Origin: Marilutibacter spongiae
GTDB lineage: Bacteria > Pseudomonadota > Gammaproteobacteria > Xanthomonadales > Xanthomonadaceae
Direction: 5' to 3'
NCBI RefSeq assembly: GCF_014145325.1
Contig: NZ_JACHTF010000005.1
Span: forward strand, 62,001-126,000
DNA: 64,000 bases
Part shown: positions 1-64,000 of the stretch, in pieces
Layout of the letters: each line of letters begins with the position of its first letter
How positions within the stretch are numbered: the first letter of the stretch is position 1
The notes under the pieces: generated by a model
What the model was told of the DNA's origin: nothing
The model's database searches: none
Seen by the model: the letters and a program-made list of their open reading frames with translations, nothing else
Program-made: the position numbers and the translations under genes

Positions 1-1120
1 AGTCGTCCGCGCCCGGATGGGCCACCTGCGCGGAGACGGACCGCGGCGACAGCGCCTGCTCGCCCGCGGGCGGCAAGGGCGGGGGCGGCGCGCCTGGCGC
101 AAGGCCCATCTGCACGTCCTCTTCGAGCCCGTTGGGAGCGGCCTGCATCCAGCGACGCGAAAGAGCCTTGAGCTGCGCGTCGTCGAAGCCCGGTTCCAGC
201 GCCTGGATCCGCTCGACCAGGGGCGGATGGGTGGCGAACAGGCCGCTGAACCCGACGCCGTCGCCGAACAGCATGTGGCTGACCTCTTCGGCATCGCCGC
301 GCGCGGCCAGCCGCGAGCCGTCCTCCAGCCCACCGATCTTCTTCAGCGCGCCGGCCAGGCCCGCCGTCTGCCGCGTGAACTGGACGGCCGAGGCATCCGC
401 CAGGCGTTCGCGGCTGCGACTGACGCCGGCCTTGATCATGCGGCCGAAGAACAGGCCGATGGAACCGATCGCCATCGCCGCCAGGGCCGCCACCAGCACC
501 ACCGCCACGCCCTCCCTGCGGCTGGCGTAGTGGCCGTGGACCATGACCTTGCGACCGATGATGGCGATCATCATGATCCCGAACAGCACGCCCATGAGAC
601 GGATGTTCAGGCGCATGTCGCCGTTGAGGATGTGGCTGAACTCGTGGGCGATCACGCCCTGCAGCTCGTCCCGGTTGAGCCGGTCCAGGGCACCGCGCGT
701 CACCGCGACCACGGCGTCGGACGGCGAGTAGCCGGCGGCGAAGGCGTTGATCGCCGCTTCGTGCTCGAGCACGTAGACCTTGGGTACCGGCACGCCGGAC
801 GCGATCGCGATTTCCTCGACCACGTTGCGCAGGCGTCGCAGGTTCAGGTCGCGGGTGTCTTCCGGCACGGGGACCCCGCCCAGCTGCAATGCCACCGGCT
901 CCCCACCGGCGCCCAGGCTGGCGATCCGGAACAGCGACCCCAGGCCGATCACCGCGAGCGTGCCGAGCGACGCCATCGCCATCAGGCCGGGCGTGAACCC
1001 GGCGACGACGCCGACCGCCACGTCGACCGCCAGCACGATGCCCAGCACCGCGAGCCCGAACAGCACGACCAGCCGCGTCGAACTCTTGCGCGCCGCCGCC
1101 TGGTGTTCGAAGAAGTTCAT
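1..1120 (-). CDS. M48 family membrane metalloprotease (HtpX-like), partial
   Basis: The 5' part of a zinc metalloprotease gene; its 3' end lies beyond the left edge. Translating from the ATG at 1120, hydrophobic segments lie near residues 19-41 and 46-66, and the zinc motif HEFSH is at about 159-163, followed by ILNGD. Two further hydrophobic stretches follow, then an RERLADASA segment that fits the third zinc ligand region. This arrangement is that of M48/HtpX-like proteases, which act in the inner membrane in quality control. LemA lies directly upstream on the same strand, a common pairing. Family assignment is firm; the substrate is unknown. Confidence 0.9.
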   Translation of the reverse strand, partial: MNFFEHQAAARKSSTRLVVLFGLAVLGIVLAVDVAVGVVAGFTPGLMAMASLGTLAVIGLGSLFRIASLGAGGEPVALQLGGVPVPEDTRDLNLRRLRNVVEEIAIASGVPVPKVYVLEHEAAINAFAAGYSPSDAVVAVTRGALDRLNRDELQGVIAHEFSHILNGDMRLNIRLMGVLFGIMMIAIIGRKVMVHGHYASRREGVAVVLVAALAAMAIGSIGLFFGRMIKAGVSRSRERLADASAVQFTRQTAGLAGALKKIGGLEDGSRLAARGDAEEVSHMLFGDGVGFSGLFATHPPLVERIQALEPGFDDAQLKALSRRWMQAAPNGLEEDVQMGLAPGAPPPPLPPAGEQALSPRSVSAQVAHPGADD

Positions 1121-1214
1121 GCGTGGATCGGCCGGGGGTCGAATGGGCTGGAGACGCGACCCGGCGGCGCCGGACGCTGGAGGAAGTCCCGGGGGCGGGC
1201 CCCGGGCTGGCGAT

Positions 1215-1808
1215 TCAGAACTGGACCTTCGGCGCCTCGCGCACCTCGGGTTTGTCGGCGGGGATGTCGAGCAGGGCCGCCGGCGCGAAGTTGAACATGC
1301 CCGCCACGACCGAAGACGGGAACATCTCGCGCTTGTTGTTGTAGGCCATCACGCTGTCGTTGTAGGCCTGTCGGGCGAACGCCACTTTGTTCTCGGTGCT
1401 GGTGAGCTCTTCGGTCAGCTGCATCATGTTCTGGCTGGCCTTGAGTTCCGGGTAGGCCTCGAAGGTGACCAGCAGGCGGCCCAAGGCGCCATCGAGCGCA
1501 CCCTGGCTGCGCGAGAGCTCGGCCATCGCGGCCGGGTCGCCGGGCGACGCCTTGGCCGCCGCCAGCCCCGCCTGTGCCGCGTTGCGCGCGGCGGTGACCG
1601 CTTCCAGGGTGCCCTTCTCGTGCGCCAGGTAGGCCTTCGCGGTCTCCACCAGGTTGGGGATGAGGTCGAAACGGCGCTGGAGCTGGACGTCGATCTGGGC
1701 GAAGGCGTTCTTGAACGCGTTGCGAGCGCCGACCAGGCCGTTGTACATGCCGACCGCCCAGAACCCCAGGACTGCCAACACGACAAGCAGAATCAATAAA
1801 CCCATCAT
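1215..1808 (-). CDS. LemA family protein
   Basis: A 197-residue protein with one N-terminal hydrophobic segment (about residues 2-20) and a long helical body containing the family signature around the RRFDLIPNLVE segment. LemA proteins are membrane-anchored helical bundles of uncertain role, usually encoded next to an M48 protease, as here (94 bp upstream of it on the same strand). The frame is open further upstream to 1922. I chose the first of two tandem ATGs (1808), because GAGGAG lies 8 bases before it and the upstream residues do not look like LemA. Confidence 0.92.
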   Translation of the reverse strand: MMGLLILLVVLAVLGFWAVGMYNGLVGARNAFKNAFAQIDVQLQRRFDLIPNLVETAKAYLAHEKGTLEAVTAARNAAQAGLAAAKASPGDPAAMAELSRSQGALDGALGRLLVTFEAYPELKASQNMMQLTEELTSTENKVAFARQAYNDSVMAYNNKREMFPSSVVAGMFNFAPAALLDIPADKPEVREAPKVQF

Positions 1809-1827
1809 GACCTTCACTCCTCGTGGC

Positions 1828-1858
1828 TTGAAACCCCGGGTGGGGTCGGCGCTAGAAT
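1828..1858 (+). promoter_or_regulatory. possible sigma70 promoter for the serine hydrolase gene
   Basis: TTGAAA at 1828-1833 and TAGAAT at 1853-1858 on the plus strand are separated by 19 bp, slightly longer than ideal. They lie in the 86-bp gap between the divergent lemA and serine hydrolase genes, about 37 bases before the chosen start. Sequence match only. Confidence 0.35.
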
Positions 1859-1894
1859 CGAATGCACTCCCAGCATACGCAGGCGCTGCGAACG

Positions 1895-3214
1895 ATGAAA
1901 GCCACCATGACCGCACGGCCACGCACCTTCCTACGCCTGGCGGTCCTGTCCGCCCTGCTCCCGCTCGCCCTCGGCACCACCGCGCAGACGCCTTCCACCG
2001 GCACGCAGGCGCCGGCCACCGACACCATCTCCACCGTCAGCGACACGCCGCTGCCGCCCGGCTTCGACGTGAAGCGCTTCGAGGCCATGGCGCAGGCGCT
2101 GGTCGCGGACCGTCGCGTGCCCGGCATGGCCGTGGCCATCGTGCACGAGGGCAAGGTGCTCAGCGCGCGCGGCTACGGCGTCACCGACATGCAGGCGCCC
2201 ACGCCGGTGGATTCGCACACGGTGTTCCGCCTGGCCTCGCTGTCCAAGGCCTTCGCATCGAGCATGGCCGGGCTGCTGATCAACGAGGGCACCCTGCGCT
2301 GGGACAGCAAGGTCACCCAGTACCTGCCCAACTTCAAGCTCAAGGACCCCTACGCCACCCAGCAGGTCACCGTCGCCGACCTGCTCAGCCACCGCCTGGG
2401 CCTGCCGCACAATGCCTACGACCGCGACCTCGAGCGCTACGTCGACTACCGCACCCTGACCGGCCGCCTGGCCAATACGCCGCTGCGTTGCCAGCCGGGT
2501 ACCTGCTATGCCTACCAGAACGTCGCCTTCAGCCTGATCGGCGACGTCGTGTTCGCCGCGACCGGGGACTTCTACAGCCAAGAAGTGCGTCGGCGCATCT
2601 TCAAGCCCCTCGGCATGAACGACGCCAGCCTCGGCCTGGAAGGCATCGAGAGCAGCCCGAGCTGGGCGCGTCCGCACATCGCCACCCGCGGCGGCTGGGC
2701 CTCGGTCTCGCCCAAGCCGACCTACTACCAGTTGCCGCCCGCGGCCGGCGTCAACGCCAGCGCGAGCGACATGGCGCAGTGGCTGATCGCACAGACCGGC
2801 CATCGCCCGGACGTGCTCTCGGCACCCCTGCTGGCGACGCTGCATGCGCCGCTCGTCGACACCCCCGGGCAGATGAGCACGTCCTGGCGCCGGGAACGCA
2901 TCACCTACGCCGGATACGCGCTGGGCTGGCGCGTCCACGACTACGCCGGCCAGCGGATGATCTACCACGGCGGTGTCGTGCAGGGGTATCGCGGCATGGT
3001 CGCGCTGCTGCCGGGCCGCGATTTCGGCGTGGCCGTGCTGTGGAACTCGAACACGAGCCTGCCGTCGGGCCTGCTGCCCATGATCCTCGACAGCGCGCTC
3101 GGCCTGCCCGAGCGCAAGTGGCTCGACATCGACTACGACGACGCGCTCACCGGCGAAGGCGGCGCACCGCAGTACGTCGACACGCGGGACCTTCGACTCG
3201 TCGCGCGCCACTGA
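1895..3214 (+). CDS. serine hydrolase, beta-lactamase class C / PBP4*-like family
   Basis: A 439-residue secreted or periplasmic protein. The N-terminus has basic residues and a hydrophobic core (about 13-30) ending in an Ala-rich cleavage region, so a Sec signal peptide is likely. The three active-site motifs of the class C/DD-peptidase fold are visible: SLSK (Ser115, Lys118), YQN (207-209) and HGG (358-360). The family includes AmpC enzymes, DD-peptidases and esterases, and sequence alone does not separate them. An alternative ATG lies at 1907 with a purine-rich stretch before it. Divergent from lemA. Confidence 0.9.
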   Translation: MKATMTARPRTFLRLAVLSALLPLALGTTAQTPSTGTQAPATDTISTVSDTPLPPGFDVKRFEAMAQALVADRRVPGMAVAIVHEGKVLSARGYGVTDMQAPTPVDSHTVFRLASLSKAFASSMAGLLINEGTLRWDSKVTQYLPNFKLKDPYATQQVTVADLLSHRLGLPHNAYDRDLERYVDYRTLTGRLANTPLRCQPGTCYAYQNVAFSLIGDVVFAATGDFYSQEVRRRIFKPLGMNDASLGLEGIESSPSWARPHIATRGGWASVSPKPTYYQLPPAAGVNASASDMAQWLIAQTGHRPDVLSAPLLATLHAPLVDTPGQMSTSWRRERITYAGYALGWRVHDYAGQRMIYHGGVVQGYRGMVALLPGRDFGVAVLWNSNTSLPSGLLPMILDSALGLPERKWLDIDYDDALTGEGGAPQYVDTRDLRLVARH

Positions 3215-3575
3215 CGCCGCGACCGGCCCGATCCATGGGGTGCTTCGTGGATTTCCGGGCAGGGCGGGATGACCAGCGTCCGTCGCATCCGGAAGGAACC
3301 GGCTGCGCCGATGGATTGGCCAGCCTCCAGCTGCCTGGAGGCGCCCTCGTCCCTCCTCCCGCGATGCGCCGCCGGCACGCCTTGCCCCGGCGCAGCGCGT
3401 CGTGCGTTCGACGAATGCCGGCGTCCCGCTTTCGCTTTCTCCCTGGGCTACTTGAGCGGCACAGGGCCTGGCGCAATGCGCGTGGCTTGTCGCACGGTCC
3501 GATCCCCCTCACACCGCCCCCCGGTGCGCTTCGCCTACCCGGACTACGCGGCTGACGATCACGCGTTCGTAGCTT

Positions 3576-3663
3576 CGTAGGATGGGTAGCGCGAAGCAAA
3601 ACCCATCGTGCGCGGTCGCCGGAAGCCATGGTGGGTTTCGCCTTCGGCTCTACCCACCCTACG
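3576..3663. repeat. dispersed palindromic element A, copy 1
   Basis: An 88-bp element with inverted ends (CGTAGGATGGGTA and TACCCACCCTACG, one mismatch). Internal landmarks are GCGCGAAGC, ACCCATCGTGCGC and GCCTTCGGCTC. A second copy with the same landmarks lies at 34162-34256 and a one-sided remnant at 34401-34455. Its size, intergenic position and inverted ends fit a REP/MITE-like repeat. Confidence 0.8.
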
Positions 3664-3685
3664 AGGACTCTGCAGCCAAGCCCCT

Positions 3686-3710
3686 CCCACACCCACACCC
3701 ACACCCACAC
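3686..3710. repeat. CCCACA hexanucleotide microsatellite
   Basis: About four perfect tandem copies of a 6-base unit (CCCACA) lie between element A and the CGTCATTCC element. It is intergenic, so copy-number change would not alter a protein. Confidence 0.85.
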
Positions 3711-3713
3711 GAA

Positions 3714-3745
3714 CCGTCATTCCAGCGAACGCTGGAATCCAGCTT
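3714..3745. repeat. element B, truncated copy (left end)
   Basis: CCGTCATTCCAGCG followed by AACGCTGGAATCCAGC matches the left end of the fuller copy at 34295-34377. The right-hand inverted end (CGCTGGAATGACG) is not present here. Short inverted repeats of this kind are widespread in proteobacterial intergenic DNA. Confidence 0.75.
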
Positions 3746-3854
3746 TTGCTTTCAACCGTGCCATCGACCATCGCCCGGGGTAGCTGCCCGGCAAAGAGCG
3801 TGGCGCAATGCGCTGCGCTTATCGCGCCCGACGGTCCTACGCGGCCCGTTGCCG

Positions 3855-3878
3855 TTGATCTTGATCTTGATCTTGACC
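3855..3878. repeat. TTGATC hexanucleotide microsatellite
   Basis: Three perfect tandem TTGATC units are followed by one variant unit (TTGACC), in non-coding DNA downstream of element B. Confidence 0.8.
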
Positions 3879-4016
3879 TTCGCGACTTTGAGGCCGCCGA
3901 GCACCGCAGGCCGTGGCGGCCGGACAACGGACAGGTCGATCGCCAGCTGGCACCTACAGGCGCCATGGCCTTACGCGCCTCGCAGTGCGCTCGCCCGACC
4001 CGGATGAAGCCTCCAT

Positions 4017-4053
4017 AAAAAAACTCTCCCCCGCCTGGGCCGCGGGGAAGAGT
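4017..4053 (-). terminator. rho-independent terminator of the histone H1-like gene
   Basis: On the minus strand a 12-bp stem with one mismatch (arms 4023-4034 and 4042-4053) encloses a 7-base loop and is followed by a run of seven T residues. It lies about 30 bp after the stop codon of the Lys/Ala-rich gene. Confidence 0.9.
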
Positions 4054-4084
4054 CTGATGACCGTGGAAACGGTATCGGGACGTA

Positions 4085-4615
4085 TCAGATCATCGGTGCC
4101 GGGATGTTCGGCAGGGCGGCCGGTGCGGCCTTCTTCTTCGAGGCGCGCTTGGCCGTCTTGCGGACGGTCTTCTTGGCGGCCTTCTTCGCCGGCTTCTTGG
4201 CCGCAGACTTCTTGGCAGCCTTCTTCACCGTCTTCTTGGCGGCGGCCTTCTTGGCGGCCTTCTTCACCGTCTTCTTGGCGGCGGCCTTCTTGGCGGCCTT
4301 CTTCACCGTCTTCTTGGCAGCGGCCTTCTTGGCGGCCTTCTTCACCGTCTTCTTGGCGGCGGCCTTCTTGGCGGCCTTCTTCACCGTCTTCTTGGCGGCG
4401 GCCTTCTTGGCGGCCTTCTTCACCGTCTTCTTGGCGGCGGCCTTCTTGGCGGCCTTCTTCACCGTCTTCTTCGCAGCAGCCTTGCGGACCGCCTTCTTGG
4501 CCGCGGACTTGCGTGCGACCTTCTTGGCGGCCTTCTTGGCCGCCGGCTTCTTGGCGACCTTCTTCGCCGCCTTCTTGGCGGCGGGTTTCTTCTTCGCAGC
4601 TTTCTTAGTGGCCAT
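4085..4615 (-). CDS. histone H1-like Lys/Ala-rich repeat protein
   Basis: A 176-residue, extremely basic protein built almost only of Lys and Ala with scattered Val, Thr and Pro. It has no hydrophobic segment. The centre consists of seven 13-residue KKTVKKAAKKAAA-type units. The C-terminal tail (PAALPNIPAPMI) is the only non-repetitive part. Proteins of this type resemble the eukaryotic H1 C-terminal tail and AlgP-type proteins, and probably bind DNA non-specifically. I chose the ATG at 4615 because the composition changes abruptly there; the open frame upstream is not Lys-rich. Its own terminator follows, so it is probably monocistronic. Confidence 0.88.
   Translation of the reverse strand: MATKKAAKKKPAAKKAAKKVAKKPAAKKAAKKVARKSAAKKAVRKAAAKKTVKKAAKKAAAKKTVKKAAKKAAAKKTVKKAAKKAAAKKTVKKAAKKAAAKKTVKKAAKKAAAKKTVKKAAKKAAAKKTVKKAAKKSAAKKPAKKAAKKTVRKTAKRASKKKAAPAALPNIPAPMI
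4221..4471 (-). repeat. 39-bp tandem repeat inside the histone-like gene
   Basis: Six tandem 39-bp units (4221-4454) are nearly identical; one base differs in unit 3. A seventh unit from 4455 diverges after its first half. Each unit encodes 13 residues, so gain or loss of units keeps the frame and changes only protein length. Confidence 0.92.
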
Positions 4616-5640
4616 GGGATGGCTCCTCGTCAGTGGTCCAGCATTGACCGACCCGGGACGGATCGGGGTGTTGCCCAGTACAAACCAGCCCCGCCGGCAA
4701 CATGCCGACGGGAAACCGCCGGCACGCGACAGCGCGTACCGGGTCGGGTGCATGCCGGAGCCCCATCCACGCACGAAGCGGGAAGGAAGGTCCGGAGGGA
4801 ATTGTCGGGGGGAGTTTGGTCACTCGTACGAGTTGGTCGGGAAGTGGCGATGTTGAAGTTTCGAAATCCTTCAAGGGACAGAGGCCCGATACCCACCTTT
4901 TCGAAAGCCATGGTGGAGTCCGGTTGCGTGCAGCTCGTTGTCGCGATCGCTTTGCTCACTCGTATATGCAGATGTCTTCTGCTTGGCGAAACGTAATCAC
5001 GGTTTTTGCAAGTGTCAACAACCCCAGGCGCCGGGAAAGCCCGCCGGAAGCGGTGCTGGGGCGCACATGCCGGCGACCGGCCCGCCGCCTGCGCCATCCC
5101 TGGCGAACCGCGCGCGTCCTCCTACACGACCACCGATGCAAGAAAACACTTGAAAACAAGGCATTTCCCGCAAGTGGCTATTTTTTGTCCAGCACTTCCG
5201 GGCGTATCGCAAGGCCGTCTTGCGCCCGCCTTCCCCAACCCGGACGGGCGGTCGTGGGACACGAAAAAAAATTGCAGGAGGGTGCTGCTTTTCGCGTCGC
5301 ACAAGATCATTTGCGCAAAAAAAGAACGCGTTCTCCACGCTGTCGGGTGATGGCCGCGTGTGCTCCCCGACCGAGGACACGACGACAGTCGCGACCGGCG
5401 GCGGACGCGACGCGATCGGCAGCACTGCGTCGCCCGAGGACTTTTCCCGTGCCGGCCGGGCAACAGCGGTGGCATGTCCGACGCGCGAACCGTGCGCGCT
5501 GACTCGAAGCACGCACGACGCGGCGGTGCTTTGCTCCCTGCCCGACCGCGCGACGACACGAAGTGCCTGGCCGGCGGCCATGAATGCCACCCGTGGGCGG
5601 GCACGCCTCCTCCCCCTTGCCGCGTCGGCGAGCGCAGGCC
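4616..5640. other. gene-free region upstream of the histone-like gene
   Basis: About 1 kb with no frame that looks like a protein; the open frames here have shadow-like Arg/Pro-rich composition. Between about 4850 and 5340 the base composition is clearly more AT-rich than the surroundings, with several A or T runs of 6-8 bases (for example near 5190, 5265 and 5315). It contains a possible minus-strand promoter at 4990-5018. A small RNA is possible, but I see no defining structure. Confidence 0.6.
4990..5018 (-). promoter_or_regulatory. possible sigma70 promoter for the histone-like gene
   Basis: On the minus strand a perfect TTGACA (5013-5018) is followed after 17 bp by TACGTT (4990-4995). 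If used, the histone-like gene would have a leader of about 370 bases. It could instead drive an unannotated small RNA. Confidence 0.35.
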
Positions 5641-5667
5641 AAAAAAAAACCGGGCGCCCGGCCCGGT
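5641..5667 (-). terminator. rho-independent terminator after gcvH
   Basis: On the minus strand ACCGGGC pairs with GCCCGGT (7 bp, 5-base loop), followed by nine T residues. It lies about 50 bp beyond the gcvH stop codon. Confidence 0.92.
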
Positions 5668-5719
5668 CGTCGCGTCGTCTTGGCCGGCACCCGTCGGCGA
5701 CGGGTGCCGGTCGGCGACG

Positions 5720-6115
5720 TCAGTGCTCGTCGCTCTCGAGCAGGTCGGCGTACTCCTGCGGGCCCAGGAGCTCCTCGGCCTGTTCCGGGGCATCGGCCTG
5801 CAGGGTGTACAACCAACCCTCGCCATAGGCGTCTTCGTTGATGATCTCGGGCTTGTCGGCCAGCGCGGTATTCACCTCGAGCACGGTGCCGCTCAGAGGG
5901 GCGTACACGTCCGAGGCGGCCTTCACCGACTCGACGACCGCACAGGCGGTACCGGCCTCGACCTGGTCGCCCGGATTGGGGAGCTCGACGTAGACCAGGT
6001 CGCCGAGCAGGCCCTGTGCGTGGTCGGAGATGCCGACGGTGACTTTGCCGTCACCTTCGACGCGAACCCATTCGTGGGACTTGAGGAACTTCAGATCGCC
6101 GGGGATATCACTCAT
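5720..6115 (-). CDS. gcvH: glycine cleavage system H protein
   Basis: A 131-residue lipoyl carrier protein that shuttles the methylamine group of glycine between the P, T and L proteins in the cytoplasm. The lipoylation motif ESVKAASD is intact, with the modified lysine at residue 65. Length matches the family. It is the last gene of a gcvT / isomerase / gcvH group. The 124-bp gap before it contains an 18-bp GC palindrome (6175-6192) followed on the minus strand by C and T runs. That may be an attenuator or partial terminator, so gcvH may also have its own promoter. gcvP is not in the window. Confidence 0.97.
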
Positions 6116-6239
6116 GACTGGCCTCTAATGTGGGGGCGGTGGCGGCGGGAACGACGCCTAGTTTAAAGGGGGGACCCCGCGCGCGCGCGGGGCACGAACC
6201 AACACGGGTGGAGCAAGGGAACGGGGCGGGCCGGCAGCC

Positions 6240-6857
6240 TCAGTCCCGTCCGTAAGGCGGCCGGCCGCTCTTCAGGGCGTCGTGCAACGCCTCGATGCGA
6301 TCCTGCCCCCAGAAGGGTTCATCGTTCAGTACATAGCCGGGCAGTCCCGGCAGGTCGGCGGCGATGGCGGCGGCGGTGTTGCTGCCGTAGGTCGCATGCG
6401 CGGCATGCTGGCCCGCCATCTCCAGGATGGTGCCGGCGTCGAACCCACTGGCCTCGAGCAGCCCGGCCAGGACTTCACGTTCGGCGATGTCACGGTCTTC
6501 CGCCCAGAGCGCCCGGAAGGCGGCGTCGACGTAGGCCGCCGGATCCAGGCCGGCCGACACCAGGGCGATCGCGCAGCGGTCGGCCAGCCCGGGATCGGTC
6601 GGGAAATGGCGTGCCTGGATGTTGAGCGGCACGCCGCGGATGTCGCGCCAGCGTTGCAGTTCCACCACGCGGTAGCGCTGGCGTGCGGGTGCTCGCTTCT
6701 TCAGCGGCACCGCACCGTTGGCGTCGAACAGCTCGAAGATGCGCACCGGCCGGTACTCGATCCGGGCACCGGTGTCGCGCGCGACCGCCAGCAGCGCCGC
6801 ATGCCCGAGGTAGGCATACGGCGAGATGGTGCTGAAGAAGTAGTCGATGCTCGCCAT
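6240..6857 (-). CDS. 2-hydroxychromene-2-carboxylate isomerase family (DsbA/kappa-GST fold)
   Basis: A 205-residue protein with the family N-terminus: FFSTISPYAYLG at residues 7-18, containing the Ser-Pro-Tyr active-site region. The C-terminal segment LPGLPGYVLNDEPFWGQDRIE is also typical, with the conserved FxGxDR-like signature. Characterised members isomerise 2-hydroxychromene-2-carboxylate in naphthalene breakdown using glutathione, but many homologues lie outside such pathways. No aromatic catabolic genes are nearby. The gene starts 9 bp after gcvT and precedes gcvH, so co-transcription with gcvT is likely. Confidence 0.85.
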   Translation of the reverse strand: MASIDYFFSTISPYAYLGHAALLAVARDTGARIEYRPVRIFELFDANGAVPLKKRAPARQRYRVVELQRWRDIRGVPLNIQARHFPTDPGLADRCAIALVSAGLDPAAYVDAAFRALWAEDRDIAEREVLAGLLEASGFDAGTILEMAGQHAAHATYGSNTAAAIAADLPGLPGYVLNDEPFWGQDRIEALHDALKSGRPPYGRD

Positions 6858-6866
6858 GGTCGCGGC

Positions 6867-7988
6867 TCAGGCCAGCACGCCTTCCTGGACCTGGCCTTCG
6901 CGCACGAACGGGAAGCGGACCACGCGCACGGGCACCTCGCGCCCGCGGATGTCGACGCGCACGTTGCCGTCGGTACCCAGCGGGATGTCGCCCGCCGGCA
7001 CGCGCGCGAAGGCGATCGCCTTGCCGAGCGTCGGCGAGAACGTGCCCGAAAGGATCTCGCCCTCGCCATGCCCCGTCAGCACCTTCTGGCCATGCCGCAG
7101 GACGCCCTTGTCGTCCATCACCAGGCCGATCATCTGCCGCGGCGCGCCGCCGGCCTTCTGCTGCTCGAGCACCTCGCGGCCGATGAAGTCGCGCCCCTCG
7201 TCGAGGACGACCGTCCAGGCCAGGGCCGCCTCGTAGGGCGATACGTCGTCGTCCATGTCCTGGCCGTAGAGGTTCATGCCGGCCTCCAGGCGCAGGGTGT
7301 CGCGCGCGCCGAGCCCGGCCGGCTTCACGCCGGCCTGGAGCAGTGCGTTCCACAGGGCGACTGCATTGCCCTGCGGCACGACCACTTCGAATCCGTCCTC
7401 GCCGGTGTAGCCGGTGCGGGCGATGAAGAGCTCGACGCCGCCGTCGGCCAGCTCGGCGCTGCCCGCGGCGAACCGGGCCAGCTTGCCGATCGCCGGCTGG
7501 TCCTCGTCGCGCAACAGGCCGACCACCTTCGCCCGGGCGTTGGGGCCCTGCACGGCGACCATCGCGTAGTCCTCGCGCTCGGCGACCTCGACCTCGAAGG
7601 CCGCCGCCTGCCCGCGGATCCAGGCCAGGTCCTTCTCGCGCGTCGCGGCGTTGACGACGAGGCGGAAGAAGGTCTCCGACAGGTAGTAGACGATCAGGTC
7701 GTCGATGACCCCGCCCCGCGGGTTCAGCATGCACGTATAAAGCGCCTTGCCGGGCTTCTTCAGCTTGTCGACCGAATTGGCGAGCAGGTGCCGCAGGAAG
7801 TCGCGCACGCGCTCGCCGCGCAGGTCGACGACGGTCATGTGGCTGACGTCGAACATGCCGGCGTCCTGGCGCACCTGGTGGTGCTCGTCGATCTGGGAGC
7901 CGTAGTGGATCGGCATGTCCCAGCCGCCGAAATCGACCATCTTGGCGCCGAGCGCGCGATGGGTCTCGTTGAGGATCGTCTTGTGCAT
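6867..7988 (-). CDS. gcvT: aminomethyltransferase (glycine cleavage T protein)
   Basis: A 373-residue enzyme that transfers the methylene group from aminomethyl-lipoyl H protein to tetrahydrofolate, releasing ammonia. Family segments include [12 protein letters not shown] near residue 20, the tetrahydrofolate-site stretch around [19 protein letters not shown] and the C-terminal [16 protein letters not shown]. The frame stays open upstream to 8084, but homology begins at the ATG at 7988 ([18 protein letters not shown]). The short gap upstream shows no recognisable glycine riboswitch. Confidence 0.97.
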
Positions 7989-8108
7989 CGTGTGGGGGAG
8001 GGTTCGTGGGGATCGGCGATTATCACAGATTGTCGCCAGCCCGGCCCGGCCGCGGCGCGGGCCGTCCACCACACGCATGCGCACGGAAACGCGGTCGCGA
8101 CGCGCCGG

Positions 8109-8549
8109 TCAGTCGGCGGCGACGACCTGCAGGGTCATGCCGTCGGCGCGTTCCACCCGCACCATCGTGCCGGCCGGCAGGTCGGCACCGGCGACGTCCC
8201 AGTAGGCATCGGCGATCTGCACGCGACCGCGCCCGTTCACGATCGCGCGGTCGAGCGGCACGACCCGTCCGACCAGGGCCTCGGCGCGCCGGTTCAGCGT
8301 CGGGCGGTCGCTCTGCCGCTCGCGACCGCGGAACCAGGTGCGATAGACCTGGATCGAGACGAAGCTGAGCACGACGAAGGCCGCGACCTGGGCCAATAAC
8401 GTCATGCCCGGCAATGCCAGCACCAGCGCGAAGACCGCCGCCGCGGCAAAACCGAGCCAGAGCATGAACGCGCCGGGCGCCATGGCCTCCGCGGCGAACA
8501 GCAGCAGGGCGATCGCCGCCCAGCCGGTGGTCTGCCAGTTCCAGTCCAT
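8109..8549 (-). CDS. NfeD family membrane protein
   Basis: A 146-residue protein with hydrophobic segments at about 9-26, 28-45 and 50-67 and a C-terminal soluble OB-fold-like domain (about 85-146) of the NfeD type. NfeD proteins work with SPFH/stomatin proteins in membrane microdomains. The partner lies directly upstream with a 4-bp gap, the standard operon. In this type (short NfeD without the ClpP-like protease domain) no catalytic activity is expected. Confidence 0.92.
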   Translation of the reverse strand: MDWNWQTTGWAAIALLLFAAEAMAPGAFMLWLGFAAAAVFALVLALPGMTLLAQVAAFVVLSFVSIQVYRTWFRGRERQSDRPTLNRRAEALVGRVVPLDRAIVNGRGRVQIADAYWDVAGADLPAGTMVRVERADGMTLQVVAAD

Positions 8550-8553
8550 GGAC

Positions 8554-9501
8554 TCAGCCCCCGATGCGCGGCGGTTGCGGCGCCGGCTTGTCGCCCATCG
8601 CCTGGCGCGCGAGTTCGGCGATGCCCCCCAGCGACCCGATCATCCCGGAGGACTCCATCGGCATCAGCACGAACTTCTGGTTCGGCGCCTCTGCCAGGGA
8701 CTTGAAGGCTTCGACGTACTTCTGCGCAACGAAGTAGTTGATCGCCTGCACGTCGCCCTGGGCGATGGCGTCGGACACCAGTTGCGTCGCCTTCGCCTCG
8801 GCCTCGGCCAGTCGTTCGCGTGCCTCGGCCTCGCGGAACGCGGCTTCGCGCTCGCCCTCCGCCTCGAGGATGGCCGACTGCTTCTCGCCCTCGGCCTTGA
8901 GGATGGCGGCCTGGCGGAAGCCCTCGGCCTCGAGGATGTTGGCGCGTTTCTCGCGCTCGGCCTTCATCTGCCGCGCCATCGCGTCGACCAGGTCCTTGGG
9001 CGGCTGGATGTCGCGGATCTCGATGCGCGTGACCTTCACCCCCCACGGGTTGGTGGCCTGGTCGACCACCGTCAGCAGTTGCGCATTGATGGTCTCGCGC
9101 TGGCTGAGCGACTCGTCCAGGTCCATCGAACCGATCACGGTGCGGATGTTGGTCTGCACCAGGGCGATCATCGCCACCTCCAGGTTGGACACTTCATAGG
9201 CGGCCTTGGCCGCGTCGAGCACCTGGAAGAAGACCACGCCATCCACCTTGACCACGGCGTTGTCCTTGGTGATGACGTCCTGGGACGGTACGTCGAGCAC
9301 CTGTTCCATCATGTTGACCTTGCGGCCGACGCCGTAGACGACCGGCACCAGGAAGTGCAGGCCCGGGGTCATGGTGTGGGTGTACTTGCCGAAGCGCTCG
9401 ACCGTCCACTCGTAGCCCTGCGGCACCATGCGCACCGTCTTGAACAGGATGACCACGCCGGCGAACAGCAGCACCAGCGACAACAGCGTTCCAAAGTCCA
9501 T
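8554..9501 (-). CDS. SPFH/stomatin-like membrane protein (QmcA/paraslipin type)
   Basis: A 315-residue protein with one N-terminal membrane anchor (about residues 4-21), an SPFH domain (about 25-200) and an Ala/Glu-rich coiled-coil region (about 200-255). The coiled coil is built from repeats such as ILEAEGFRQAAILKAEGEKQ. The Gly/Pro-rich tail is short. Members form oligomers that organise membrane microdomains and modulate FtsH-type proteases. The adjacent nfeD supports the assignment. The ATG at 9501 was chosen because the open frame upstream is antisense to the sigma factor gene. Confidence 0.93.
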   Translation of the reverse strand: MDFGTLLSLVLLFAGVVILFKTVRMVPQGYEWTVERFGKYTHTMTPGLHFLVPVVYGVGRKVNMMEQVLDVPSQDVITKDNAVVKVDGVVFFQVLDAAKAAYEVSNLEVAMIALVQTNIRTVIGSMDLDESLSQRETINAQLLTVVDQATNPWGVKVTRIEIRDIQPPKDLVDAMARQMKAEREKRANILEAEGFRQAAILKAEGEKQSAILEAEGEREAAFREAEARERLAEAEAKATQLVSDAIAQGDVQAINYFVAQKYVEAFKSLAEAPNQKFVLMPMESSGMIGSLGGIAELARQAMGDKPAPQPPRIGG

Positions 9502-9624
9502 GCCCCACCCCCGACGTTGATCCTGCGTGGAGTATAGACACCGCCGCCGCCGCGGCGGGCCGCCGCCGGGCGGGAGCCGACGGACTGCGACGCTTTCGCG
9601 CCGGTGGGCATCTAGGATGGATGT

Positions 9625-10236
9625 ATGCCCGCCGCCTCGCCCTCCAGCTTCGCCATCGACGTTCCCGACGCCCTCCTGGCACGGGCGCGGGACGGCGAGC
9701 ACGCGGCGATGGAACTGCTGTATCGCTGGTTCGAGCGGCCGGTGTTCACGCTGGCGCTGCGCATGTGCGGCGACCGCGAGTCGGCCGCGGACGTGCTGCA
9801 GGACACCATGCTGAAGGTCTTCGGCCACCTGGGCGAGTTCCGCCACCGCAACGGGTGTCCGTTCTGGGGCTGGCTGCGCCAGGTCGCCGTCAACGAGTCG
9901 CTGATGCGCCTGCGCCACCAGCGGCGCTTCGCGCAGGATGTCGCGCTGGAAGACGACCACTGGCTGCAGGACGAAGGACCGCTGCCCTCGGCCGCCGCCG
10001 ACGCCGCCCGCCTGCAGCGCGCCCTCGCCGCCCTGCCCGCCCTCACCCGCAGCGTGCTGTGGCTGTACCACGCCGAAGGCTACACGCACGATGAGATCGC
10101 GCTGCTGATGGACCGCAGCGCGAGTTTTTCCAAATCGCAGGTCGCGCGTGGCACGCGCCGGCTCCGCCAGTTGCTGGACGCCGCCCCCGCCGCCACGACC
10201 CGCGCGACACTGGTTCCGGAGAGCCGACATGCCTGA
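9625..10236 (+). CDS. ECF-type RNA polymerase sigma factor
   Basis: A 203-residue sigma70-family protein. Region 2 (about residues 15-90) contains ELLYRWFERPVFTLALRMCGD and ADVLQDTMLKVF. Region 4 (about 125-185) contains LPALTRSVLWLYHAEGYTHDEIALLM. There is no region 1 or 3, as in ECF factors. The next gene overlaps by 8 bp and looks like a membrane-anchored partner, then a PDZ protein follows, so this is a likely three-gene regulatory operon. The signal it answers to is unknown. Confidence 0.9.
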   Translation: MPAASPSSFAIDVPDALLARARDGEHAAMELLYRWFERPVFTLALRMCGDRESAADVLQDTMLKVFGHLGEFRHRNGCPFWGWLRQVAVNESLMRLRHQRRFAQDVALEDDHWLQDEGPLPSAAADAARLQRALAALPALTRSVLWLYHAEGYTHDEIALLMDRSASFSKSQVARGTRRLRQLLDAAPAATTRATLVPESRHA

Positions 10237-11095
10237 CACCCCCGACACCGGCTTCGCCGATCCGCCCGTGCCTTCGCCACGGCGCACGCCGGCCGAAGAG
10301 GGCTGGCGCGACGCCTTCCTCGCGCTGGAACTGGAGACACCCGCCGGCGACGGTTGGCCGCGCCTGGCCACGCGCCTGCCCATGGCCGGCAGACCGATCG
10401 TGGTCGCCGACCCGATCCCGGCCGTGCGCCCACGCGATGGCCGGCGGCGCCGGCGAACCGTGGCCGCATGGGCTGTGGCGGCGACGCTGGCCCTGGCGAT
10501 CGGGATCGCCGTGCCGCGCCTGGACGCGCCCGCACCGTCGCCCGGCGCACCGTCGACATCGGCCCCGTCGACACTCGCGCGAGCGGACGTTTCCCCGCCG
10601 CCGGTGCGCGAAGACGCGGCGCCGATCCCGATCGCCGCCACGCCGACGCCGCTCGCCGTCGCCGCGACCACGCCTGAAGCCACGCGCGCCGCGTCGCTCG
10701 GGTCGGCCGCCCCGGATGGCGGGGATGCGCCTGCCCCGCACCTGGCCACCCTCGCGACGCGGGCGACGCCTCCGGCCGACGCACGCACCGCCCCGACCAC
10801 CCACGCGTTCGATCGCCTGTACGACGAGTCGGCACGCCTGGAAGCGGTGGTGATGCTCGCCCGCGACGACGGCATGTCCAGCGCCACCGCGGCGGCGATG
10901 ACCACGGCGATCGACGCGCGCATCGGCGGCATCGACGTTTCGCTCTCCGAACCCGGCCTGCTGCCCGACGCGCGACTGCAACTCTGGCAGGCGCGCGTGG
11001 ATGCGCTGCGCGACCTCGCCGGCCTGGAATTCACCCAGCGGCTGATGGCCGCCCAGGGCCGCGACGACGAGGCCACCCTGGTCCGCGTGGACTGA
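10229..11095 (+). CDS. probable membrane-anchored anti-sigma factor
   Basis: A 288-residue protein with a roughly 75-residue N-terminal cytoplasmic part, an Arg-rich stretch, and one membrane segment near residues 76-94 (VAAWAVAATLALAIGIAVP). A Pro/Ala/Thr-rich periplasmic linker and a helical C-terminal domain follow. I see no clear family domain. The anti-sigma role is inferred from its 8-bp overlap with an ECF sigma gene and its single-span topology. The N-terminal part would bind the sigma factor and the periplasmic part would sense a signal. Confidence 0.6.
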   Translation: MPDTPDTGFADPPVPSPRRTPAEEGWRDAFLALELETPAGDGWPRLATRLPMAGRPIVVADPIPAVRPRDGRRRRRTVAAWAVAATLALAIGIAVPRLDAPAPSPGAPSTSAPSTLARADVSPPPVREDAAPIPIAATPTPLAVAATTPEATRAASLGSAAPDGGDAPAPHLATLATRATPPADARTAPTTHAFDRLYDESARLEAVVMLARDDGMSSATAAAMTTAIDARIGGIDVSLSEPGLLPDARLQLWQARVDALRDLAGLEFTQRLMAAQGRDDEATLVRVD

Positions 11096-11133
11096 CGCCA
11101 CACCCTGTTTCGAACACACCCGACGAGGTTCCC

Positions 11134-12405
11134 ATGAATGCCCTGACTTCCCGTGCCCTCTGGCTCGCCTGCGGCCTGGCCCTTGCCGCCGGCGCGATCC
11201 ATGCCCAGACCTCGCCGCCCGCGGATGCCGCGGCGGCACGCAAGGCGCTCGACGAGGCACGCGCCGACCTGGATCGTGCCGCGCGTCGCGTGGCCGAACT
11301 GTCGCGCGCAAGCGGCGCGCCGGAAGCGCCCATGGTCCTGGAACGTCGCTTCCAGCGTTCGCCGGTCCTGGGCGTGGTACTGGCGCCCGATGCGGACAAG
11401 GGCGTGCGGATCGCCGCGGTGACGCCCGGTAGCGCGGCCGCCCGGGCCGGCCTCAGGAGCGGCGACCGCCTGCTCGCGGTCGACGGGCAAACGGTCGCCG
11501 CCGCCGATGCCGACGCGCGCCTGGCGCGTTCGCGCGAGTTGCTGTCCGACCTCTCGACCGACACGCCGGTGTCGATCGCTTACGAGCGCGACGGTACGCA
11601 GCGCACCTTGGCGCTCACCCCGACCGTGAGTGAGCGCGTCATGGTATTCCGGGGTGGCGACGGCACCACGACGTTCCCCCGCGGCCGCGTGCATTGGCAG
11701 CAGGCCGGCGACGGCAGGCTCGAAGTCGAGGCCGACGGCTTCACGCATGTCCTGGCCTCCGGCGATTCCGGCGCCCACGAGACGATCCTGATCCGAGGCA
11801 ACCCCGACGGCAGTGCCCAGGGCGGCGTCGCCTCGCCGATGGTGGCGCCCCGCGTGCGCACCGAGATCATCGACCTGGGCCGCGCCGACTGCGCCGGCGG
11901 CACGTGTGCCTCGCCGCTGCTGATGGAGGCCTTCCGCTGGAACGGCCTCAACCTGGCGTCGGTGGATGCCTCGCTGGGCCGCTACTTCGGCACCGGCAGC
12001 GGCGTGCTGGTGCTCAGCACCGGCCCCGAGCTCAAGGGGCTGCAGAGCGGCGACGTCATCCGCAAGGTGGACGGCAAGCCGGTGGCGACGCCACGCGAGG
12101 CGATGGATGCGCTGCGCGGCAAGCCGTCGGGCAGCCGGGTCGCGGTCGAGTACCTGCGCGACCGCAAGACCGCCATCGCCCAGGTCACCGTTCCCGAGCC
12201 GATGGTGATCAACATCCCGCGCCCGCCGGCACCGCCACCCCCGCCGCCCGCGCCAGCCGCACCCGACGCGGTGCCTCCGCCCGTGCCAACGCCCCCGACG
12301 CCCCCGGCCCCGCCCTCCACCGCGGTACCTGCCGCGCCGGCACCGCCACCGCCGCCGCCCGCACCCGCGGCACCGGGCATGGAGCAGGCACGGGTCTTCG
12401 CCTGA
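11134..12405 (+). CDS. periplasmic protein with two PDZ domains
   Basis: A 423-residue protein with a signal peptide (cleavage likely after the Ala-rich segment ending near residue 24). A short helical region (about 30-60) precedes PDZ domain 1 (about 77-160, with PGSAAARAGLRSGDRLLAVD). A middle domain follows, then PDZ domain 2 (about 280-350, with LKGLQSGDVIRKVDGKPV). The last 70 residues are Pro-rich. No protease triad is visible, so it is not a DegP-type enzyme. It follows the sigma/anti-sigma pair by 38 bp with a GAGG ribosome site, and may be a sensor or target of that system. Confidence 0.85.
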   Translation: MNALTSRALWLACGLALAAGAIHAQTSPPADAAAARKALDEARADLDRAARRVAELSRASGAPEAPMVLERRFQRSPVLGVVLAPDADKGVRIAAVTPGSAAARAGLRSGDRLLAVDGQTVAAADADARLARSRELLSDLSTDTPVSIAYERDGTQRTLALTPTVSERVMVFRGGDGTTTFPRGRVHWQQAGDGRLEVEADGFTHVLASGDSGAHETILIRGNPDGSAQGGVASPMVAPRVRTEIIDLGRADCAGGTCASPLLMEAFRWNGLNLASVDASLGRYFGTGSGVLVLSTGPELKGLQSGDVIRKVDGKPVATPREAMDALRGKPSGSRVAVEYLRDRKTAIAQVTVPEPMVINIPRPPAPPPPPPAPAAPDAVPPPVPTPPTPPAPPSTAVPAAPAPPPPPPAPAAPGMEQARVFA

Positions 12406-12423
12406 TCGCGTGCGCCGGCAGGT

Positions 12424-13356
12424 TCAGCGCGTGCCGCGCGGCGGCGCGGATACCCAGCGGTCGAACACCGCATCGATGTCGGCGTCATCGACCTCGCCGC
12501 CGTCCTCCAGGCGCGCCGCCTGCCCGAAGAGCGGGATGATCATCGCCATGCCATCGATCTTCGTCTTCAGTCGGGCCCCCGTCCCTTCGACGAGGAACCC
12601 GTCCCAGCGCGCGCGCACCTTTGCCCAGAACGCCTGCGTCGCATCCCAGTAGGCATAGGCCGCGCTGAAGTCGACCTCCTCGGCCTTCTGGTAGTCGTTG
12701 AAGCCGAACTCACGGACCAGCGCCACGTGGCTGCCATCGGCGTTGCGCTGGACCTTGGTATTGAACTGCTCGTGCGTCCAGCCATTCGGAGTGACGGTAT
12801 GGCGGTTCACCACGGACAACGCGTTGTAGTCCTCGCGCTTGGTGTACTCGCGGCGGGGCAACGGGCGCCAGCCGAGGTCGCTGGTCCAGGTGGAGATGCC
12901 TCCCTGGTGTTCCCAGCGGCCGGTGCCGCAGTAGCGCGGCGCGTCGCTGACCTCGTAGACGCATTGCGTCCATGCGCCCTGGTTCAGCGCGGCGGGTACT
13001 GTACGCACTGTCCAGGTCTGGGTGTCGCTGAACTCGAAGCGTGTCGGCGCCTCGTAGGTCCAGTCCTGCCGCCAGTGCTTGGTCACATGCTGGCTCTTGG
13101 CGTCGACCAGGATGTGCTGCAGCACGATCCGGCCCGGGCTGTCCTCGACGACGATGACGGTCTCGTCGCCGCCGCTGCGCATGGCGGGGTTGCGCTCGTA
13201 GCCGGCCTGCAGGGTCACCGTTTCGTCGAAGGCGAAGTCGACGATGTATTCACCCTGCATGGCGAGGATGGCGGTGCGGTCGGCGGCGGCGGGCTCGCCC
13301 GCGAGCGCGGGTGCGGTCGCGGACAGGAGGACGAGGGTGGCGAGTGCGGATTTCAT
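12424..13356 (-). CDS. DUF6607 family exported protein
   Basis: A 310-residue protein with a clear signal peptide (about residues 1-19) and a mature domain rich in Trp, Tyr and charged residues, matching what I know as DUF6607. Function is not established. The gene lies 68 bp after a TonB-dependent receptor gene on the same strand, in a hemP/receptor locus, so a role in haem or iron use is plausible. I chose the ATG at 13356 because the signal peptide begins there. Confidence 0.8.
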   Translation of the reverse strand: MKSALATLVLLSATAPALAGEPAAADRTAILAMQGEYIVDFAFDETVTLQAGYERNPAMRSGGDETVIVVEDSPGRIVLQHILVDAKSQHVTKHWRQDWTYEAPTRFEFSDTQTWTVRTVPAALNQGAWTQCVYEVSDAPRYCGTGRWEHQGGISTWTSDLGWRPLPRREYTKREDYNALSVVNRHTVTPNGWTHEQFNTKVQRNADGSHVALVREFGFNDYQKAEEVDFSAAYAYWDATQAFWAKVRARWDGFLVEGTGARLKTKIDGMAMIIPLFGQAARLEDGGEVDDADIDAVFDRWVSAPPRGTR

Positions 13357-13424
13357 GGTGTCGGACCTTTGCCTGGCAAATGCGTGCTTGAGGATCTTCA
13401 GTGCTGGAGAAACCATGGCCAGGG

Positions 13425-15671
13425 TCACCAGTTCACCGACAGGCTGACGCCGACGTTGCGCCCCGGCGCAGTGTAGCGCTCGAGCGTACCGCTGCTCGCA
13501 AGCGTACCGACCGGCAGTTCGCCGGTGTCCCAGTAGGTCCGGTCCGCCAGGTTGAACACGCCGGCGTTGACGGTTGCACCCGGTGCGAAGTTCCAGTGCG
13601 CGAGCAGATCGAGCACGCCGTAGCCCGGCGTCGCGAAGTCGGTATCGACGGGGAGGTCGCGCTTGCGCGCGGCAAAGCGACCGGCCAGCTCGACACCCCA
13701 GGCCTCGGCGTCGTATGCCAGGCCGAGCGTGCCACGCAGCGGATCGACGGTTGCGAGTGGCGTGCCATCCGAACGGTCCTCGCCCTCGGCCCAGGTCGCC
13801 GCCGCGCGCAGCGACCAGCCGGCCAGGCCGTCGGCGTAGCCGCCAAGGTCGAGGCCACCGCTGAACTCGACGCCCTGGATCTCGGCGTCCTCGACGTTCT
13901 GCGACTGGAACACCATCAGGCCCTGGTCGTTGAAGCCGATGAGGCGCAGGGACTCGATGAAATCGTCGTAGCGGTTGTAGTAGGCCGACAGGCTGGCGTA
14001 GGCGGTATCGCCGGCGTAGCGCAGGCCAAGTTCGATGCCGTCGCTGGTCTCCGGCTGCAGGTCCGGGTTTGGGATGGCGGTGTACCCGAACTGCAGATTG
14101 GTGAAGCCCAGGTTGACGTCGTTGTACGGCGGCGCACGGAAACCATGCGAGTAGCCGGCGAAGGTCGACCAGGCCTCGCTGAAGCGCCAGACGAAGCCCA
14201 GCTTGGGCGACACGCTGGTCTCGCTCAGCTCCTCCACCACGACGCCCGGGTTGTCTTCCGCGAAGATCGAATCCACCTTCGGCTCGAGCCGGTAATGGTC
14301 GACGCGCAGGCCGGGGACCAGGGTGACGCGGCCGTCGGCGAAGGTCATTTCATCCTGCAGGTACAGCGCCGCGTTGTTGGTCTCGCTGTTCGGAAAATCC
14401 CTGACCGGAAATACGTCCGGCGGCATCACTGGCGTGGAGATGCCGCCCGGATTGACCACCAGGCCATCGCGCTTCTGGCGGACGCGTTCTGTAGACAGGT
14501 CGAAGCCATAGGTGAATGCATGCTCGACGCTGCCGGTCGCGAACGCCTTGAAGACGTTCCCCTGCAGGCCGACTTCGCGCTGGTCGAAGTTGAACGAGCG
14601 CAGGCGGGTCTGCGCCGCACCCGAGGCGAGGATGCGGTCCTCGGCGGTATCCTGCGTCGTCTCGCTGTCCTGGCGGTACAGCTTGACCTCGAAGCCGTCG
14701 GCCAGCGCCGAATCGAGTCCGCTCGCCTGCCAGTCCAGCGACACGCGTGCCCGGGTCTGGTGGTCCCGCCCGGTCAGCGACGTCGTCGTCGTGCGGGTCA
14801 ATGCATTGAAACCCACGGACGACAGCACGTCGGTGTCGACATGATGCTCGTTGCCTTCGACCGTCAGGCGCAGGCGGTGCTTGTCGTTGACGTCGAACAC
14901 CAGCTTGGACAGCAGGCTGCGCCCGTCGCGCTCCTGAGGGTTGGGCGTGGTGCGGGCACTACCGGCGACGTCGTTGGAGCCCATGTTCTCCGTGTCCTGG
15001 CCTTGGTGGTGGCCGACCGCCACCAGGCCGCTCCAGCGATCGCCGGCGAACGCGGTCGTGATGCCCCCGAACAGGCCCTGCCAGTCACCGTCGTAGCCCA
15101 GCTTGAACCCGAAGAAGCTGTCGTCGGTGCCCACATAATCTTCGGGATCCTTGGTGATGAAGGCCACCACGCCGCCCAGGGCGTCGGAGCCGTACAGCGC
15201 GCTGGCCGGCCCGCGCACCACCTCGACCGCCTTGAGCGTGTCCAGGTCGACGAAGTTGCGGTTGGCGTTGGAGTAGCTGCCGATCGAGAACGCGTCCGAC
15301 ACGCCGATGCCATCGGTCTGCATACGCACCCGGTTGCCGCCGAGGCCGCGGATGCGCACGTCGCCGATGCCGAAGCGGCCGACGTCGCGGGTCACGGTGA
15401 CGCCCGGTTCGTAGCGGAACAGGGAATCGAGGTCACGGGCGAGCATGGCGTCCATCTCGCTGCGATCGATGGCCGAGACCGTCGCGGGCACGTCGGCGAT
15501 CTCGCGGGCGGTCCGGGTGGCGGTGACCACGACCCGGTCGAGTTCGGTTCCGGTCGCGGTACTGGCGCCGGCGGCGGCCATGGCATCGCCACCGGGGGCG
15601 TCGGCAAGGGCGGGCACGGGCAGCTCCAGCACGATGGCCAGGCAAAGCGGATGGAGCGGGCTGGAAGGCAT
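13425..15671 (-). CDS. TonB-dependent outer-membrane receptor, probable haem receptor
   Basis: A 748-residue receptor with a signal peptide, a TonB-box-like DRVVVTATRTAREIADVP near residues 45-62, and a plug domain with the RIRGLGGNRVRMQTDG and EVVRGPASALYGSDALGG signatures. A 22-strand barrel follows, with the C-terminal aromatic ending VNW. The plug resembles haem/haemoglobin receptors, and hemP upstream supports a haem substrate; the actual ligand is unproven. The first in-frame start is a GTG at 15701, but the ATG at 15671 directly precedes the signal peptide and has a GAG-type ribosome site. Confidence 0.9.
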   Translation of the reverse strand: MPSSPLHPLCLAIVLELPVPALADAPGGDAMAAAGASTATGTELDRVVVTATRTAREIADVPATVSAIDRSEMDAMLARDLDSLFRYEPGVTVTRDVGRFGIGDVRIRGLGGNRVRMQTDGIGVSDAFSIGSYSNANRNFVDLDTLKAVEVVRGPASALYGSDALGGVVAFITKDPEDYVGTDDSFFGFKLGYDGDWQGLFGGITTAFAGDRWSGLVAVGHHQGQDTENMGSNDVAGSARTTPNPQERDGRSLLSKLVFDVNDKHRLRLTVEGNEHHVDTDVLSSVGFNALTRTTTTSLTGRDHQTRARVSLDWQASGLDSALADGFEVKLYRQDSETTQDTAEDRILASGAAQTRLRSFNFDQREVGLQGNVFKAFATGSVEHAFTYGFDLSTERVRQKRDGLVVNPGGISTPVMPPDVFPVRDFPNSETNNAALYLQDEMTFADGRVTLVPGLRVDHYRLEPKVDSIFAEDNPGVVVEELSETSVSPKLGFVWRFSEAWSTFAGYSHGFRAPPYNDVNLGFTNLQFGYTAIPNPDLQPETSDGIELGLRYAGDTAYASLSAYYNRYDDFIESLRLIGFNDQGLMVFQSQNVEDAEIQGVEFSGGLDLGGYADGLAGWSLRAAATWAEGEDRSDGTPLATVDPLRGTLGLAYDAEAWGVELAGRFAARKRDLPVDTDFATPGYGVLDLLAHWNFAPGATVNAGVFNLADRTYWDTGELPVGTLASSGTLERYTAPGRNVGVSLSVNW

Positions 15672-15876
15672 GGTGGTCTCGGCGTTCGGAATGTCGGGCA
15701 CACCCGCCCGTGGCGCGGGCCGGCGTGGCGACCGGCGGCCAGGGGGCGGACGCAGGAAAGGGGCCCGCCAGCGGCGAACGCGATGGCGGGCATGCCGTCC
15801 CTGGCATGCCGCGCCCGGCGGGGGAGAGAGGGCTTTCCGGGGAAAGCCGCCGGGCGCGGCCTAGGGCAGCATCGTG

Positions 15877-16119
15877 CTACTTGGTCAGGATCAGCTTGTC
15901 GTTGCGGGTGTGCCGCAGGCGGTAGACCTCGCCGCCGTGCTGGATCAGCACCTCGCGCCCGCCACGCAGCAGGGCGTCACTGTCGAGCAGCGCACCGCGG
16001 GGCACGCGTGGGGTGGGCAGGCCCAGGCCCGAGGGCTTGAGCGACGCCGCGCGCTCGACGGCGCGCGACGGGAACTGGACGGCAACGGACGAAGCAGCGA
16101 TCGAATGACGCATGGACAT
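15877..16119 (-). CDS. hemP: haemin uptake protein HemP
   Basis: An 80-residue protein whose C-terminal half carries the HemP signature: LLRGGREVLIQHGGEVYRLRHTRNDKLILTK is the conserved region, quoted here only as its key parts GGREV, YRLR and KLILTK. HemP proteins are small factors needed for haem use and are usually iron-repressed; some act on expression of the adjacent receptor. It is the first gene after a strong Fur box and precedes the TonB receptor by 205 bp. A second ATG at 16113 is also possible. Confidence 0.88.
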   Translation of the reverse strand: MSMRHSIAASSVAVQFPSRAVERAASLKPSGLGLPTPRVPRGALLDSDALLRGGREVLIQHGGEVYRLRHTRNDKLILTK

Positions 16120-16144
16120 GGCCGTGACTCGTTGTGAATGAGAT

Positions 16145-16163
16145 GCTGATGATAATCATTCTC
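16145..16163 (-). promoter_or_regulatory. Fur box upstream of hemP
   Basis: The 19-bp site GCTGATGATAATCATTCTC matches the classical Fur consensus GATAATGATAATCATTATC at 16 of 19 positions, including the whole central TGATAATCATT. It lies 25-44 bp before the hemP start, so iron-bound Fur would block transcription of hemP and probably of the receptor genes downstream. Confidence 0.88.
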
Positions 16164-16211
16164 ATTTTCGAGTCAAGCCGTGGGCAGGCGCGAATGCCCT
16201 GCCCACGGACC

Positions 16212-17183
16212 TCAGGCCGTCGCGGCCTTCACCTGTTGCCAGCCGCGCTCGTCCACCTGCTCGAGCACCTCGAGCGCCTTCAGGTTCTGCTCGAGCTGGG
16301 CGGTGCGGCTGGCGCCCAGGATCACGCTCGACACGTGCGGGTTGCGCAGGCACCACGCGATCGCGAGCGGCGCGGGGTCCACGCCCAGTTCGGCGGCGAC
16401 CGCGGTGAAGCGCCGGGCCCGCGCCAGGCGCTCGGCGCCGGCCTCGCCGCGGATGTTGTCCTGCAGCCAGGCCGCGTCCTCCTGCGCCAGCCGGGAGTCG
16501 CCGGGAATGCCGTCGTTGTACTTGCCGGTCAGCACGCCCGAGGCCAGGGGCGACCAGATCGTCGTGCCCAGCCCGTACTCGCCGTAGAGCGGCGCGTACT
16601 CCAGCTCCACCCGCTTGCGGTGCAGCAGGTTGTACTGCGGCTGCTCCATCGTCGGCGGATGCAGACCGTTCGCGCGGGCGAACTTGCAGGCCTCGCGCAG
16701 TTCGGCCGCCGACCATTCCGACGTGCCCCAGTACAGGACTTTCCCCTGGCGGATGAGCGCATCCATGGCCAGCACCGTCTCGCCGACCGGGGTATCGGGA
16801 TCGGCGCGGTGGCAATAGTAGAGGTCCAGGTAGTCGACGCGCAGGCGCTTGAGGGCGTCGTGGCAGGCGTCGGTCACGTGCTTGCGCGAGAGCCCGCGTT
16901 GGGTCGGGGCGGGGTCCCGGGCGCTGCCGAAGTAGACCTTGCTCGAGATGCAGAAGCCGTCGCGCGGCAGCCGCAGGTCGGCGATCACGTCGCCCATCAC
17001 CCGCTCCGCCTCGCCCTTGGCGTAGACCTCGGCGTTGTCGAAGAAGTTGACCCCGTTGTCCCAGGCGCAGGCGATCAGGTCGCGCGCCTGAGAACGGCCG
17101 ATCTGCGCACCGAAGGTGATCCAGGCGCCGAACGACAGGGCCGACAGCTGCAGGCCGGACGAACCGAGGCGACGGTATTGCAT
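16212..17183 (-). CDS. aldo/keto reductase (voltage-gated K-channel beta / YghZ-like)
   Basis: A 323-residue TIM-barrel NADPH-dependent reductase. Catalytic-tetrad landmarks are present: NFFDNAEVY (Asp and Tyr), SSKVYFG (Lys) and LYYCHRADPDTP (His). A cofactor-binding stretch SSVILGASRTAQLEQNL lies near the C-terminus. The sequence pattern is that of the KvAB/YghZ branch, which reduces small aldehydes such as methylglyoxal. It stands alone, divergent from the manganese-exporter locus. The ATG at 17183 begins the typical MQYRRLGSSGL segment. Confidence 0.94.
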   Translation of the reverse strand: MQYRRLGSSGLQLSALSFGAWITFGAQIGRSQARDLIACAWDNGVNFFDNAEVYAKGEAERVMGDVIADLRLPRDGFCISSKVYFGSARDPAPTQRGLSRKHVTDACHDALKRLRVDYLDLYYCHRADPDTPVGETVLAMDALIRQGKVLYWGTSEWSAAELREACKFARANGLHPPTMEQPQYNLLHRKRVELEYAPLYGEYGLGTTIWSPLASGVLTGKYNDGIPGDSRLAQEDAAWLQDNIRGEAGAERLARARRFTAVAAELGVDPAPLAIAWCLRNPHVSSVILGASRTAQLEQNLKALEVLEQVDERGWQQVKAATA

Positions 17184-17254
17184 GGCGGGCTCCAACGTTG
17201 GGAAGGCTTCAGTGTATCGGTACCCACGGCGGCGCGAAGCCGGTACAATCCGCG

Positions 17255-17392
17255 CACTCTTCCTCCGGGGAGTAGCCCACCGGCCGCCCAGCGCGGGTCC
17301 GGGGCGCGACGTCAACACACTTGGCCGGCAGGCCATGGCGCGCGCAGTCGACATCCGTCCAGGAACGACCGGGCAAGACCGAAGGCAGGCGT
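17255..17392 (+). ncRNA. yybP-ykoY manganese riboswitch
   Basis: The leader carries the conserved blocks of this riboswitch class in order: GGGGAGTAGCCC (17267-17278), GACGTCAACACAC (17309-17321) and GGGCAAGACCGAAGG (17371-17385). A TACAAT hexamer at 17243-17248 is a plausible -10 box just upstream. A GC-rich 9-bp hairpin (arms 17404-17412 and 17444-17452) lies between the aptamer and the start codon and is a candidate expression platform. Manganese binding normally turns on expression of export genes, which fits the gene downstream. The fold was not computed. Confidence 0.88.
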
Positions 17393-17474
17393 TGCGCGTA
17401 CCCGGGCCGGGCCGTGCGGCGTCCGCCTTCGCGTCCTGCGAAAGCCCGGCCCGCATCGAGACCCTGGACCCGAT

Positions 17475-18053
17475 ATGGATGCCCTGCCCTTTTCCACCAC
17501 TTTCATTTCCACCGGCACCGTCGCGCTCGCCGAGATCGGCGACAAGACCCAGCTGCTCGCCCTGATGCTGGCGGCGCGCTTCCGCAAGCCCTGGCCGATC
17601 GTTGCCGGCATCCTCGTCGCGACGCTCCTCAACCACGCGCTGGCCGGCTGGCTCGGCAGCCTGGCCTCGGGCTGGCTGTCGCCCAGCGTGCTGCAGTGGA
17701 TCGTAGCGGTCAGTTTCCTGGCCGTGGCCCTGTGGACGCTCAAGCCCGACACCCTGGACGAGGACGAGTCGCTGCCGGCGCGCGGGGCTTTCATCGCCAC
17801 CCTGATCGCGTTCTTCCTGGCCGAGATGGGCGACAAGACCCAGGTGGCGACCGTGCTGATCGCCGCGAAGTACTCGCCGCTGTGGGAGGTCGTGCTGGGC
17901 ACGACGCTGGGCATGCTGCTGGCGAACGTACCGGTGGTGGTCCTGGGGAGCCGCTTCTCCTCCCGCCTGCCGCTGAAGGCCGCGCGACTGACGGCGGCCG
18001 GGGTGTTCCTGGCGCTGTCGGCCTGGGCGTTCTGGCGCGCATTGGGCGGCTGA
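17475..18053 (+). CDS. GDT1/TMEM165 (UPF0016) family manganese exporter
   Basis: A 192-residue membrane protein with about six helices in two inverted halves, each carrying the signature E-x-GDKT (AEIGDKTQL near residue 19 and AEMGDKTQV near 122). Bacterial members such as MneA export manganese; eukaryotic ones move Mn/Ca/protons. The manganese riboswitch directly upstream strongly supports Mn export. I chose the ATG at 17475, after the riboswitch; the frame remains open far upstream only because of GC bias. Confidence 0.93.
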   Translation: MDALPFSTTFISTGTVALAEIGDKTQLLALMLAARFRKPWPIVAGILVATLLNHALAGWLGSLASGWLSPSVLQWIVAVSFLAVALWTLKPDTLDEDESLPARGAFIATLIAFFLAEMGDKTQVATVLIAAKYSPLWEVVLGTTLGMLLANVPVVVLGSRFSSRLPLKAARLTAAGVFLALSAWAFWRALGG

Positions 18054-18098
18054 CGGCGACACCGGCTATCCTGCCGCCATCGTGACGGGGACCTCCCA

Positions 18099-19238
18099 AT
18101 GCTGGCAGCGACCGACCATGGACTGAAGGCCGTCATCTCCACGCTGTTGACGCGGCCCGACGAGATCATGCTCGAGATCGGCGCCAGCGGCGAGCTGATG
18201 GTGGCTCGCCTGCGCGCGGTGATCGCGGTGCTGCTGCTGTTGTTGCCGCTGGCCAACATGCTGGGCGGCGGCCGCATCGACGAAAACCTGATCGGCCTGG
18301 CGGGCGCGGTGGTCGTCAACGTCTTCGCCCAGGTCTGGATGGCCCTGGCGCGCCGCCGCCGCCGCTTCCGCTGGCTGCCGTTCGTGACCACCGCGTTCGA
18401 CGTCAGCATGGCCACCCTGGTGCTGGCCATGCTCGCCAGCCAGCACCTGCCGGCCGGCCTCAACAGCCTGATCGTGTGGTGCGGGTACATCCTCGCGATC
18501 CTGCTCACGGGCCTGCGCAACGACGGCCGCGTCACCCTGATGGCGGGCCTGCTGGCACTGATCCAGTACGGAACGCTCTATGCGTGCATCCTGCTGGTGG
18601 CCGACTCCCCCGAGCAGCTGATCTCCATCGACTACGGCACGGTCACCGTTGGCAGCCAGGTGCAGCGCCTGCTCTTGCTGGTCATCGTCACCCTGGTCAC
18701 CGCGATGATCGTCTATCGCATGCAGCAGCTGGTGCAGATGTCCGGCACGGACGGGCTGACTGGCCTGCCCAATCGCACCTGGCTGATCCACCGCATGCCG
18801 CGCCTGTTCGAGGCGGCCGACGACGACGGCAGCAGCCTGACCCTGGCCCTGATCAACCTGGACCGGTTCCGGCGCCTGAACGACGAGATCGGCCATGCCG
18901 AGGCCGACCGCGTGCTGCGCCACGTCGTGGCGATGCTCAACGAGATGATCGACGCCGGCGAATGGCTGGCGCGGGTACGCGGCGACGAGTTCGTGCTGGT
19001 GCTGCGCAAGCCGGTGGGCACGGCATGGGAGCGTGTCGACGCGATCCGCCGGATCCTCGCCGACCGCCCCTACCAGCCCGAGCGCGGCGCCGATGCCGTG
19101 CGCCTGAGCTTCAGCGCCGGCCTGGCCAGCTACCCGCACGACGGCCGCAACCTCTCGGCCCTGCTCCGCCGCGCCGACCAGCGCCTGCAGGGCGCCAAGC
19201 AGACCGGCCGCGACCGAGTCGTCGCCCGGGAGGCCTGA
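18099..19238 (+). CDS. membrane-bound diguanylate cyclase (GGDEF domain, RGDEF variant)
   Basis: A 379-residue protein with about six membrane helices (residues 36-206) and a GGDEF domain (about 213-375). The substrate and metal motifs are present (GTDGLTGLPNR and INLDRF), but the signature loop reads RGDEF (294-298) rather than GGDEF. Some RGDEF proteins are known to be active. No RxxD inhibitory site sits at the usual position before the loop, so product inhibition may be absent. The membrane part resembles the 7TM/MASE-like sensors but I cannot name the class. Starts 45 bp after the exporter gene. Confidence 0.88.
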   Translation: MLAATDHGLKAVISTLLTRPDEIMLEIGASGELMVARLRAVIAVLLLLLPLANMLGGGRIDENLIGLAGAVVVNVFAQVWMALARRRRRFRWLPFVTTAFDVSMATLVLAMLASQHLPAGLNSLIVWCGYILAILLTGLRNDGRVTLMAGLLALIQYGTLYACILLVADSPEQLISIDYGTVTVGSQVQRLLLLVIVTLVTAMIVYRMQQLVQMSGTDGLTGLPNRTWLIHRMPRLFEAADDDGSSLTLALINLDRFRRLNDEIGHAEADRVLRHVVAMLNEMIDAGEWLARVRGDEFVLVLRKPVGTAWERVDAIRRILADRPYQPERGADAVRLSFSAGLASYPHDGRNLSALLRRADQRLQGAKQTGRDRVVAREA

Positions 19239-19335
19239 AACGCCGGCCCGGCGCGTTCGCGCTTGCCCGTCCTCGCGACCCTGCACTAGGCTGGCGCCTT
19301 GTCTATCGCGCCATCGCGGCCGCAGGGGTCAATAC

Positions 19336-20631
19336 GTGGAATTCATCACCCGGATCGGGTTCGGCCTGTTCGGCCTCGTCGTTCTGCTCGCCATCGCATG
19401 GTGTTTCTCCAACAACCGCAAGGCGATCAACTGGCGCCTTGTCGGGATCGGCCTGGTCATGCAGCTGCTGATCGCCGGCTTCGTGCTGCTCACGCCCTGG
19501 GGGGCGAGCGTGTTCGACATGCTCTCGCGCGGCTTCGTCACCCTGCTGGGCTTCACCACCGAGGGTGCGCGCTTCATCTTCGGCGACTTCACCGATCCGG
19601 AGAAGTTCGGCTTCGTGTTCGCCTTCCAGGTGCTGCCGACGATCATCTTCTTCGCCAGCTTCATGAGCGTGCTCTACCACCTGGGCGTGATGCAGAAAGT
19701 CGTCCAGGGCATGGCCTGGGTGATCACGCGTCTGATGCCGGTCTCCGGCGCGGAAACCCTGTCGGTGTGCGCCAACGCCTTCATCGGACAGACAGAATCG
19801 CCGCTGGTGGTGAAGCCCTACATCTCGAAGATGACCGAGTCCGAGTTGCTGACCCTGATGGTCGGCGGCATGGCGACCATCGCCGGTGGCGTGCTCGGCG
19901 CCTACGTCATGCTGCTGGGCGGCGGCGACCCCGCGCAGCAGGCGTTCTATGCCAAGCACCTGATCACCGCCAGCATCATGGCCGCCCCGGCGACGCTGCT
20001 GATCGCCAAGATCCTGGTGCCCGAGACGGCGACCCCGCTGACCCTGGGCACGGTGCGCATGGACGTGGAGAAAACCACCACCAACGTCATCGACGCCGCC
20101 GCGGCCGGTGCCGCCGACGGCCTCAAGCTGGCGCTCAACGTCGGCGCCATGCTGTTGGCCTTCATCGCGCTGATCGCGCTGCTCAACGCGCCCCTGGTCT
20201 GGATCGGCGAAGTCACCGGCCTGCAGGACGTGCTAGGGCGGCCGACCGACCTGTCGTCCCTGCTCGGCTACCTGCTTTCGCCGCTGGCCTGGGCGATCGG
20301 CGTGCCCTGGCAGGACGCCAGCACCGTCGGCGGCCTGATCGGGACCAAGGTCGTGCTCAACGAGTTCGTCGCCTACGTGCAGCTCGGCGAGATCCTGCGC
20401 GGCAACGTGCCGGGCGTGGCGCTGACCGACCAGGGCCGGCTGATCGCGACCTATGCGCTGTGCGGCTTCGCCAATTTCAGTTCGATCGCGATCCAGATCG
20501 GCGGCATCGGCGGCATCGCCCCGGAGCGGCGCCACGATCTCGCGCGTTTCGGCCTGCGCGCGGTGCTCGGCGGCTCGATAGCGACCCTGATGACCGCCAC
20601 CATCGCCGGCGTGCTCACGCACTTCGCCTGA
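19336..20631 (+). CDS. concentrative nucleoside transporter (NupC/CNT family)
   Basis: A 431-residue inner-membrane protein that imports nucleosides with sodium or protons. CNT landmarks are present: SVCANAFIGQTESPLVV (GQTESP is the substrate-loop motif), MVGGMATIAGGV, and GTKVVLNEFVAY near residue 340. The start is GTG at 19336 with no strong upstream alternative. A ribokinase gene follows within 10 bp, so the two probably work together: nucleosides enter, are split, and ribose is phosphorylated. Confidence 0.95.
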   Translation: MEFITRIGFGLFGLVVLLAIAWCFSNNRKAINWRLVGIGLVMQLLIAGFVLLTPWGASVFDMLSRGFVTLLGFTTEGARFIFGDFTDPEKFGFVFAFQVLPTIIFFASFMSVLYHLGVMQKVVQGMAWVITRLMPVSGAETLSVCANAFIGQTESPLVVKPYISKMTESELLTLMVGGMATIAGGVLGAYVMLLGGGDPAQQAFYAKHLITASIMAAPATLLIAKILVPETATPLTLGTVRMDVEKTTTNVIDAAAAGAADGLKLALNVGAMLLAFIALIALLNAPLVWIGEVTGLQDVLGRPTDLSSLLGYLLSPLAWAIGVPWQDASTVGGLIGTKVVLNEFVAYVQLGEILRGNVPGVALTDQGRLIATYALCGFANFSSIAIQIGGIGGIAPERRHDLARFGLRAVLGGSIATLMTATIAGVLTHFA

Positions 20632-20640
20632 CGTCGCCCC

Positions 20641-21624
20641 ATGTCCGCGGCCGTCGTCGTCATCGGTTCCTTCAACGTCGACCACGTCTGGACGGTCGAG
20701 CGCCTGCCGCGTCCCGGCGAAACCCTCGCCGGCCGCTACCGCAGCGGCCCGGGCGGCAAGGGCTTCAACCAGGCCGTGGCCGCGCGACGCGCGGGCGCGG
20801 ATACCCGGTTCGCCTGCGCGCTGGGACGCGATCCCGGCGCCGAACTGGCTTTGTCGCTGGCCGCGGCGGAAGGCATCGAGATGCTGGCCCTGCGCGTTGA
20901 CGAGGCCACCGGCACCGCCGGCATCCAGGTCGACGCCACCGGCCGCAACAGCATCATCGTCGGGCCGGGCGCCAATGCCCGGCTCGACTCGGCCCACGTG
21001 GCGGGTGTCGCCGACCGCTTCGAAGGTGCGCGCGTGATGCTGGCCCAGCTCGAGACGCCGGTGGACGCGGTCATGGCGGGGTTCGCCGAGGCCCGCCGCC
21101 GCGGCATCACGACGATCCTCAACCCCGCCCCCGCCGATGCCGGGGTGCCCGACGCGCTCTGGGCGCTCACCGATTTCGCCACGCCCAACGAAACCGAGTT
21201 CAGCATGCAGCTCGAGCGCTGCTGCGGGCTGGAGGTCGATGCCGAGACCCTGGCCGCGCGGACGGACGCATCGCTGCACACCCTGTGCCGGCGCCTGCTC
21301 CCGTCCGGGACGGTCGTGGTCACGCTCGGCGCGGCCGGCGTGTTCGCGTCCCGGCCGGAAGCCGCGCGGGCCGACGGCGGCCCGGCGTGCCTGCGCGTGG
21401 CCGCCCCACGGGTCGAGGCGATCGACACCACGGGGGCCGGCGACGCGTTCAACGGGGCACTGGCCGCGGCCCTGGCGGCGGGCCCCGATCGCGATCTGGC
21501 GGCGGTGCTGCTGGACGCGGTGCGCTTCGCTTCGCTCTCGACCGAGAAGACCGGCGCCGCGCTGTCCATGCCCCACCGCAGCGAGCTCCGGGCGCGCTTC
21601 CTGGACCCAGGCGCGCGACCCTGA
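20641..21624 (+). CDS. rbsK: ribokinase (PfkB family)
   Basis: A 327-residue sugar kinase. It has the PfkB signature 1 region (SGPGGKGFNQAVAARRAG near residues 36-53) and signature 2 (DTTGAGDAFNGALA near 262), containing the catalytic Asp and anion hole. The N-terminal IGSFNVDHVWTVERLPRPGET is the sugar-binding strand typical of ribokinases. Downstream of the nucleoside transporter with a 9-bp gap, so its substrate is probably ribose from nucleosides; other sugars cannot be excluded. Confidence 0.9.
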   Translation: MSAAVVVIGSFNVDHVWTVERLPRPGETLAGRYRSGPGGKGFNQAVAARRAGADTRFACALGRDPGAELALSLAAAEGIEMLALRVDEATGTAGIQVDATGRNSIIVGPGANARLDSAHVAGVADRFEGARVMLAQLETPVDAVMAGFAEARRRGITTILNPAPADAGVPDALWALTDFATPNETEFSMQLERCCGLEVDAETLAARTDASLHTLCRRLLPSGTVVVTLGAAGVFASRPEAARADGGPACLRVAAPRVEAIDTTGAGDAFNGALAAALAAGPDRDLAAVLLDAVRFASLSTEKTGAALSMPHRSELRARFLDPGARP

Positions 21625-21712
21625 AAATTAACGTCGGATTAACAACACTTGCCCTAGCCTGCTCCCGGGCCTCGTATTTGAGGAACTCGTCACACTTTCA
21701 GGGAGAAAGCGC

Positions 21713-22048
21713 ATGGCCGGAAAATTCGAGATCAGCACCCGCAGCAACGGCGAATTCCAGTTCAACCTGATGGCGGGCAATGGGCAGGTCATCCTCACCA
21801 GCGAGGGCTACTCGGCCAAGGCGGCGTGCCTGAACGGGGTGGAGTCGGTCAAGAAGCACAGTGAGGACGAAGGCTTCTTCGAGCGCCTCACCGCCTCCAA
21901 TGGCAGCCCCTACTTCAACCTGAAGGCGAGCAACGGCCAGGTCATCGGCCACAGCCAGATGTACAGCAGCACGTCCGCGCGGGACAACGGCATCCAGTCG
22001 GTGATGACGCACGCGCCGTCCGCGCTGCTCAACGACAAGACGGCCTGA
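21713..22048 (+). CDS. YegP family protein (DUF1508, UPF0339)
   Basis: A 111-residue soluble protein made of two tandem DUF1508 repeats. The first (about 4-50) contains FQFNLMAGNGQVILTSEGY; the second (about 55-100) contains PYFNLKASNGQVIGHSQMY. Conserved motifs NG-x-x-I and the SxxY turn occur in both. Biological role is not established; homologues are small stress-associated proteins. It has its own upstream space of 88 bp and the start ATG has GGAGAAA upstream. Confidence 0.92.
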   Translation: MAGKFEISTRSNGEFQFNLMAGNGQVILTSEGYSAKAACLNGVESVKKHSEDEGFFERLTASNGSPYFNLKASNGQVIGHSQMYSSTSARDNGIQSVMTHAPSALLNDKTA

Positions 22049-22107
22049 GCGCCCCACCGGCCACGCCGCGGCGGCGCCGGGCGCACGCCGCGCCTTACAA
22101 TGCACGG

Positions 22108-23136
22108 ATGTCCCACGACGGCTTCCGCATCGGTCCGCACGCCATCGCGCCACGCCTCGTCCTGGCGCCGATGGCCGGTGTCACCGACAAGCCCTTCCGC
22201 ATCCTGTGCAAGCGCATGGGCGCGGGCCTGTGCGTGTCGGAAATGACCACGTCCGACCCACGCTTCTGGAACACCGCCAAGTCCCGCCACCGCATGGACC
22301 ACGAAGGCGAGCCCGAACCGGTCAGCGTTCAGATCGCCGGCACCGAGCCCGAGGTGATGGCCGAGGCGGCCCGGCACAACGTCGAACATGGCGCGCGGAT
22401 CATCGATATCAACATGGGCTGCCCGGCGAAGAAGGTCTGCAATGCCTGGGCCGGCTCGGCGCTCATGCGCGAGCCCGAACGCGTCGCGCGCATCCTCGCG
22501 GCCGTGGTCGCCGCGGTCGAGGTGCCGGTCACGCTGAAGATCCGCACCGGCTGGGCGAGCGACCAGCGCAACGCCCTGCAGATCGCCCGCATCGCGGAGG
22601 ACTGCGGCATCGCCGCGCTGGCCGTGCATGGGCGCACGCGCGACCAGCAATACACCGGCGTCGCCGAGTACGACACCATCGCCGAGGTCAAGGCGGCGCT
22701 GTCGATCCCGGTCTTCGCCAACGGCGACATCGATTCGCCGGAGAAGGCCGCCTACGTACTGGCGCACACCGGCGCCGACGCGCTGCTCGTCGGCCGCGCC
22801 GCGCAGGGACGGCCCTGGATTTTCCGCGAGATCGCGCACTACCTGGCCACGGGCACCCGGCTGGCGCCACCGTCACTGGCCGAGGTGCGCGACGTGCTGC
22901 TCTCCCACCTGCGCCACCTGCATGCCTTCTACGGCGAGGCCTCGGGCGTGCGCATCGCGCGCAAGCACCTGGGCTGGTATGCCAGGGACCGCCCCGAGCA
23001 CACGCTCGAACAGCGCGCGCTGTTCCGCGCGACGGTCAACCGCGCCGACACCGCCCACGACCAGTTGCGGATCACCGCCGACTATTTCGATGCCCTGGTG
23101 GCGGGCGAGCCGCCGCGCCTGACCGCGGCCGCCTGA
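22108..23136 (+). CDS. dusB: tRNA-dihydrouridine synthase B
   Basis: A 342-residue FMN enzyme that reduces specific uridines in tRNA. Key signatures: LAPMAGVTDKPFR near the N-terminus, DINMGCPAKKV with the catalytic Cys region, VHGRTRDQQYTG, and the FMN phosphate segment FANGDIDSPE...LVGRAAQGRPWIF. The DusB type is favoured by the MGCPAKKV pattern and length. In enterobacteria dusB is followed by fis; here no fis-like frame follows. Confidence 0.95.
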   Translation: MSHDGFRIGPHAIAPRLVLAPMAGVTDKPFRILCKRMGAGLCVSEMTTSDPRFWNTAKSRHRMDHEGEPEPVSVQIAGTEPEVMAEAARHNVEHGARIIDINMGCPAKKVCNAWAGSALMREPERVARILAAVVAAVEVPVTLKIRTGWASDQRNALQIARIAEDCGIAALAVHGRTRDQQYTGVAEYDTIAEVKAALSIPVFANGDIDSPEKAAYVLAHTGADALLVGRAAQGRPWIFREIAHYLATGTRLAPPSLAEVRDVLLSHLRHLHAFYGEASGVRIARKHLGWYARDRPEHTLEQRALFRATVNRADTAHDQLRITADYFDALVAGEPPRLTAAA

Positions 23137-23299
23137 GGCACGACCGGCGGGCGCGCGGCAAGCATCAAGCGTGCCAGCCAAAGGTCACCGGTGCGTCTGG
23201 CTCATGCACCTGGACACGAATGGCGCTCCAATGCACATGCCGGGATGTCCCCATCGGCAGTATCCTCCGCTGCCGCGTCCCGGCGCCCAGGAGACCCCC

Positions 23300-23617
23300 A
23301 TGAACGGCAAGATCACGCTTTTCGTACTGGCCTCGTTCGCGGCCATGCCCGCCATCGCCGGCAACGACCCCGTCGGCGACCTGTCCGGCATCACCGGCCT
23401 GAGCGAGCGCAAGGTACAGATGGTGCTCGGCAACCGTACCGCCTTCGCCGAGTACCGCTACACCTACGACCGCGCGCTCGCGCGCTTCACCCGTGCGGTC
23501 GGCAAGGATGCCCACGAACGCCTCATCCGCGGTGAATCGGTCGCGCTGCGCGACAGCGAAGGCCGTGAAGTGGTCGTGCAGCTGCCCGGCGAGCTCCGGT
23601 CGGACCGCACGCTGTAG
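23300..23617 (+). CDS. small exported hypothetical protein
   Basis: A 105-residue protein with a signal peptide (about 1-20, ending in AIAG). The charged mature part contains DLSGITGLSERKVQMVLGNR and many Arg residues. I do not recognise a family. The start at 23300 has AGGAGA 7 bases upstream; the frame is open further upstream, but those residues do not form a credible protein. Convergent with the next gene. Confidence 0.7.
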   Translation: MNGKITLFVLASFAAMPAIAGNDPVGDLSGITGLSERKVQMVLGNRTAFAEYRYTYDRALARFTRAVGKDAHERLIRGESVALRDSEGREVVVQLPGELRSDRTL

Positions 23618-23631
23618 GCACGCACGCGCGT

Positions 23632-24714
23632 TCAGCGCTCAAGGGCAGGCGCCGCGCGACGCGGCGCCGCGCCCCCGCCCTGCGCGACCCGCTCGTCCTC
23701 CGGCGGCGGCGCCGGCGAATGCCAGATGCGACGCCACATGTCGCCCAGCCGGCGGCTGGCCTCCCAGGGCCACTCCAGCTGCGTGGGCGGGATCTCGCGC
23801 CAACCGCCTTCCTGCGCCTGGGCCACCGCGAAGCGGAAGCTGAAGTCGGGTTCGGCCCCCATGCGCAGGTCGGACAGCACGAGCTGGCCGTCGCGCTGCT
23901 CGGCCTTCATGAAACCGTGGTTGAACCAGCCCAGGCGGCTGACGCTGGGGTAGTCGGCGACCTGCGCGAAAGCGCGTGCGTCGGACGGATACGCGCGAAA
24001 CGTCATCGGCCCGGTGTCGGCGACCAGCGAACGCTCGCCCTCCAGGAAACCCTCGGGTGTCATCGCCACCACCCGCCAGAGCAGGATGTTGAACGGCATG
24101 GGCACCGAGAAGCGTGGCGCGTCGGCAAGGCCGCGCTCGGACAGCGTGTCGCCGGCGACGCGGTCCACCGCCGACTTGGCGAGCAGCGATGCGCCCAGGT
24201 ACAGCGAACTGATGGCCAGTCCCAGGACGAGTGCGTGGCGCGCCACGGGTCGCTCGCGCGCGAACCACGCCACCAGGCAGGCCACGAGCAGCCAGATCGT
24301 GTAGAGCGGATCGATGATGAAGACGCTGGACCACATCACCGGTCGCGTCGGCAGGGGCCACCACAGCTGCGTGCCGTAGACCGTGAACGCATCGAGCACG
24401 GGATGCGTGCACAAGGCCAGCTGGATCGCCCAGAACCAGCGGCGAGGCGATTGCGCGACGCGCTGGCCGCGGCCCTTGCACCAGGCCCAGATGGCCCAGG
24501 CCACGAAGGGCAGCACCAGCAGCGAGTGGCTGAGGCTGCGGTGCCAGGTCATCCGCCGTACCGGGTCGTCGGTCAACAGATGGATGGGCAACACGTCGAG
24601 GTCGGGCAAGGTGCCGAGCGCGGCGCCCGCGAGCAGCGCGGCGCGCCGGTGCCCGCGGGGCGCGATGGCGGCCGCGATGGCGCCGCCGAGGACGATCTGG
24701 GTGAGGGAATCCAT
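23632..24714 (-). CDS. membrane-bound metal-dependent hydrolase, YdjM/DUF457 family
   Basis: A 360-residue protein with several membrane helices in its first 200 residues. Family signatures are MDSLTQIVLGGAIAAAI at the start, TLPDLDVLP, and HRSLSHSLL (metal-binding His/Asp). The C-terminal 150 residues form a soluble domain. Biochemical activity is not established. It is third in a minus-strand group after an OlsF-like acyltransferase and an LpxH-like phosphoesterase (62-bp gap), so an envelope-lipid role is possible. Confidence 0.88.
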   Translation of the reverse strand: MDSLTQIVLGGAIAAAIAPRGHRRAALLAGAALGTLPDLDVLPIHLLTDDPVRRMTWHRSLSHSLLVLPFVAWAIWAWCKGRGQRVAQSPRRWFWAIQLALCTHPVLDAFTVYGTQLWWPLPTRPVMWSSVFIIDPLYTIWLLVACLVAWFARERPVARHALVLGLAISSLYLGASLLAKSAVDRVAGDTLSERGLADAPRFSVPMPFNILLWRVVAMTPEGFLEGERSLVADTGPMTFRAYPSDARAFAQVADYPSVSRLGWFNHGFMKAEQRDGQLVLSDLRMGAEPDFSFRFAVAQAQEGGWREIPPTQLEWPWEASRRLGDMWRRIWHSPAPPPEDERVAQGGGAAPRRAAPALER

Positions 24715-24776
24715 GCTTGCATGCTACCGGTCCCTCGCCCCCCGGGTCCCCTCCCGGAGGTCCTGCCCGGGCGCGG

Positions 24777-25595
24777 TCAGGCCGCGCTCGGGAATGCCTC
24801 GCGGGACGGCGTCGAGGTGGCGGGCAAGGCCGGCAGCAGCGCCAGGGTCTCGCCCGTGTGCGACAGCAGCCGCAGGCTGCCATCGGGGTCCTCGCACAAC
24901 GCGGTGAGGCTTTCCACCCAGTCGCCGTCGTTGGCATACACGCATCCATCGCGTTCGAACAGGGCGGCCCGGTGGATGTGGCCGCACACGATGCCGTCCA
25001 GGCCGCGACGCTGCGCGTCGGCCAGGCCGGCGCCGACGAAGCGCGCGATGTAGCGCTCCGCGGCGCCGCTGCGGCGCTTGAGGAATTCCGACATTGACCA
25101 GTAGCGCAGGCCCAGGCGCCGGCGGGCGCGGTTGAGCCACTGGTTTCCGGTCAGGATGCGGTAGTAGAGCCAGTCGCCCAGCCGCTCCTGCAGGCCGCCG
25201 AACTGGGTGGCGTCGTCGTAGTCGTCGCCATGGGTGACGAGCAGGCGCCGCCCGTCCGCGGTGACGTGGATGGTGCGTCGCCGGACCTGCATGCGCGGCA
25301 GGGCCAGTCCGCAGAACCTGCGGGCCGGGCGGTCGTGGTTGCCGGGCACGTACACGAGTTCGGTGCCGGCCCGGGCCAGGGCGTGCAGCGCTTCCACGAC
25401 CCGTTGCTGGGGGGATTTCCACACCGCCCGGCGCTGTGCCATCCACCACAGGTCGACGATGTCGCCGACCAGGTAGAGACGATCGCAGCGCAGGCCGCCG
25501 AGGAAGTCCGCCAGCTCGGCGGCGTGGCAATGCTTGGATCCCAGGTGGACGTCCGAGATGAACACGGCGCGGCGCCTGGCGGGGAGACGGCTCAT
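24777..25595 (-). CDS. UDP-2,3-diacylglucosamine diphosphatase-like metallophosphoesterase
   Basis: A 272-residue calcineurin-like phosphoesterase. The metal motifs are in order: SDVHLG, VGDIVDLW, PGNHDR, THGDDYDD and CGHIHR. The pattern LYLVGDIVDLWWM and overall length fit the LpxH-related family (COG2908), which hydrolyses UDP-diacylglucosamine in lipid A synthesis. It is not identical in layout to classical LpxH, so it may be a second paralogue with another lipid substrate. It lies 26 bp downstream of a bifunctional acyltransferase gene. Start chosen at the ATG just before the conserved FISDVHLG strand. Confidence 0.85.
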   Translation of the reverse strand: MSRLPARRRAVFISDVHLGSKHCHAAELADFLGGLRCDRLYLVGDIVDLWWMAQRRAVWKSPQQRVVEALHALARAGTELVYVPGNHDRPARRFCGLALPRMQVRRRTIHVTADGRRLLVTHGDDYDDATQFGGLQERLGDWLYYRILTGNQWLNRARRRLGLRYWSMSEFLKRRSGAAERYIARFVGAGLADAQRRGLDGIVCGHIHRAALFERDGCVYANDGDWVESLTALCEDPDGSLRLLSHTGETLALLPALPATSTPSREAFPSAA

Positions 25596-25621
25596 GGGCG
25601 TGCCATGCGCGGGGGGTGCTT

Positions 25622-27376
25622 TCACGGACAGGCTCCAGGCGTCCCGGGGGTGTCGTGCAGGGGCTCGGGGGGGCGCACCTGCAGGTAGCGCGCGCGCTTG
25701 CGCGGCCGCAACTGGTGCATGTCGACCTCGATCAGCCCATCCACCGAGTCGCTGAAGCCGGGGTCGACGCCGAACGCGAGGAAACGGGCGCCACCGGGTT
25801 CGCACAGCTCGGTGTACTGCTTGTAGAGCATGGGCAGCGCCGCCCCCATCGCCTCGAGGTTGTCGCGCAGGACCGCGAAGGCCGTGTCCGCGTCCAGGGC
25901 CTCGTCGAAGCCCGGCGGCGCGGCGCGGTAGCTGAAGGGTCGATTGGACACCGCCTGCCCCTCGGCGCTCCCGTAGAAGCGGCTGTAATAGGCGACGATC
26001 TGCTCGCGCGCGTCGACCGGCAGCGCGGCACTGATCGACACCGGTCCATACAGGTAGCGCACCCCGGGGTGGGCCACGAGGTAGGCGCCAATGCCCTGCC
26101 ACAGGTAGTCGATGCTGCGGCTGCCCCAGTACTCCGGCACCACGAAGCTGCGTCCCAGCTCCATGCCTTCCAGCAGTCGCGGCAGGGACGCGTCGGCGTA
26201 GCGGAACAGGGATGCGGTATACAGGCCGGCGAGCCCCCGCGTCGGCAGCACGTCGGCACCCCGGGCGACCCGGTACGCCCCGGCCAGCCGGCGCGCCGGG
26301 GCATCCCACAGCACGATGTGCTCGTACCAGCCGTCGTACGCGTCCAGGTCCAGCGCCGAGCCGGTGCCTTCGCCGACGCGACGGAACGTCAGCTCGCGCA
26401 GGCGCCCGATCTCGCGCAGCAGCTGAGAACCGGTGGCGAGCCGGCCGACCCGGATCTGCTTGCCGTCGGCGGTGGCGCCCAGCAGGGCCAGGCGCGCCAC
26501 GCCGCGCGCGACCACGTCGGCATCGACGGGCGGTACGAGGGGAACCGGTGCGTCATCGAGCCGTCCCGCCGGCGGCGCGCGGCGCGTGCCGATCGCGTGC
26601 AGTTCGCGGCGGACGCGGCGCAGCAGGTCCGCCGGCTCGGTGTCCGCGGGCAGGTGCAGCAGGCGCCCGATGCGCAGGGTGACGCGTCGGCGCCGGCGGG
26701 CGAACATTTCCCGCGCCAGCAACATGGTGCCCATCGGCTTGAAGACCGCCGACGCGCCATAGAACAGCGCCGAGTTGCGGGCCTGCACGCGGATCGGCAG
26801 GACCGGCGCGCCGCTGCGCCGGGCAAAGCGCAGGAAGCCGCGCCGCCAACGACCGTCGGAGACGCCGCGCAGCCCCAGGCGCGCGACCTCGCCCGCGGGG
26901 AACACGATCACGCAGTGCTCCTGCTCCAGCGCCGCCTGCACCGCGCGCAGGCTCTCGACGCCTGCGGCCCCGCCAATCACCCGGACCGGCAGCAGCAGGC
27001 CGTCCAGGCCATCCACCATCGACAGCAGCTCGTTGGCGACGATGCGCACGTCGCGGCGCACGCTGCCGACGAGATCGAGCAGGGCCAGCGCATCGAGCGC
27101 GCCGGAAGGATGGTTGGCGATGACCAGGAGGCGACCGCGGGCTGGAATCCGGTCTCGCTCGGTGGGGTCGACGACGTAATGCGCCTGGAGGAAGTCCAGC
27201 GCCGCGGTGACGAAATCGAAGCCCCGCAGGTGGCGGTTCGCCTCCAGGAAGCGTTCGGCCTCGTCCAGTCGCGACCAGCGGCCCAGGGTCCTGAGCAGGG
27301 GCCGCGACAGGCGCGACCTGCGGCCACTGAACCAGTGCGGGAAACGCTGTTGCAGACGCTCTTCGATCCGGCCCAT
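25622..27376 (-). CDS. bifunctional acyltransferase, OlsF-like (lyso-lipid O-acyltransferase + GNAT N-acyltransferase)
   Basis: A 584-residue fusion. The N-terminal half (about 1-280) is a PlsC-type acyltransferase with the variant motif NHPSGALD (NHxxG rather than NHxxxxD) and an FPAGEVAR block. The C-terminal half (about 300-584) resembles OlsB/haemolysin-type GNAT acyltransferases, with ELTFRRVGEG and GRSFVVPEYWG. This two-domain order matches OlsF enzymes, which make ornithine lipids from ornithine in two acylations. Ornithine-lipid function is inferred; acylation of other amines is possible. First gene of a three-gene minus-strand group with an LpxH-like phosphoesterase and a YdjM-like membrane protein. 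Confidence 0.82.
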   Translation of the reverse strand: MGRIEERLQQRFPHWFSGRRSRLSRPLLRTLGRWSRLDEAERFLEANRHLRGFDFVTAALDFLQAHYVVDPTERDRIPARGRLLVIANHPSGALDALALLDLVGSVRRDVRIVANELLSMVDGLDGLLLPVRVIGGAAGVESLRAVQAALEQEHCVIVFPAGEVARLGLRGVSDGRWRRGFLRFARRSGAPVLPIRVQARNSALFYGASAVFKPMGTMLLAREMFARRRRRVTLRIGRLLHLPADTEPADLLRRVRRELHAIGTRRAPPAGRLDDAPVPLVPPVDADVVARGVARLALLGATADGKQIRVGRLATGSQLLREIGRLRELTFRRVGEGTGSALDLDAYDGWYEHIVLWDAPARRLAGAYRVARGADVLPTRGLAGLYTASLFRYADASLPRLLEGMELGRSFVVPEYWGSRSIDYLWQGIGAYLVAHPGVRYLYGPVSISAALPVDAREQIVAYYSRFYGSAEGQAVSNRPFSYRAAPPGFDEALDADTAFAVLRDNLEAMGAALPMLYKQYTELCEPGGARFLAFGVDPGFSDSVDGLIEVDMHQLRPRKRARYLQVRPPEPLHDTPGTPGACP

Positions 27377-27557
27377 CCGTTCGCATCACTGGCGACCGTG
27401 AGGCCGTCGGCGGCAGCTTGCGGCCAACGCGCGACGCGCATGTGTCGCCGCGACGACAGGTCCGTGACACGGGTCCGGGCAGGCTGCGAACCCCGCGGAT
27501 GGCTTAACCCGCAGGAAACGGTCGGACGAGGCACAATGCATGTCCGCCCGGCAGCCT

Positions 27558-27603
27558 GTATCATTTCGCCATCCCTTTATCCGAATTGAAGGATATAGCC
27601 TCG
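27558..27603 (+). promoter_or_regulatory. metK -10 box and short leader hairpin
   Basis: TATCAT at 27558-27563 is a likely -10 box, giving a leader of about 34 bases. In it TATCC (27578-27582) can pair with GGATA (27591-27595) over an 8-base loop. The 3' arm overlaps the ribosome site AAGGA (27589-27593). No known SAM riboswitch class was recognised. Regulation by this hairpin is only a possibility. Confidence 0.4.
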
Positions 27604-28839
27604 ATGTCCAGCTACCTGTTCACCTCCGAATCCGTGTCCGAAGGCCATCCGGACAAGATCGCCGACCAGATTTCCGATGCCGTCCTCGACGCGATCCTGA
27701 CCCAGGACAAGCGCGCCCGGGTGGCCTGCGAGACGCTGGTGAAGACCGGCGCGGCGATCGTCGCCGGCGAAGTCACCACCACCGCGTGGGTGGACATCGA
27801 GGAGCTGACACGCAACGTCATCAACCAGATCGGCTACGACAATTCCGGCGTTGGCTTCGACGGCCACACCTGCGCGATCATCAACATGCTCGGCAAGCAG
27901 TCGCCGGACATCGCCGCGGGCGTCGACGGCAGCGCGAAGAAGCAGAAGAAGCCGGAAGAACAGGGCGCGGGCGACCAGGGCCTGATGTTCGGCTACGCCT
28001 GCAACGAGGCACCGGAATTCATGCCGGCGCCGATCTACTACAGCCACCGCCTCGTCGAGCAGCAGGCCAAGGTGCGCAAGAAGCGCAACTCGCCGCTGCC
28101 CTGGCTGCGCCCGGATGCCAAGAGCCAGGTGACCCTGCGCTACGACAACGCCAACCAGATCGTCGGCCTCGATGCCGTCGTGCTGTCGACGCAGCACGAC
28201 CCGGGCATCAAGCAGAAGGACCTGGTCGAGGCCGTGCGCGAGCACATCCTCAAGCCGGTGCTGCCGAAGAAGTGGCTCGACGCCCTGCCCAGGAACAAGG
28301 TGCACATCAACCCGACCGGCATCTTCGTGATCGGTGGCCCGGTGGGCGACTGCGGCCTGACCGGGCGCAAGATCATCGTCGACACCTACGGCGGCATGGC
28401 CCGCCACGGCGGCGGCGCGTTTTCCGGCAAGGACCCCTCGAAGGTCGACCGCTCGGCCGCGTACGCGGCCCGCTATGTCGCCAAGAACGTGGTCGCCGCG
28501 GGCCTGGCCGACAAGTGCGAAGTGCAGGTGAGCTACGCCATCGGCGTCGCCGAGCCGACCTCGATTTCGGTCACCACCTTCGGCACCGGCCGCATCAGCG
28601 ACGACAAGATCGAGAAACTGATCCGCAAGCACTTCGACCTGCGCCCCTACGGGATCGTCAAGATGCTCGACCTGATCCATCCGATCTACCAGGACACCGC
28701 GGCCTACGGCCACTTCGGCCGCAAGCCGAAGGAAGTCAGCTACGTCGACGGCGCCGGCACCAAGCAGGTCGCCACGGCCTTCTCCTGGGAAAAGACCGAC
28801 AAGGCCGAGGAGCTGCGCAAGGCCGCGAAGCTCAAGTAA
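27604..28839 (+). CDS. metK: S-adenosylmethionine synthetase
   Basis: A 411-residue cytoplasmic enzyme making SAM from methionine and ATP. Signatures: [17 protein letters not shown] near the N-terminus, [12 protein letters not shown] (family signature 1) and the P-loop-like [16 protein letters not shown] (signature 2). Length is somewhat longer than E. coli MetK because of a Lys-rich insertion near residue 118. The ATG at 27604 is preferred over an in-frame ATG at 27586 because AAGGA precedes it and the family starts there. A strong terminator follows. Confidence 0.98.
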
Positions 28840-28875
28840 GCGCAACGGCGCCCGGCGCGGGGCGCCGCTCTCCGG

Positions 28876-28899
28876 AACGGGCCGCTTGCGGCCCGTTTT
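28876..28899 (+). terminator. rho-independent terminator after metK
   Basis: AACGGGCCGC pairs with GCGGCCCGTT around a short loop, followed by TTTT, 37 bp after the metK stop. Confidence 0.9.
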
Positions 28900-29101
28900 C
28901 ATGTCACCTTGCCGCCCGATGGTGTTTGATGGCCGTGCCGTAGGCCCGCACCCGTGTCGCGGACCCGTGGCCCGCATGGCGCCGCCTCGCGTGGCGGGCG
29001 CCCTCCACCGGCCTGCCGCAGCGCCACGATCGGCCGCACCGGCACCGTCCCGCGGGCACGCCAACAGTTATGGCACTCCCCCTTGGTGACGGAGCATGCC
29101 C

Positions 29102-30541
29102 ATGCCCGACAGGTTCGACGAAATGCACGACGCGGCCGGCGAGGTCCGGTCGCACTACCGGGCCTTCGACGACTGGGTGCGCGAGACCCCCGACGCGATC
29201 ATCGCCGGCAAGCGCCGCGAGGCGGAGATCTCCTTCACCCGCGTCGGCATCACCTTCTCGGTCTATGGCGAGGAGTCGGGCAACGAGCGCCTGATCCCGT
29301 TCGACATCGTGCCGCGCATCCTGCCGGCGTCGGAATGGCGGATGCTCGAAGCCGGCCTGCGCCAGCGCGTGCATGCGCTCAACCTGTTCCTGGGCGACGT
29401 CTACGGCGAGCAGCGGATACTCAAGGAAGGCCGCGTGCCGGCGCAGATGGTGCTCGGCAACAGCGAGTTCAGGCGTGAGATGCAGGGCCTGGCGGTCCCC
29501 GGTGGCATCTACTCGCACGTCTCGGGGATCGACCTGGTGCGCGCCGGCGACGGCGAGTACTACGTGCTCGAGGACAACCTCCGCGTGCCCTCGGGCGTGT
29601 CGTACATGCTGGAGAACCGGCGGATGATGGCGCGCCTGATCCCGGAACTGTTCGCCCGCCAGCAGATCGCGCCGGTGGAACGCTATCCCGACGCCCTGCT
29701 CGAGATCCTGCGCCAGGCGGCGCCGCCCGCGGTCGACAGCCCGATCGTCGCGGTGCTGACGCCGGGCGCGGCCAACTCGGCCTATTTCGAGCATGCCTTC
29801 CTCGCCCAGCAGATGGGCGTGGAACTGGTCGAGGGCGCCGACCTGTTCGTGCGCGACGACATGGTCTACATGCGCACCACGCGCGGTCCGCAGCGCGTGC
29901 ACGTGATCTATCGCCGCATCAACGACGACTACCTCGATCCGACCGTCTTCCGCCCCGAGTCGATGCTCGGCGTCCCGGGCCTGTTCGATGCCTACCGAGC
30001 CGGGCACGTCACCCTGGCCAACGCACCCGGCACCGGCGTCGGCGACGACAAGTCGATCTACCCGTTCGTCCCGGACATGATCCGCTTCTACCTGAGCGAG
30101 GAGCCGATCCTGCACAACGTGCCGACCTACCAGTTGCGCCACCCCGACGAGCGCCAGTACGTGCTCGACAACCTCGCCGACCTGGTGGTCAAGGAAGTCC
30201 ATGGCGCCGGCGGTTACGGCATGCTGGTCGGCCCGGCCGCCACCCGCGCGGAGATCGAGTCGTTCCGCCAGCGCATCCTCGACGATCCCGACAACTACAT
30301 CGGCCAGCCCACGTTGTCGCTGTCCACCTGCCCCACGTTCGTCGAGAGCGGCCTGGCGCCGCGCCACATCGACCTGCGTCCCTACATCCTCTCGGGCGAA
30401 AAGATCCACGTCATGCCCGGCGGCCTGACCCGGGTGGCCCTGCGCGAAGGCTCGCTGGTGGTGAACTCGTCGCAGGGCGGCGGCACCAAGGACACCTGGG
30501 TGCTCGATACCGACGCGCCACTGCCCGGAGGAGCCCGCTGA
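29102..30541 (+). CDS. circularly permuted ATP-grasp protein (DUF404/DUF407 type)
   Basis: A 479-residue ATP-grasp-family protein. Recognisable parts are FTRVGITFSVYG, GYYG-like nucleotide segments (VKEVHGAGGYGML near residue 365) and the acidic LRPYILSGEKI region. Circularly permuted ATP-grasp proteins are thought to ligate amino or peptide groups; the substrate is unknown. The gene overlaps the alpha-E gene by one base and an Anbu protease follows, a conserved cluster described for bacterial amidoligase systems. I prefer the ATG at 29102 to that at 29096, because GGAG is 7 bases before it and only 1 base before the other. Confidence 0.88.
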   Translation: MPDRFDEMHDAAGEVRSHYRAFDDWVRETPDAIIAGKRREAEISFTRVGITFSVYGEESGNERLIPFDIVPRILPASEWRMLEAGLRQRVHALNLFLGDVYGEQRILKEGRVPAQMVLGNSEFRREMQGLAVPGGIYSHVSGIDLVRAGDGEYYVLEDNLRVPSGVSYMLENRRMMARLIPELFARQQIAPVERYPDALLEILRQAAPPAVDSPIVAVLTPGAANSAYFEHAFLAQQMGVELVEGADLFVRDDMVYMRTTRGPQRVHVIYRRINDDYLDPTVFRPESMLGVPGLFDAYRAGHVTLANAPGTGVGDDKSIYPFVPDMIRFYLSEEPILHNVPTYQLRHPDERQYVLDNLADLVVKEVHGAGGYGMLVGPAATRAEIESFRQRILDDPDNYIGQPTLSLSTCPTFVESGLAPRHIDLRPYILSGEKIHVMPGGLTRVALREGSLVVNSSQGGGTKDTWVLDTDAPLPGGAR

Positions 30542-31560
30542 TGCTGTGCCGGACCGCCAACGACCTGTACTGGGTGGCGCGCCACATGGAGCGCGCCGAG
30601 AACACCGCCCGCCTGCTCGACGTGACGCAGCGCATCGCGATGCTGCCCGAGCGCCTGGACCGCGGCAAGGCGCAGGCCGCGCCCTGGCGCCGCGCGCTGG
30701 AAGCGCTGGGCGTGGCGGAGCGCTTCGAGGCCTGCCACGACCGCGTCGACGGCGAGACCGTGGTCGACTTCCTCCTGCTGTCGCCGGACAACCCCTCCTC
30801 CGTGCAACAGGCCTTCCATGCAGCCCGCGAGAACGCGCGCGCCCAGCGCGTGGCGATCACCGCGGAGATGTACGAAGACCTCAACGCGACCTGGCTCGAG
30901 ATGCGCGGCATCGACGCCGCGCGGATCCGCAACGAGGGCATCAGCGGCGTACTGGAGTGGATCAAGAACTGCTCGGCCTCGTTCCGCGGGGTCATGATCG
31001 GCACGCTCGGCCGCGACGAGGGCTACCACTTCCTGCGCCTGGGGACCTTCATCGAGCGTGCCGACTGGGCCATCCGCATGCTGGACGTCGTCGGCAGCGA
31101 CGCCGACCTGGCCGAGAGCCGCGAGGTCCGCGACGCGGTGGAGTACTTCCAGTGGAGCGCCCTGCTGCAATCGCTGTCCGCCTTCGAAACGTATCGCCGC
31201 CTCTACCGGGACTCGGTCAATCCCGTCACGGTCACCGAGCTGATGCTGCTCAACGGCGGCAACCCGCGCTCGCTGCGCACCTGCGTCGGTCGCCTCCACG
31301 AGGTCCTGCAGGCGCTGGCCGGGCACGACGGACTGGAAGTCGTGCGGCAGGCCGGCTCGCTCGCCGCCCAGGTACAGTACGCCCGGCTCGACGAGATCGT
31401 CGACAGCGGGCTGGAAGCCTGGCTGCACGACGCGATGGGGCGGCTTGCCCGGCTTGGCGACGAGATCCACCGCCAGTTCATGTCGGCCGACGGCCAGGGC
31501 GCGCGCGTGGGCGATGGCACGCGGGGCCCGTCGCAGGCACAGTCGGCGATGCGCCAGTGA
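30541..31560 (+). CDS. alpha-E domain protein
   Basis: A 339-residue all-helical protein that begins MLCRTANDLYWVARHMERAENTARLLD (only key parts: LYWVARHMERAENTAR). This is the start of the alpha-E (DUF403) family, always found with the circularly permuted ATP-grasp protein. It shares the A of its ATG with the stop of the preceding gene (TGATG), so translation is coupled. Its biochemical role is unknown; it probably forms part of the amide-bond-forming or peptide-tagging complex. Confidence 0.9.
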   Translation: MLCRTANDLYWVARHMERAENTARLLDVTQRIAMLPERLDRGKAQAAPWRRALEALGVAERFEACHDRVDGETVVDFLLLSPDNPSSVQQAFHAARENARAQRVAITAEMYEDLNATWLEMRGIDAARIRNEGISGVLEWIKNCSASFRGVMIGTLGRDEGYHFLRLGTFIERADWAIRMLDVVGSDADLAESREVRDAVEYFQWSALLQSLSAFETYRRLYRDSVNPVTVTELMLLNGGNPRSLRTCVGRLHEVLQALAGHDGLEVVRQAGSLAAQVQYARLDEIVDSGLEAWLHDAMGRLARLGDEIHRQFMSADGQGARVGDGTRGPSQAQSAMRQ

Positions 31561-31633
31561 ACCGCGCTTGCCACGCCCCGCCGTCCCGGCACAATGACAC
31601 TCCCGCGACCTGCCGCCATGCGGCCCGGAGCCC

Positions 31634-32380
31634 ATGACCTACTGCATCGGAATGAACCTCGACGCCGGCCTGGTGTTCCTGTCCGACGCAAGGACCAATG
31701 CCGGCGTGGACGACCTGCGCAGCGCCGGCAAGATGCGCACCTTCGGCAACGACGGCGAACGCCTGCTGGTGACGCTGTCGGCGGGGAACCTGTCGCTCAC
31801 CCAGAACGTCCTTAACCTGCTCGACCAACGCGCCCGGCACGAGCCCGACCGGCCGGGCCTGCACAACGCGCGCTCGATGGTCGACGTCGCGCAGCTCGTG
31901 GGCGATTGCATGCGCGAGGTGCGCGCGCGCGACGAGGCCTACCTGCGCGCGCGCGACATCGACCCCACCGGCAGCTTCATCGTCGGCGGGCAGATCGCTG
32001 GCGAGGCGCCGCGCCTGTTCCTGGTGTACTCGGAAGGCAATTTCATCGAAAGCACCCCCGAGACGCCGTATTTCCAGACAGGGGAGACGCGTTTCGGCAA
32101 ACCCATCATCGACCGCGTCATCGTGCCGGGCACGTCCCTGCACGAGGCCAGCAAGTGCGCGCTGGTGTCGATGGACTCGACCATGCGCGCCAACCTGTCG
32201 GTGGGCCCGCCGCTGGACCTGCTCGTATATCGGCGGGACAGCCTCGGCGCGCCGATCCAGCGCCGCCTGGAGGAAACCGATCCCTACCTGATGACCCTCC
32301 AGCGCCAATGGAACGATGCCCTGCGCATTGCCCTCAATGCGCTCGAGCCGGCGCCCTGGCTGGACGACTGCGACGGCTGA
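31634..32380 (+). CDS. Anbu proteasome-type protease
   Basis: A 248-residue protein of the Anbu (ancestral beta subunit, also BPH) family. The N-terminus MTYCIGM leaves Thr as residue 1 after removal of Met, the expected catalytic nucleophile. The body contains [21 protein letters not shown] and [17 protein letters not shown], all typical. Anbu assembles into open-ring or helical structures. It follows the ATP-grasp and alpha-E genes by 73 bp. No transglutaminase, the fourth common member, is present nearby. Confidence 0.92.
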
Positions 32381-32421
32381 ACGGGTGGCGCCGGCGGGAC
32401 GCCAGCGGGCGCGGCTCGCGG

Positions 32422-32427
32422 TAGAAT
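32422..32427 (+). promoter_or_regulatory. probable -10 box of ahcY transcript
   Basis: TAGAAT lies 10-15 bases before the start of the SAH riboswitch, the right place for the promoter of the riboswitch/ahcY transcript. No convincing -35 hexamer was found. Confidence 0.5.
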
Positions 32428-32436
32428 GCGCCCCTG

Positions 32437-32535
32437 CCCCGCCGAGGGGCGCTGCGACCGCCGCGATCGTCCCCCGGGACGGCCACCGCCGGCGGCCAGG
32501 CTCGGCAGGGTTTCACATGCACCAACGGCGCCCGG
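32437..32535 (+). ncRNA. SAH (S-adenosylhomocysteine) riboswitch
   Basis: The conserved blocks of the SAH riboswitch occur in order: CCGAGGGGCGCTGCGACC (32442-32459), CCAGGCTCGG (32496-32505) and AACGGCGCCC (32524-32533). GCCGAG in the first block pairs with CTCGGC in the second to close the core. It lies 63 bp before ahcY. SAH binding switches on ahcY, which removes the toxic product. Classified by sequence pattern; the fold was not computed. Confidence 0.93.
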
Positions 32536-32597
32536 TCTGCGAACCCCCGCCTCCGCGACGGCCGACGGCCGCCGGGGCGCACAGAACCGGAGTCCAC

Positions 32598-34046
32598 ATG
32601 AACGCTGTACAGAAGACCTTTTCCCAGGATGGCGACTACAAGGTCGCCGACATCTCGCTGGCCGACTGGGGCCGCAAGGAAATCGACATCGCCGAGCACG
32701 AGATGCCGGGCCTGATGTCCATCCGCCGCAAGCACGCCGCGCAAGCGCCGCTCAAGGGCGTGCGCGTGACCGGCTCGCTGCACATGACCATCCAGACCGC
32801 CGTCCTGATCGAAACGCTCAAGGACATCGGCGCGGACGTGCGCTGGGCCTCGTGCAACATCTTCAGCACGCAGGACCACGCCGCGGCCGCGATCGCCGCC
32901 ACCGGCACCCCGGTCTTCGCCTGGAAGGGCGAGACGCTGGAAGAGTACTGGGACTGCACCCTCGAGGCGCTGAGCTTCCCCGACGGAAAGGGTGGCTACC
33001 TCGGCCCGGAGCTGGTCGTCGACGACGGCGGCGACGTGACCTTGCTGATCCACAAGGGGTATGAGCTCGAGAAGGGCGACGCGAGCTGGGTCGAAAGCGC
33101 CTCGGGCAGCCACGAGGAGCAGGTCATCAAGAACCTGCTCAAGCGCGTCAATGCCGAGCGCCCGGGCTTCTGGACGACCGTCGTGGAAAGCTGGAAGGGC
33201 GTCTCCGAAGAGACCACCACCGGCGTCCACCGCCTGTACCAGCTGGCGCAGGACGGCAAGCTGCTGGTCCCGGCGATCAACGTCAACGACTCGGTCACCA
33301 AGTCCAAGTTCGACAACCTCTACGGCTGCCGCGAGTCGCTGGCCGACGGCCTCAAGCGCGCGATGGACGTGATGCTGGCCGGCAAGGTCGCGGTGGTCTG
33401 CGGCTACGGCGACGTCGGCAAGGGCTCGGCCCACTCGCTGCGCGCCTACGGCGCCCGCGTCGTGGTGACCGAGATCGATCCGATCTGCGCCCTGCAGGCG
33501 GCGATGGAGGGCTTCGAGGTCAACACGATCGAGAACACCCTCGGCCGCGGCGACATCTACGTCACCACCACCGGCAACAAGGACATCATCACCGTCGAGC
33601 ACATGCAGGCGATGAAGAACCAGGCGATCGTCTGCAACATCGGCCACTTCGACAACGAGATCCAGGTCGATGCCCTCTACGCCCTGTCCGGCGTCGAGCG
33701 CACGAACATCAAGCCGCAGGTCGACAAGTTCACCTTCAAGGACGGCCGCTCGATCTTCCTGCTGGCCGAGGGTCGCTTGGTCAACCTGGGCTGCGCGACC
33801 GGCCATCCGAGCTTCGTGATGAGCAACTCGTTCGCCAACCAGACGCTCGCCCAGATCGACCTGTGGGCGAACAAGGACGCATACGCGAACAAGGTGTACC
33901 TGCTGCCGAAGAAGCTCGACGAGGAGGTGGCCCGCCTGCACCTGGAGAAGATCGGCGTGAAGCTGACCACGCTCAGCCAGGAGCAGGCCGACTACATCGG
34001 CGTTGCCGTGGACGGCCCCTACAAGCCCGAGCACTACCGCTACTGA
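32598..34046 (+). CDS. ahcY: adenosylhomocysteinase (SAH hydrolase)
   Basis: A 482-residue cytoplasmic NAD-dependent enzyme that splits SAH into homocysteine and adenosine, completing the methyl cycle with metK and metF. Landmarks: [30 protein letters not shown], the NAD-binding [10 protein letters not shown] and the C-terminal KPEHYRY. Length (about 480) reflects the extra segment seen in many proteobacterial AhcY proteins. The ATG at 32598 follows the SAH riboswitch; earlier in-frame sequence is riboswitch RNA. Confidence 0.98.
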
Positions 34047-34073
34047 GCCGGCGCGCGTCGCCAGCGGCATGTC

Positions 34074-34103
34074 GGAACGGGCGCCTCGCGGCGCCCGTTT
34101 CCG
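34074..34103 (+). terminator. terminator after ahcY
   Basis: GGAACGGGCGCC pairs with GGCGCCCGTTTCC across a 4-base loop (TCGC). The T run is short (three), but the stem is very strong and lies about 30 bp after the ahcY stop. Confidence 0.8.
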
Positions 34104-34161
34104 TTGCGGGGAGCCGGACATCCCGGCGATCGCGGGGATGACGAGGGGTGGTCGCATGGCA

Positions 34162-34256
34162 CCGTAGGATGGGTTGCGCGAAGCAAGGGCCATCGCGCGT
34201 CATGCGTGCGGCTGCGCCCACGGCGGGATTCGCCTTCGGCTCTACCCACCCTACGG
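34162..34256. repeat. dispersed palindromic element A, copy 2
   Basis: A 95-bp copy bounded by CCGTAGGATGGGTT and ACCCACCCTACGG. It shares GCGCGAAGC and CGCCTTCGGCTC with copy 1 at 3576-3663; the middle has diverged. Confidence 0.82.
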
Positions 34257-34294
34257 CCAGGGCGCGGCCAAACCCGTTCGGCGGACCCAAAAAC

Positions 34295-34377
34295 CGTCAT
34301 TCCAGCGAACGCTGGAATCCAGCCTTTGGCCAAGCTCGGGCGTTCTCCGCGGCCCGGCGCAGCGCGCTGGAATGACG
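34295..34377. repeat. element B with perfect 13-bp inverted ends (MITE-like)
   Basis: An 83-bp element begins CGTCATTCCAGCG and ends CGCTGGAATGACG, an exact inverted repeat. The left end also forms an internal hairpin with CGCTGGAATCC. No coding capacity. A left-end fragment is at 3714-3745. Confidence 0.8.
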
Positions 34378-34400
34378 AAAAGTGGTGGCCTGTCACCGCG

Positions 34401-34455
34401 GGAGGGGTTGCGCGAAGCAGAACCCATCGTGCGCAGCGGGCGAAAGCCATTGGCC
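34401..34455. repeat. element A, partial third copy
   Basis: AGGGGTTGCGCGAAGCAGAA followed by CCCATCGTGCGCAGCGGGCG matches the left half of element A (compare 3580-3617). The right half is missing. Confidence 0.65.
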
Positions 34456-34515
34456 TTGCCCGCCCCCGGTGCGATGCCCGCCGCGTGTTCCCGCGGTGGC
34501 GTGAGGCACCGTGCT

Positions 34516-35190
34516 TCAGCGGACGGAGGCGGCCCTGAAAACGGCCAGCTGGGCATCGAACGCGCGCCGGTAGGCCGGTCGGGCCTCGGCACGGGCGACG
34601 TAACGCGACAGGTTCGGGTGAGCATCGAGCAGGCCCGATGCCCTGAGCCTGAGCAGCACCGACGCCATCATCAGGTCGCCGACGCTGAAATCGCCATCGA
34701 GCCAGGCGGCATCGCCGAGCCGGTCGGCGAGCGGGCGCAGCCGGTCGTGGATCCGCTCCTGCACGAGCGGCAGGCGCTCCGCGCTCCATGGCCGGTCGGC
34801 TTCCAGCAGTCGCGCGGTGACCAGTTCCAGTATCGGTGGCTCGATCGTGTTGAGCGCTGCGAACAGCCACGCGATCGCGCGCGAGCGGTCGGCGCCCGCG
34901 ACGGGCATCAGGCCGGGGTGCCGCTCGGCGATATGGAGCACGATAGCGCCGGTCTCGAAAAGGACGACATCGCCGTCCTCGTAGGTCGGGATCTGGCCGA
35001 ACGGGTGCCGCGCCAGGTGCGTGGGCGCCTTCATGTCCTGGAACGACAGCAGGCGGACCCCATAGGCCTGGCCGACCTCCTCCAGCGCCCAGCGCACGCG
35101 CATGTCGCGCGCCAGCCCCTGGCCGCGGTCCGGCGATGATTCGAAGGCCGTGAGGGTCGGCATTCCGGTGGTGGCCCGTGGGTTCTTCAT
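34516..35190 (-). CDS. glutathione S-transferase family protein
   Basis: A 224-residue two-domain GST. The N-terminal thioredoxin-like half has RVRWALEEVG, the cis-Pro motif HPFGQIPTYEDGDVVLFETGAI and IAERHPGLMP. The helical C-terminal half contains FSVGDLMMASVLLRL, the N-capping box region. Substrate unknown; such stand-alone GSTs act in detoxification. The ATG at 35190 gives a full domain; an in-frame ATG at 35163 is possible. Upstream open frame is not GST-like. Confidence 0.92.
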   Translation of the reverse strand: MKNPRATTGMPTLTAFESSPDRGQGLARDMRVRWALEEVGQAYGVRLLSFQDMKAPTHLARHPFGQIPTYEDGDVVLFETGAIVLHIAERHPGLMPVAGADRSRAIAWLFAALNTIEPPILELVTARLLEADRPWSAERLPLVQERIHDRLRPLADRLGDAAWLDGDFSVGDLMMASVLLRLRASGLLDAHPNLSRYVARAEARPAYRRAFDAQLAVFRAASVR

Positions 35191-35330
35191 GTCCGGCTCC
35201 TGTTCGCGATCGCATCGCTTCAGCGGGTCGACGATCCACGGGCCGGGGTATCGACGCGGTGCGTGGCGGCCGCCCGCGCGCGCATGCCCCGATGGCAACA
35301 CACGAGCGTCCGGCGCGCTGCCCCGCCCGG

Positions 35331-35885
35331 TCACCGCCAGTTCGCGTTGGCGTCCCAGAACGCGACGCTGCGGCGGTAGGCATCGCGATCGATCGGCACG
35401 CCTGAACCGCCTTCCTCCACGCCCAGTGCGTTGCGCATCATGGTGATCGGCGCCATCGGGATCTCGTCCGGGGTGGCGGTGTACAGGCAACCCACCACGC
35501 CCCACTCGCGGTCGATCGGGTTGCCTTCCTTCTGGAGCTGCGCGGCGCTGTAGACGATCACCACGAGGTAGTCCGCGACGGGAGGCTCCACGCCTTCGAA
35601 CCAGCGCACGAGGACCGGGAGTTCCTGGCGCGAGCGGGACTCGTAGCCCGAGCGCAGCAAGTGGCGGTTGGCCTCCGTGACCGGCACCGTCAGGCAGCGC
35701 GTGGTCGTCCAGTTGCGATGCACGTGCAGCTTGCAGAAGGGCGCGTATCCCTCGAGCACACGCAACGGTTGCGTTGCATTGAGGTATTGCTCGAACTGCT
35801 CCGGACTGCAGTCGCGGATGGTGTTGGGGCGCGGCTCGCGGGGAAACAGCCGGGTGCGTGCGAAGGGCGTGAGACGAATGGACAT
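35331..35885 (-). CDS. DUF3228 family protein
   Basis: A 184-residue soluble protein beginning MSIRLTPFARTRLFPR, with the conserved stretches PFCKLHVHRNWT, YLVVIVYSAAQLQKEG and EWGVVGCLYTATPDEIPM. These identify DUF3228, a family of unknown function. It is divergent from metF, with 122 bp between the start codons that contain the metF promoter and palindrome, so shared regulation is possible. Confidence 0.85.
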   Translation of the reverse strand: MSIRLTPFARTRLFPREPRPNTIRDCSPEQFEQYLNATQPLRVLEGYAPFCKLHVHRNWTTTRCLTVPVTEANRHLLRSGYESRSRQELPVLVRWFEGVEPPVADYLVVIVYSAAQLQKEGNPIDREWGVVGCLYTATPDEIPMAPITMMRNALGVEEGGSGVPIDRDAYRRSVAFWDANANWR

Positions 35886-35947
35886 CGGCGGACCGGGCGC
35901 TGAAGGGGCGGCCGCACAGGGTAGCCCCTTGCCTCTTGAACAATTCG

Positions 35948-35977
35948 TTTACATTCATCGCGATGAAGCGATACACT
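35948..35977 (+). promoter_or_regulatory. metF promoter with 14-bp palindromic operator in the spacer
   Basis: TTTACA (35948-35953) and TACACT (35972-35977) are spaced by 18 bp. The spacer begins with the perfect palindrome TTCATCGCGATGAA (35954-35967). A repressor bound there would block RNA polymerase. The regulator is not identified; SAM-cycle genes in related bacteria are known to be controlled by ArsR- and LysR-type proteins. The transcript start would be near 35984, 24 bases before the chosen metF start. Confidence 0.6.
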
Positions 35978-36007
35978 AACCCGATCCCACGCCCGAGCGC
36001 CTGCCCG

Positions 36008-36847
36008 ATGAGCACACCCCACCGTACGCCCATCAGCTTCGAGTTCTACCCGCCCAAGACCGATGAGCAGCGGACCCAGCTCGATCGCACGGCGGCGAAG
36101 CTCAAGGCGGCCGGCCCGGAGTACGTGAGCGTCACCTTCGGCGCCGGCGGGTCGACGCTCAGCCACACGCCCGAGGCCATCCAGCACCTGGCGGCGCGGC
36201 ACGGGTACAGCGCCGCACCGCACATCACCTGCATGGGCGGCTCGCGCCAGGAAATCCGCGGCATGCTCAAGCTCTACAAGGCCATGGGCGCCAAGCGCCT
36301 GGTCACGCTGCGCGGCGACCTGCCCTCGGGCATGGTGAGCCCCGGCGACCTGCGCTACGCCAATGAGCTGGTGGAGTTCATCCGCGACGAAACCGGCGAT
36401 CACTTCCACATCGAGGTCGCCGCCTACCCCGAGATGCACCCGCAGGCGCGCGACGCGCATGCCGACCTGGCCCACTTCAAGCGCAAGGTGGAGGCGGGCG
36501 CGAACGGCGCCATCACCCAGTATTTCTACAACGCCGACGCCTACTTCCGCTTCGTCGACGACGCCCGGGCCCACGGCATCGACATCCCCATCGTGCCGGG
36601 CATCATGCCGATCTCGAACTTCAGCCAGATCCGACGCTTCTCCGACATGTGCGGCGCCGAGATCCCGCGCTGGATCGCGCAGCGCATGCTGGCCTATGGC
36701 GACGATGCCGCCAGCGTACGGGCGTTCGGTGCCGACGTAGTCGCCGAACTGTGCCAGCGACTGATCACCGGCGGAGCGCCGGCCCTGCACTTCTACACCC
36801 TGAACCTGGCCAAGCCCTCGCTGAGCGTGATCGAACGCCTGGCCTGA
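36008..36847 (+). CDS. metF: 5,10-methylenetetrahydrofolate reductase
   Basis: A 279-residue FAD enzyme that makes 5-methyl-THF for methionine synthesis. Landmarks: ISFEFYPPKTDEQ at the N-terminus, the flavin/folate segments VSVTFGAGGS, HITCMGG, RLVTLRGDLP, and AITQYFYNADAYFRF. I chose the ATG at 36008; an in-frame ATG at 35963 falls inside the palindrome and promoter and would add non-family residues. The ribosome site is weak. Together with metK and ahcY it covers most of the methyl cycle. Confidence 0.96.
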   Translation: MSTPHRTPISFEFYPPKTDEQRTQLDRTAAKLKAAGPEYVSVTFGAGGSTLSHTPEAIQHLAARHGYSAAPHITCMGGSRQEIRGMLKLYKAMGAKRLVTLRGDLPSGMVSPGDLRYANELVEFIRDETGDHFHIEVAAYPEMHPQARDAHADLAHFKRKVEAGANGAITQYFYNADAYFRFVDDARAHGIDIPIVPGIMPISNFSQIRRFSDMCGAEIPRWIAQRMLAYGDDAASVRAFGADVVAELCQRLITGGAPALHFYTLNLAKPSLSVIERLA

Positions 36848-36956
36848 GCCCGGCTGGCGGGCCCCTGAACGGCGGGCACCGCCTTCACTGTCCGCCCCCC
36901 GCGGGCGGCGGTAACCTGCACGCGTGCCCCCTTCCCGCCCCACGCCCGCGCCCCCC

Positions 36957-37733
36957 ATGCACAGGCCCGCCACGGCTACGCTGCTGGTCGGTCTCCTGCT
37001 GGTCTCGGCCTGGCCACGGCCCGCCGATGCCCAGGTGCATCGCTGCAACGCCCCCGACGGCACTTCGATCTTCACCGACCGCGCCTGCGCCTCGCTGGGC
37101 GCGACCGCCAGCCTGCCAGACGCGGGCACGCACGCTGCCCGCCACGCCAGCAGGATGCGCTGCATGGGCTCGGTCCAGGACCTGATGTTCGAGATGTCGA
37201 TGGCCTTCGATGCCGGCGACGCCAACCGCCTGGCCAGCGTCTACCACTGGGCCGGCATGTCCTCGGGCAGCGCCTACGCGACCATCGAGCGCCTGGACCG
37301 CATGGTCAGCCGGCCGCTGGTGGACATCGTCGCGATGATGCCCGACCCGCCCGACCCGCCCCCCAGCCTGCAGCCGCTGCCCCGAGCACCGGTCGCCGCC
37401 CGCGCGGAGGGCGCGATCCCCGCACGACAGGCGGACCCGGCCAGCGAGGACGACTCCTACGTGGAGACGCTTGCCCGGCGCTACGCCGACTCGCCTGAGC
37501 CGGAGCCGGACGCCCAACCGGTCCAGACGGTGCGCCACGACGCCGCCGGCGCGCCATACGGCCGCCCGGCGGTGCCGCCGCCCGCCACCTTGCCGCCCGC
37601 GCCCATCGTGCCGGTGGCACCGGCCAGGCCAGTCGGCATCAAGGTGGTCCAGACGCTGACCGACGGCATGACGCCGACCAGCACCGTCTTCGGCCTGACC
37701 CGGCATTTCGGTTGCTGGTGGATCCGCAACTAA
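36957..37733 (+). CDS. exported DUF4124-like protein
   Basis: A 258-residue protein with a signal peptide ending near ADAQ (residue 25). A short DUF4124-like N-terminal motif follows (VHRCNAPDGTSIFTDRAC, with its paired Cys residues), then a helical region, and from about residue 120 a long Pro/Ala-rich low-complexity linker. A conserved tail ends in HFGCWWIRN. DUF4124 proteins are periplasmic or envelope proteins of unknown role. The ATG at 36957 was chosen because the signal peptide starts there. Confidence 0.75.
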   Translation: MHRPATATLLVGLLLVSAWPRPADAQVHRCNAPDGTSIFTDRACASLGATASLPDAGTHAARHASRMRCMGSVQDLMFEMSMAFDAGDANRLASVYHWAGMSSGSAYATIERLDRMVSRPLVDIVAMMPDPPDPPPSLQPLPRAPVAARAEGAIPARQADPASEDDSYVETLARRYADSPEPEPDAQPVQTVRHDAAGAPYGRPAVPPPATLPPAPIVPVAPARPVGIKVVQTLTDGMTPTSTVFGLTRHFGCWWIRN

Positions 37734-37809
37734 GGTCCCCGGGTGCGGGCGCCGCGCCGCGAGACAGGGCAAAATGGTCGCCTTTACTCCACTTGAAGGG
37801 ACCCCGGCG

Positions 37810-38730
37810 ATGCAGCAGTACCCCGACTGGATCTGGCACAACGGCAGCATCAAGCGCTGGCAGGACGCCACCACGCACGTCATGGCACACGGCCTGCATT
37901 ACGGCTCGTCGGTGTTCGAGGGCATTCGCTGCTACGAAACGCCGGACGGGCCGGCGATCTTCCGCCTGACCGACCACAATCGCCGCCTCTATGCCTCGGC
38001 GCGCATCTACGACATGGCGCTGCCCTACGACCTGGACACCCTCAACGCCGCCTGCCACGAGGTCATCGCCCGCAATGGCCTGACCCGCGCCTACCTGCGC
38101 CCGTTCGCGTGGCGCGGCCTGGGCGGTTTCGGGCTGTCGGCCGACACCCCGATCGAGATGTCGGTGGCCACCTGGTTCATGGGCCCGTACCTGGGCGAAG
38201 CCGCGCTCGAGACGGGCATCGACGCCTGCGTGTCGAGCTGGCAGCGTTTCGCGCCGAACACCATCCCGGCCGGCGCCAAGGCAGGCGGCAACTATCTCTC
38301 GGGCCAGCTGATCGCCCGCGAGGCGCGCCGCCTGGGCTTCGGCGAAGGCATCGCGCTGGCGTCCACCGGCCTGCTCAGCGAAGGCGCGGGCGAGAACCTG
38401 TTCCTGGTCTTCGACGGCGCCCTGCACACCACGCCGGTGAGTGCCGCGCTGCTCAACGGCATCACCCGCAACACCATCATCACCCTCGCCCGCGAGAACG
38501 GCATCGAGGTCGTGGAGCGCGACCTGCCGCGCGAATACCTGTACCTGTGCGACGAACTGTTCATGTGCGGCACGGCGGCGGAGATCACCCCGATCCGCTC
38601 GGTCGATGGCCGCCAGGTCGGCGCCGGTCGCCCGGGGCCGGTGACCCGGCGCATCCAGGACCTGTTCTTCGGCCTGTTCGACGGCCGCACCCAGGACACC
38701 CACGGCTGGCTGGAACCCCTGCAGGGCTGA
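37810..38730 (+). CDS. ilvE: branched-chain amino-acid aminotransferase
   Basis: A 306-residue PLP class IV aminotransferase that makes valine, leucine and isoleucine from their keto acids. The Schiff-base lysine is in AKAGGNYLSG (Lys157). Other signatures are HGLHYGSSVFEGIRCY and LLSEGAGENLFLV. Start chosen at the ATG before QQYPDWIWHNG with GAAGGGA upstream. Stand-alone gene, convergent with the histidine kinase. Confidence 0.96.
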   Translation: MQQYPDWIWHNGSIKRWQDATTHVMAHGLHYGSSVFEGIRCYETPDGPAIFRLTDHNRRLYASARIYDMALPYDLDTLNAACHEVIARNGLTRAYLRPFAWRGLGGFGLSADTPIEMSVATWFMGPYLGEAALETGIDACVSSWQRFAPNTIPAGAKAGGNYLSGQLIAREARRLGFGEGIALASTGLLSEGAGENLFLVFDGALHTTPVSAALLNGITRNTIITLARENGIEVVERDLPREYLYLCDELFMCGTAAEITPIRSVDGRQVGAGRPGPVTRRIQDLFFGLFDGRTQDTHGWLEPLQG

Positions 38731-38749
38731 CCGCCCCGTGCATCGCCAC

Positions 38750-38775
38750 CGCGCCGCCTCGACACCGGCGGCGCG
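38750..38775. terminator. hairpin between convergent ilvE and histidine kinase genes
   Basis: CGCGCCGCC and GGCGGCGCG form a perfect 9-bp stem with an 8-base loop in the 47-bp gap. There is no T run on either strand, so its role as a bidirectional terminator is uncertain. Confidence 0.45.
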
Positions 38776-38777
38776 CC

Positions 38778-40130
38778 TCAGTCGACGAGCGCGCTCGTTG
38801 CCTGGGGACCAAAGGACATGGTCGCCACCACGCCCCGGATCTCGCCCGGGGTGACGCGCACGTTCCAGCCGTAGAGATCGCACAGGCGACGCACGATCGA
38901 CAGGCCGATGCCCCCGCCCTGCGAATGGCCGGCATGGGTGCCGCGATACCCGCGCTCGAACAGCTTGGCGGCATCCTCGGCGCTCAGCCCCGGGCCGGAA
39001 TCGATCACTTCGACCGAATCGGGCAGGAGGCGGACGATGACCTCGCCGCTCTTGGTGTACTTGACCGCGTTGCCGATCAGGTTGCCCAGCGCCACCGAGA
39101 CGGCCGCTTCAGGGGCGTCGACGACCAGTTCGCTGTGTCCCTCGATCCGCAGCTCCAGCGGCTTGCCGGCGATCTGCGCGCGATGCGATTCCAACAGGCT
39201 GTCGGCGAGCCGGCCGACGTTGGTGGCGCCGTGGCCGCGCTCGTTGCGCGAAAGCAGCAGCAACGCGCTGATCAGGTCGGTGCACTGCGCCTCGGCGCGC
39301 TGGATGCGCAACAGCCGGCTGCGGGTCTTCTCGTCGATGTCGGGATGGGACAGCAGCAGCTCCACCGCGCCCTTGATGACGGCCAGCGGCGTGCGCAGCT
39401 CGTGGCTGACGTCGGCATTGAACTCGCGGTCGCGCTCGACGACCTCGGTCAGGCGCGCGGAATAGTCGTCGAGGGCCTCGGCGAGCTGGCCGACCTCGTC
39501 GTCCGGGAAATGGCTGGCCAGCGGTTCGAGCTGGCTGCTGTCGCCGGACTCCTTCAAGCGCGTGGCCAGTTCCGAGACCGGGCTCATGACGCGCGACGCG
39601 GACCACCAGCCGACCAGCAGCGACAGCAGGCTGAAGACGAAGACCGAGACATAGATCGCGCGGTTGAACTGGGTCTCGCCGCGCACCGACTGGGTCATGT
39701 CGTAGGCGAGGAAGAACCACTCGTTGGGCGTCTTGCGCACCGCCAGCTTGTAGGCGAACGGCGAGCCATCGGGGTTGGTCCCCGACATGCTATGGATGCC
39801 GTCGCCGAACTCGTACCAGTCCGGCTCTTCCTGGCGCAGCGCATCGAAGTTCTCGCGGCGCACGACCTTGCCGTACATCTGCTGGAACGGGATGCTCGGC
39901 GATTGCCCGGGCGCGGTGTAGTAGCTCTCCGCGTAGGCGTCGATGTTGCGGTTCATCACGTCCTCGACCAACTGGTTCTCCACGCGGTTGCGCGTGTAGT
40001 TGGTCGCCCACGCGAACAGGGCCGTCAGGCCGAAGCCCAGCAGCACGAAGGCGAGGATGATGCGGCTGCGAAGTTGTCGCCGGAAGCGCCGGCGCCGGCG
40101 TGGGCGCGGGGATGCGTCAGTCGCGCTCAT
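38778..40130 (-). CDS. two-component sensor histidine kinase
   Basis: A 450-residue inner-membrane kinase. TM1 is at about 22-42 and a periplasmic sensor domain of about 115 residues lies between. TM2 is at about 159-177 and the HAMP domain at about 178-232. The phosphoacceptor H243 lies in FNADVSHELRTPLAV, and the ATPase domain has N-box NLIGNAVKYT and G-box DSGPGLS and GGGIGLSIV. The periplasmic part carries many acidic residues (EEPDWYEFGDG), suggesting a cation, but the signal is not proven. Its response regulator gene lies upstream with a 14-bp overlap. Confidence 0.93.
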   Translation of the reverse strand: MSATDASPRPRRRRRFRRQLRSRIILAFVLLGFGLTALFAWATNYTRNRVENQLVEDVMNRNIDAYAESYYTAPGQSPSIPFQQMYGKVVRRENFDALRQEEPDWYEFGDGIHSMSGTNPDGSPFAYKLAVRKTPNEWFFLAYDMTQSVRGETQFNRAIYVSVFVFSLLSLLVGWWSASRVMSPVSELATRLKESGDSSQLEPLASHFPDDEVGQLAEALDDYSARLTEVVERDREFNADVSHELRTPLAVIKGAVELLLSHPDIDEKTRSRLLRIQRAEAQCTDLISALLLLSRNERGHGATNVGRLADSLLESHRAQIAGKPLELRIEGHSELVVDAPEAAVSVALGNLIGNAVKYTKSGEVIVRLLPDSVEVIDSGPGLSAEDAAKLFERGYRGTHAGHSQGGGIGLSIVRRLCDLYGWNVRVTPGEIRGVVATMSFGPQATSALVD

Positions 40131-40800
40131 CGGGCGCGGCGATGCGGTAGCCGATTCCGTGGCGGGTCTGGATCAGGGGCACCTCGAAGGGCTTGTCCGC
40201 CACCGCCCGCAGGCCGTGGATGTGCACCCGCAGGCTGTCCGAATCGGGCAGTTCCTCGCCCCAGACGCGGGTCTCCAGTTCCTGCCGGGTGACCACCGCG
40301 GGCGAAGCTTCCATCAAGGCCTGGAGGATCTTCAGCGCGGTCGGGTTGAGTTGCAGCAGCTTGCCCTGGCGCCGCACTTCAAGCGTGTCGAGGTTGTACT
40401 CCAGGTCGCCCACGTTGAGCACCCGGGTCTGCACGCCACGGCCGCGGCGCGAGAGCGCGTTCAGGCGCACCTCGACTTCCTGCAGGGCGAACGGCTTGAT
40501 CAGGTAGTCGTCGGCCCCGGAATCGAAACCGGCCAGCTTGTTGTCGAGGCTGTCGCGCGCGGTGAGCATCAGCACCGGGGTCTGCTTGCGCGCCTCGTTG
40601 CGCAGCTTGCGGCAGACCTCCAGGCCGTCCATGCCGGGCAGGTTGAGGTCCAGCACGATCGCATCGAAGTCGTGGACCACCGCCAGGTGCAGGCCGGTGA
40701 TGCCGTCGGCGGCGAAATCGACCGTGTGGCCGCGATCTTCGAGGAAGTCGCCCAGGTTGGCGGCGATGTCCTGGTTGTCTTCGATTACGAGTATGCGCAT
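40117..40800 (-). CDS. OmpR-family response regulator
   Basis: A 227-residue regulator. The receiver domain (1-120) has the acidic pair near residues 7-8 (IEDNQD), phosphoacceptor Asp51 (IVLDLNLPGMDG), Thr80 and Lys102 (LIKPFAL). The winged-helix DNA-binding domain (about 130-222) has the wing segment DSLRVHIHGLR and the C-terminal RHGIGYRI. The ATG at 40800 is the family start; the open frame upstream is non-coding. Its target genes are unknown. Confidence 0.95.
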   Translation of the reverse strand: MRILVIEDNQDIAANLGDFLEDRGHTVDFAADGITGLHLAVVHDFDAIVLDLNLPGMDGLEVCRKLRNEARKQTPVLMLTARDSLDNKLAGFDSGADDYLIKPFALQEVEVRLNALSRRGRGVQTRVLNVGDLEYNLDTLEVRRQGKLLQLNPTALKILQALMEASPAVVTRQELETRVWGEELPDSDSLRVHIHGLRAVADKPFEVPLIQTRHGIGYRIAAPDERD

Positions 40801-41223
40801 CACGCCTTCCTTCGGAGGGTGCAGGCCCGGTGGGACCGACGACCCGGTGTATGTTTGACCGCCGACCGGAGCCACGGTTCCTGAACAGGCAGCATGTCCC
40901 CATGCGACCGCATGCCCCGATTCTGCCAGAGCGACGGGACGGCGCCGTGCAGGCGCCTTCACCCCGTCCCGGCACGTGCCAATAAAAGGCCCAGGGACGG
41001 GACCACCGTGCCTGGGCCAAGATTGGTTCGTACTGTCCCGATACCGTAACCCGCTATGTCCATCGACTGACCTGAGGCTGACCGAACTGGAACGGGCTGA
41101 GCTGCGGTCCGACCAAGGCTACGCGGGTGCCGATTAAAGGCTTGTTAAATACTGGAACCGCGCTGAAATCTTGTTCACATTGCTTTTAATTCAGTGACTT
41201 GCGACACCCAGGCGCGTCGGCAT
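40801..41223. other. intergenic region upstream of the two-component operon
   Basis: About 420 bp with no gene. It holds the promoter side of the response regulator (minus strand), a terminator on the minus strand (40985-41018), and an AT-richer part from about 41135 to 41200 (for example TTAAAGGCTTGTTAAAT). This part may hold a promoter or other signal; none was defined. Confidence 0.6.
40985..41018 (-). terminator. terminator of the minus-strand 160-residue protein gene
   Basis: On the minus strand GGCCCAGG pairs with CCTGGGCC around a loop of about 15 bases that can itself fold (CACGG and CCGTCC), followed by TTTTATT. It lies about 205 bp after the stop of the gene ending at 41224. A rather long 3' region would result. 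Confidence 0.7.
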
Positions 41224-41706
41224 TCAGTCGCCCAGGACACTCGCAGGCGTCAGGCTGCCCTGGCGCAATGCGTCCGCACCGGCCTCCTGCTGTCGCCGAC
41301 GCTCGGCCACGGTCTGGCAGGAGCTGACGACGAAATTGCTGCCCACGCGTCGCTCGCGCGTGCAGACCCGGCGACTGTCCTCGGCGGCCTGGGTCAGCAG
41401 CGTGTTGACCTTTTCCTGGGCGTTGAACAGCTCAACCCGAAGCTGCGGCGGCATCGCATCCACGCTCCCCGACTGCCCCAGCAGGGCTTGCATGGCGTCA
41501 AGCGAGGCGACGACCTCGGCACGCGCCGCGGCCGACAGCTCGGCATAGGTCTCGCCGTCGGCGAGGTCCCGCGCGATCGCTGCCCGCTGGGCGGCGAAAT
41601 CGGACCCGGCCGAACGCGCCACATCGAGTGCGGCCTCGCCATGATAGGCCTGCACAGGCGTGGACAGGCACAACAACAGGGCACAGCCCAGGACGACTGC
41701 CTTCAT
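41224..41706 (-). CDS. exported hypothetical protein
   Basis: A 160-residue protein with a signal peptide (about 1-20, cleaved near AQA/Y). The mature part is helical, rich in Ala, Glu and Arg, with two Cys (RRVCTRERRVGSNFVVSSC) that could form a disulphide. No family recognised. The ATG at 41706 is chosen because the signal peptide begins there; GGAGTTC-like purines precede it. Confidence 0.75.
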   Translation of the reverse strand: MKAVVLGCALLLCLSTPVQAYHGEAALDVARSAGSDFAAQRAAIARDLADGETYAELSAAARAEVVASLDAMQALLGQSGSVDAMPPQLRVELFNAQEKVNTLLTQAAEDSRRVCTRERRVGSNFVVSSCQTVAERRRQQEAGADALRQGSLTPASVLGD

Positions 41707-41849
41707 CGCGAACTCCTTTTGTTTCCCGGAATGGATCGGCACGGCCCAACGCCGGCCCCCTTGACCACGAAGCTAGCGCGGTCGACGCGCACGTGGCACC
41801 TCGGAGGCGCAACCCGCCCGATGCGGCAAAGCCGGCGTCCTGCGGTCTA

Positions 41850-42761
41850 CTAGGATTTCCGCGCGTGGTTGCGCTTGGCGGCGCGGCGTTTATGGCGCTC
41901 GGCGGAGTAGCGGATGATCTCGCCGGCGATGTCGATGCCGGTGGCATCCTCGATCCCCTCCAGGCCCGGCGATGCGTTGACCTCCAGCACGAGCGGTCCG
42001 CGCGCGGACCGGATCAGGTCGACGCCGGCCACGCCCAGGCCGAGGACCCGGGCCGCACGGATCGCGACGTCCTGCTCGGCGGCGGTGGCCTTCACCACGC
42101 GGGCGCGGCCGCCGCGGTGCAGGTTGGAGCGGAAATCGCCCTTGGGGGCCTGACGCTTCATCGCCGCGACGACGCGGCCGCCCACCACGAAGCAGCGCAG
42201 GTCGGCGCCCTTGGCCTCGGCGACGAACTCCTGGACCAGGAACTGGGCATACAGGCCGCGCAGCGCCTCGATCACGCCACGGGAGGCGCTCAGCTTCTCG
42301 GTCAGCATCACCCCGGCGCCCTGGGTGCCCTCGTTCAACTTGATCACGTGCGGCGGCGGACCAAGCATCGACAACAGGTCGTTGGTGTCGTCGGGATTGT
42401 CGCCGAACACCGTGGCCGGCATGCCGATCCCCTGCGCGGCGAGCATCTGGTGGCTGCGCAGCTTGTCGCGCGCGCGCAGGATCGCGTCGGAGGCGTTGGG
42501 GGTGAAGGTGTCCATCAGTTCGAACTGCCGGAGCACCGCGCTGCCGTAGCGGGTCACCGACGCGCCGATGCGCGGGATCACCACGTGGTAGCCGGACATC
42601 GCCCGTCCCTTGTAGTGCATCTGGAACCCGTCGGAGGCGATGCGCATGTAGCAGCGCAGCGGATCGAGCACGCGCACCGAGTGCCCCTGCTCGCGCGCGG
42701 CCTCGGCCAGTCGCCGGGTGGAATAGAGTTTGGCGTTGCGCGACAGGATCGCGAATTTCAT
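41850..42761 (-). CDS. rimK: RimK-type glutamate ligase (ATP-grasp)
   Basis: A 303-residue ATP-grasp ligase. It begins [22 protein letters not shown] and contains [28 protein letters not shown] and the metal/ATP-binding [13 protein letters not shown]. RimK adds glutamates to the C-terminus of ribosomal protein S6. It follows the retropepsin-like gene by 7 bp on the same strand, a pairing known in pseudomonads (RimB-RimK). The ATG at 42761 is chosen by homology. Confidence 0.95.
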
Positions 42762-42768
42762 CGGGACA

Positions 42769-43257
42769 TCATCCGGAGGGGGAAGCCGGCGCGTCGCCCT
42801 GGGGCGGGCGACCGTGCAGGTAGGAGCGTGCCGGATCGACCGTGAACGCACGGGCCAGGGCCGTGCGCCCCAGCAGCATCGGGAACAGCATGCCGCGTCG
42901 ATCCGACAGGTTGATTTCAATCTCGCGTTCGATCCCCGCCAGTCGCAAGGTCGTGCGCAGGAACACCCGCAGCGTCCTGCGTCCGCCCGAATCGGTCACC
43001 TCGCGCTCGTCGAGCACCGGGGCGACGACGTCGCGCGCCGCACCGCCCAGGCCCGGCGACAGCCGGAAACCGACCCAGGGCGCGCCGGCCTCGACGAAGC
43101 GCCACTGCTGGTCGACGTGGAGGGCGGAGCTGCGCGCCCCGGTGTCGACCTTGGCCTTCACCGCGGCCAGCCCCAGGTCCGGCAGGGCGACCGACTCGCG
43201 CCAGCCGAGCACGACCCGGGGCGGGCGCACCGGCTTGGGGGCATGCGGATGGGTCAT
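42769..43257 (-). CDS. retropepsin-like aspartic protease, RimB type (COG4067)
   Basis: A 162-residue protein with the aspartic-protease motif [11 protein letters not shown] (catalytic Asp near residue 36). Family blocks [34 protein letters not shown] and [13 protein letters not shown] follow. COG4067 proteins were annotated as ATP-dependent zinc proteases but are retropepsin-like. In pseudomonads the neighbour of rimK trims the glutamate tail on S6. The gene runs into rimK, so they are co-transcribed. The ATG at 43257 has a purine-rich GGAGG upstream; an earlier in-frame start at 43305 is less likely. Confidence 0.88.
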
Positions 43258-43348
43258 CGGGCCTCCTGGACCCTGGCGACGGCCGGGTCGGGCGTCGGAA
43301 AGCACAACGGCGGCACGGTCCCGTGGGACCAGCGCCGCCGCCTGGATC

Positions 43349-43422
43349 TGGAGCGGGTGAAGGGAATCGAACCCTCGTCAGTTGCTTGGGAAGCAACAGC
43401 TCTACCATTGAGCTACACCCGC
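43349..43422 (-). tRNA. tRNA-Gly (anticodon CCC)
   Basis: On the minus strand GCGGGTG (acceptor 5' arm) pairs with CACCCGC at the 3' end. Between lie a D-arm (GCTCAATGGTAGAGC), the anticodon stem GTTGC/GCAAC with loop TTCCCAA, and a T-arm (GAGGGTTCGATTCCCTT). The loop gives anticodon CCC, which reads GGG glycine codons. Discriminator T and an encoded CCA end are present. Length 74 bases. It lies upstream of the rimB-like gene on the same strand. Confidence 0.97.
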
Positions 43423-43483
43423 GTGGCGCAGAGTCTACGCCGCGCGGCCCGTTCCAGGCAACGCGGCGCGACCGTCCGGTCGC

Positions 43484-45316
43484 TCAGAAGGCCTTGCCCA
43501 GGCTCAGGAAGGCCGAGAGGTTGTCGGTGCCTTCGCGCGCGAACGCGCCCGAAATACCGAAGTCGGCCTCCAGGCCGAAGAGGCCGGCGCGTGCGCCCAG
43601 CAGGACCGAGCCGTGGTCGCCGTCGATCTCAAGGCCGGGCACGGCGAAGGGTGCCGCGCTCGGCAGCGACTGCAGGCGCGCGAAGGCCTCGTCTTCCTCG
43701 TCCTCGAACTCATGCTCCCAGCTGACCCGGGCATAGGGACGGAAGGCCTCGCTGGCCTCGATCTCGACCTGCCAGCCCAGGCTGCCGACCAGCGAGTCGT
43801 GGTTCTGCTCCGGGAACGCCATCGAGGTCGACAGGGTGGGATCGTTCTCGGCCAGTTCGTCGATGTCGATGCTTTGCGACACCAGCGATGCCACCGGGCC
43901 ATGGCGCAGGTTGCCGTGCTCGAACGCATAGCCGCTCTCCACCGCCACGACCAGGCTGGTGCCATCCGCCGAGGCCGAATGGCTGCGCGTGACCGCGCCG
44001 AGCTGGACCTTGCGGTCGAGGTCGTAGTTCGACCAGTTGTACCCGACCTGGCCCGTCACCCACGCGCGCTCGCCGCGCCAGCCCAGGTAGGCGCCCAGGC
44101 TGGTGTCTTCGTGGCTGAACTCGCCGAAGCGGCGGCCGAAGTCCATGGTCTGCTTGCCGAAGCCGAGGAAGCCGCCGTAGACCAGGTTGCCGCTGCGCCA
44201 GTCGAGGCCGGCGGTCAGCGCCGGGCCGATGCCCTCGGCGTCGACCATGAGGCCCGCGTCCTCGTCGAACTTCTGGTAGTCCCCGCGCACGTCGGCCCAG
44301 GCGCGCATGCCCTCGGCGTCGGGACGCCCCTCGACCTGCGCGGCGACGCGCTCGGTGCGCGCCAGGCCGCTGATCTCCTGCGTGTACGGCATCAGCGCGA
44401 CCATGCGCGGCGCCTCGAGCACCGAGATCGCATAGTCGGCGAGGATGTTGTGGGCCTTCGAGGACGGATGCACGCCATCGGCGAAGGCATAGGTGTCCGC
44501 TGCGTCCGGGCTGACATAGGTGCCCGGATTGCAGGTCAGCGACTGCGCGGTGATCTGGGGCTGGCAGGCGGTGCCGGTGACGTTGGTGAAACCGTAAGGC
44601 ACGGGGTTGTCGGTGATTTCCTGCAGCAGGTGGAAGGTGTCGAGGGGAATCACGCGCAGGCCAGACGCCGCGAGGCCGCCGAACAGGGCGTCGTTGTAGG
44701 CCGTGGACAACTGGGTGCCCTGCCCCTGGGCCAGCGGTCCCTGGGCGATGAAGCCCGGGGTGCGGCCGAGGTCCGGCACGGTGGGCACGAGGATGTAGCG
44801 CGCGCCGGCGCCCTGCAGCGCGCCGACGATGCCGATCTGCGACGTCACCGCGGCGCCGATGGTCGGCGCGGCCGGCGCCCCGCCGGTCACCGCGAACAGG
44901 TCGTTGGCGCCGCCCCAGACCGTGTACAGGGCATTCGGATCGGCGCGGCCGCCGGTACTGGCCAGGTAGTTGCCGACCTGTGTCGCCAACGAGGGAATCG
45001 GACCGAGCGCGCCGGTCGTATCGGTGCCGACGCGCGCGCCGCCCACGGCGTAGTTGTCGCCGCCCTGGTTGTCGCTGAAGGCCTCGTCGCCGTAGAAATC
45101 GGCCAGGTATTCGGACCACACCAGGCCGGGGTTGGTGGTGAACTTGCCGAGGATCGCCGCCGACGGCCCGGCCTGGTTGACCAGCGCCGGCCGGAAGTGG
45201 CCGGAGTCGGTCAGGCTGTCACCGAAAAAGACGGTCTGGGAATAGGTCTGCGCGGCAACGGGCGCGGCGGCGATCGCCAGGGCGGCGGCCAACACGGTAC
45301 GAACGGGTGCTTTCAT
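43484..45316 (-). CDS. GDSL-type autotransporter esterase (EstA-like)
   Basis: A 610-residue outer-membrane autotransporter. The signal peptide spans about 1-23. The passenger (about 25-330) is a GDSL/SGNH hydrolase with FGDSLTDSG (catalytic Ser34), GGANDLF (Asn of block III) and DGVHPSSKAH (Asp and His of block V). The remaining 270 residues form the C-terminal beta-barrel, ending in a terminal Phe. EstA-type enzymes display esterase activity on the cell surface and affect rhamnolipid production and motility in Pseudomonas. The ATG at 45316 begins the signal peptide. Confidence 0.94.
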   Translation of the reverse strand: MKAPVRTVLAAALAIAAAPVAAQTYSQTVFFGDSLTDSGHFRPALVNQAGPSAAILGKFTTNPGLVWSEYLADFYGDEAFSDNQGGDNYAVGGARVGTDTTGALGPIPSLATQVGNYLASTGGRADPNALYTVWGGANDLFAVTGGAPAAPTIGAAVTSQIGIVGALQGAGARYILVPTVPDLGRTPGFIAQGPLAQGQGTQLSTAYNDALFGGLAASGLRVIPLDTFHLLQEITDNPVPYGFTNVTGTACQPQITAQSLTCNPGTYVSPDAADTYAFADGVHPSSKAHNILADYAISVLEAPRMVALMPYTQEISGLARTERVAAQVEGRPDAEGMRAWADVRGDYQKFDEDAGLMVDAEGIGPALTAGLDWRSGNLVYGGFLGFGKQTMDFGRRFGEFSHEDTSLGAYLGWRGERAWVTGQVGYNWSNYDLDRKVQLGAVTRSHSASADGTSLVVAVESGYAFEHGNLRHGPVASLVSQSIDIDELAENDPTLSTSMAFPEQNHDSLVGSLGWQVEIEASEAFRPYARVSWEHEFEDEEDEAFARLQSLPSAAPFAVPGLEIDGDHGSVLLGARAGLFGLEADFGISGAFAREGTDNLSAFLSLGKAF

Positions 45317-45502
45317 CGGAGTTCCTGGTTTCCTGGGATGTCGTGCGTGCATGCACGCGGTGCATGATTGTCCGCAGGCAGGACATACGCTAGCGGATGG
45401 CGCATCCAAGCACGCCGCGGGGCGGCGACTCAAGCCGCAGTGCGTCATGGCCATCCCGGGCAGCGGCTTCCCAGCCGCGGTCCATCGCGGGACAATGGCG
45501 GC

Positions 45503-45703
45503 ATGGACATCCGACTCAATGGCGAGGCGCGCGACATCCCCGCCGGCACCACCGTCTCCATGCTGCTCGCGAACGAAGGTTTGGCCGAACGGCGCGTGGC
45601 GGTCGAGGTCAATGGCGAGATCGTGCCGCGTGGCCGGCATGACGGGCATGCGCTGGCCGCCGGCGACCGCGTCGAGATCGTGCACGCCCTCGGCGGCGGC
45701 TGA
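45503..45703 (+). CDS. thiS: sulfur carrier protein ThiS
   Basis: A 66-residue ubiquitin-like protein that carries sulfur as a C-terminal thiocarboxylate for thiazole synthesis. It starts MDIRLNGEARDIPAGTTV and ends in HALGGG, keeping the Gly-Gly tail needed for adenylation. Its partner ThiG (thiazole synthase) is normally adjacent; here it lies about 8.6 kb downstream, at 54274. The ATG at 45503 was chosen by family length. Confidence 0.93.
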   Translation: MDIRLNGEARDIPAGTTVSMLLANEGLAERRVAVEVNGEIVPRGRHDGHALAAGDRVEIVHALGGG

Positions 45704-45729
45704 CGCGCGGCTACGGCGGGCGAGCGGCC

Positions 45730-45759
45730 TGCATCCGCGCCGCGCAGGGGCGCGTACCC
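45730..45759 (+). promoter_or_regulatory. putative SigK-type promoter of the sigma factor gene
   Basis: TGCATCCGC, 13 bp, then GCGTACCC (45752-45759). The same pair with the same spacing is found before the desaturase gene (47423-47452). Read as ECF elements, GCATCC (45731-45736) would be the -35 and CGTAC (45753-45757) the -10, with a 16-bp spacer, close to the SigK pattern recalled from mycobacteria. It would allow the sigma factor to activate its own gene. Confidence 0.6.
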
Positions 45760-46032
45760 GTCGGAGAGCGCCCGCAGCGGCGATCCCGACAGGCCTTCAT
45801 GTCCATCCCCGCCCTCCACCCTCCAGCCTCACGGGCGCGTGTCCGCGCCCGCGCGGCCAGGCGGCCATCCCAATGCGTGACGCGGGCGCTGGCATTCCGC
45901 GGCGATCGCGCGCATTGTCGCCGCTGGCGTAGCTCGACCACCGGGCCGTGCCCGGCGGTTGCTGCCTGCGATGAGGGTGCGCCGCCGTACCTTCCGCCCT
46001 TCCCCGGTCCACCCGCCCCCTCCGGAGCATCC

Positions 46033-46605
46033 ATGGCGTCACCCAGCGCAAGGCCCGAGCCCGACGCCGAACGACTGCGCGCCCTGCTTGCGCGGGTCGC
46101 GGAAGGCGACGCCCTGGCCTTCGACGCTTTGTACCGCGACGCCTCGCCGCGACTGATGGGCGTGTGCCTGCACCTGCTGGCCGATCGCGCCGAGGCCGAG
46201 GACGTGCTGCAGGACGTGTTCGTGACCGTCTGGAACAAGGCCGCGCAGTTCGATCCACGCAAGGCCGGCGCCATGACCTGGATGGCGACGGTCGCGCGCA
46301 ACCGCTCGATCGACCGCCTCCGCGCCCGCCCCGCGGCGCAGCGCCTGGCGCCGATCGACCTGGCCGAGGCGCTGGCAGACGAAGGCCCCACGCCCGCGGC
46401 TTCGGCGGCAAGTGCGCAGGACGGCCGGCGCCTGGACGCCTGCATCGATGAACTCGAGCCGCGGCGCCAGCGCCTGGTCCGGATCGCGTTCTTCGAAGGG
46501 GCCACCTACGAGGAACTGTCCCAGCGCGTGGGCTCGCCGCTGGGCAGCATCAAGAGCTGGATCCGGCGCAGCCTGCAGCAACTCAGGGCGTGCCTGGAAC
46601 GATGA
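46033..46605 (+). CDS. ECF sigma factor, SigK-like
   Basis: A 190-residue ECF sigma factor. Region 2 (about 15-85) contains FDALYRDASPRLMGVCLHLL and AEDVLQDVFVTVWNKAAQFD. Region 4 (about 130-185) contains RQRLVRIAFFEGATYEELSQRVGSPLGSIKSWIRRSL. Paired with an RskA-like anti-sigma gene through an ATGA overlap. The frame is open to an ATG at 45799 just after the putative promoter, but the 78 extra residues are Arg/Pro-rich and atypical, so the shorter form is favoured. Confidence 0.9.
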   Translation: MASPSARPEPDAERLRALLARVAEGDALAFDALYRDASPRLMGVCLHLLADRAEAEDVLQDVFVTVWNKAAQFDPRKAGAMTWMATVARNRSIDRLRARPAAQRLAPIDLAEALADEGPTPAASAASAQDGRRLDACIDELEPRRQRLVRIAFFEGATYEELSQRVGSPLGSIKSWIRRSLQQLRACLER

Positions 46606-47387
46606 ACATCCGCGGGCACGACATCGACGGCGAGCCACCGGGCGCGGACATCCGCGCCGGCGAGTATGTCCTGGGCGTGCTCGATGCCGCCGAGCGCCGC
46701 GAGACCGAGGACCGCATTGTCCGCGACCCGGCCTTCGCGCGACTCGTCGAGGAATGGGAAGCCCGGCTGGCCGGCCTGCTCGAGGGCATCGCGCCGGCCG
46801 ACGTGCCCGCCCACCTGTGGCCACGCATCCGCGCGCGCCTGGGCTGGCCGGCGGTCGCCGCCACGCCTGCCGGCATCTGGCAGGACGTCAGGGTCTGGCG
46901 CGGCGTCGCGGCCCTGGCGACGGCCGCGGCGATCGCCGCGATCGCGCTGGGCCGGTTCCACGCGCCTGCTCCGCCGCCATCGGCCCCGTCGGTCGCCACC
47001 ACGCCGGGCGAAACGCCCCCGCCTGCGCCTCACGGCGACAGCGCCGCGCCGCTGCCGGTCACCCTCCTCGCCGGCGAAGACGGGTCCCCCGCCTGGCTGG
47101 CCGCCGTGGACGCCGCCAACGGCACACTGCGCCTGGTGCCGGTACCGCACCCGGTCGATGCCGGTGGCCGTGTCCCGGAACTGTGGCTGATCGCCGAGGG
47201 CGAGGCGCCGCGCTCGCTGGGCCTGCTCGCCACCGACCGCGCGCAGACCGTCGTCGTACCCGCGACGCTGAGGGCCGGGCTCGCGCCGGGCAGCCTGCTG
47301 GCGATCTCCCTGGAGCCCAGCGGCGGCGCACCGGCCGGCGCGCCGACAGGGCCGATCATCGCCAAGGGCGGATTGCGCGCGCTCTAG
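46602..47387 (+). CDS. RskA-type anti-sigma factor
   Basis: A 261-residue protein. The N-terminal cytoplasmic domain has the family opening (AGEYVLGVLDAAERRETEDRI). One membrane segment is near residues 100-120 (RGVAALATAAAIAAIALGRF), followed by a Pro-rich linker and an RskA C-terminal periplasmic domain (about 150-255, with VPELWLIAEGEAPRSLGLL). It would hold the sigma factor inactive at the membrane until proteolysis. The ATG overlaps the sigma stop by 4 bp, so translation is coupled. Confidence 0.9.
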   Translation: MNIRGHDIDGEPPGADIRAGEYVLGVLDAAERRETEDRIVRDPAFARLVEEWEARLAGLLEGIAPADVPAHLWPRIRARLGWPAVAATPAGIWQDVRVWRGVAALATAAAIAAIALGRFHAPAPPPSAPSVATTPGETPPPAPHGDSAAPLPVTLLAGEDGSPAWLAAVDAANGTLRLVPVPHPVDAGGRVPELWLIAEGEAPRSLGLLATDRAQTVVVPATLRAGLAPGSLLAISLEPSGGAPAGAPTGPIIAKGGLRAL

Positions 47388-47388
47388 C

Positions 47389-47416
47389 TTCTTCGGCTTC
47401 TTCGGCTTCTTCGCCG
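47389..47416. repeat. CTTCTTCGG nonanucleotide microsatellite
   Basis: Three tandem copies of a 9-base unit lie directly after the rskA stop. Intergenic, just before the putative promoter of the desaturase operon. Confidence 0.8.
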
Positions 47417-47422
47417 GGTCCA

Positions 47423-47452
47423 TGCATCCGCTTGACGCGGGATTGCGTATCC
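47423..47452 (+). promoter_or_regulatory. putative SigK-type promoter of the desaturase operon
   Basis: TGCATCCGC, 13 bp, then GCGTATCC, identical in arrangement to the pair before the sigma gene (45730-45759). GCATCC (47424-47429) and CGTAT (47446-47450) are separated by 16 bp. The start codon at 47480 lies about 28 bp after the -10 element, a normal leader length. The two 13-bp spacers differ at most positions, so the shared ends stand out. Confidence 0.65.
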
Positions 47453-47479
47453 CCGGTAGGACGAAGACAGGAGCGCCCC

Positions 47480-48439
47480 ATGCCCGATACCCGCGCCGAG
47501 CCGCGCGAAGCCAGCCCCGGTCGAACGCGTCGATGGCGATCGATACTGCGCTGGTTCGACACCGCGGACGCGCAGGGCTACGAAGCAGGCGGCGATCGCA
47601 TCGACTGGCTTCGCGCGACCCCCTTCATCGGCATGCACCTGGCATGCCTGGCGGCGCCCTGGGTCGGCGTCTCCGCCGTCGCGATCCTGGTGGCAGTCGC
47701 GCTGTACGCCGTGCGCATGTTCGCGCTGACCGCGTTCTACCATCGCTATTTCTCCCACCGCACGTTCCGTGCGTCGCGTGCAGTGCAGTTCCTGGGCGCG
47801 GTGGTCGGCGCATCCTGCGTGCAGCGTGGCCCGCTGTGGTGGGCCGCGCATCACCGCAACCACCACCGGCACGCCGACACCGAGCATGATCCGCATTCGC
47901 CGCGGATCCGCGGTTTCGTCCACAGCCACGTCGGCTGGTTCCTCAGTCCGCGTGGCTTCCATACCGACTGGGCGCGCATCCCCGACCTTGCCCGCTACCC
48001 GGAGTTGCGCTGGCTCGACCGCTTCGACCTGCTCGTGCCGGTGGCTCTGGCGGCCGCCGTATACGGCTTGGGCGCCGTGCTCGAGCGGATCGCGCCGCAG
48101 TGGGGCACCAACGGGCCGCAGATGCTGGTGTGGGGCTTCTTCGTGTCGACGGTGGTGCTCTTCCATGCCACCGTCACCATCAATTCGCTCGCCCATCGCT
48201 ACGGCACCCGCCGCTTCGAGACCCGCGACGACAGCCGCAACAACGCCTGGCTGGCGCTGCTGACCTTCGGTGAGGGCTGGCACAACAACCACCATTTCTT
48301 CCCCGGCTCGGCGCGCCAGGGTTTCCGCTGGTGGGAAATCGACCTGACCTGGTACGGCCTGCGCGCCCTGTCCGCGCTGGGCGTGGTGCGCGGCCTCAAG
48401 CCGGTACCGGCGTGGGTCGCGGAAAGGGCGCGACGATGA
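47480..48439 (+). CDS. membrane fatty-acid desaturase (acyl-CoA desaturase type)
   Basis: A 319-residue membrane di-iron enzyme. The three histidine boxes are HRYFSH (88-93), HRNHHRH (125-131) and HNNHH (268-272), with four hydrophobic stretches between them. This layout is that of delta-9 acyl-CoA/acyl-lipid desaturases. It introduces double bonds that the methyltransferases downstream could act on. First gene after the putative SigK promoter; the next gene overlaps by ATGA. Confidence 0.93.
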   Translation: MPDTRAEPREASPGRTRRWRSILRWFDTADAQGYEAGGDRIDWLRATPFIGMHLACLAAPWVGVSAVAILVAVALYAVRMFALTAFYHRYFSHRTFRASRAVQFLGAVVGASCVQRGPLWWAAHHRNHHRHADTEHDPHSPRIRGFVHSHVGWFLSPRGFHTDWARIPDLARYPELRWLDRFDLLVPVALAAAVYGLGAVLERIAPQWGTNGPQMLVWGFFVSTVVLFHATVTINSLAHRYGTRRFETRDDSRNNAWLALLTFGEGWHNNHHFFPGSARQGFRWWEIDLTWYGLRALSALGVVRGLKPVPAWVAERARR

Positions 48440-49725
48440 GCCAGCGCATCGCCGTCGTCGGTGCCGGCATCGCCGGCCTCGCCAGCGCGTGGTGGCTGTC
48501 GCGGCGCCACGAGGTCGTCCTGTTCGAATCCCAGGCGCGCCTGGGCGGCCACACCCATACCCACGAGATCGACCTCGACGGCCAGCGCCACGCGGTCGAT
48601 ACCGGGTTCATCGTCTTCAACCGGATGCACTATCCGTTGCTCGACGCCCTGTTCGACACCCTGGACGTGGCGTCGCGACCGACCACGATGAGCTTTTCCG
48701 TGCACAGCGAGGCCAGCGGCGTCGAGTACAACGCCAGCACGCTGGACGGCCTGTTCTGCCAGCGCCGCAACCTGGTCTCGCCGCGCTTCCTGCGCATGGT
48801 CGCCGACATCCTGCGCTTCAATCGCGAGGCCGCGACGCTGCTGGAGGCTACCGGCGATGATCCCACGCTGGGCGAATACCTGGCCCGGCGACGTTACGGG
48901 ACCGCCTTCCGCGACGAGCACCTGGTGCCGATGGCATCGGCGCTGTGGTCGTCCCCGCCGAGGAAGATCCTCGAGTTCCCGATGCGCTTCCTCGTGCGCT
49001 TCCTGCAGAACCACCAGATGTTGCAGGTATCGGGCCGCCCGCAATGGCGCGTGGTGGAGGGCGGATCGTCGACCTACATCCGCGCGATGCAGGCCCGCTG
49101 GCGCGTCGAAGAACGCCTCGCCTGCCCGGTGGAGTCGGTGCGCCGCGACCATGCCGGCGTCGAGCTACGCCATGCCGGGGGGCGCGAACGTTTCGACCAG
49201 GTCGTGCTGGCCTGCCACAGCGATGACGCGCTGCGCCTGTTGCGCGACGCCAGTGCCGAAGAACGCGAGGTCCTGGGCGCGATCCGCTACCAGGCCAACG
49301 ATGCCGTCCTCCATGGCGACACCCGACTGCTGCCGGCCGACCCCAGGGCCTGGGCGGCATGGAACGCGCACGTGCCGGCCCGAGAAGGCGCGCCGTGCAC
49401 GGTCACCTACCACATGAACCTGTTGCAGGGCATCGAGTCGCGGCAGCCGTTCCTGGTCACCCTCAACCGGAACGCCGCGATCGACGACAGCAAGGTGCTC
49501 AGGCGAATGAAGTACCGCCATCCGCTGCACGACCACGCCGCGGTCGCGGCGCAGGCCCGGCGTGGCGAGATCCAGGGTCGGCGCCATACCTGGTTCGCCG
49601 GCGCCTATTGGGGCTGGGGATTCCACGAGGACGGCATGCGCAGCGCGCACGAGGTGGCCTCGGCCTTCGGCGTCGCGCCCGGCCAGGCCGACGGCAGGGC
49701 TGAACACCAGGGCGAGGCCGCATGA
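48436..49725 (+). CDS. FAD-dependent amine-oxidase-like protein
   Basis: A 429-residue flavoprotein. The Rossmann motif VVGAGIAGLASAWWLS is at the N-terminus, followed by the family segment LFESQARLGGHTHTHEID and DTGFIVFN. The C-terminal FAD-binding end contains WFAGAYWGWGFHEDGMRSA. Homologues next to CFA-like methyltransferases are known in many bacteria, including M. tuberculosis (Rv0449c), and in Rhodobacter a related protein contributes to furan fatty acid formation. Overlaps both neighbours by 4 bp. Confidence 0.9.
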   Translation: MSQRIAVVGAGIAGLASAWWLSRRHEVVLFESQARLGGHTHTHEIDLDGQRHAVDTGFIVFNRMHYPLLDALFDTLDVASRPTTMSFSVHSEASGVEYNASTLDGLFCQRRNLVSPRFLRMVADILRFNREAATLLEATGDDPTLGEYLARRRYGTAFRDEHLVPMASALWSSPPRKILEFPMRFLVRFLQNHQMLQVSGRPQWRVVEGGSSTYIRAMQARWRVEERLACPVESVRRDHAGVELRHAGGRERFDQVVLACHSDDALRLLRDASAEEREVLGAIRYQANDAVLHGDTRLLPADPRAWAAWNAHVPAREGAPCTVTYHMNLLQGIESRQPFLVTLNRNAAIDDSKVLRRMKYRHPLHDHAAVAAQARRGEIQGRRHTWFAGAYWGWGFHEDGMRSAHEVASAFGVAPGQADGRAEHQGEAA

Positions 49726-50501
49726 ACGGCGAACTGGCCAGCGCGGTCTACGAAGGGCGGGTCCAGCACCGTCGGCACCGCCCGAGCCGGCATGCCTTCT
49801 CGCACGGACTGGGCCAGTTGTGGCTGGACCTGGACGAGATCGACCGCGTGTTCGACCGCCACTGGCTGTGGTCGGTGGACCGGCGCAACGTCGCCGAGTT
49901 CCGCCGCCGCGACTACCTCGGCGGCGACGACGGCATGCCGCTGGCCGAGAGCGTGCGCAGCCGCGTGTGCACGGCCCTCGGGCACGCCCCGACCGGTCCG
50001 GTCCGCCTGTTGACCCATCCGCGCTATTTCGGCCATGTCTTCAATCCGGTCAGCTTCTACTACTGCTACCGCGCCGACGGCGTGGGGCTGGACGCGATCC
50101 TGGCGGAGATCACCAACACGCCCTGGCAGGAACGGCATGCCTATGTCCTGGATGTCGGCGACGCACGGCGACGCGGCAACGTCCTGGAATGGGACTTCGA
50201 CAAGCGCTTCCACGTGTCGCCCTTCATGGCGATGTCCCGCCGCTACCGCTGGCGCTTCACCGTGCCCGGCGACATCCTCGGCGTGCACATGCAGGCGCGC
50301 GACGGCGAAGACCGCGAGTTCGACGCCACCCTCTCACTCAAGCGCCGCCCGCTCGACGGCCGCGCGCTCGCCCGCCTGCTCTGGCGCTATCCGCTGATGA
50401 CCGCGCAGGTCGTCGGCGCGATCCACTGGCAGGCGTTGCGCCTGTGGCTCAAGCGCACCCCCGTACACGACCATCCGCGCCACGCCGGAGACACCCGATG
50501 A
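49722..50501 (+). CDS. DUF1365 family protein
   Basis: A 259-residue protein. Family segments: YEGRVQHRRHRPSRHAFSH at the start, LLTHPRYFGHVFNPVSFYYC, and KRFHVSPFMAMSRRYRW. DUF1365 has no assigned activity but is consistently found between an FAD amine-oxidase-like gene and a CFA-synthase-like gene, as here. Soluble, no membrane segments. Overlaps both neighbours by ATGA. Confidence 0.92.
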   Translation: MNGELASAVYEGRVQHRRHRPSRHAFSHGLGQLWLDLDEIDRVFDRHWLWSVDRRNVAEFRRRDYLGGDDGMPLAESVRSRVCTALGHAPTGPVRLLTHPRYFGHVFNPVSFYYCYRADGVGLDAILAEITNTPWQERHAYVLDVGDARRRGNVLEWDFDKRFHVSPFMAMSRRYRWRFTVPGDILGVHMQARDGEDREFDATLSLKRRPLDGRALARLLWRYPLMTAQVVGAIHWQALRLWLKRTPVHDHPRHAGDTR

Positions 50502-51760
50502 CCGAAGCCGTAACCCGGATCGACGATCCCGCCCGATACTCGACGATGGACCGCTTCCTGCGCGAACGCCTGCATGCGATGTTCGCGACGCTGGACCACG
50601 GCCGGCTCACGCTCGTCGACGGCCTGGGCAGCGCGCACTTCGGTCGCGTCGCGCCCGATGGGCTGGAAACCACGGTCCGGATCGCGGATCCGGCGTTCTA
50701 CCGGGCGGTCGCCGCTCGCGGCAGCGTGGGGGCCGGCGAGGCCTACATCGAGGGCCACTGGCAATGCAGCGACCTGGTGGCGCTGGTGCGCCTGCTGGTG
50801 CGCAACCGCGACCTGCTCGACGGGATGGAGGGCGGTCTGGCCCGGCTGGGCGGCTGGATGCTGCGCGCGTGGCATGCCCTGCGGCGCAACACCCGCGATG
50901 GCAGCCGGCGCAACATCACCGCCCACTACGACCTCGGCAACGAATTCTTCGCCCTGTTCCTGTCCCCCGACCTGATGTACTCCTCGGCCCTGTTCGAATC
51001 CGCGGACGAGCCGCTGGAAACCGCCTCGCGGCGCAAGCTGGAAGCGATCTGCGCCCACCTGGCGCTCCGACCCGGCGACCGCGTCGTGGAGATCGGCACG
51101 GGATGGGGCGGCTTCGCCCTGCATGCGGCGCGCCACCATGGCTGCCACGTCACCACCACGACCATCTCCCGCGAACAGCATGCGCTGGCCAGCCAGCGCG
51201 TCGCCGAGGCCGGGTTGCAGGAGCGCGTCACGCTGCTGCTGGACGACTATCGCGACCTGCAGGGCCAATACGACAAGCTGGTCTCGATCGAGATGATCGA
51301 AGCCGTCGGCGCCGACTACCTTGACACCTACTTCGCCACCCTCGGGCGCCTGCTGTCCCCGGGCGGGCGCGCCGTGCTCCAGGCCATCACCATCGAGGAC
51401 CACCGCTATGCGCAGGCCCGCGATTCGGTGGACTTCATCAAGCGCTTCGTGTTCCCCGGCAGCTTCATCCCCTCGGTCAGCGCCATGCTCGACGCCAAGA
51501 CGCGCAACACCGACCTGCAGCTGCTGGGCATGGAGGACTTCGGCCCTTCCTACGCGCTGACCCTGCGGGCGTGGCGCCAACGCTTCCTGGCCCGGCTGGC
51601 CGAGGTCCGGGCGCAGGGCTTCGACGAGCGTTTCATCCGCATGTGGACCTTCTACCTGGGCTACTGCGAGGGCGGGTTCCTCGAACGCGCGACCGGCGTC
51701 GCCCACCTGGTGATGGGCCGCCCCGACCGGCGCGGCATCGACGCGGGGGCGAGGGCGTGA
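50498..51760 (+). CDS. cyclopropane-fatty-acid-synthase-like methyltransferase (UfaA1-like)
   Basis: A 420-residue SAM-dependent enzyme acting on unsaturated acyl chains of membrane lipids. The SAM motif reads VVEIGTGWGGFAL near residue 199, and the CFA landmarks NITAHYDLGNEFFALFL, DLMYSSALF, EMIEAVGADY and KRFVFPG are present. Length and order match UfaA1 (Rv0447c), recalled as a methyltransferase proposed to make tuberculostearic-type methyl-branched acids. Product could be cyclopropane, methyl-branched or furan precursor. Confidence 0.93.
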   Translation: MTEAVTRIDDPARYSTMDRFLRERLHAMFATLDHGRLTLVDGLGSAHFGRVAPDGLETTVRIADPAFYRAVAARGSVGAGEAYIEGHWQCSDLVALVRLLVRNRDLLDGMEGGLARLGGWMLRAWHALRRNTRDGSRRNITAHYDLGNEFFALFLSPDLMYSSALFESADEPLETASRRKLEAICAHLALRPGDRVVEIGTGWGGFALHAARHHGCHVTTTTISREQHALASQRVAEAGLQERVTLLLDDYRDLQGQYDKLVSIEMIEAVGADYLDTYFATLGRLLSPGGRAVLQAITIEDHRYAQARDSVDFIKRFVFPGSFIPSVSAMLDAKTRNTDLQLLGMEDFGPSYALTLRAWRQRFLARLAEVRAQGFDERFIRMWTFYLGYCEGGFLERATGVAHLVMGRPDRRGIDAGARA

Positions 51761-52584
51761 GTCCCTTCGTCGATCTCCTGGTGGTGTGGGCGCTGGCCGC
51801 GGTGACGATGGCCGCGGCCTGGACCTGGCAGCGCCGCCACGCCAACGCCGGGATCGTCGACGTGGTGTGGGCCGGCGGCGTCGGTGCCTCGGCGCTGCTG
51901 CTGGCCGTGCTGGGGACGGGGGCCCTACTGCCGCGGGTGCTGCTGGCCGTGCTCGGCGGCGCGTGGGGGTTCCGGCTGGCGCTCCACCTCTGGCGGCGCG
52001 TCCGCCATGAAGAGGAGGACGGCCGCTACGCCTACCTGCGCCGTCACTGGAACGACCGCCAGGGCCTGTTCTTCCTGTTCTTCCAGGCACAGGCCCTCCT
52101 GGTGGTGCTGTTCGCGCTGCCCTTCCTGGCCGTGGCCGCCAATCCGGCCGGCGCCTTCGGGCCATGGACCGCGGCAGCGCTCGCGACCTGGGGGCTGGCC
52201 GTGGCGGGCGAGGCGATCGCCGACCGGCAACTGGCGCGGTTCCGCGCCGACCCGGCCAATCGCGGCCACGCCTGCCGGGCCGGCCTGTGGCGCTACTCGC
52301 GTCATCCGAACTACTTCTTCGAGTGGCTGCACTGGTTCGCCTATGTGTGCCTCGCGGTCGGCGCGCCCCTCGCATGGCTGGCCTGGGCCGGCCCCGTTGT
52401 CATGTACGTCTTCCTGCGCTGGATCAGCGGCATCCCCTTCACCGAGGCGCAGGCCCTGCGCAGCCGCGGCGAGGACTATCGCCGCTACCAGGCAAGCACG
52501 CCGATGCTGTTCCCCTGGTTCCCGCGCCCCACGCCCTCCTCCTCCCCCACGCCCCTGCGAGGTCACCATGAACGCGCGGATTGA
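51757..52584 (+). CDS. DUF1295 (steroid 5-alpha-reductase-like) membrane protein
   Basis: A 275-residue protein with about seven hydrophobic segments. The C-terminal block LWRYSRHPNYFFEWLHWFAY, followed by RSRGEDYRRYQAST, is the DUF1295/ICMT-like signature for NADPH- or SAM-binding membrane reductases and methyltransferases. It starts with GTG overlapping the previous stop (GTGA). In M. tuberculosis a similar protein is encoded beside ufaA1. A reductase of the acyl intermediate is a plausible role. Confidence 0.9.
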   Translation: MSPFVDLLVVWALAAVTMAAAWTWQRRHANAGIVDVVWAGGVGASALLLAVLGTGALLPRVLLAVLGGAWGFRLALHLWRRVRHEEEDGRYAYLRRHWNDRQGLFFLFFQAQALLVVLFALPFLAVAANPAGAFGPWTAAALATWGLAVAGEAIADRQLARFRADPANRGHACRAGLWRYSRHPNYFFEWLHWFAYVCLAVGAPLAWLAWAGPVVMYVFLRWISGIPFTEAQALRSRGEDYRRYQASTPMLFPWFPRPTPSSSPTPLRGHHERAD

Positions 52585-53671
52585 GTCCACCCTCCATCAC
52601 GAGCGCCCCGGGCCCGGCCTGATCGGCCTGGCCGAACGCGGCTGGATCCCCGACACGCTGCTGCGGCTGGGCATCCGGCGCCTGTGCCGGCAGCGCCTTC
52701 GCGAAGAACACGCCGGGGGCTGGACCGGCGAGGCCCACCGCTTCGAGGCCCGCCTGGCCATGCTCCGCGGCAGCCCGGTGGCCATCCATGCCGATGCCGC
52801 CAATGCCCAGCACTACGAGCTGCCGCCGGAGTTTTTCAGGCTCTGCCTGGGCAAGCGGCTGAAGTACTCGGCCTGCTACTACCCGGAGGGCGACGAGAGC
52901 CTGGACGAGGCCGAGGACGCCATGCTCGCGCTCTACGGCGAGCGGGCCGGCCTGGCGGACGGCCAGGACATCCTGGAGCTGGGCTGCGGCTGGGGATCGC
53001 TGACGCTGTGGATGGCCGAGCGCTACCCCAACGCGCGGATCACCGCGGTGTCCAACTCCGCCGCGCAACGCGAACACATCCGCGCCCAGTGCCACCAGCA
53101 CGGCTTCGACCACGTGCGCGTCATCACCGATGACGTCAACGTGCTGGAACTCGATGCAGCGGCCTACGACCGCTGCGTGTCGATCGAGATGTTCGAGCAC
53201 ATGCGCAACTACGCCGTGCTGCTGGAGCGCATCGCCGGCTGGCTGCGGCCGGGCGGCAAGCTCTTCGTGCACGTGTTCCTGCACCGCACGCTGATGTACC
53301 CGTTCGAGACCGAGGGCGAGGACAACTGGATGGGCCGGCATTTCTTCACCGGCGGCCTGATGCCGTCGGCCGATACCCTGGCCTGGTTCCAGGACCACCT
53401 GTCGCTGGAGCGCCGCTGGCTGCTCGACGGGCGGCACTACGCCCGCACCGCGAACCAGTGGCTGGCGCGGCAGGACCGCCACCGGGATGCGGTTGAGGCG
53501 GTCCTGGCCCACGTGCATGGCCAGGCGCAGGCCGCGCTCTGGGTGCAACGCTGGCGCATGTTCTGGATGGCCTGCGCGGAGATGTTCGACTACGACGGCG
53601 GCCGCGAGTGGGGCGTGGGCCATTTCCTCTTCAGCCGCCCCGACGACGCGGACGCGGGGGCCGGGCGATGA
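52568..53671 (+). CDS. second CFA-synthase-like methyltransferase
   Basis: A 367-residue SAM-dependent methyltransferase. The SAM site is ILELGCGWGSLTLWMAERYP near residue 137, with HYELPPEFFRLCLG and EMFEHMRNYAVLLERI, the CFA-type core. It is clearly distinct from the first methyltransferase in this operon, with a different N-terminus and active-site surroundings. Overlaps the previous gene by 17 bp. Whether it acts on a lipid or a precursor is unknown. Confidence 0.9.
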   Translation: MNARIESTLHHERPGPGLIGLAERGWIPDTLLRLGIRRLCRQRLREEHAGGWTGEAHRFEARLAMLRGSPVAIHADAANAQHYELPPEFFRLCLGKRLKYSACYYPEGDESLDEAEDAMLALYGERAGLADGQDILELGCGWGSLTLWMAERYPNARITAVSNSAAQREHIRAQCHQHGFDHVRVITDDVNVLELDAAAYDRCVSIEMFEHMRNYAVLLERIAGWLRPGGKLFVHVFLHRTLMYPFETEGEDNWMGRHFFTGGLMPSADTLAWFQDHLSLERRWLLDGRHYARTANQWLARQDRHRDAVEAVLAHVHGQAQAALWVQRWRMFWMACAEMFDYDGGREWGVGHFLFSRPDDADAGAGR

Positions 53672-54216
53672 GCGCGCTGTCCACGCCACTGCGCCCGCGC
53701 ACCCTCGCCGTGCTGTGCGCGGCGATGCTCGCCGGCTGCGCCCACCAGGCGCCGACCATCGCACCGGTCGAGGCGGTCGAGCTCCCGCGCTTCATGGGGA
53801 CCTGGTACGTCATCGCGCACATCCCCACCTTCGTCGAGCGCGACGCCTACAACGCCGTCGAGCGCTACCAGCTCGACGACGACGGGCGGATCCGCACCAC
53901 CTACACGCAGCGCAAGGGCGGCTTCGACGCGGACGAATCGACGATGCACCCCATCGGCCGCGTCGTCCCCGGTACCGGCGACGCCGTGTGGACGATGCAG
54001 TTCGTGTGGCCCATCCGCGCCGAGTACGTGATCACCTACGTCGACGCCGGCTACACCCAGACGATCATCGGGCGCAGCAAGCGCGACCATGCCTGGATCA
54101 TGGCCCGCACGCCGAGCATCCCCGAAGCCGACTACCAGGCCCACCTGCAGCGCCTGCGGGAAATGGGGTACTCGCTGGAGGACCTGCGCCGGGTCCCCCA
54201 GCGCTGGCCCGAGTAA
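53668..54216 (+). CDS. outer-membrane lipoprotein lipocalin (Blc-like)
   Basis: A 182-residue lipoprotein. The lipobox LAGC gives the lipidated Cys near residue 25 after a hydrophobic signal. The lipocalin motif GTWYVIAHIPTFVER follows. Blc-type lipocalins bind fatty acids and lysophospholipids in stress. It is the last gene of the lipid operon (ATGA overlap), consistent with moving or protecting the modified lipids. The ATG at 53668 is chosen over the earlier in-frame start. Confidence 0.92.
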   Translation: MSALSTPLRPRTLAVLCAAMLAGCAHQAPTIAPVEAVELPRFMGTWYVIAHIPTFVERDAYNAVERYQLDDDGRIRTTYTQRKGGFDADESTMHPIGRVVPGTGDAVWTMQFVWPIRAEYVITYVDAGYTQTIIGRSKRDHAWIMARTPSIPEADYQAHLQRLREMGYSLEDLRRVPQRWPE

Positions 54217-54273
54217 CACCATCGGACCGCCACGTCGCGCCCCCGCGCGGCCGGGTGGTGCGATAATGGGGGG

Positions 54274-55068
54274 ATGAACGCCCCACACCGCATCGATCCG
54301 CTCGTCATCGCCGGGAAAAGCTACGGCTCCCGCCTGCTCACCGGCACCGGCAAATTCAAGGACCTGGAAGAAACCCGGCTGGCCACCGAGGCCGCGGCCG
54401 CCGAGATCGTCACCGTCGCCATCCGGCGCACGAACATCGGCCAGGCGCCGGGCGAGCCGAACCTGCTCGACGTCCTCCCGCCCGATCGCTACACCCTGCT
54501 GCCCAACACGGCCGGCTGCTATACCGCCGAGGAGGCGGTCCGCACCTGCCGCCTGGCCCGCGAACTGCTCGACGGGCATGCGCTGGTGAAACTCGAGGTG
54601 CTGGGCGACCAGAAGACCCTGTTCCCGGACGTCGTCGCCACCCTGGAGGCCGCCGAGACCCTGGTGGCCGAGGGCTTCCAGGTCATGGTCTACACCTCCG
54701 ACGATCCGATCCTGGCCAAGCGCCTGGAAGCGATCGGCTGCGTGGCGGTGATGCCGCTGGCGGCGCCGATCGGCTCCGGCCTGGGCGTCCAGAACCGCTA
54801 CAACCTCATGGAGATCGTCGAGAACGCCAGCGTCCCGATCATCGTCGATGCCGGCGTCGGCACCGCGTCCGATGCCGCGATCGCGATGGAGCTGGGCTGC
54901 GACGGCGTACTCATGAACACCGCCATCGCCGGCGCCCGCGACCCGCTGCTCATGGCCCATGCGATGAAGCTGGCCGTGGAAGCCGGTCGCGCCGCCTTCA
55001 AGGCCGGCCGGATCCCGCGCAAGCGCTACGCCTCGGCGTCCAGCCCGGTGGACGGCCTGGTCGGCTGA
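54274..55068 (+). CDS. thiG: thiazole synthase ThiG
   Basis: A 264-residue TIM-barrel enzyme joining DXP, dehydroglycine and ThiS-thiocarboxylate to make thiazole phosphate. Landmarks: [30 protein letters not shown] with the Schiff-base Lys, and the phosphate-binding [24 protein letters not shown]. Its partner thiS is at 45503, separated by the sigma/lipid operon; thiG is directly followed by trmB with a 1-base overlap. Confidence 0.97.
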
Positions 55069-55811
55069 TGAGCGACGCGCCCGACAAGCCCGCCGGCAAG
55101 GCCCCGCCCAAGCCCTTCACGGTGCACGAGGGGCAACGGCAGATCCGCAGTTTCGTCCTCCGGCAGGGCCGCTTCACGCCCGCCCAGCAGCGCGCGTTCG
55201 ACCAGGCCTGGCCACGCTTCGGCCTCGACTACGAGGGCCGGCCACGCGATTTCGACGCGGTGTTCGGCCGCGCCGCACCGCGGGTGATGGAGATCGGCTT
55301 CGGCAACGGCGAGGCGCTCCGCTTCGCGGCCCGCCAGGACCCCTCGCGCGACTACCTCGGCCTGGAAGTGCATGCCCCGGGCGTGGGCCGCCTGCTCAAC
55401 GCACTGGCCGAGGACGGCAGCGACAACGTGCGGGTCTACCACCACGATGCGGTCGAGGTGCTGGAGAACGAGGTCGCCGACGGCAGCCTCGACGAGGTGC
55501 GCATCTACTTCCCCGATCCCTGGCACAAGAAGCGCCACAACAAGCGCCGCCTGGTGCAGCCCGGCTTCGCCGGCCTGCTGGTGCGCAAGCTGGCCAGCGG
55601 CGGCCGCTTGCACCTGGCCACCGATTGGCAGGACTATGCCGAACACATGTGGGACGTCCTCGATGCCACCCCCGGCCTGGAGAACCGCGCCGGAGCGCGG
55701 GGATCGGTGCCGCGGCCCGAGTGGCGCCCGCAGACCCACTTCGAGACGCGGGGCCAGAAGCTGGGCCACGGCGTCTGGGACCTGCTCTACGACAAGGCAC
55801 GGGATTCGTGA
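55068..55811 (+). CDS. trmB: tRNA (guanine-N7-)-methyltransferase
   Basis: A 247-residue SAM enzyme that modifies G46 of tRNA. Signatures: [12 protein letters not shown] (SAM site), the [20 protein letters not shown] active region, and [13 protein letters not shown]. It overlaps thiG by one base (TGATG). Length is normal. A common neighbour of thiG in Xanthomonadaceae. Confidence 0.97.
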
Positions 55812-55825
55812 TTCGTGGTTCGTGA
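55803..55825. repeat. ATTCGTG heptanucleotide microsatellite
   Basis: Three tandem 7-base units (one with a substitution) span the stop codon of trmB and its downstream region. Copy change would alter only the last codon region. Confidence 0.7.
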
Positions 55826-55942
55826 TCCGGCAAACACGCGGCAACCGGTAGGCTCGGTCGAAGTTCCCGACTCCCGCATCGACGCACGGCGGCACCGGCC
55901 CTGTCGCGCGCCACGATCCGGTCACAGGCACGCACGGACCTG

Positions 55943-57781
55943 ATGGACACCACGCTGGCGCTCACCACCGACATGAAGCTCGTCCTCGGGCTGGTGGGCT
56001 TCACGATGGTGATGTTCCTGTTCGAGCGCATCCGCGCCGACGTCGTGGCGCTGGTCGTGCTGGTGCTGCTGGGCCTGTCGGGACTGGTCGCGCCGGACGA
56101 ACTGTTCAACGGTTTCTCGGGCCAGGCGGTCATCAGCGTCATCGCCACGATGATCCTCGGCGCCGGCCTCGACCGCACCGGCGCGCTCAACCGCCTGGCG
56201 GCCTGGCTGCTGCGGCGCGCGCACGGCATCGAGCAGCGGCTGATGCTGCTGACCGGGGCGATCGCCGGCCTGAACTCCTCCTTCATGCAGAACCCCGCGG
56301 TGATGGCGCTGTACCTGCCGGTCGCCTCCCGCCTGTCCTCGCGCACCGGCCTCTCGCTGCCGCGACTGCTGCTGCCGATCGCCGCGGCGATCATGATGGG
56401 CAGCGCGCTGACGATGGTCGGCAACTCGCCGCTGATCCTGCTCAACGACCTCCTGGTCGCGGCCAACAGCAACCTGCCCTCCGGTGCGGCCACGCTTGAG
56501 CCGCTGAAGATGTTCGCGCCCCTGCCGATCGGCCTGACCCTGCTGGCGGCGGCGCTGGCGTACTTCCATTTCTTCGGCCACCGGCTCGAGCGCGACGACG
56601 CCGGCAAGGGCGTGACCCCGGCGCGCACCCAAAGTTACTTCGCCAAGGCCTACGGCATCGAGGGCGATGTCTACGAGCTGACCGTCACCGCCGAGAGCCC
56701 CCTGGTCGGCATGTCGCTGGGCGAGGCCGAGACCCTGCACGGCGTGCCCCTGCTGCTGGCGCTCAAGAGCAACAACGAAGAACGCCTGGCGCCACCGGCC
56801 GATACCCGCATCTGGGTCGGCAGCGTGCTCGGCGCGATGGGCCCCAAGCAGCAGGTGGCCGACTTCGCGCAGAACAACTTCCTGCGCCTGACCTCGCGCC
56901 TGCGCAACTTCGGCGACCTGTTCAACCCCAGTCGCGCCGGCATCTCCGAGGCCGTGATCCCGCCGACGTCGAGCTTCATCGGCAAGACCGGCCGTGAGCT
57001 TGAGCTGCGCAAGCAGCGCGGCATCAGCCTGCTGGCGATCAACCGCGAGAAGGACGTGTTGCGCGAGGACGTGCGCAACCAGCCGCTGCGCTCGGGCGAC
57101 ATGCTGGTCCTGCACAGCATCTGGACCGACCTGGCCAAGGCCGCCGCCGGCAAGGACCTGGTGGTGGTCACCGACTACCCCAAGGGCGAACAGCGACCGC
57201 ACAAGTTCAAGATCGCGATGGGCATCTTCGCCGTGGCCATGCTGCTGGCGCTGTCTTCGCGCCTGCCGGTGTCGCTGGCCCTGATGGCCGGGGTGGCCGG
57301 CATGCTGATCGCCGGGGTCATCCACATCGACGAGGCCTACTCGGCGATCAACTGGAAGACGGTCTTCATGATGGCCTGCCTGATCCCGCTGGGATGGGCG
57401 ATGGATTCCAGCGGCGCGGCGGCCTGGGTCGCCGGGCACAGCATCGAGCAGCTTCCACGGGGCACGCCGGTCTGGATCATGCAGTTGCTGCTCGGGCTGC
57501 TGACGACCGCCTTCTCGCTGGTGATCAGCCACGTCGGCGCGACGATCGTGGTGGTGCCGCTGGCGATCAACATCGCCCTCGCCGCGGGCGGCAACCCGAC
57601 CGCCTTCGCGCTGATCGTGGCCCTGTCGGCCTCCAACAACTTCATGACCGCATCCAATCCGGTCATCTCGATGATCACCGGCCCGGCCGGCTATTCGGGC
57701 AAGGAGCTGTGGCGCATCGGCGCACCGCTTTCGCTGGTGTACACCACGATCACGGTGCTGATGGTCAACCTGCTGTTCTGA
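55943..57781 (+). CDS. SLC13/DASS-type transporter with internal TrkA-C domains
   Basis: A 612-residue inner-membrane protein. Membrane helices occur at about 10-210 and 425-610, with family segments MGSALTMVGNSPLILLND and SASNNFMTASNPVI at the two substrate sites. Between them lie two soluble TrkA-C (RCK_C) domains (about 225-400, with VYELTVTAESPLVG and SGDMLVLHS). This layout matches citrate/sulfate-type transporters of the YfbS-like group. The substrate is unknown. Stand-alone gene. Confidence 0.9.
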   Translation: MDTTLALTTDMKLVLGLVGFTMVMFLFERIRADVVALVVLVLLGLSGLVAPDELFNGFSGQAVISVIATMILGAGLDRTGALNRLAAWLLRRAHGIEQRLMLLTGAIAGLNSSFMQNPAVMALYLPVASRLSSRTGLSLPRLLLPIAAAIMMGSALTMVGNSPLILLNDLLVAANSNLPSGAATLEPLKMFAPLPIGLTLLAAALAYFHFFGHRLERDDAGKGVTPARTQSYFAKAYGIEGDVYELTVTAESPLVGMSLGEAETLHGVPLLLALKSNNEERLAPPADTRIWVGSVLGAMGPKQQVADFAQNNFLRLTSRLRNFGDLFNPSRAGISEAVIPPTSSFIGKTGRELELRKQRGISLLAINREKDVLREDVRNQPLRSGDMLVLHSIWTDLAKAAAGKDLVVVTDYPKGEQRPHKFKIAMGIFAVAMLLALSSRLPVSLALMAGVAGMLIAGVIHIDEAYSAINWKTVFMMACLIPLGWAMDSSGAAAWVAGHSIEQLPRGTPVWIMQLLLGLLTTAFSLVISHVGATIVVVPLAINIALAAGGNPTAFALIVALSASNNFMTASNPVISMITGPAGYSGKELWRIGAPLSLVYTTITVLMVNLLF

Positions 57782-57786
57782 GCGGC

Positions 57787-57813
57787 AATGGGGAATGGGG
57801 AATGGGGAATGGG
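57787..57813. repeat. AATGGGG heptanucleotide microsatellite
   Basis: Nearly four perfect tandem copies of a 7-base unit lie just after the transporter stop codon, in the 134-bp gap before the convergent Rieske gene. Confidence 0.88.
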
Positions 57814-57915
57814 TGCGAGCAAGATCATCGCGGCATGGTTCCCGGCATCTGGCGCCAAAGGTGGGTCACGCCGGCCCACGGGTGGCGCGCGCCACTGGCG
57901 ATCCCGTACGGCCGG

Positions 57916-58290
57916 TTACTCCAGCCAGACCGCGCCGTCGCGCACCTGCAGGACCACTTCGCGCAGGGATTCGCCGCGGCAGGGCCCCGCCACGCACTCG
58001 CCCCGCCCCAGCTCGAAGCTGGCGCCGTGCGCCGCGCAGACCAGCAGGCCCTCCTTGCTGCGCAGGAACTGGCCGGGCGACCAGTCCAGCCGGCGGCCCG
58101 CGTGCGGGCAGATGTTGAGCCAGCCGCGCACCACCTCGCCCTCGCGGAACAGCACCAGCGACTCCGCGTCGCCGTCGAGCACGGCCTCGATCTCCACCAG
58201 GCCGCCGTCGGGCACGCGGTCGAGGGCCAGCAACGGCGCTGCCGAACCGTCTGAATCCTGACTGCCATCACGCATCGTTAACGAATCCAT
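57916..58290 (-). CDS. Rieske [2Fe-2S] ferredoxin-like protein
   Basis: A 124-residue protein with the Rieske cluster motifs: CPHAGRRLDW (C-x-H) and CAAHGASFEL (C-x-x-H), about 20 residues apart. It has no membrane segment, so it is a soluble Rieske ferredoxin or small electron donor. The partner oxygenase or reductase is not in the window. The ATG at 58290 is preferred; 58275 is also possible. Confidence 0.9.
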   Translation of the reverse strand: MDSLTMRDGSQDSDGSAAPLLALDRVPDGGLVEIEAVLDGDAESLVLFREGEVVRGWLNICPHAGRRLDWSPGQFLRSKEGLLVCAAHGASFELGRGECVAGPCRGESLREVVLQVRDGAVWLE

Positions 58291-58362
58291 TACACGGGAA
58301 ACTGGTCGCCGACCGATACTCCTCGCTCGGCGATGTTGCCGCATTGTGTCACGACGTACCGA

Positions 58363-58656
58363 ATGTCCGCTTACGCTTTCCGCTTCGATCCCAGCTGGAT
58401 CCGCTCGCGCGTCCATGCCGCCGCCTCGCCCCGCAAGCCGCGTCAACGCTGGTTGCGCGTCGCCTTCGGCGTGGTGGGCGTCGCCCTGCTGGCGGTGCTG
58501 GTGATGTTCAGCGTGGTGGTGGGCGCGGCCATGATCGCCGTCGGCCTGCTGTTCCGGCTGTGGCAGCAGCGCGGCAAGCCGGTGGCCCGCGACAGCCGGG
58601 TGGTGGACGGCGAGTACCGGGTGGTGGAAAAGCCCCGCCTGCCGCCGGTACGCTGA
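58363..58656 (+). CDS. small membrane protein of unknown function
   Basis: A 97-residue protein with a basic N-terminus and one or two hydrophobic segments (about 37-65, GVVGVALLAVLVMFSVVVGA). A short basic C-terminus follows. No family recognised. The next gene starts 43 bp later on the same strand. Confidence 0.65.
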   Translation: MSAYAFRFDPSWIRSRVHAAASPRKPRQRWLRVAFGVVGVALLAVLVMFSVVVGAAMIAVGLLFRLWQQRGKPVARDSRVVDGEYRVVEKPRLPPVR

Positions 58657-58699
58657 GCGTCCCGGGCCGATCGCGGCCCAGCACCAAGAGCCAGACTCC

Positions 58700-59428
58700 A
58701 TGGGCGACGTCATCCAGGCGCCGGCAGTGCCGCGCGCTCCCGTCACGATCGACGGCAACGTTTCCGCCGATCGTTTCCCGGTCCGCCGCATCTACTGCGT
58801 GGGCCGCAACTTCGCCGACCATGCGCGCGAGATGGGCGCCGTCGCCCCGGCGAGCCGCGAAGCGCGCGGGCAACCGGTGTTCTTCCTTAAGCCGGCCGAC
58901 GCGCTCGTGCTCGACGGCGAGGTGCCCTACCCGCCCGGCACGCGCGACCTGCACCACGAGGTCGAACTGGTCGTCGCGCTCGGTGCCGACGCCCCCGCCG
59001 GCGTGCTGGATCCTGCCGATGCCGAAGCGCTGGTGTACGGCTACGCGCTCGGGCTGGACCTGACCCGGCGCGACCTGCAGGCGGCCGCCAAGGCCAAGGG
59101 CCTGCCCTGGGACACCGGCAAGTCCTTCGACCACGCCGCGCCGATCGGCCCCCTGTGTCCCGCCGCCGCGCTGGGCCCGCTCGCCGGCCGCACGATCCGC
59201 CTCCACGTCAACGGCGAGCTGCGCCAGCAGGGTTCGCTCGACGACCTCATCTGGACCGTGCCGGAGATCCTGCACGAACTGTCCCGACTGTACGCACTGC
59301 GCGCCGGCGACCTGGTCTTCATGGGCACGCCCGCCGGCGTCGGTCCGCTGCAGCCCGGCGATCGCTTCGAGGCCACGCTCGACGGCCTGCCCACGCTGTC
59401 GGGCCGGATCCTGCCCCCGGCGGGCTGA
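58700..59428 (+). CDS. fumarylacetoacetate hydrolase family protein
   Basis: A 242-residue FAH-fold enzyme. Signatures: CVGRNFADHAREMG, FFLKPADAL, the metal-binding HHEVELVVALG, GYALGLDLTRRDLQ and the C-terminal FMGTPAGVGPLQPGD. Such proteins hydrolyse or decarboxylate beta-diketo acids (for example acylpyruvates). No catabolic pathway surrounds it, so acylpyruvate or oxaloacetate turnover is possible. Confidence 0.92.
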   Translation: MGDVIQAPAVPRAPVTIDGNVSADRFPVRRIYCVGRNFADHAREMGAVAPASREARGQPVFFLKPADALVLDGEVPYPPGTRDLHHEVELVVALGADAPAGVLDPADAEALVYGYALGLDLTRRDLQAAAKAKGLPWDTGKSFDHAAPIGPLCPAAALGPLAGRTIRLHVNGELRQQGSLDDLIWTVPEILHELSRLYALRAGDLVFMGTPAGVGPLQPGDRFEATLDGLPTLSGRILPPAG

Positions 59429-59498
59429 CCCGCATCAGCGCCGTGCCCGCGCCCGATTCGGGTAGTCTACGGTATCCACCACACACGAGGAGCTCCCG

Positions 59499-59912
59499 AT
59501 GGGCATGGTCAGCGAATTCAAGGCGTTCATCGCGCGCGGCAACGTGATCGACCTCGCGGTCGCGGTGGTGATCGGCGCGGCCTTCGGCAAGATCGTCACC
59601 GCGCTGGTGAATGGCATCGTCATGCCCGTGTTGGCGACCCTGACCGGCGGCGTCAACGTCAGCGACTGGAAGATCGTGCTGGACCCGGCCACCGTCGATG
59701 CCGCGGGCAACGAGGTCGCCGAGGTCGCGATCAGCTACGGCATGTTCATCCAGAGCATCATCGACTTCCTGCTGATCGCCTTCGTGATCTTCCTGTTCGT
59801 GAAAGCCTACAACCGCCTGAAGAGGGCCGAGGAAGCAGCGGAAGAAGCGCCCGCCGGGCCGACCGAGGAAGTCCTGCTGCTGCGGGAGATCCGCGACTCG
59901 CTGCGCAAATGA
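59499..59912 (+). CDS. mscL: large-conductance mechanosensitive channel MscL
   Basis: A 137-residue channel protein forming pentamers that open on membrane tension. It starts with the amphipathic [24 protein letters not shown] region, has TM1 (about 16-40), a periplasmic loop, TM2 (about 75-98) and a charged C-terminal helix. Length matches the family. A GAGGAG ribosome site precedes the ATG. Confidence 0.97.
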
Positions 59913-60055
59913 GCGGCGACGCGCCAGGCTCGCATGGGATTGCAGGCTGCGACGCAAAACGCTCAAGCCACGCATGACTTGAGGCACCCCGGCCGAAGCC
60001 GCGCGCTTGCTAAGCTCGCGGCTTCGTCTTTTTCCGGCCCCTCCTGGAGATATCC

Positions 60056-61489
60056 ATGCGCAAGACCCTGCTGGCCCTGGCCACTGCCCTGCTCCTGTCG
60101 AGCACCGTCGCAACCGGCCCCGTCCAGGCAGGCGAGAGCGAGACCTTCATCAGCGTGGACGCAACCGCGGCCGTGCCCGGCCTGCGCGATGCCGCGCTGC
60201 GCAGCGACCTGGCCTATCGGGTCGTCGAGTCCCTGACCACCGAGGTCGGTCCGCGCCTGGCCGGCAGCGAAGCCGACGCGCGCGCCGTCGCCTGGGCCGA
60301 GGCCAAGTTCCGCGAGCTGGGCTTCGACAAGGTCTGGAAGGAACCGGTCACCTTTCCCAAGTGGGAGCGCCGCAGCGAGCACGCCCGCATCCTGGGCGCG
60401 AACGCGCAGCCGCTGACGATCACCGCCCTGGGCGGCAGCCCCGGCGGCACGGTCGAAGGCGAGGTGGTGCGCTTCGCCGACCTCGACGCGCTGGAGGCCG
60501 CGCCGGCCGGATCGCTGGCCGGCAAGATCGCCTTCATCGACTACCGCATGGAACGCGCGCGCGACGGCGCCGGCTACGGCCCGGGCAGCCGCGTCCGCAG
60601 CCGCGGCCCCTCGGCGGCCATTCGCGCGGGCGCGGCCGGCTACGTCATGCGCTCGGCCGGCACCGACTCGCACCGCAACCCGCATACCGGCATCACCCGT
60701 TTCGACGACGGCCTGCAGCCCATCCCGTCGGCCGCGCTCTCGGTCCCCGACGCCGACCAGCTGGCGCGCCTGGTGGCCCGTGGCGCGACCCGCCTGCGGA
60801 TCGCGCTGGACTGCGGCTGGACCGGCACCGCGACCTCCTACAACGTCATCGGCCAGATCAACGGCAGCCGCCATCCCGACGAAGTGGTGGTGATCGGCGG
60901 CCACCTGGACTCCTGGGACCTCGGCACCGGCGCGATCGACGACGGCGCGGGCGTGGGCATCACCATGGCCGCGGGCGCCCTGATCGGCCAGTTGCCCAGC
61001 CGCCCGGCGCGCAGCATCCGCGTGGTCGCGTTCGCGAACGAGGAGCAGGGCCTGTACGGCGGCAAGGCCTACGCCGAAGCGCACAAGGACGAGGTCGGGC
61101 TGCACGTGATCGGAGCGGAGAGCGACTTCGGCGCCGGCCGCATCTACGGCTACTCGAGCTCGGCGCCGGCGTATGCCGGGCCCGCCGACAAGGCGATCGC
61201 CGAAGCCCTGGCCCCGCTGGGCATCGTGCACATGCCCGGCGAGGGCGGCCCGGGACCTGACATCGGTCCGATGGCCGCCAACGGCGTGGCCTGGGCGCGC
61301 CTGGCCCAGGATGGCACCGACTACTTCGACCTGCACCACACCCCCGACGACACCTTCGACAAGATCGATCCGCAGGCGCTGGCGCAGAACGTCGCCGCCT
61401 ACGCGGTCTTCGCCTACCTGGCGGCGTCGAACGAGGGCGAACACGGTTTCGGCAGCGCGCCGCGGGACACGCCCGCGGCTGCCGACTGA
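60056..61489 (+). CDS. M28 family zinc aminopeptidase, secreted
   Basis: A 477-residue periplasmic or secreted metallopeptidase. Signal peptide about 1-25 (ending VQAG). Zinc-ligand motifs are GGHLDSWDLG (His283, Asp285 region), a bridging Asp in AIDDGAG, catalytic Glu in ANEEQGLYGG (about 327-330) and HHTPDDTFDKI near the C-terminus. A PA-type insert domain appears around residues 130-220. Typical of Xanthomonadaceae exo-peptidases. Confidence 0.93.
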   Translation: MRKTLLALATALLLSSTVATGPVQAGESETFISVDATAAVPGLRDAALRSDLAYRVVESLTTEVGPRLAGSEADARAVAWAEAKFRELGFDKVWKEPVTFPKWERRSEHARILGANAQPLTITALGGSPGGTVEGEVVRFADLDALEAAPAGSLAGKIAFIDYRMERARDGAGYGPGSRVRSRGPSAAIRAGAAGYVMRSAGTDSHRNPHTGITRFDDGLQPIPSAALSVPDADQLARLVARGATRLRIALDCGWTGTATSYNVIGQINGSRHPDEVVVIGGHLDSWDLGTGAIDDGAGVGITMAAGALIGQLPSRPARSIRVVAFANEEQGLYGGKAYAEAHKDEVGLHVIGAESDFGAGRIYGYSSSAPAYAGPADKAIAEALAPLGIVHMPGEGGPGPDIGPMAANGVAWARLAQDGTDYFDLHHTPDDTFDKIDPQALAQNVAAYAVFAYLAASNEGEHGFGSAPRDTPAAAD

Positions 61490-61589
61490 GCCTGGCCGGG
61501 ACGCGTCCGCGGCGCCGGACTGGCGTCGCGGGGTGGGCGTCGTAGACTGACGGCTCACGGAACACCCACCCCAAGCAAGGAGCATTGCC

Positions 61590-62159
61590 ATGTCGTCCGT
61601 CCCCCCTCCCGGCCAGACCATCACCGATTCGGTCACGCAGACCAACACCAAGGTCGTGGCCGAAGCCCCGGCCATGGCGATGGCGACCATCTACCAGAGC
61701 CTCGCCCACGCGACCGGCATCCTCTACGAGAACGCCGTCACCGCCCAACAGCAGCAGAATGCGCTGTCGCAGGCGGTGGCGAACGCGGGCGTGATGCAGA
61801 TCTACTCGTTGGACGTGATTCCCGGCGCGGGCAAGCCCGAAGACCTGCAGGCGCAGTTCGAGGGCAGTGCGGCCGATCTCAAGGCCGCGATGTCGAGCGG
61901 CCTGAACGCACAGCTCGTCGAGGCGGTGAACCTCAGCCTGCGCAGCGTGCTCGACAGCGCCGGGGACTTCGCCTATGGCATGCGAAGTGCGACCCAGGCC
62001 ATGCAGGCCGCGCTCGATGAAGCAAGCGCGGCCCAGTACCACGCCTGCATGCGGACCCTCAAGCTGGCCGCGACCGCCGCCTGCATGCACGCGATGATCG
62101 CCGACGTGGGCCAGGCCGAGGCCTATGCCAGCGTGCTCGACGTCATTCGCCGGGAATGA
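61590..62159 (+). CDS. RebB-family (R-body / killing-trait) protein with C-terminal extension
   Basis: A 189-residue protein. Residues about 8-75 match the RebB domain: ITDSVTQTNTKVVAEAPAMA is the core, followed by NAVTAQQQQN and GVMQIYSLD. RebB-type proteins are the structural subunits of R-bodies, coiled protein ribbons, and of killing-trait clusters. The usual members are about 70-110 residues, so the last 110 residues are an added helical domain (RSVLDSAGDFAYGM and others). No rebA, rebC or rebD-like genes adjoin it. Confidence 0.87.
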   Translation: MSSVPPPGQTITDSVTQTNTKVVAEAPAMAMATIYQSLAHATGILYENAVTAQQQQNALSQAVANAGVMQIYSLDVIPGAGKPEDLQAQFEGSAADLKAAMSSGLNAQLVEAVNLSLRSVLDSAGDFAYGMRSATQAMQAALDEASAAQYHACMRTLKLAATAACMHAMIADVGQAEAYASVLDVIRRE

Positions 62160-62228
62160 GCCCATCGCCAAAGGGCCCGCACCGGACATCGCGCCACGCG
62201 GCTCGCACGACGTGAGGCGGCGCCGGCG

Positions 62229-63059
62229 CTAACGGCGTGCGAGCAGCACCCACTGTCCCTGTGGCAAACCGGCCGACGCTACCTGCACGCGATGGGCCAC
62301 CGCCTGAGCGAAGCCGGCCGTGCGCAGGTCGTCCAGCAATTGCCAGCCGAAGTGGTGGAAGCAGACGATGCCCCCGCTGAGCGGGTCGCCATGGTATTCG
62401 GGCGGACCGAAGTGTTCGATGCTGCCGTCGGCGCGGGGACGGGCGATGCACCGGTTGTCCAGCTGGCCTTCGTAGAAGGGCACCGTGAGGGCGAGGACGC
62501 CGCCCGGCCGCAGCACCCGCGCGAACTCGCGCAGGGCCGCTTCATGGGCAGGGACGTGTTCGAGCACGTCCAGGCTCAGCACGGCGTCGCAGGACGCCCC
62601 GGCATCGCCCAGTGCAGTCACGTCGCCATGACGGGCCAGCCCGGCCACGCCATGCCGCCATAACCAGGCGCTCAACCGCAGCCGCTGCCATCGCCCCTGC
62701 AGGTACTCGCTTCCGCGCAGGCCACCGATGCGGGGGCGCAGGGCGAGAAACAGTCGGCTGGCCTGCTCGGTAATGCGCACCGTCGACGTCGCCGGATCGG
62801 CCAGCGATGCCAGCATCACGCGGGCTGCCGCCCGCTGCCTGGCATTGCAGCCGCAGGAAAGGCACGCGAGGCCCTCTCGCATGTTCCCGTCCGGGTTGGC
62901 GAACCCACGCGTCGCCCCGCACAGATCGCATTGGCCCGCGAGGTGGCGACGCCGCGCGGCGTCGGCGACGGCCGCGGCTTCGGCCGCGATGACACCGGAT
63001 GCATCGGGGTGCCAATCGGCCAGGCCCGACCAGCCATGCATGCCAACAGGTCCGCCCAT
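62229..63059 (-). CDS. SAM-dependent methyltransferase with N-terminal zinc ribbon
   Basis: A 276-residue class I methyltransferase. The N-terminal part contains CDLC and CLSC pairs, a likely zinc-binding site, and the C-terminal part has the methyltransferase core with LSLDVLEHVPAHEAALREFA and LRPGGVLALTVPFYEG. The GTG at 63089 overlaps the next gene, so I chose the ATG at 63059 with GAGG upstream. Substrate unknown. Downstream of an RNA methyltransferase gene. Confidence 0.82.
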   Translation of the reverse strand: MGGPVGMHGWSGLADWHPDASGVIAAEAAAVADAARRRHLAGQCDLCGATRGFANPDGNMREGLACLSCGCNARQRAAARVMLASLADPATSTVRITEQASRLFLALRPRIGGLRGSEYLQGRWQRLRLSAWLWRHGVAGLARHGDVTALGDAGASCDAVLSLDVLEHVPAHEAALREFARVLRPGGVLALTVPFYEGQLDNRCIARPRADGSIEHFGPPEYHGDPLSGGIVCFHHFGWQLLDDLRTAGFAQAVAHRVQVASAGLPQGQWVLLARR

Positions 63060-63070
63060 CCGTGCGGGCC

Positions 63071-63922
63071 TCAGTGACGCATCCGCCACGCCGCCATCAG
63101 CACGGCGCTGGCGGCGGCCACGTTGAGGCTTTCCACCGCGCCCGTGCCGGGGATCGAGAGCTCCAGCTCGCAGGTCCGCGCGAAGTCGCGGTCCATGCCT
63201 TCTCCCTCCGCGCCCAGCACCAGGACGAGGCGCTCGGGCAGCGCCGCGTCGAACACGCTGCGGCCGCCGGCGACGACCGTCCCCGCGAGCTGGAAGCCGG
63301 CGCCGCGCAACGGCGCCAGCCCGTCCTCCGGGCGCCCCATGCGGACCTCCGGCACCGCTTCCGCGCCGCCTTCGGCCACCCGGGCCGCCGCACCGGAAAG
63401 TGCGAGCGTGGAATGCCGCGGCAGCAGGATGGCGGATGCGCCGAAGTGGGCAGCCGAACGCAGGATCGCGCCATAGTTGTGGGGATTGCCGACGCCGTCG
63501 AGCCAGATCGCAAGCTGGGGACCGGCGTCCAGCGACGCCAGCCAGTCCGAAAGCGCAAGCGCGGGCGTGCGCAGGACGTCGGCCACCACGCCTTCATGGT
63601 GGCTGCTGGCCGCCAGCCGGCGCAGGTCGTCCTCGGCGACGACCCGATACCCGATGCGATGGGCCGCGCACCACTTCAGCAGCGGCTGCAGGTCGGGGAT
63701 GCGCGACTCGGCCAGGTACAGCTTGCGCAGCGCGTCGGGACGCCGGGCGAACATCGCGCGCACGGCGTTGAGTCCGTACAGGCGGAGTTCGCGCTGCGCG
63801 CCGGGCGCTTGGCTCGCGTCGTCGACGGGCTGCGGTCGCTTCGCCGCGGGACGACGGGGCCCATCGGCCGGGGCACGCTCGCGGCGGCCACCACGACCCC
63901 AGGGGGAGCCGGGCTCAGCCAT
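63071..63922 (-). CDS. TrmH/SpoU family RNA 2'-O-methyltransferase
   Basis: A 283-residue SPOUT methyltransferase. A basic N-terminus and a substrate-binding domain (about 45-115) precede the SPOUT domain with NPHNYGAILRSAAHFGA, LGAEGEGM and the knot SLNVAAASAVLMA. Related to RlmB/TrmH; specific rRNA or tRNA site not assigned. The ATG at 63922 is preferred to a TTG two codons earlier. Confidence 0.9.
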   Translation of the reverse strand: MAEPGSPWGRGGRRERAPADGPRRPAAKRPQPVDDASQAPGAQRELRLYGLNAVRAMFARRPDALRKLYLAESRIPDLQPLLKWCAAHRIGYRVVAEDDLRRLAASSHHEGVVADVLRTPALALSDWLASLDAGPQLAIWLDGVGNPHNYGAILRSAAHFGASAILLPRHSTLALSGAAARVAEGGAEAVPEVRMGRPEDGLAPLRGAGFQLAGTVVAGGRSVFDAALPERLVLVLGAEGEGMDRDFARTCELELSIPGTGAVESLNVAAASAVLMAAWRMRH

Positions 63923-63943
63923 GGGCAAGCGACCCCGGGCGGT

Positions 63944-64000
63944 TCATCGGGATGCCTTCCGCTCGACCCAGAAGTCGGCGTTGCGGATACCCAGCGCCTC
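63944..64000 (-). CDS. C-terminal end of an unidentified protein (partial)
   Basis: The last 18 codons of a minus-strand frame, ending EALGIRNADFWVERKASR before a TGA at 63944-63946. The gene runs beyond the right edge. Too short to identify. It is 21 bp upstream of the RNA methyltransferase gene, so they may be co-transcribed. Confidence 0.4.
   Translation of the reverse strand, partial: EALGIRNADFWVERKASR

What the first reader, a model, noticed from the sequence alone, without database searches (positions are those of the whole stretch)
45730..54216. A SigK/RskA-type sigma system with seven overlapping lipid-modification genes in a Gram-negative bacterium
An ECF sigma factor and an RskA-type anti-sigma factor are followed by desaturase, FAD amine-oxidase-like, DUF1365, UfaA1-like methyltransferase, DUF1295, second CFA-like methyltransferase and lipocalin genes. 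The seven lipid genes all start within their neighbour's stop (ATGA or GTGA, or a 17-bp overlap), so they act as one translational unit. From memory, M. tuberculosis has sigK next to amine oxidase (Rv0449c), DUF1365, ufaA1 and DUF1295 genes, with rskA nearby. The same set here suggests an ancient module controlling acyl-chain modification of membrane lipids, extended by a desaturase, a second methyltransferase and an outer-membrane lipocalin. The product may be cyclopropane, methyl-branched or furan fatty acids.
Basis: partly seen in the sequence, partly recalled or inferred. Interest (0 to 1): 0.85.

Follow-up and report, generated by a model that had tools for sequence, protein, structure and literature searches.

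The report
Swapped stress switch on furan-lipid operon
A set of genes that probably makes antioxidant furan fats for the cell membrane sits under a stress switch of the kind known from mycobacteria, while some relatives appear to run the same genes from the same DNA signal with a different, singlet-oxygen-type switch.

Summary
In detail: an ECF sigma gene, an RskA-type anti-sigma gene and seven overlapping lipid genes. Best reading: the lipid genes are a furan-fatty-acid (FuFA) operon. The FAD protein and DUF1365 are of the UfaD and UfaO families; the first methyltransferase lacks the cyclopropane-synthase histidine; the second resembles coclaurine N-methyltransferases more than CFA synthases. 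Stenotrophomonas maltophilia has what looks like the same operon under a sigma/ChrR pair. Among 78 operons in the family, a promoter GCATC[CT]-N16-CGTA precedes 45 of 47 scorable ones with RskA or ChrR in the genome and 0 of 27 with neither. Regulator type changes at least six times while the promoter stays. The window genome alone of the 78 has both; its sister species lacks the RskA cassette but keeps the promoter. Mycobacterium loci show the same core gene order and a like promoter, and fasciclin genes, MPT83 kin, carry it too. So the SigK comparison holds, but not an ancient co-inherited module: the lipid genes do not group with SigK-linked actinobacterial ones. New variant of a known kind. 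Product, signal and sigma dependence are not measured.

The parts
45731..45756 (+). ECF-type promoter motif GCATCC-N16-CGTA upstream of the sigma gene (277 bp before its start)
   Evidence: in the 24 loci with RskA beside the operon the motif lies within 1.8 kb upstream of the sigma gene exactly in 19 and with one mismatch in 4 more
46033..46605 (+). ECF sigma factor, SigK/RskA-type (two SigK-family cysteines)
46602..47387 (+). RskA-type anti-sigma factor
   Evidence: PF10099 72.6 bits, cut-off 29.4
45730..47421 (+). sigma/anti-sigma cassette, absent from sister species G093, where about 24 bp stand instead; 9-bp repeat TGCATCCGC at 45730 and 47423
47424..47449 (+). ECF-type promoter motif of the lipid operon, identical in G093
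47480..48439 (+). membrane fatty-acid desaturase (histidine boxes)
48436..49725 (+). FAD amine-oxidase-like protein, UfaD candidate
   Evidence: gene order as ufaD-ufaO-ufaM by locus number (PMC7380195)
49722..50501 (+). DUF1365 protein, UfaO candidate (O2-dependent furan formation)
50498..51760 (+). SAM methyltransferase, UfaM candidate; Gln where cyclopropane synthases have His
51757..52584 (+). DUF1295 membrane protein (weak steroid-dehydrogenase-family match)
52568..53671 (+). second methyltransferase, coclaurine-N-methyltransferase type, FufM candidate
53668..54216 (+). Blc-type lipocalin (lipobox LAGC in the window protein)
45503..45703 (+). thiS, left neighbour; with thiG it marks the insertion site of the whole cluster
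54274..55068 (+). thiG, right neighbour

Best explanation
The seven lipid genes form one operon that makes methylated furan fatty acids on membrane phospholipids. The desaturase supplies a cis-monoene, the UfaM-like enzyme methylates it, the UfaD-like FAD enzyme adds the second double bond, DUF1365/UfaO inserts O2-derived oxygen to close the furan, and the second methyltransferase (FufM-like) adds a second methyl. DUF1295 and the lipocalin assist (role unknown). The operon is transcribed from its own ECF promoter GCATCC-N16-CGTA. A SigK/RskA-type sigma factor made next door recognises it; in relatives such sigmas appear to control their own operon, the lipid operon and a fasciclin gene, as SigK does in mycobacteria. 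A sigma/ChrR pair elsewhere in this genome has the same promoter motif and probably recognises it too, so the regulator cassette can be gained, lost or exchanged while the promoter stays. RskA probably holds the sigma at the membrane until envelope or membrane damage, perhaps photo-oxidative, leads to its release. Shown here: genes, order, promoter conservation, regulator alternation, presence/absence of the cassette. Inferred: products, sigma dependence, cross-recognition, signal.
For: UfaM, UfaD, UfaO (DUF1365) and FufM are proven FuFA enzymes (PMC7380195; abstract, sections 4 and 8, passages); the R. palustris genes RPA2571-2570-2569 are ufaD-ufaO-ufaM. cfa1 has Gln where three solved cyclopropane synthases have His, in 95 of 95 proteins compared across phyla and in 77 of 77 of the family. 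Second methyltransferase: 253 bits to coclaurine N-methyltransferase, 89 to the best CFA synthase; FufM is 37.87% identical to Arabidopsis LIME1 (PMC10940516 passages). A like operon in S. maltophilia is 165- to 697-fold up in a chrR mutant and back down without the sigma (PMC11832516 Table 1). Motif in 45 of 47 scorable operons with RskA or ChrR in the genome, 0 of 27 with neither, on the coding strand at spacing 16 only. ChIP-seq consensus of a ChrR-type sigma is TGATCC-N16-CGTA (PMC5507510 passages). Of 10 fetched RskA-type pairs away from the operon, 7 have the motif upstream. Cysteine pair in 25 of 25 sigmas beside RskA and operon, 10 of 10 such unlinked ones, 10 of 10 sampled Mycobacterium SigK, 0 of 32 ChrR-linked. 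Fasciclin genes carry the motif in 11 of 14 RskA-only genomes that have one. Mycobacteria: C[ACG]TCC-N16-CGAA before ufaD in 29 of 34, at most 2 at any other spacing of 12-20.
Against: No fatty-acid profile or transcription was measured. UfaM, UfaD, UfaO and FufM sequences were not compared directly. S. maltophilia sigma/ChrR mutants did not differ in singlet-oxygen tolerance; the effect was on superoxide tolerance and ceftazidime susceptibility (PMC11832516). For M. tuberculosis SigK the disulfide formed under oxidising conditions stabilises the SigK-RskA complex and reduction releases SigK (PMC7509140 introduction), which speaks against simple oxidative release. The motif alone is weak: up to one mismatch, the window has 4 matches against 4.78 in shuffles, and the backwards control pattern occurs 19 times in this genome against 7 for the motif. 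The motif also occurs on the opposite strand in 4 of 47. The regulator-motif link rests on few independent switches (3-4 pairs, sign test median p 0.5). Seven SigK-linked loci from other actinobacteria: only 1 has CATCC-N16-CGWA before ufaD.
Confidence: 0.7

Rival explanations
1. The operon makes cyclopropane or 10-methyl-branched fatty acids, not furans.
For: CMAS domains; a FAD oxidoreductase plus a methyltransferase from a mycobacterium makes 10-methyl stearate in E. coli (PMC5660069, title and passages); recombinant UfaA1 was reported to make it in vitro (same passages).
Against: DUF1365 is the UfaO family and is not named in those passages; cfa1 lacks the His of cyclopropane synthases in 95 of 95; the second methyltransferase is not close to CFA synthases.
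Confidence: 0.15
2. In this genome the operon is driven by the unlinked sigma/ChrR pair; the adjacent SigK/RskA pair is redundant or recently arrived and matters little.
For: ChrR pair present (185.6 bits) with the same promoter motif; sister G093 has only ChrR and an identical operon promoter; the operon tree places the window among mostly ChrR-type operons (100/98).
Against: 25 operons in genomes with RskA and without a counted ChrR keep the promoter, so an RskA-linked sigma alone fits it; the cassette is intact with its own promoter motif.
Confidence: 0.25
3. Ancient SigK/RskA-lipid module inherited as a unit from a common ancestor with actinobacteria.
For: Same core order and promoter spacing in Mycobacterium; shared cysteine pair; a SigK+RskA sigma clade is not rejected (p-AU 0.18).
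Against: This operon's lipid genes group with other proteobacterial and sigma-less actinobacterial loci, not with SigK-linked ones (starred branches of a quick tree); repeated regulator switches.
Confidence: 0.1
4. Chance neighbours: the sigma pair has nothing to do with the lipid genes.
For: The pair can be absent (G093) or unlinked (G090, G138).
Against: An RskA-type pair lies beside the operon in 24 of 78 loci; motif association 45 of 47 against 0 of 27.
Confidence: 0.03

Closest known systems
R. sphaeroides RpoE-ChrR regulon and FuFA pathway (ufaM RSP2144, ufaD RSP1091, ufaO RSP1090), PMC7380195
   Same: UfaD-UfaO pair and UfaM-type methyltransferase under ECF control; fasciclin RSP_1409 in the regulon (PMC7074977 Table 1)
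   Different: anti-sigma is ChrR; ufaM lies outside the RSP1091-1087 operon, which has a transporter, a hypothetical gene and a short-chain dehydrogenase in place of desaturase, second methyltransferase and lipocalin
S. maltophilia smlt2375-2367 under sigmaEc-ChrR, PMC11832516
   Same: desaturase, FAD oxidoreductase, two methyltransferases and lipocalin in the same order, strongly sigma-dependent
   Different: ChrR instead of RskA; nine genes instead of seven (four others are called hypothetical there, so their identity with DUF1365 and DUF1295 is inferred); furan is not mentioned
Mycobacterial SigK-RskA locus and regulon
   Same: ufaD-DUF1365-cfa-DUF1295-sigK set, SigK cysteines, like promoter, fasciclin targets MPT83/70 (PMC7509140)
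   Different: sigma gene downstream of the lipid genes; desaturase, second methyltransferase and lipocalin not found there; lipid genes in another clade
R. capsulatus RpoE-ChrR that resembles SigK-RskA, PMC7074977 passages
   Same: SigK/RskA-like pair in a Gram-negative, induced by photo-oxidative stress
   Different: no homologue of RSP_1090/1091 in that species (its Table 1)
Yersinia enterocolitica mpt83-sigK-rskA, PMC7509140 passages
   Same: SigK/RskA pair in a Gram-negative with a fasciclin gene
   Different: no lipid operon described in the passages seen

Membership tests
SigK (ECF18/19) sigma factor | two cysteines equivalent to C133 and C183 of M. tuberculosis SigK | tested here: met
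   window and 25 of 25 sigmas beside RskA and operon; 0 of 32 ChrR-linked; feature from PMC7509140
SigK (ECF18/19) sigma factor | score over NCBIfam SigK model cut-off | tested here: not met
   147.5 bits against 226; best model PRK12534, 218.7 against 267
SigK (ECF18/19) sigma factor | one clade with actinobacterial SigK apart from ChrR-linked sigmas | tested here: inconclusive
   (74 of 89 rows, 3 outgroup rows): best tree joins RskA- and ChrR-linked sigmas (93/85, unstarred); SigK+RskA clade not rejected (p-AU 0.18)
SigK (ECF18/19) sigma factor | SigK-like promoter CATCC-N16-CG[AT]A at its target | tested here: met
   47424-47449 fits; in Mycobacterium C[ACG]TCC-N16-CGAA 29 of 34, strict CATCC-N16-CG[AT]A 21 of 34; other SigK-linked actinobacteria 1 of 7
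RskA anti-sigma factor | RskA_C domain over Pfam cut-off, gene overlapping the sigma gene | tested here: met
   72.6 bits, cut-off 29.4; ATGA overlap
RskA anti-sigma factor | binds and inhibits its sigma at the membrane | not testable with these tools
   needs experiment
ChrR-type pair (ECF11) | anti-sigma with the ChrR cupin domain | tested here: not met
   the window anti-sigma matches RskA_C only; a separate ChrR pair lies at G000:C31
Furan fatty acid operon | UfaD-, UfaO(DUF1365)- and UfaM-type genes together | tested here: met
   order by locus number as RPA2571-2569 and PSPTO_1118-1116
Furan fatty acid operon | makes FuFA in vivo | not testable with these tools
   needs GC-MS
FufM methylase | homology to RPA0924 | tested here: inconclusive
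   RPA0924 not compared; the window protein is of the coclaurine-N-methyltransferase type; FufM resembles LIME1; that LIME1 is of this type is recalled
Cyclopropane fatty acid synthase | His and Cys aligned to E. coli 266 and 139 (numbers and roles recalled) | tested here: not met
   cfa1 has Gln295 and Ser163 there; three solved synthases have His and Cys

The most novel reading that the evidence does not exclude
SigK-RskA and RpoE-ChrR are interchangeable switches for one conserved regulon (furan-fatty-acid synthesis plus fasciclin) read from one promoter type, CATCC-N16-CG[AT]A, across Pseudomonadota and Actinomycetota. The mycobacterial SigK locus is then a furan-fatty-acid pathway, and its unknown signal is light- or singlet-oxygen-type membrane damage. 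The window genome, with both switches, shows the exchange in progress.
Probability: 0.3. Interest if true: 0.9.

Novelty: new variant of a known kind. Interest (0 to 1): 0.72.

Why it matters
The stimulus of the mycobacterial SigK regulon is described as obscure (PMC9861118 passages), and what its lipid genes make is unsettled. The shared gene order, promoter and fasciclin target turn that into a direct test: look for furan fatty acids and for light or singlet-oxygen induction. In M. kansasii light raised two fasciclin genes that have putative SigK sites (same passages); the SigK locus itself is not among the induced loci in the passages seen. It would also be a clear case of two sigma/anti-sigma families exchanging control of one operon without a change of promoter. 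I saw no paper that links SigK to furan fatty acids in the held library; PMC7074977 holds both terms but does not link them in the passages seen. Dufour 2008 and Veyrier 2008 could bear on it: a look-up of the first failed, the second was not looked up.

Tried and rejected
Ancient co-inherited SigK-lipid module: set aside as the main reading. Motif counts in the window or genome alone: not informative. Photolyase genes of congeners as further targets: no motif in the three loci scanned, of four matches. GC content: the cassette is 74.9% GC against 69.9% for the window; no conclusion drawn. DUF1365 structure: confident model (pLDDT 92.4), but the fold search could not be run. The strict lipobox pattern fits 4 of 35 lipocalins, so an outer-membrane lipoprotein is suggested for the window protein alone. 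Searches contained a reading-frame error of mine (wrong open frames taken for some genes); seen, corrected; no number from them is used here.
Full report
What is there. The window lies in a 3.6-Mb genome (G000, contig C44). No call names the organism; that its family (f1 in the tools) is Lysobacteraceae/Xanthomonadaceae is inferred from the S. maltophilia operon below. Pfam confirms the families. The sigma's best solved relatives are M. tuberculosis SigK (103.6 bits) and R. sphaeroides RpoE (89.3 bits).

What the lipid genes are. Lemke et al. (PMC7380195; abstract, sections 4 and 8 and passages seen) showed that UfaM, UfaD and UfaO make a furan fatty acid on phospholipid chains, that UfaO holds a DUF1365 domain, and that FufM adds a second methyl. 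By locus number the R. palustris genes run ufaD-ufaO-ufaM, as here. The first methyltransferase matches E. coli CFA synthase (210 bits) but has Ser and Gln where three solved cyclopropane synthases have Cys and His. Gln is present in 95 of 95 proteins compared across phyla and in 77 of 77 of the family; the Ser is not constant. The second methyltransferase fits coclaurine N-methyltransferase (253 bits) far better than CFA synthases (89 bits). FufM is 37.87% identical to Arabidopsis LIME1 (PMC10940516 passages); that LIME1 is of the coclaurine-N-methyltransferase type is recalled. I did not compare directly with UfaM, UfaD, UfaO or FufM. DUF1365 has no solved relative by sequence; a confident model was made from 40 sequences (pLDDT 92.4), with H16, R18, D64, N132, Y141, K161 and Y175 among the invariant residues. 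Its fold could not be searched.

A like operon under another switch. S. maltophilia smlt2375-2367 has desaturase, FAD oxidoreductase, two methyltransferases and lipocalin in the same order, four more genes called hypothetical, and rises 165- to 697-fold in a chrR mutant in a sigma-dependent way (PMC11832516 Table 1). [quoted passage not shown] DUF1365 occurs in 78 of 149 genomes drawn from the family, and stretches around all 78 were read. In 24 an RskA-type pair lies beside the operon, in 19 another ECF sigma, in 35 no sigma was found in the stretch. ChrR is over its cut-off in 19 of 149 genomes; I also counted two with split matches of over 100 bits (G081, G104) and did not count weaker matches in 25 more. 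RskA_C is found in 42 of 149. By these counts G000 is the only one of the 78 with both; its ChrR pair is on contig C31.

A shared promoter. Upstream of the desaturase, GCATC[CT]-N16-CGTA occurs in 45 of 47 scorable operons whose genome has RskA or ChrR (25 of 26 RskA only, 19 of 20 ChrR only, 1 of 1 both) and in 0 of 27 with neither; 4 of 78 could not be scored. The exceptions are G096, whose RskA match is weak (37 bits), and G010, which has GGATCC-N16-CGTA. Spacings 10-15 and 17-22 give 0 of 47; the pattern read backwards gives at most 1; the opposite strand gives 4 at spacing 16 and 1 at 12; 6 of the 27 'neither' loci have spacing 17. The motif is close to the ChIP-seq consensus TGATCC-N16-CGTA of a ChrR-type sigma in P. 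syringae (PMC5507510 passages). In the 24 loci with RskA beside the operon it lies within 1.8 kb upstream of the sigma gene exactly in 19, with one mismatch in 4 more. Of 10 fetched RskA-type pairs away from the operon or in genomes without it, 7 have it. Against this: the regulator-motif link rests on only 3-4 independent switches, and the pattern is common enough that single-genome counts prove nothing.

Switching and insertion. On a tree of 71 of the 78 operons (seven incomplete ones dropped), RskA against ChrR needs 6 changes, and the window sits in a clade of nine ChrR types, one RskA type and itself (100/98). Sister species G093 (93% identical over these proteins) lacks the cassette: window 45730-47421 is replaced by about 24 bp, while the desaturase promoter is identical. 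A 9-bp repeat, TGCATCCGC, lies near both ends. Whether G000 gained or G093 lost the cassette is open. In 7 of 9 other genomes tested thiS and thiG lie close together (in the other two no thiS was seen, one stretch being short); in G000 and G093 the operon is between them, and none of the other 76 operon stretches has a thiS or thiG match. Most simply the cluster was inserted there in their common ancestor.

The SigK comparison. The SigK family's two redox cysteines (PMC7509140) are present in 25 of 25 sigmas beside RskA and operon, 10 of 10 unlinked RskA-type, 10 of 10 sampled of the 80 SigK loci, 9 of 12 other actinobacterial ones, and 0 of 32 ChrR-linked ones. The sigma tree does not resolve the three groups, and the NCBIfam SigK cut-off is not reached. 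Of 80 loci found with SigK, mostly Mycobacterium, at least 31 show ufaD-DUF1365-cfa-DUF1295-sigK in order; in the rest some of these genes were cut off or not detected. C[ACG]TCC-N16-CGAA precedes ufaD in 29 of 34 that could be scanned, strict CATCC-N16-CG[AT]A in 21; in seven SigK-linked loci of other actinobacteria only 1 has it. The lipid genes of SigK-linked actinobacteria lie in a clade of 15 (11 SigK-linked, 4 without sigma), apart from this operon (quick tree). In a wider sample, 11 of 20 proteobacterial loci outside the family had a ChrR match (one of them without a sigma match beside it), 1 had RskA and 8 neither; 9 of 40 actinobacterial loci had a SigK-type sigma in the stretch (one of the 40, L241, was chosen through SigK) and none had ChrR. 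I obtained 60 of the 80 loci wanted.

A second shared target. MPT83/MPT70 belong to the SigK regulon (PMC7509140), and a fasciclin, RSP_1409, to the RpoE-ChrR regulon (PMC7074977 Table 1). G000's only fasciclin match lies beside its sigma/ChrR pair and has the promoter. Of 32 further genomes that I chose, 23 had a fasciclin gene; within 800 bp upstream of the domain the motif stood in 11 of 14 RskA-only, 5 of 7 ChrR-only and 1 of 2 with neither (30 of 31 matches were given as loci). In M. kansasii light raised two such fasciclin genes 6- and 3-fold; the SigK locus is not among the induced loci in the passages seen (PMC9861118). R. capsulatus has a SigK/RskA-like pair induced by photo-oxidative stress (PMC7074977). 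Against an oxidative signal, oxidising conditions are reported to stabilise the M. tuberculosis SigK-RskA complex (PMC7509140).

How it most likely works. RskA holds the sigma at the membrane; membrane damage, perhaps photo-oxidative, leads to release; the sigma reads GCATCC-N16-CGTA at its own operon and the furan-fatty-acid operon, and in relatives at fasciclin. The furan chains then scavenge oxidants, as reported for R. sphaeroides (PMC7380195). In this genome a ChrR-linked sigma probably reads the same promoters, so two inputs may converge. Family membership, order, promoter and regulator distribution are shown; product, signal, cross-recognition and sigma dependence are inferred.

Noticed in passing
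upstream of the desaturase in loci without counted RskA or ChrR, e.g. L038, L045, L065, L072: A different element, TTCAC-N7-TCAC (spacer 7-9 allowed in the search), lies upstream of or near the start codon in 19 of these 27 loci and in 0 of 47 with RskA or ChrR: an unknown third regulator.
   Followed up: partly
L006, L007, L029, L041, L063, L068: Six of those 27 loci have GCATCC-N17-CGTA further upstream, and their genomes hold weak partial matches to the ChrR profile: perhaps a divergent ChrR-like switch with another spacing.
   Followed up: no
window 45503-45703 and 54274-55068: thiS and thiG, close together in 7 of 9 relatives tested, are split by the sigma and lipid cluster in G000 and by the lipid operon in G093.
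   Followed up: yes
between cfa1 and DUF1295 in many relatives, e.g. L006_9: A small membrane protein gene (perhaps the counterpart of smlt2370) is missing from the window operon and several others.
   Followed up: no
L016, L017, L011 and others: A protein of about 260 residues with a signal-peptide-like start (perhaps the counterpart of smlt2375) often stands upstream of the sigma or desaturase gene; not seen in the window.
   Followed up: no
L202, L207, L208, L212, L215, L218: In these six actinobacterial loci without a sigma match, a desaturase gene lies divergent from ufaD, so the desaturase link recurs in another phylum.
   Followed up: no
G149:C3:446626-447321 and G293:C1:3942536-3943261: The DUF1365 match of two actinobacterial genomes holds one TGA stop.
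   Followed up: no
window 26301-26326: An exact motif match with the same letters in G093, G141 and G131, probably inside a conserved gene and not a promoter.
   Followed up: no
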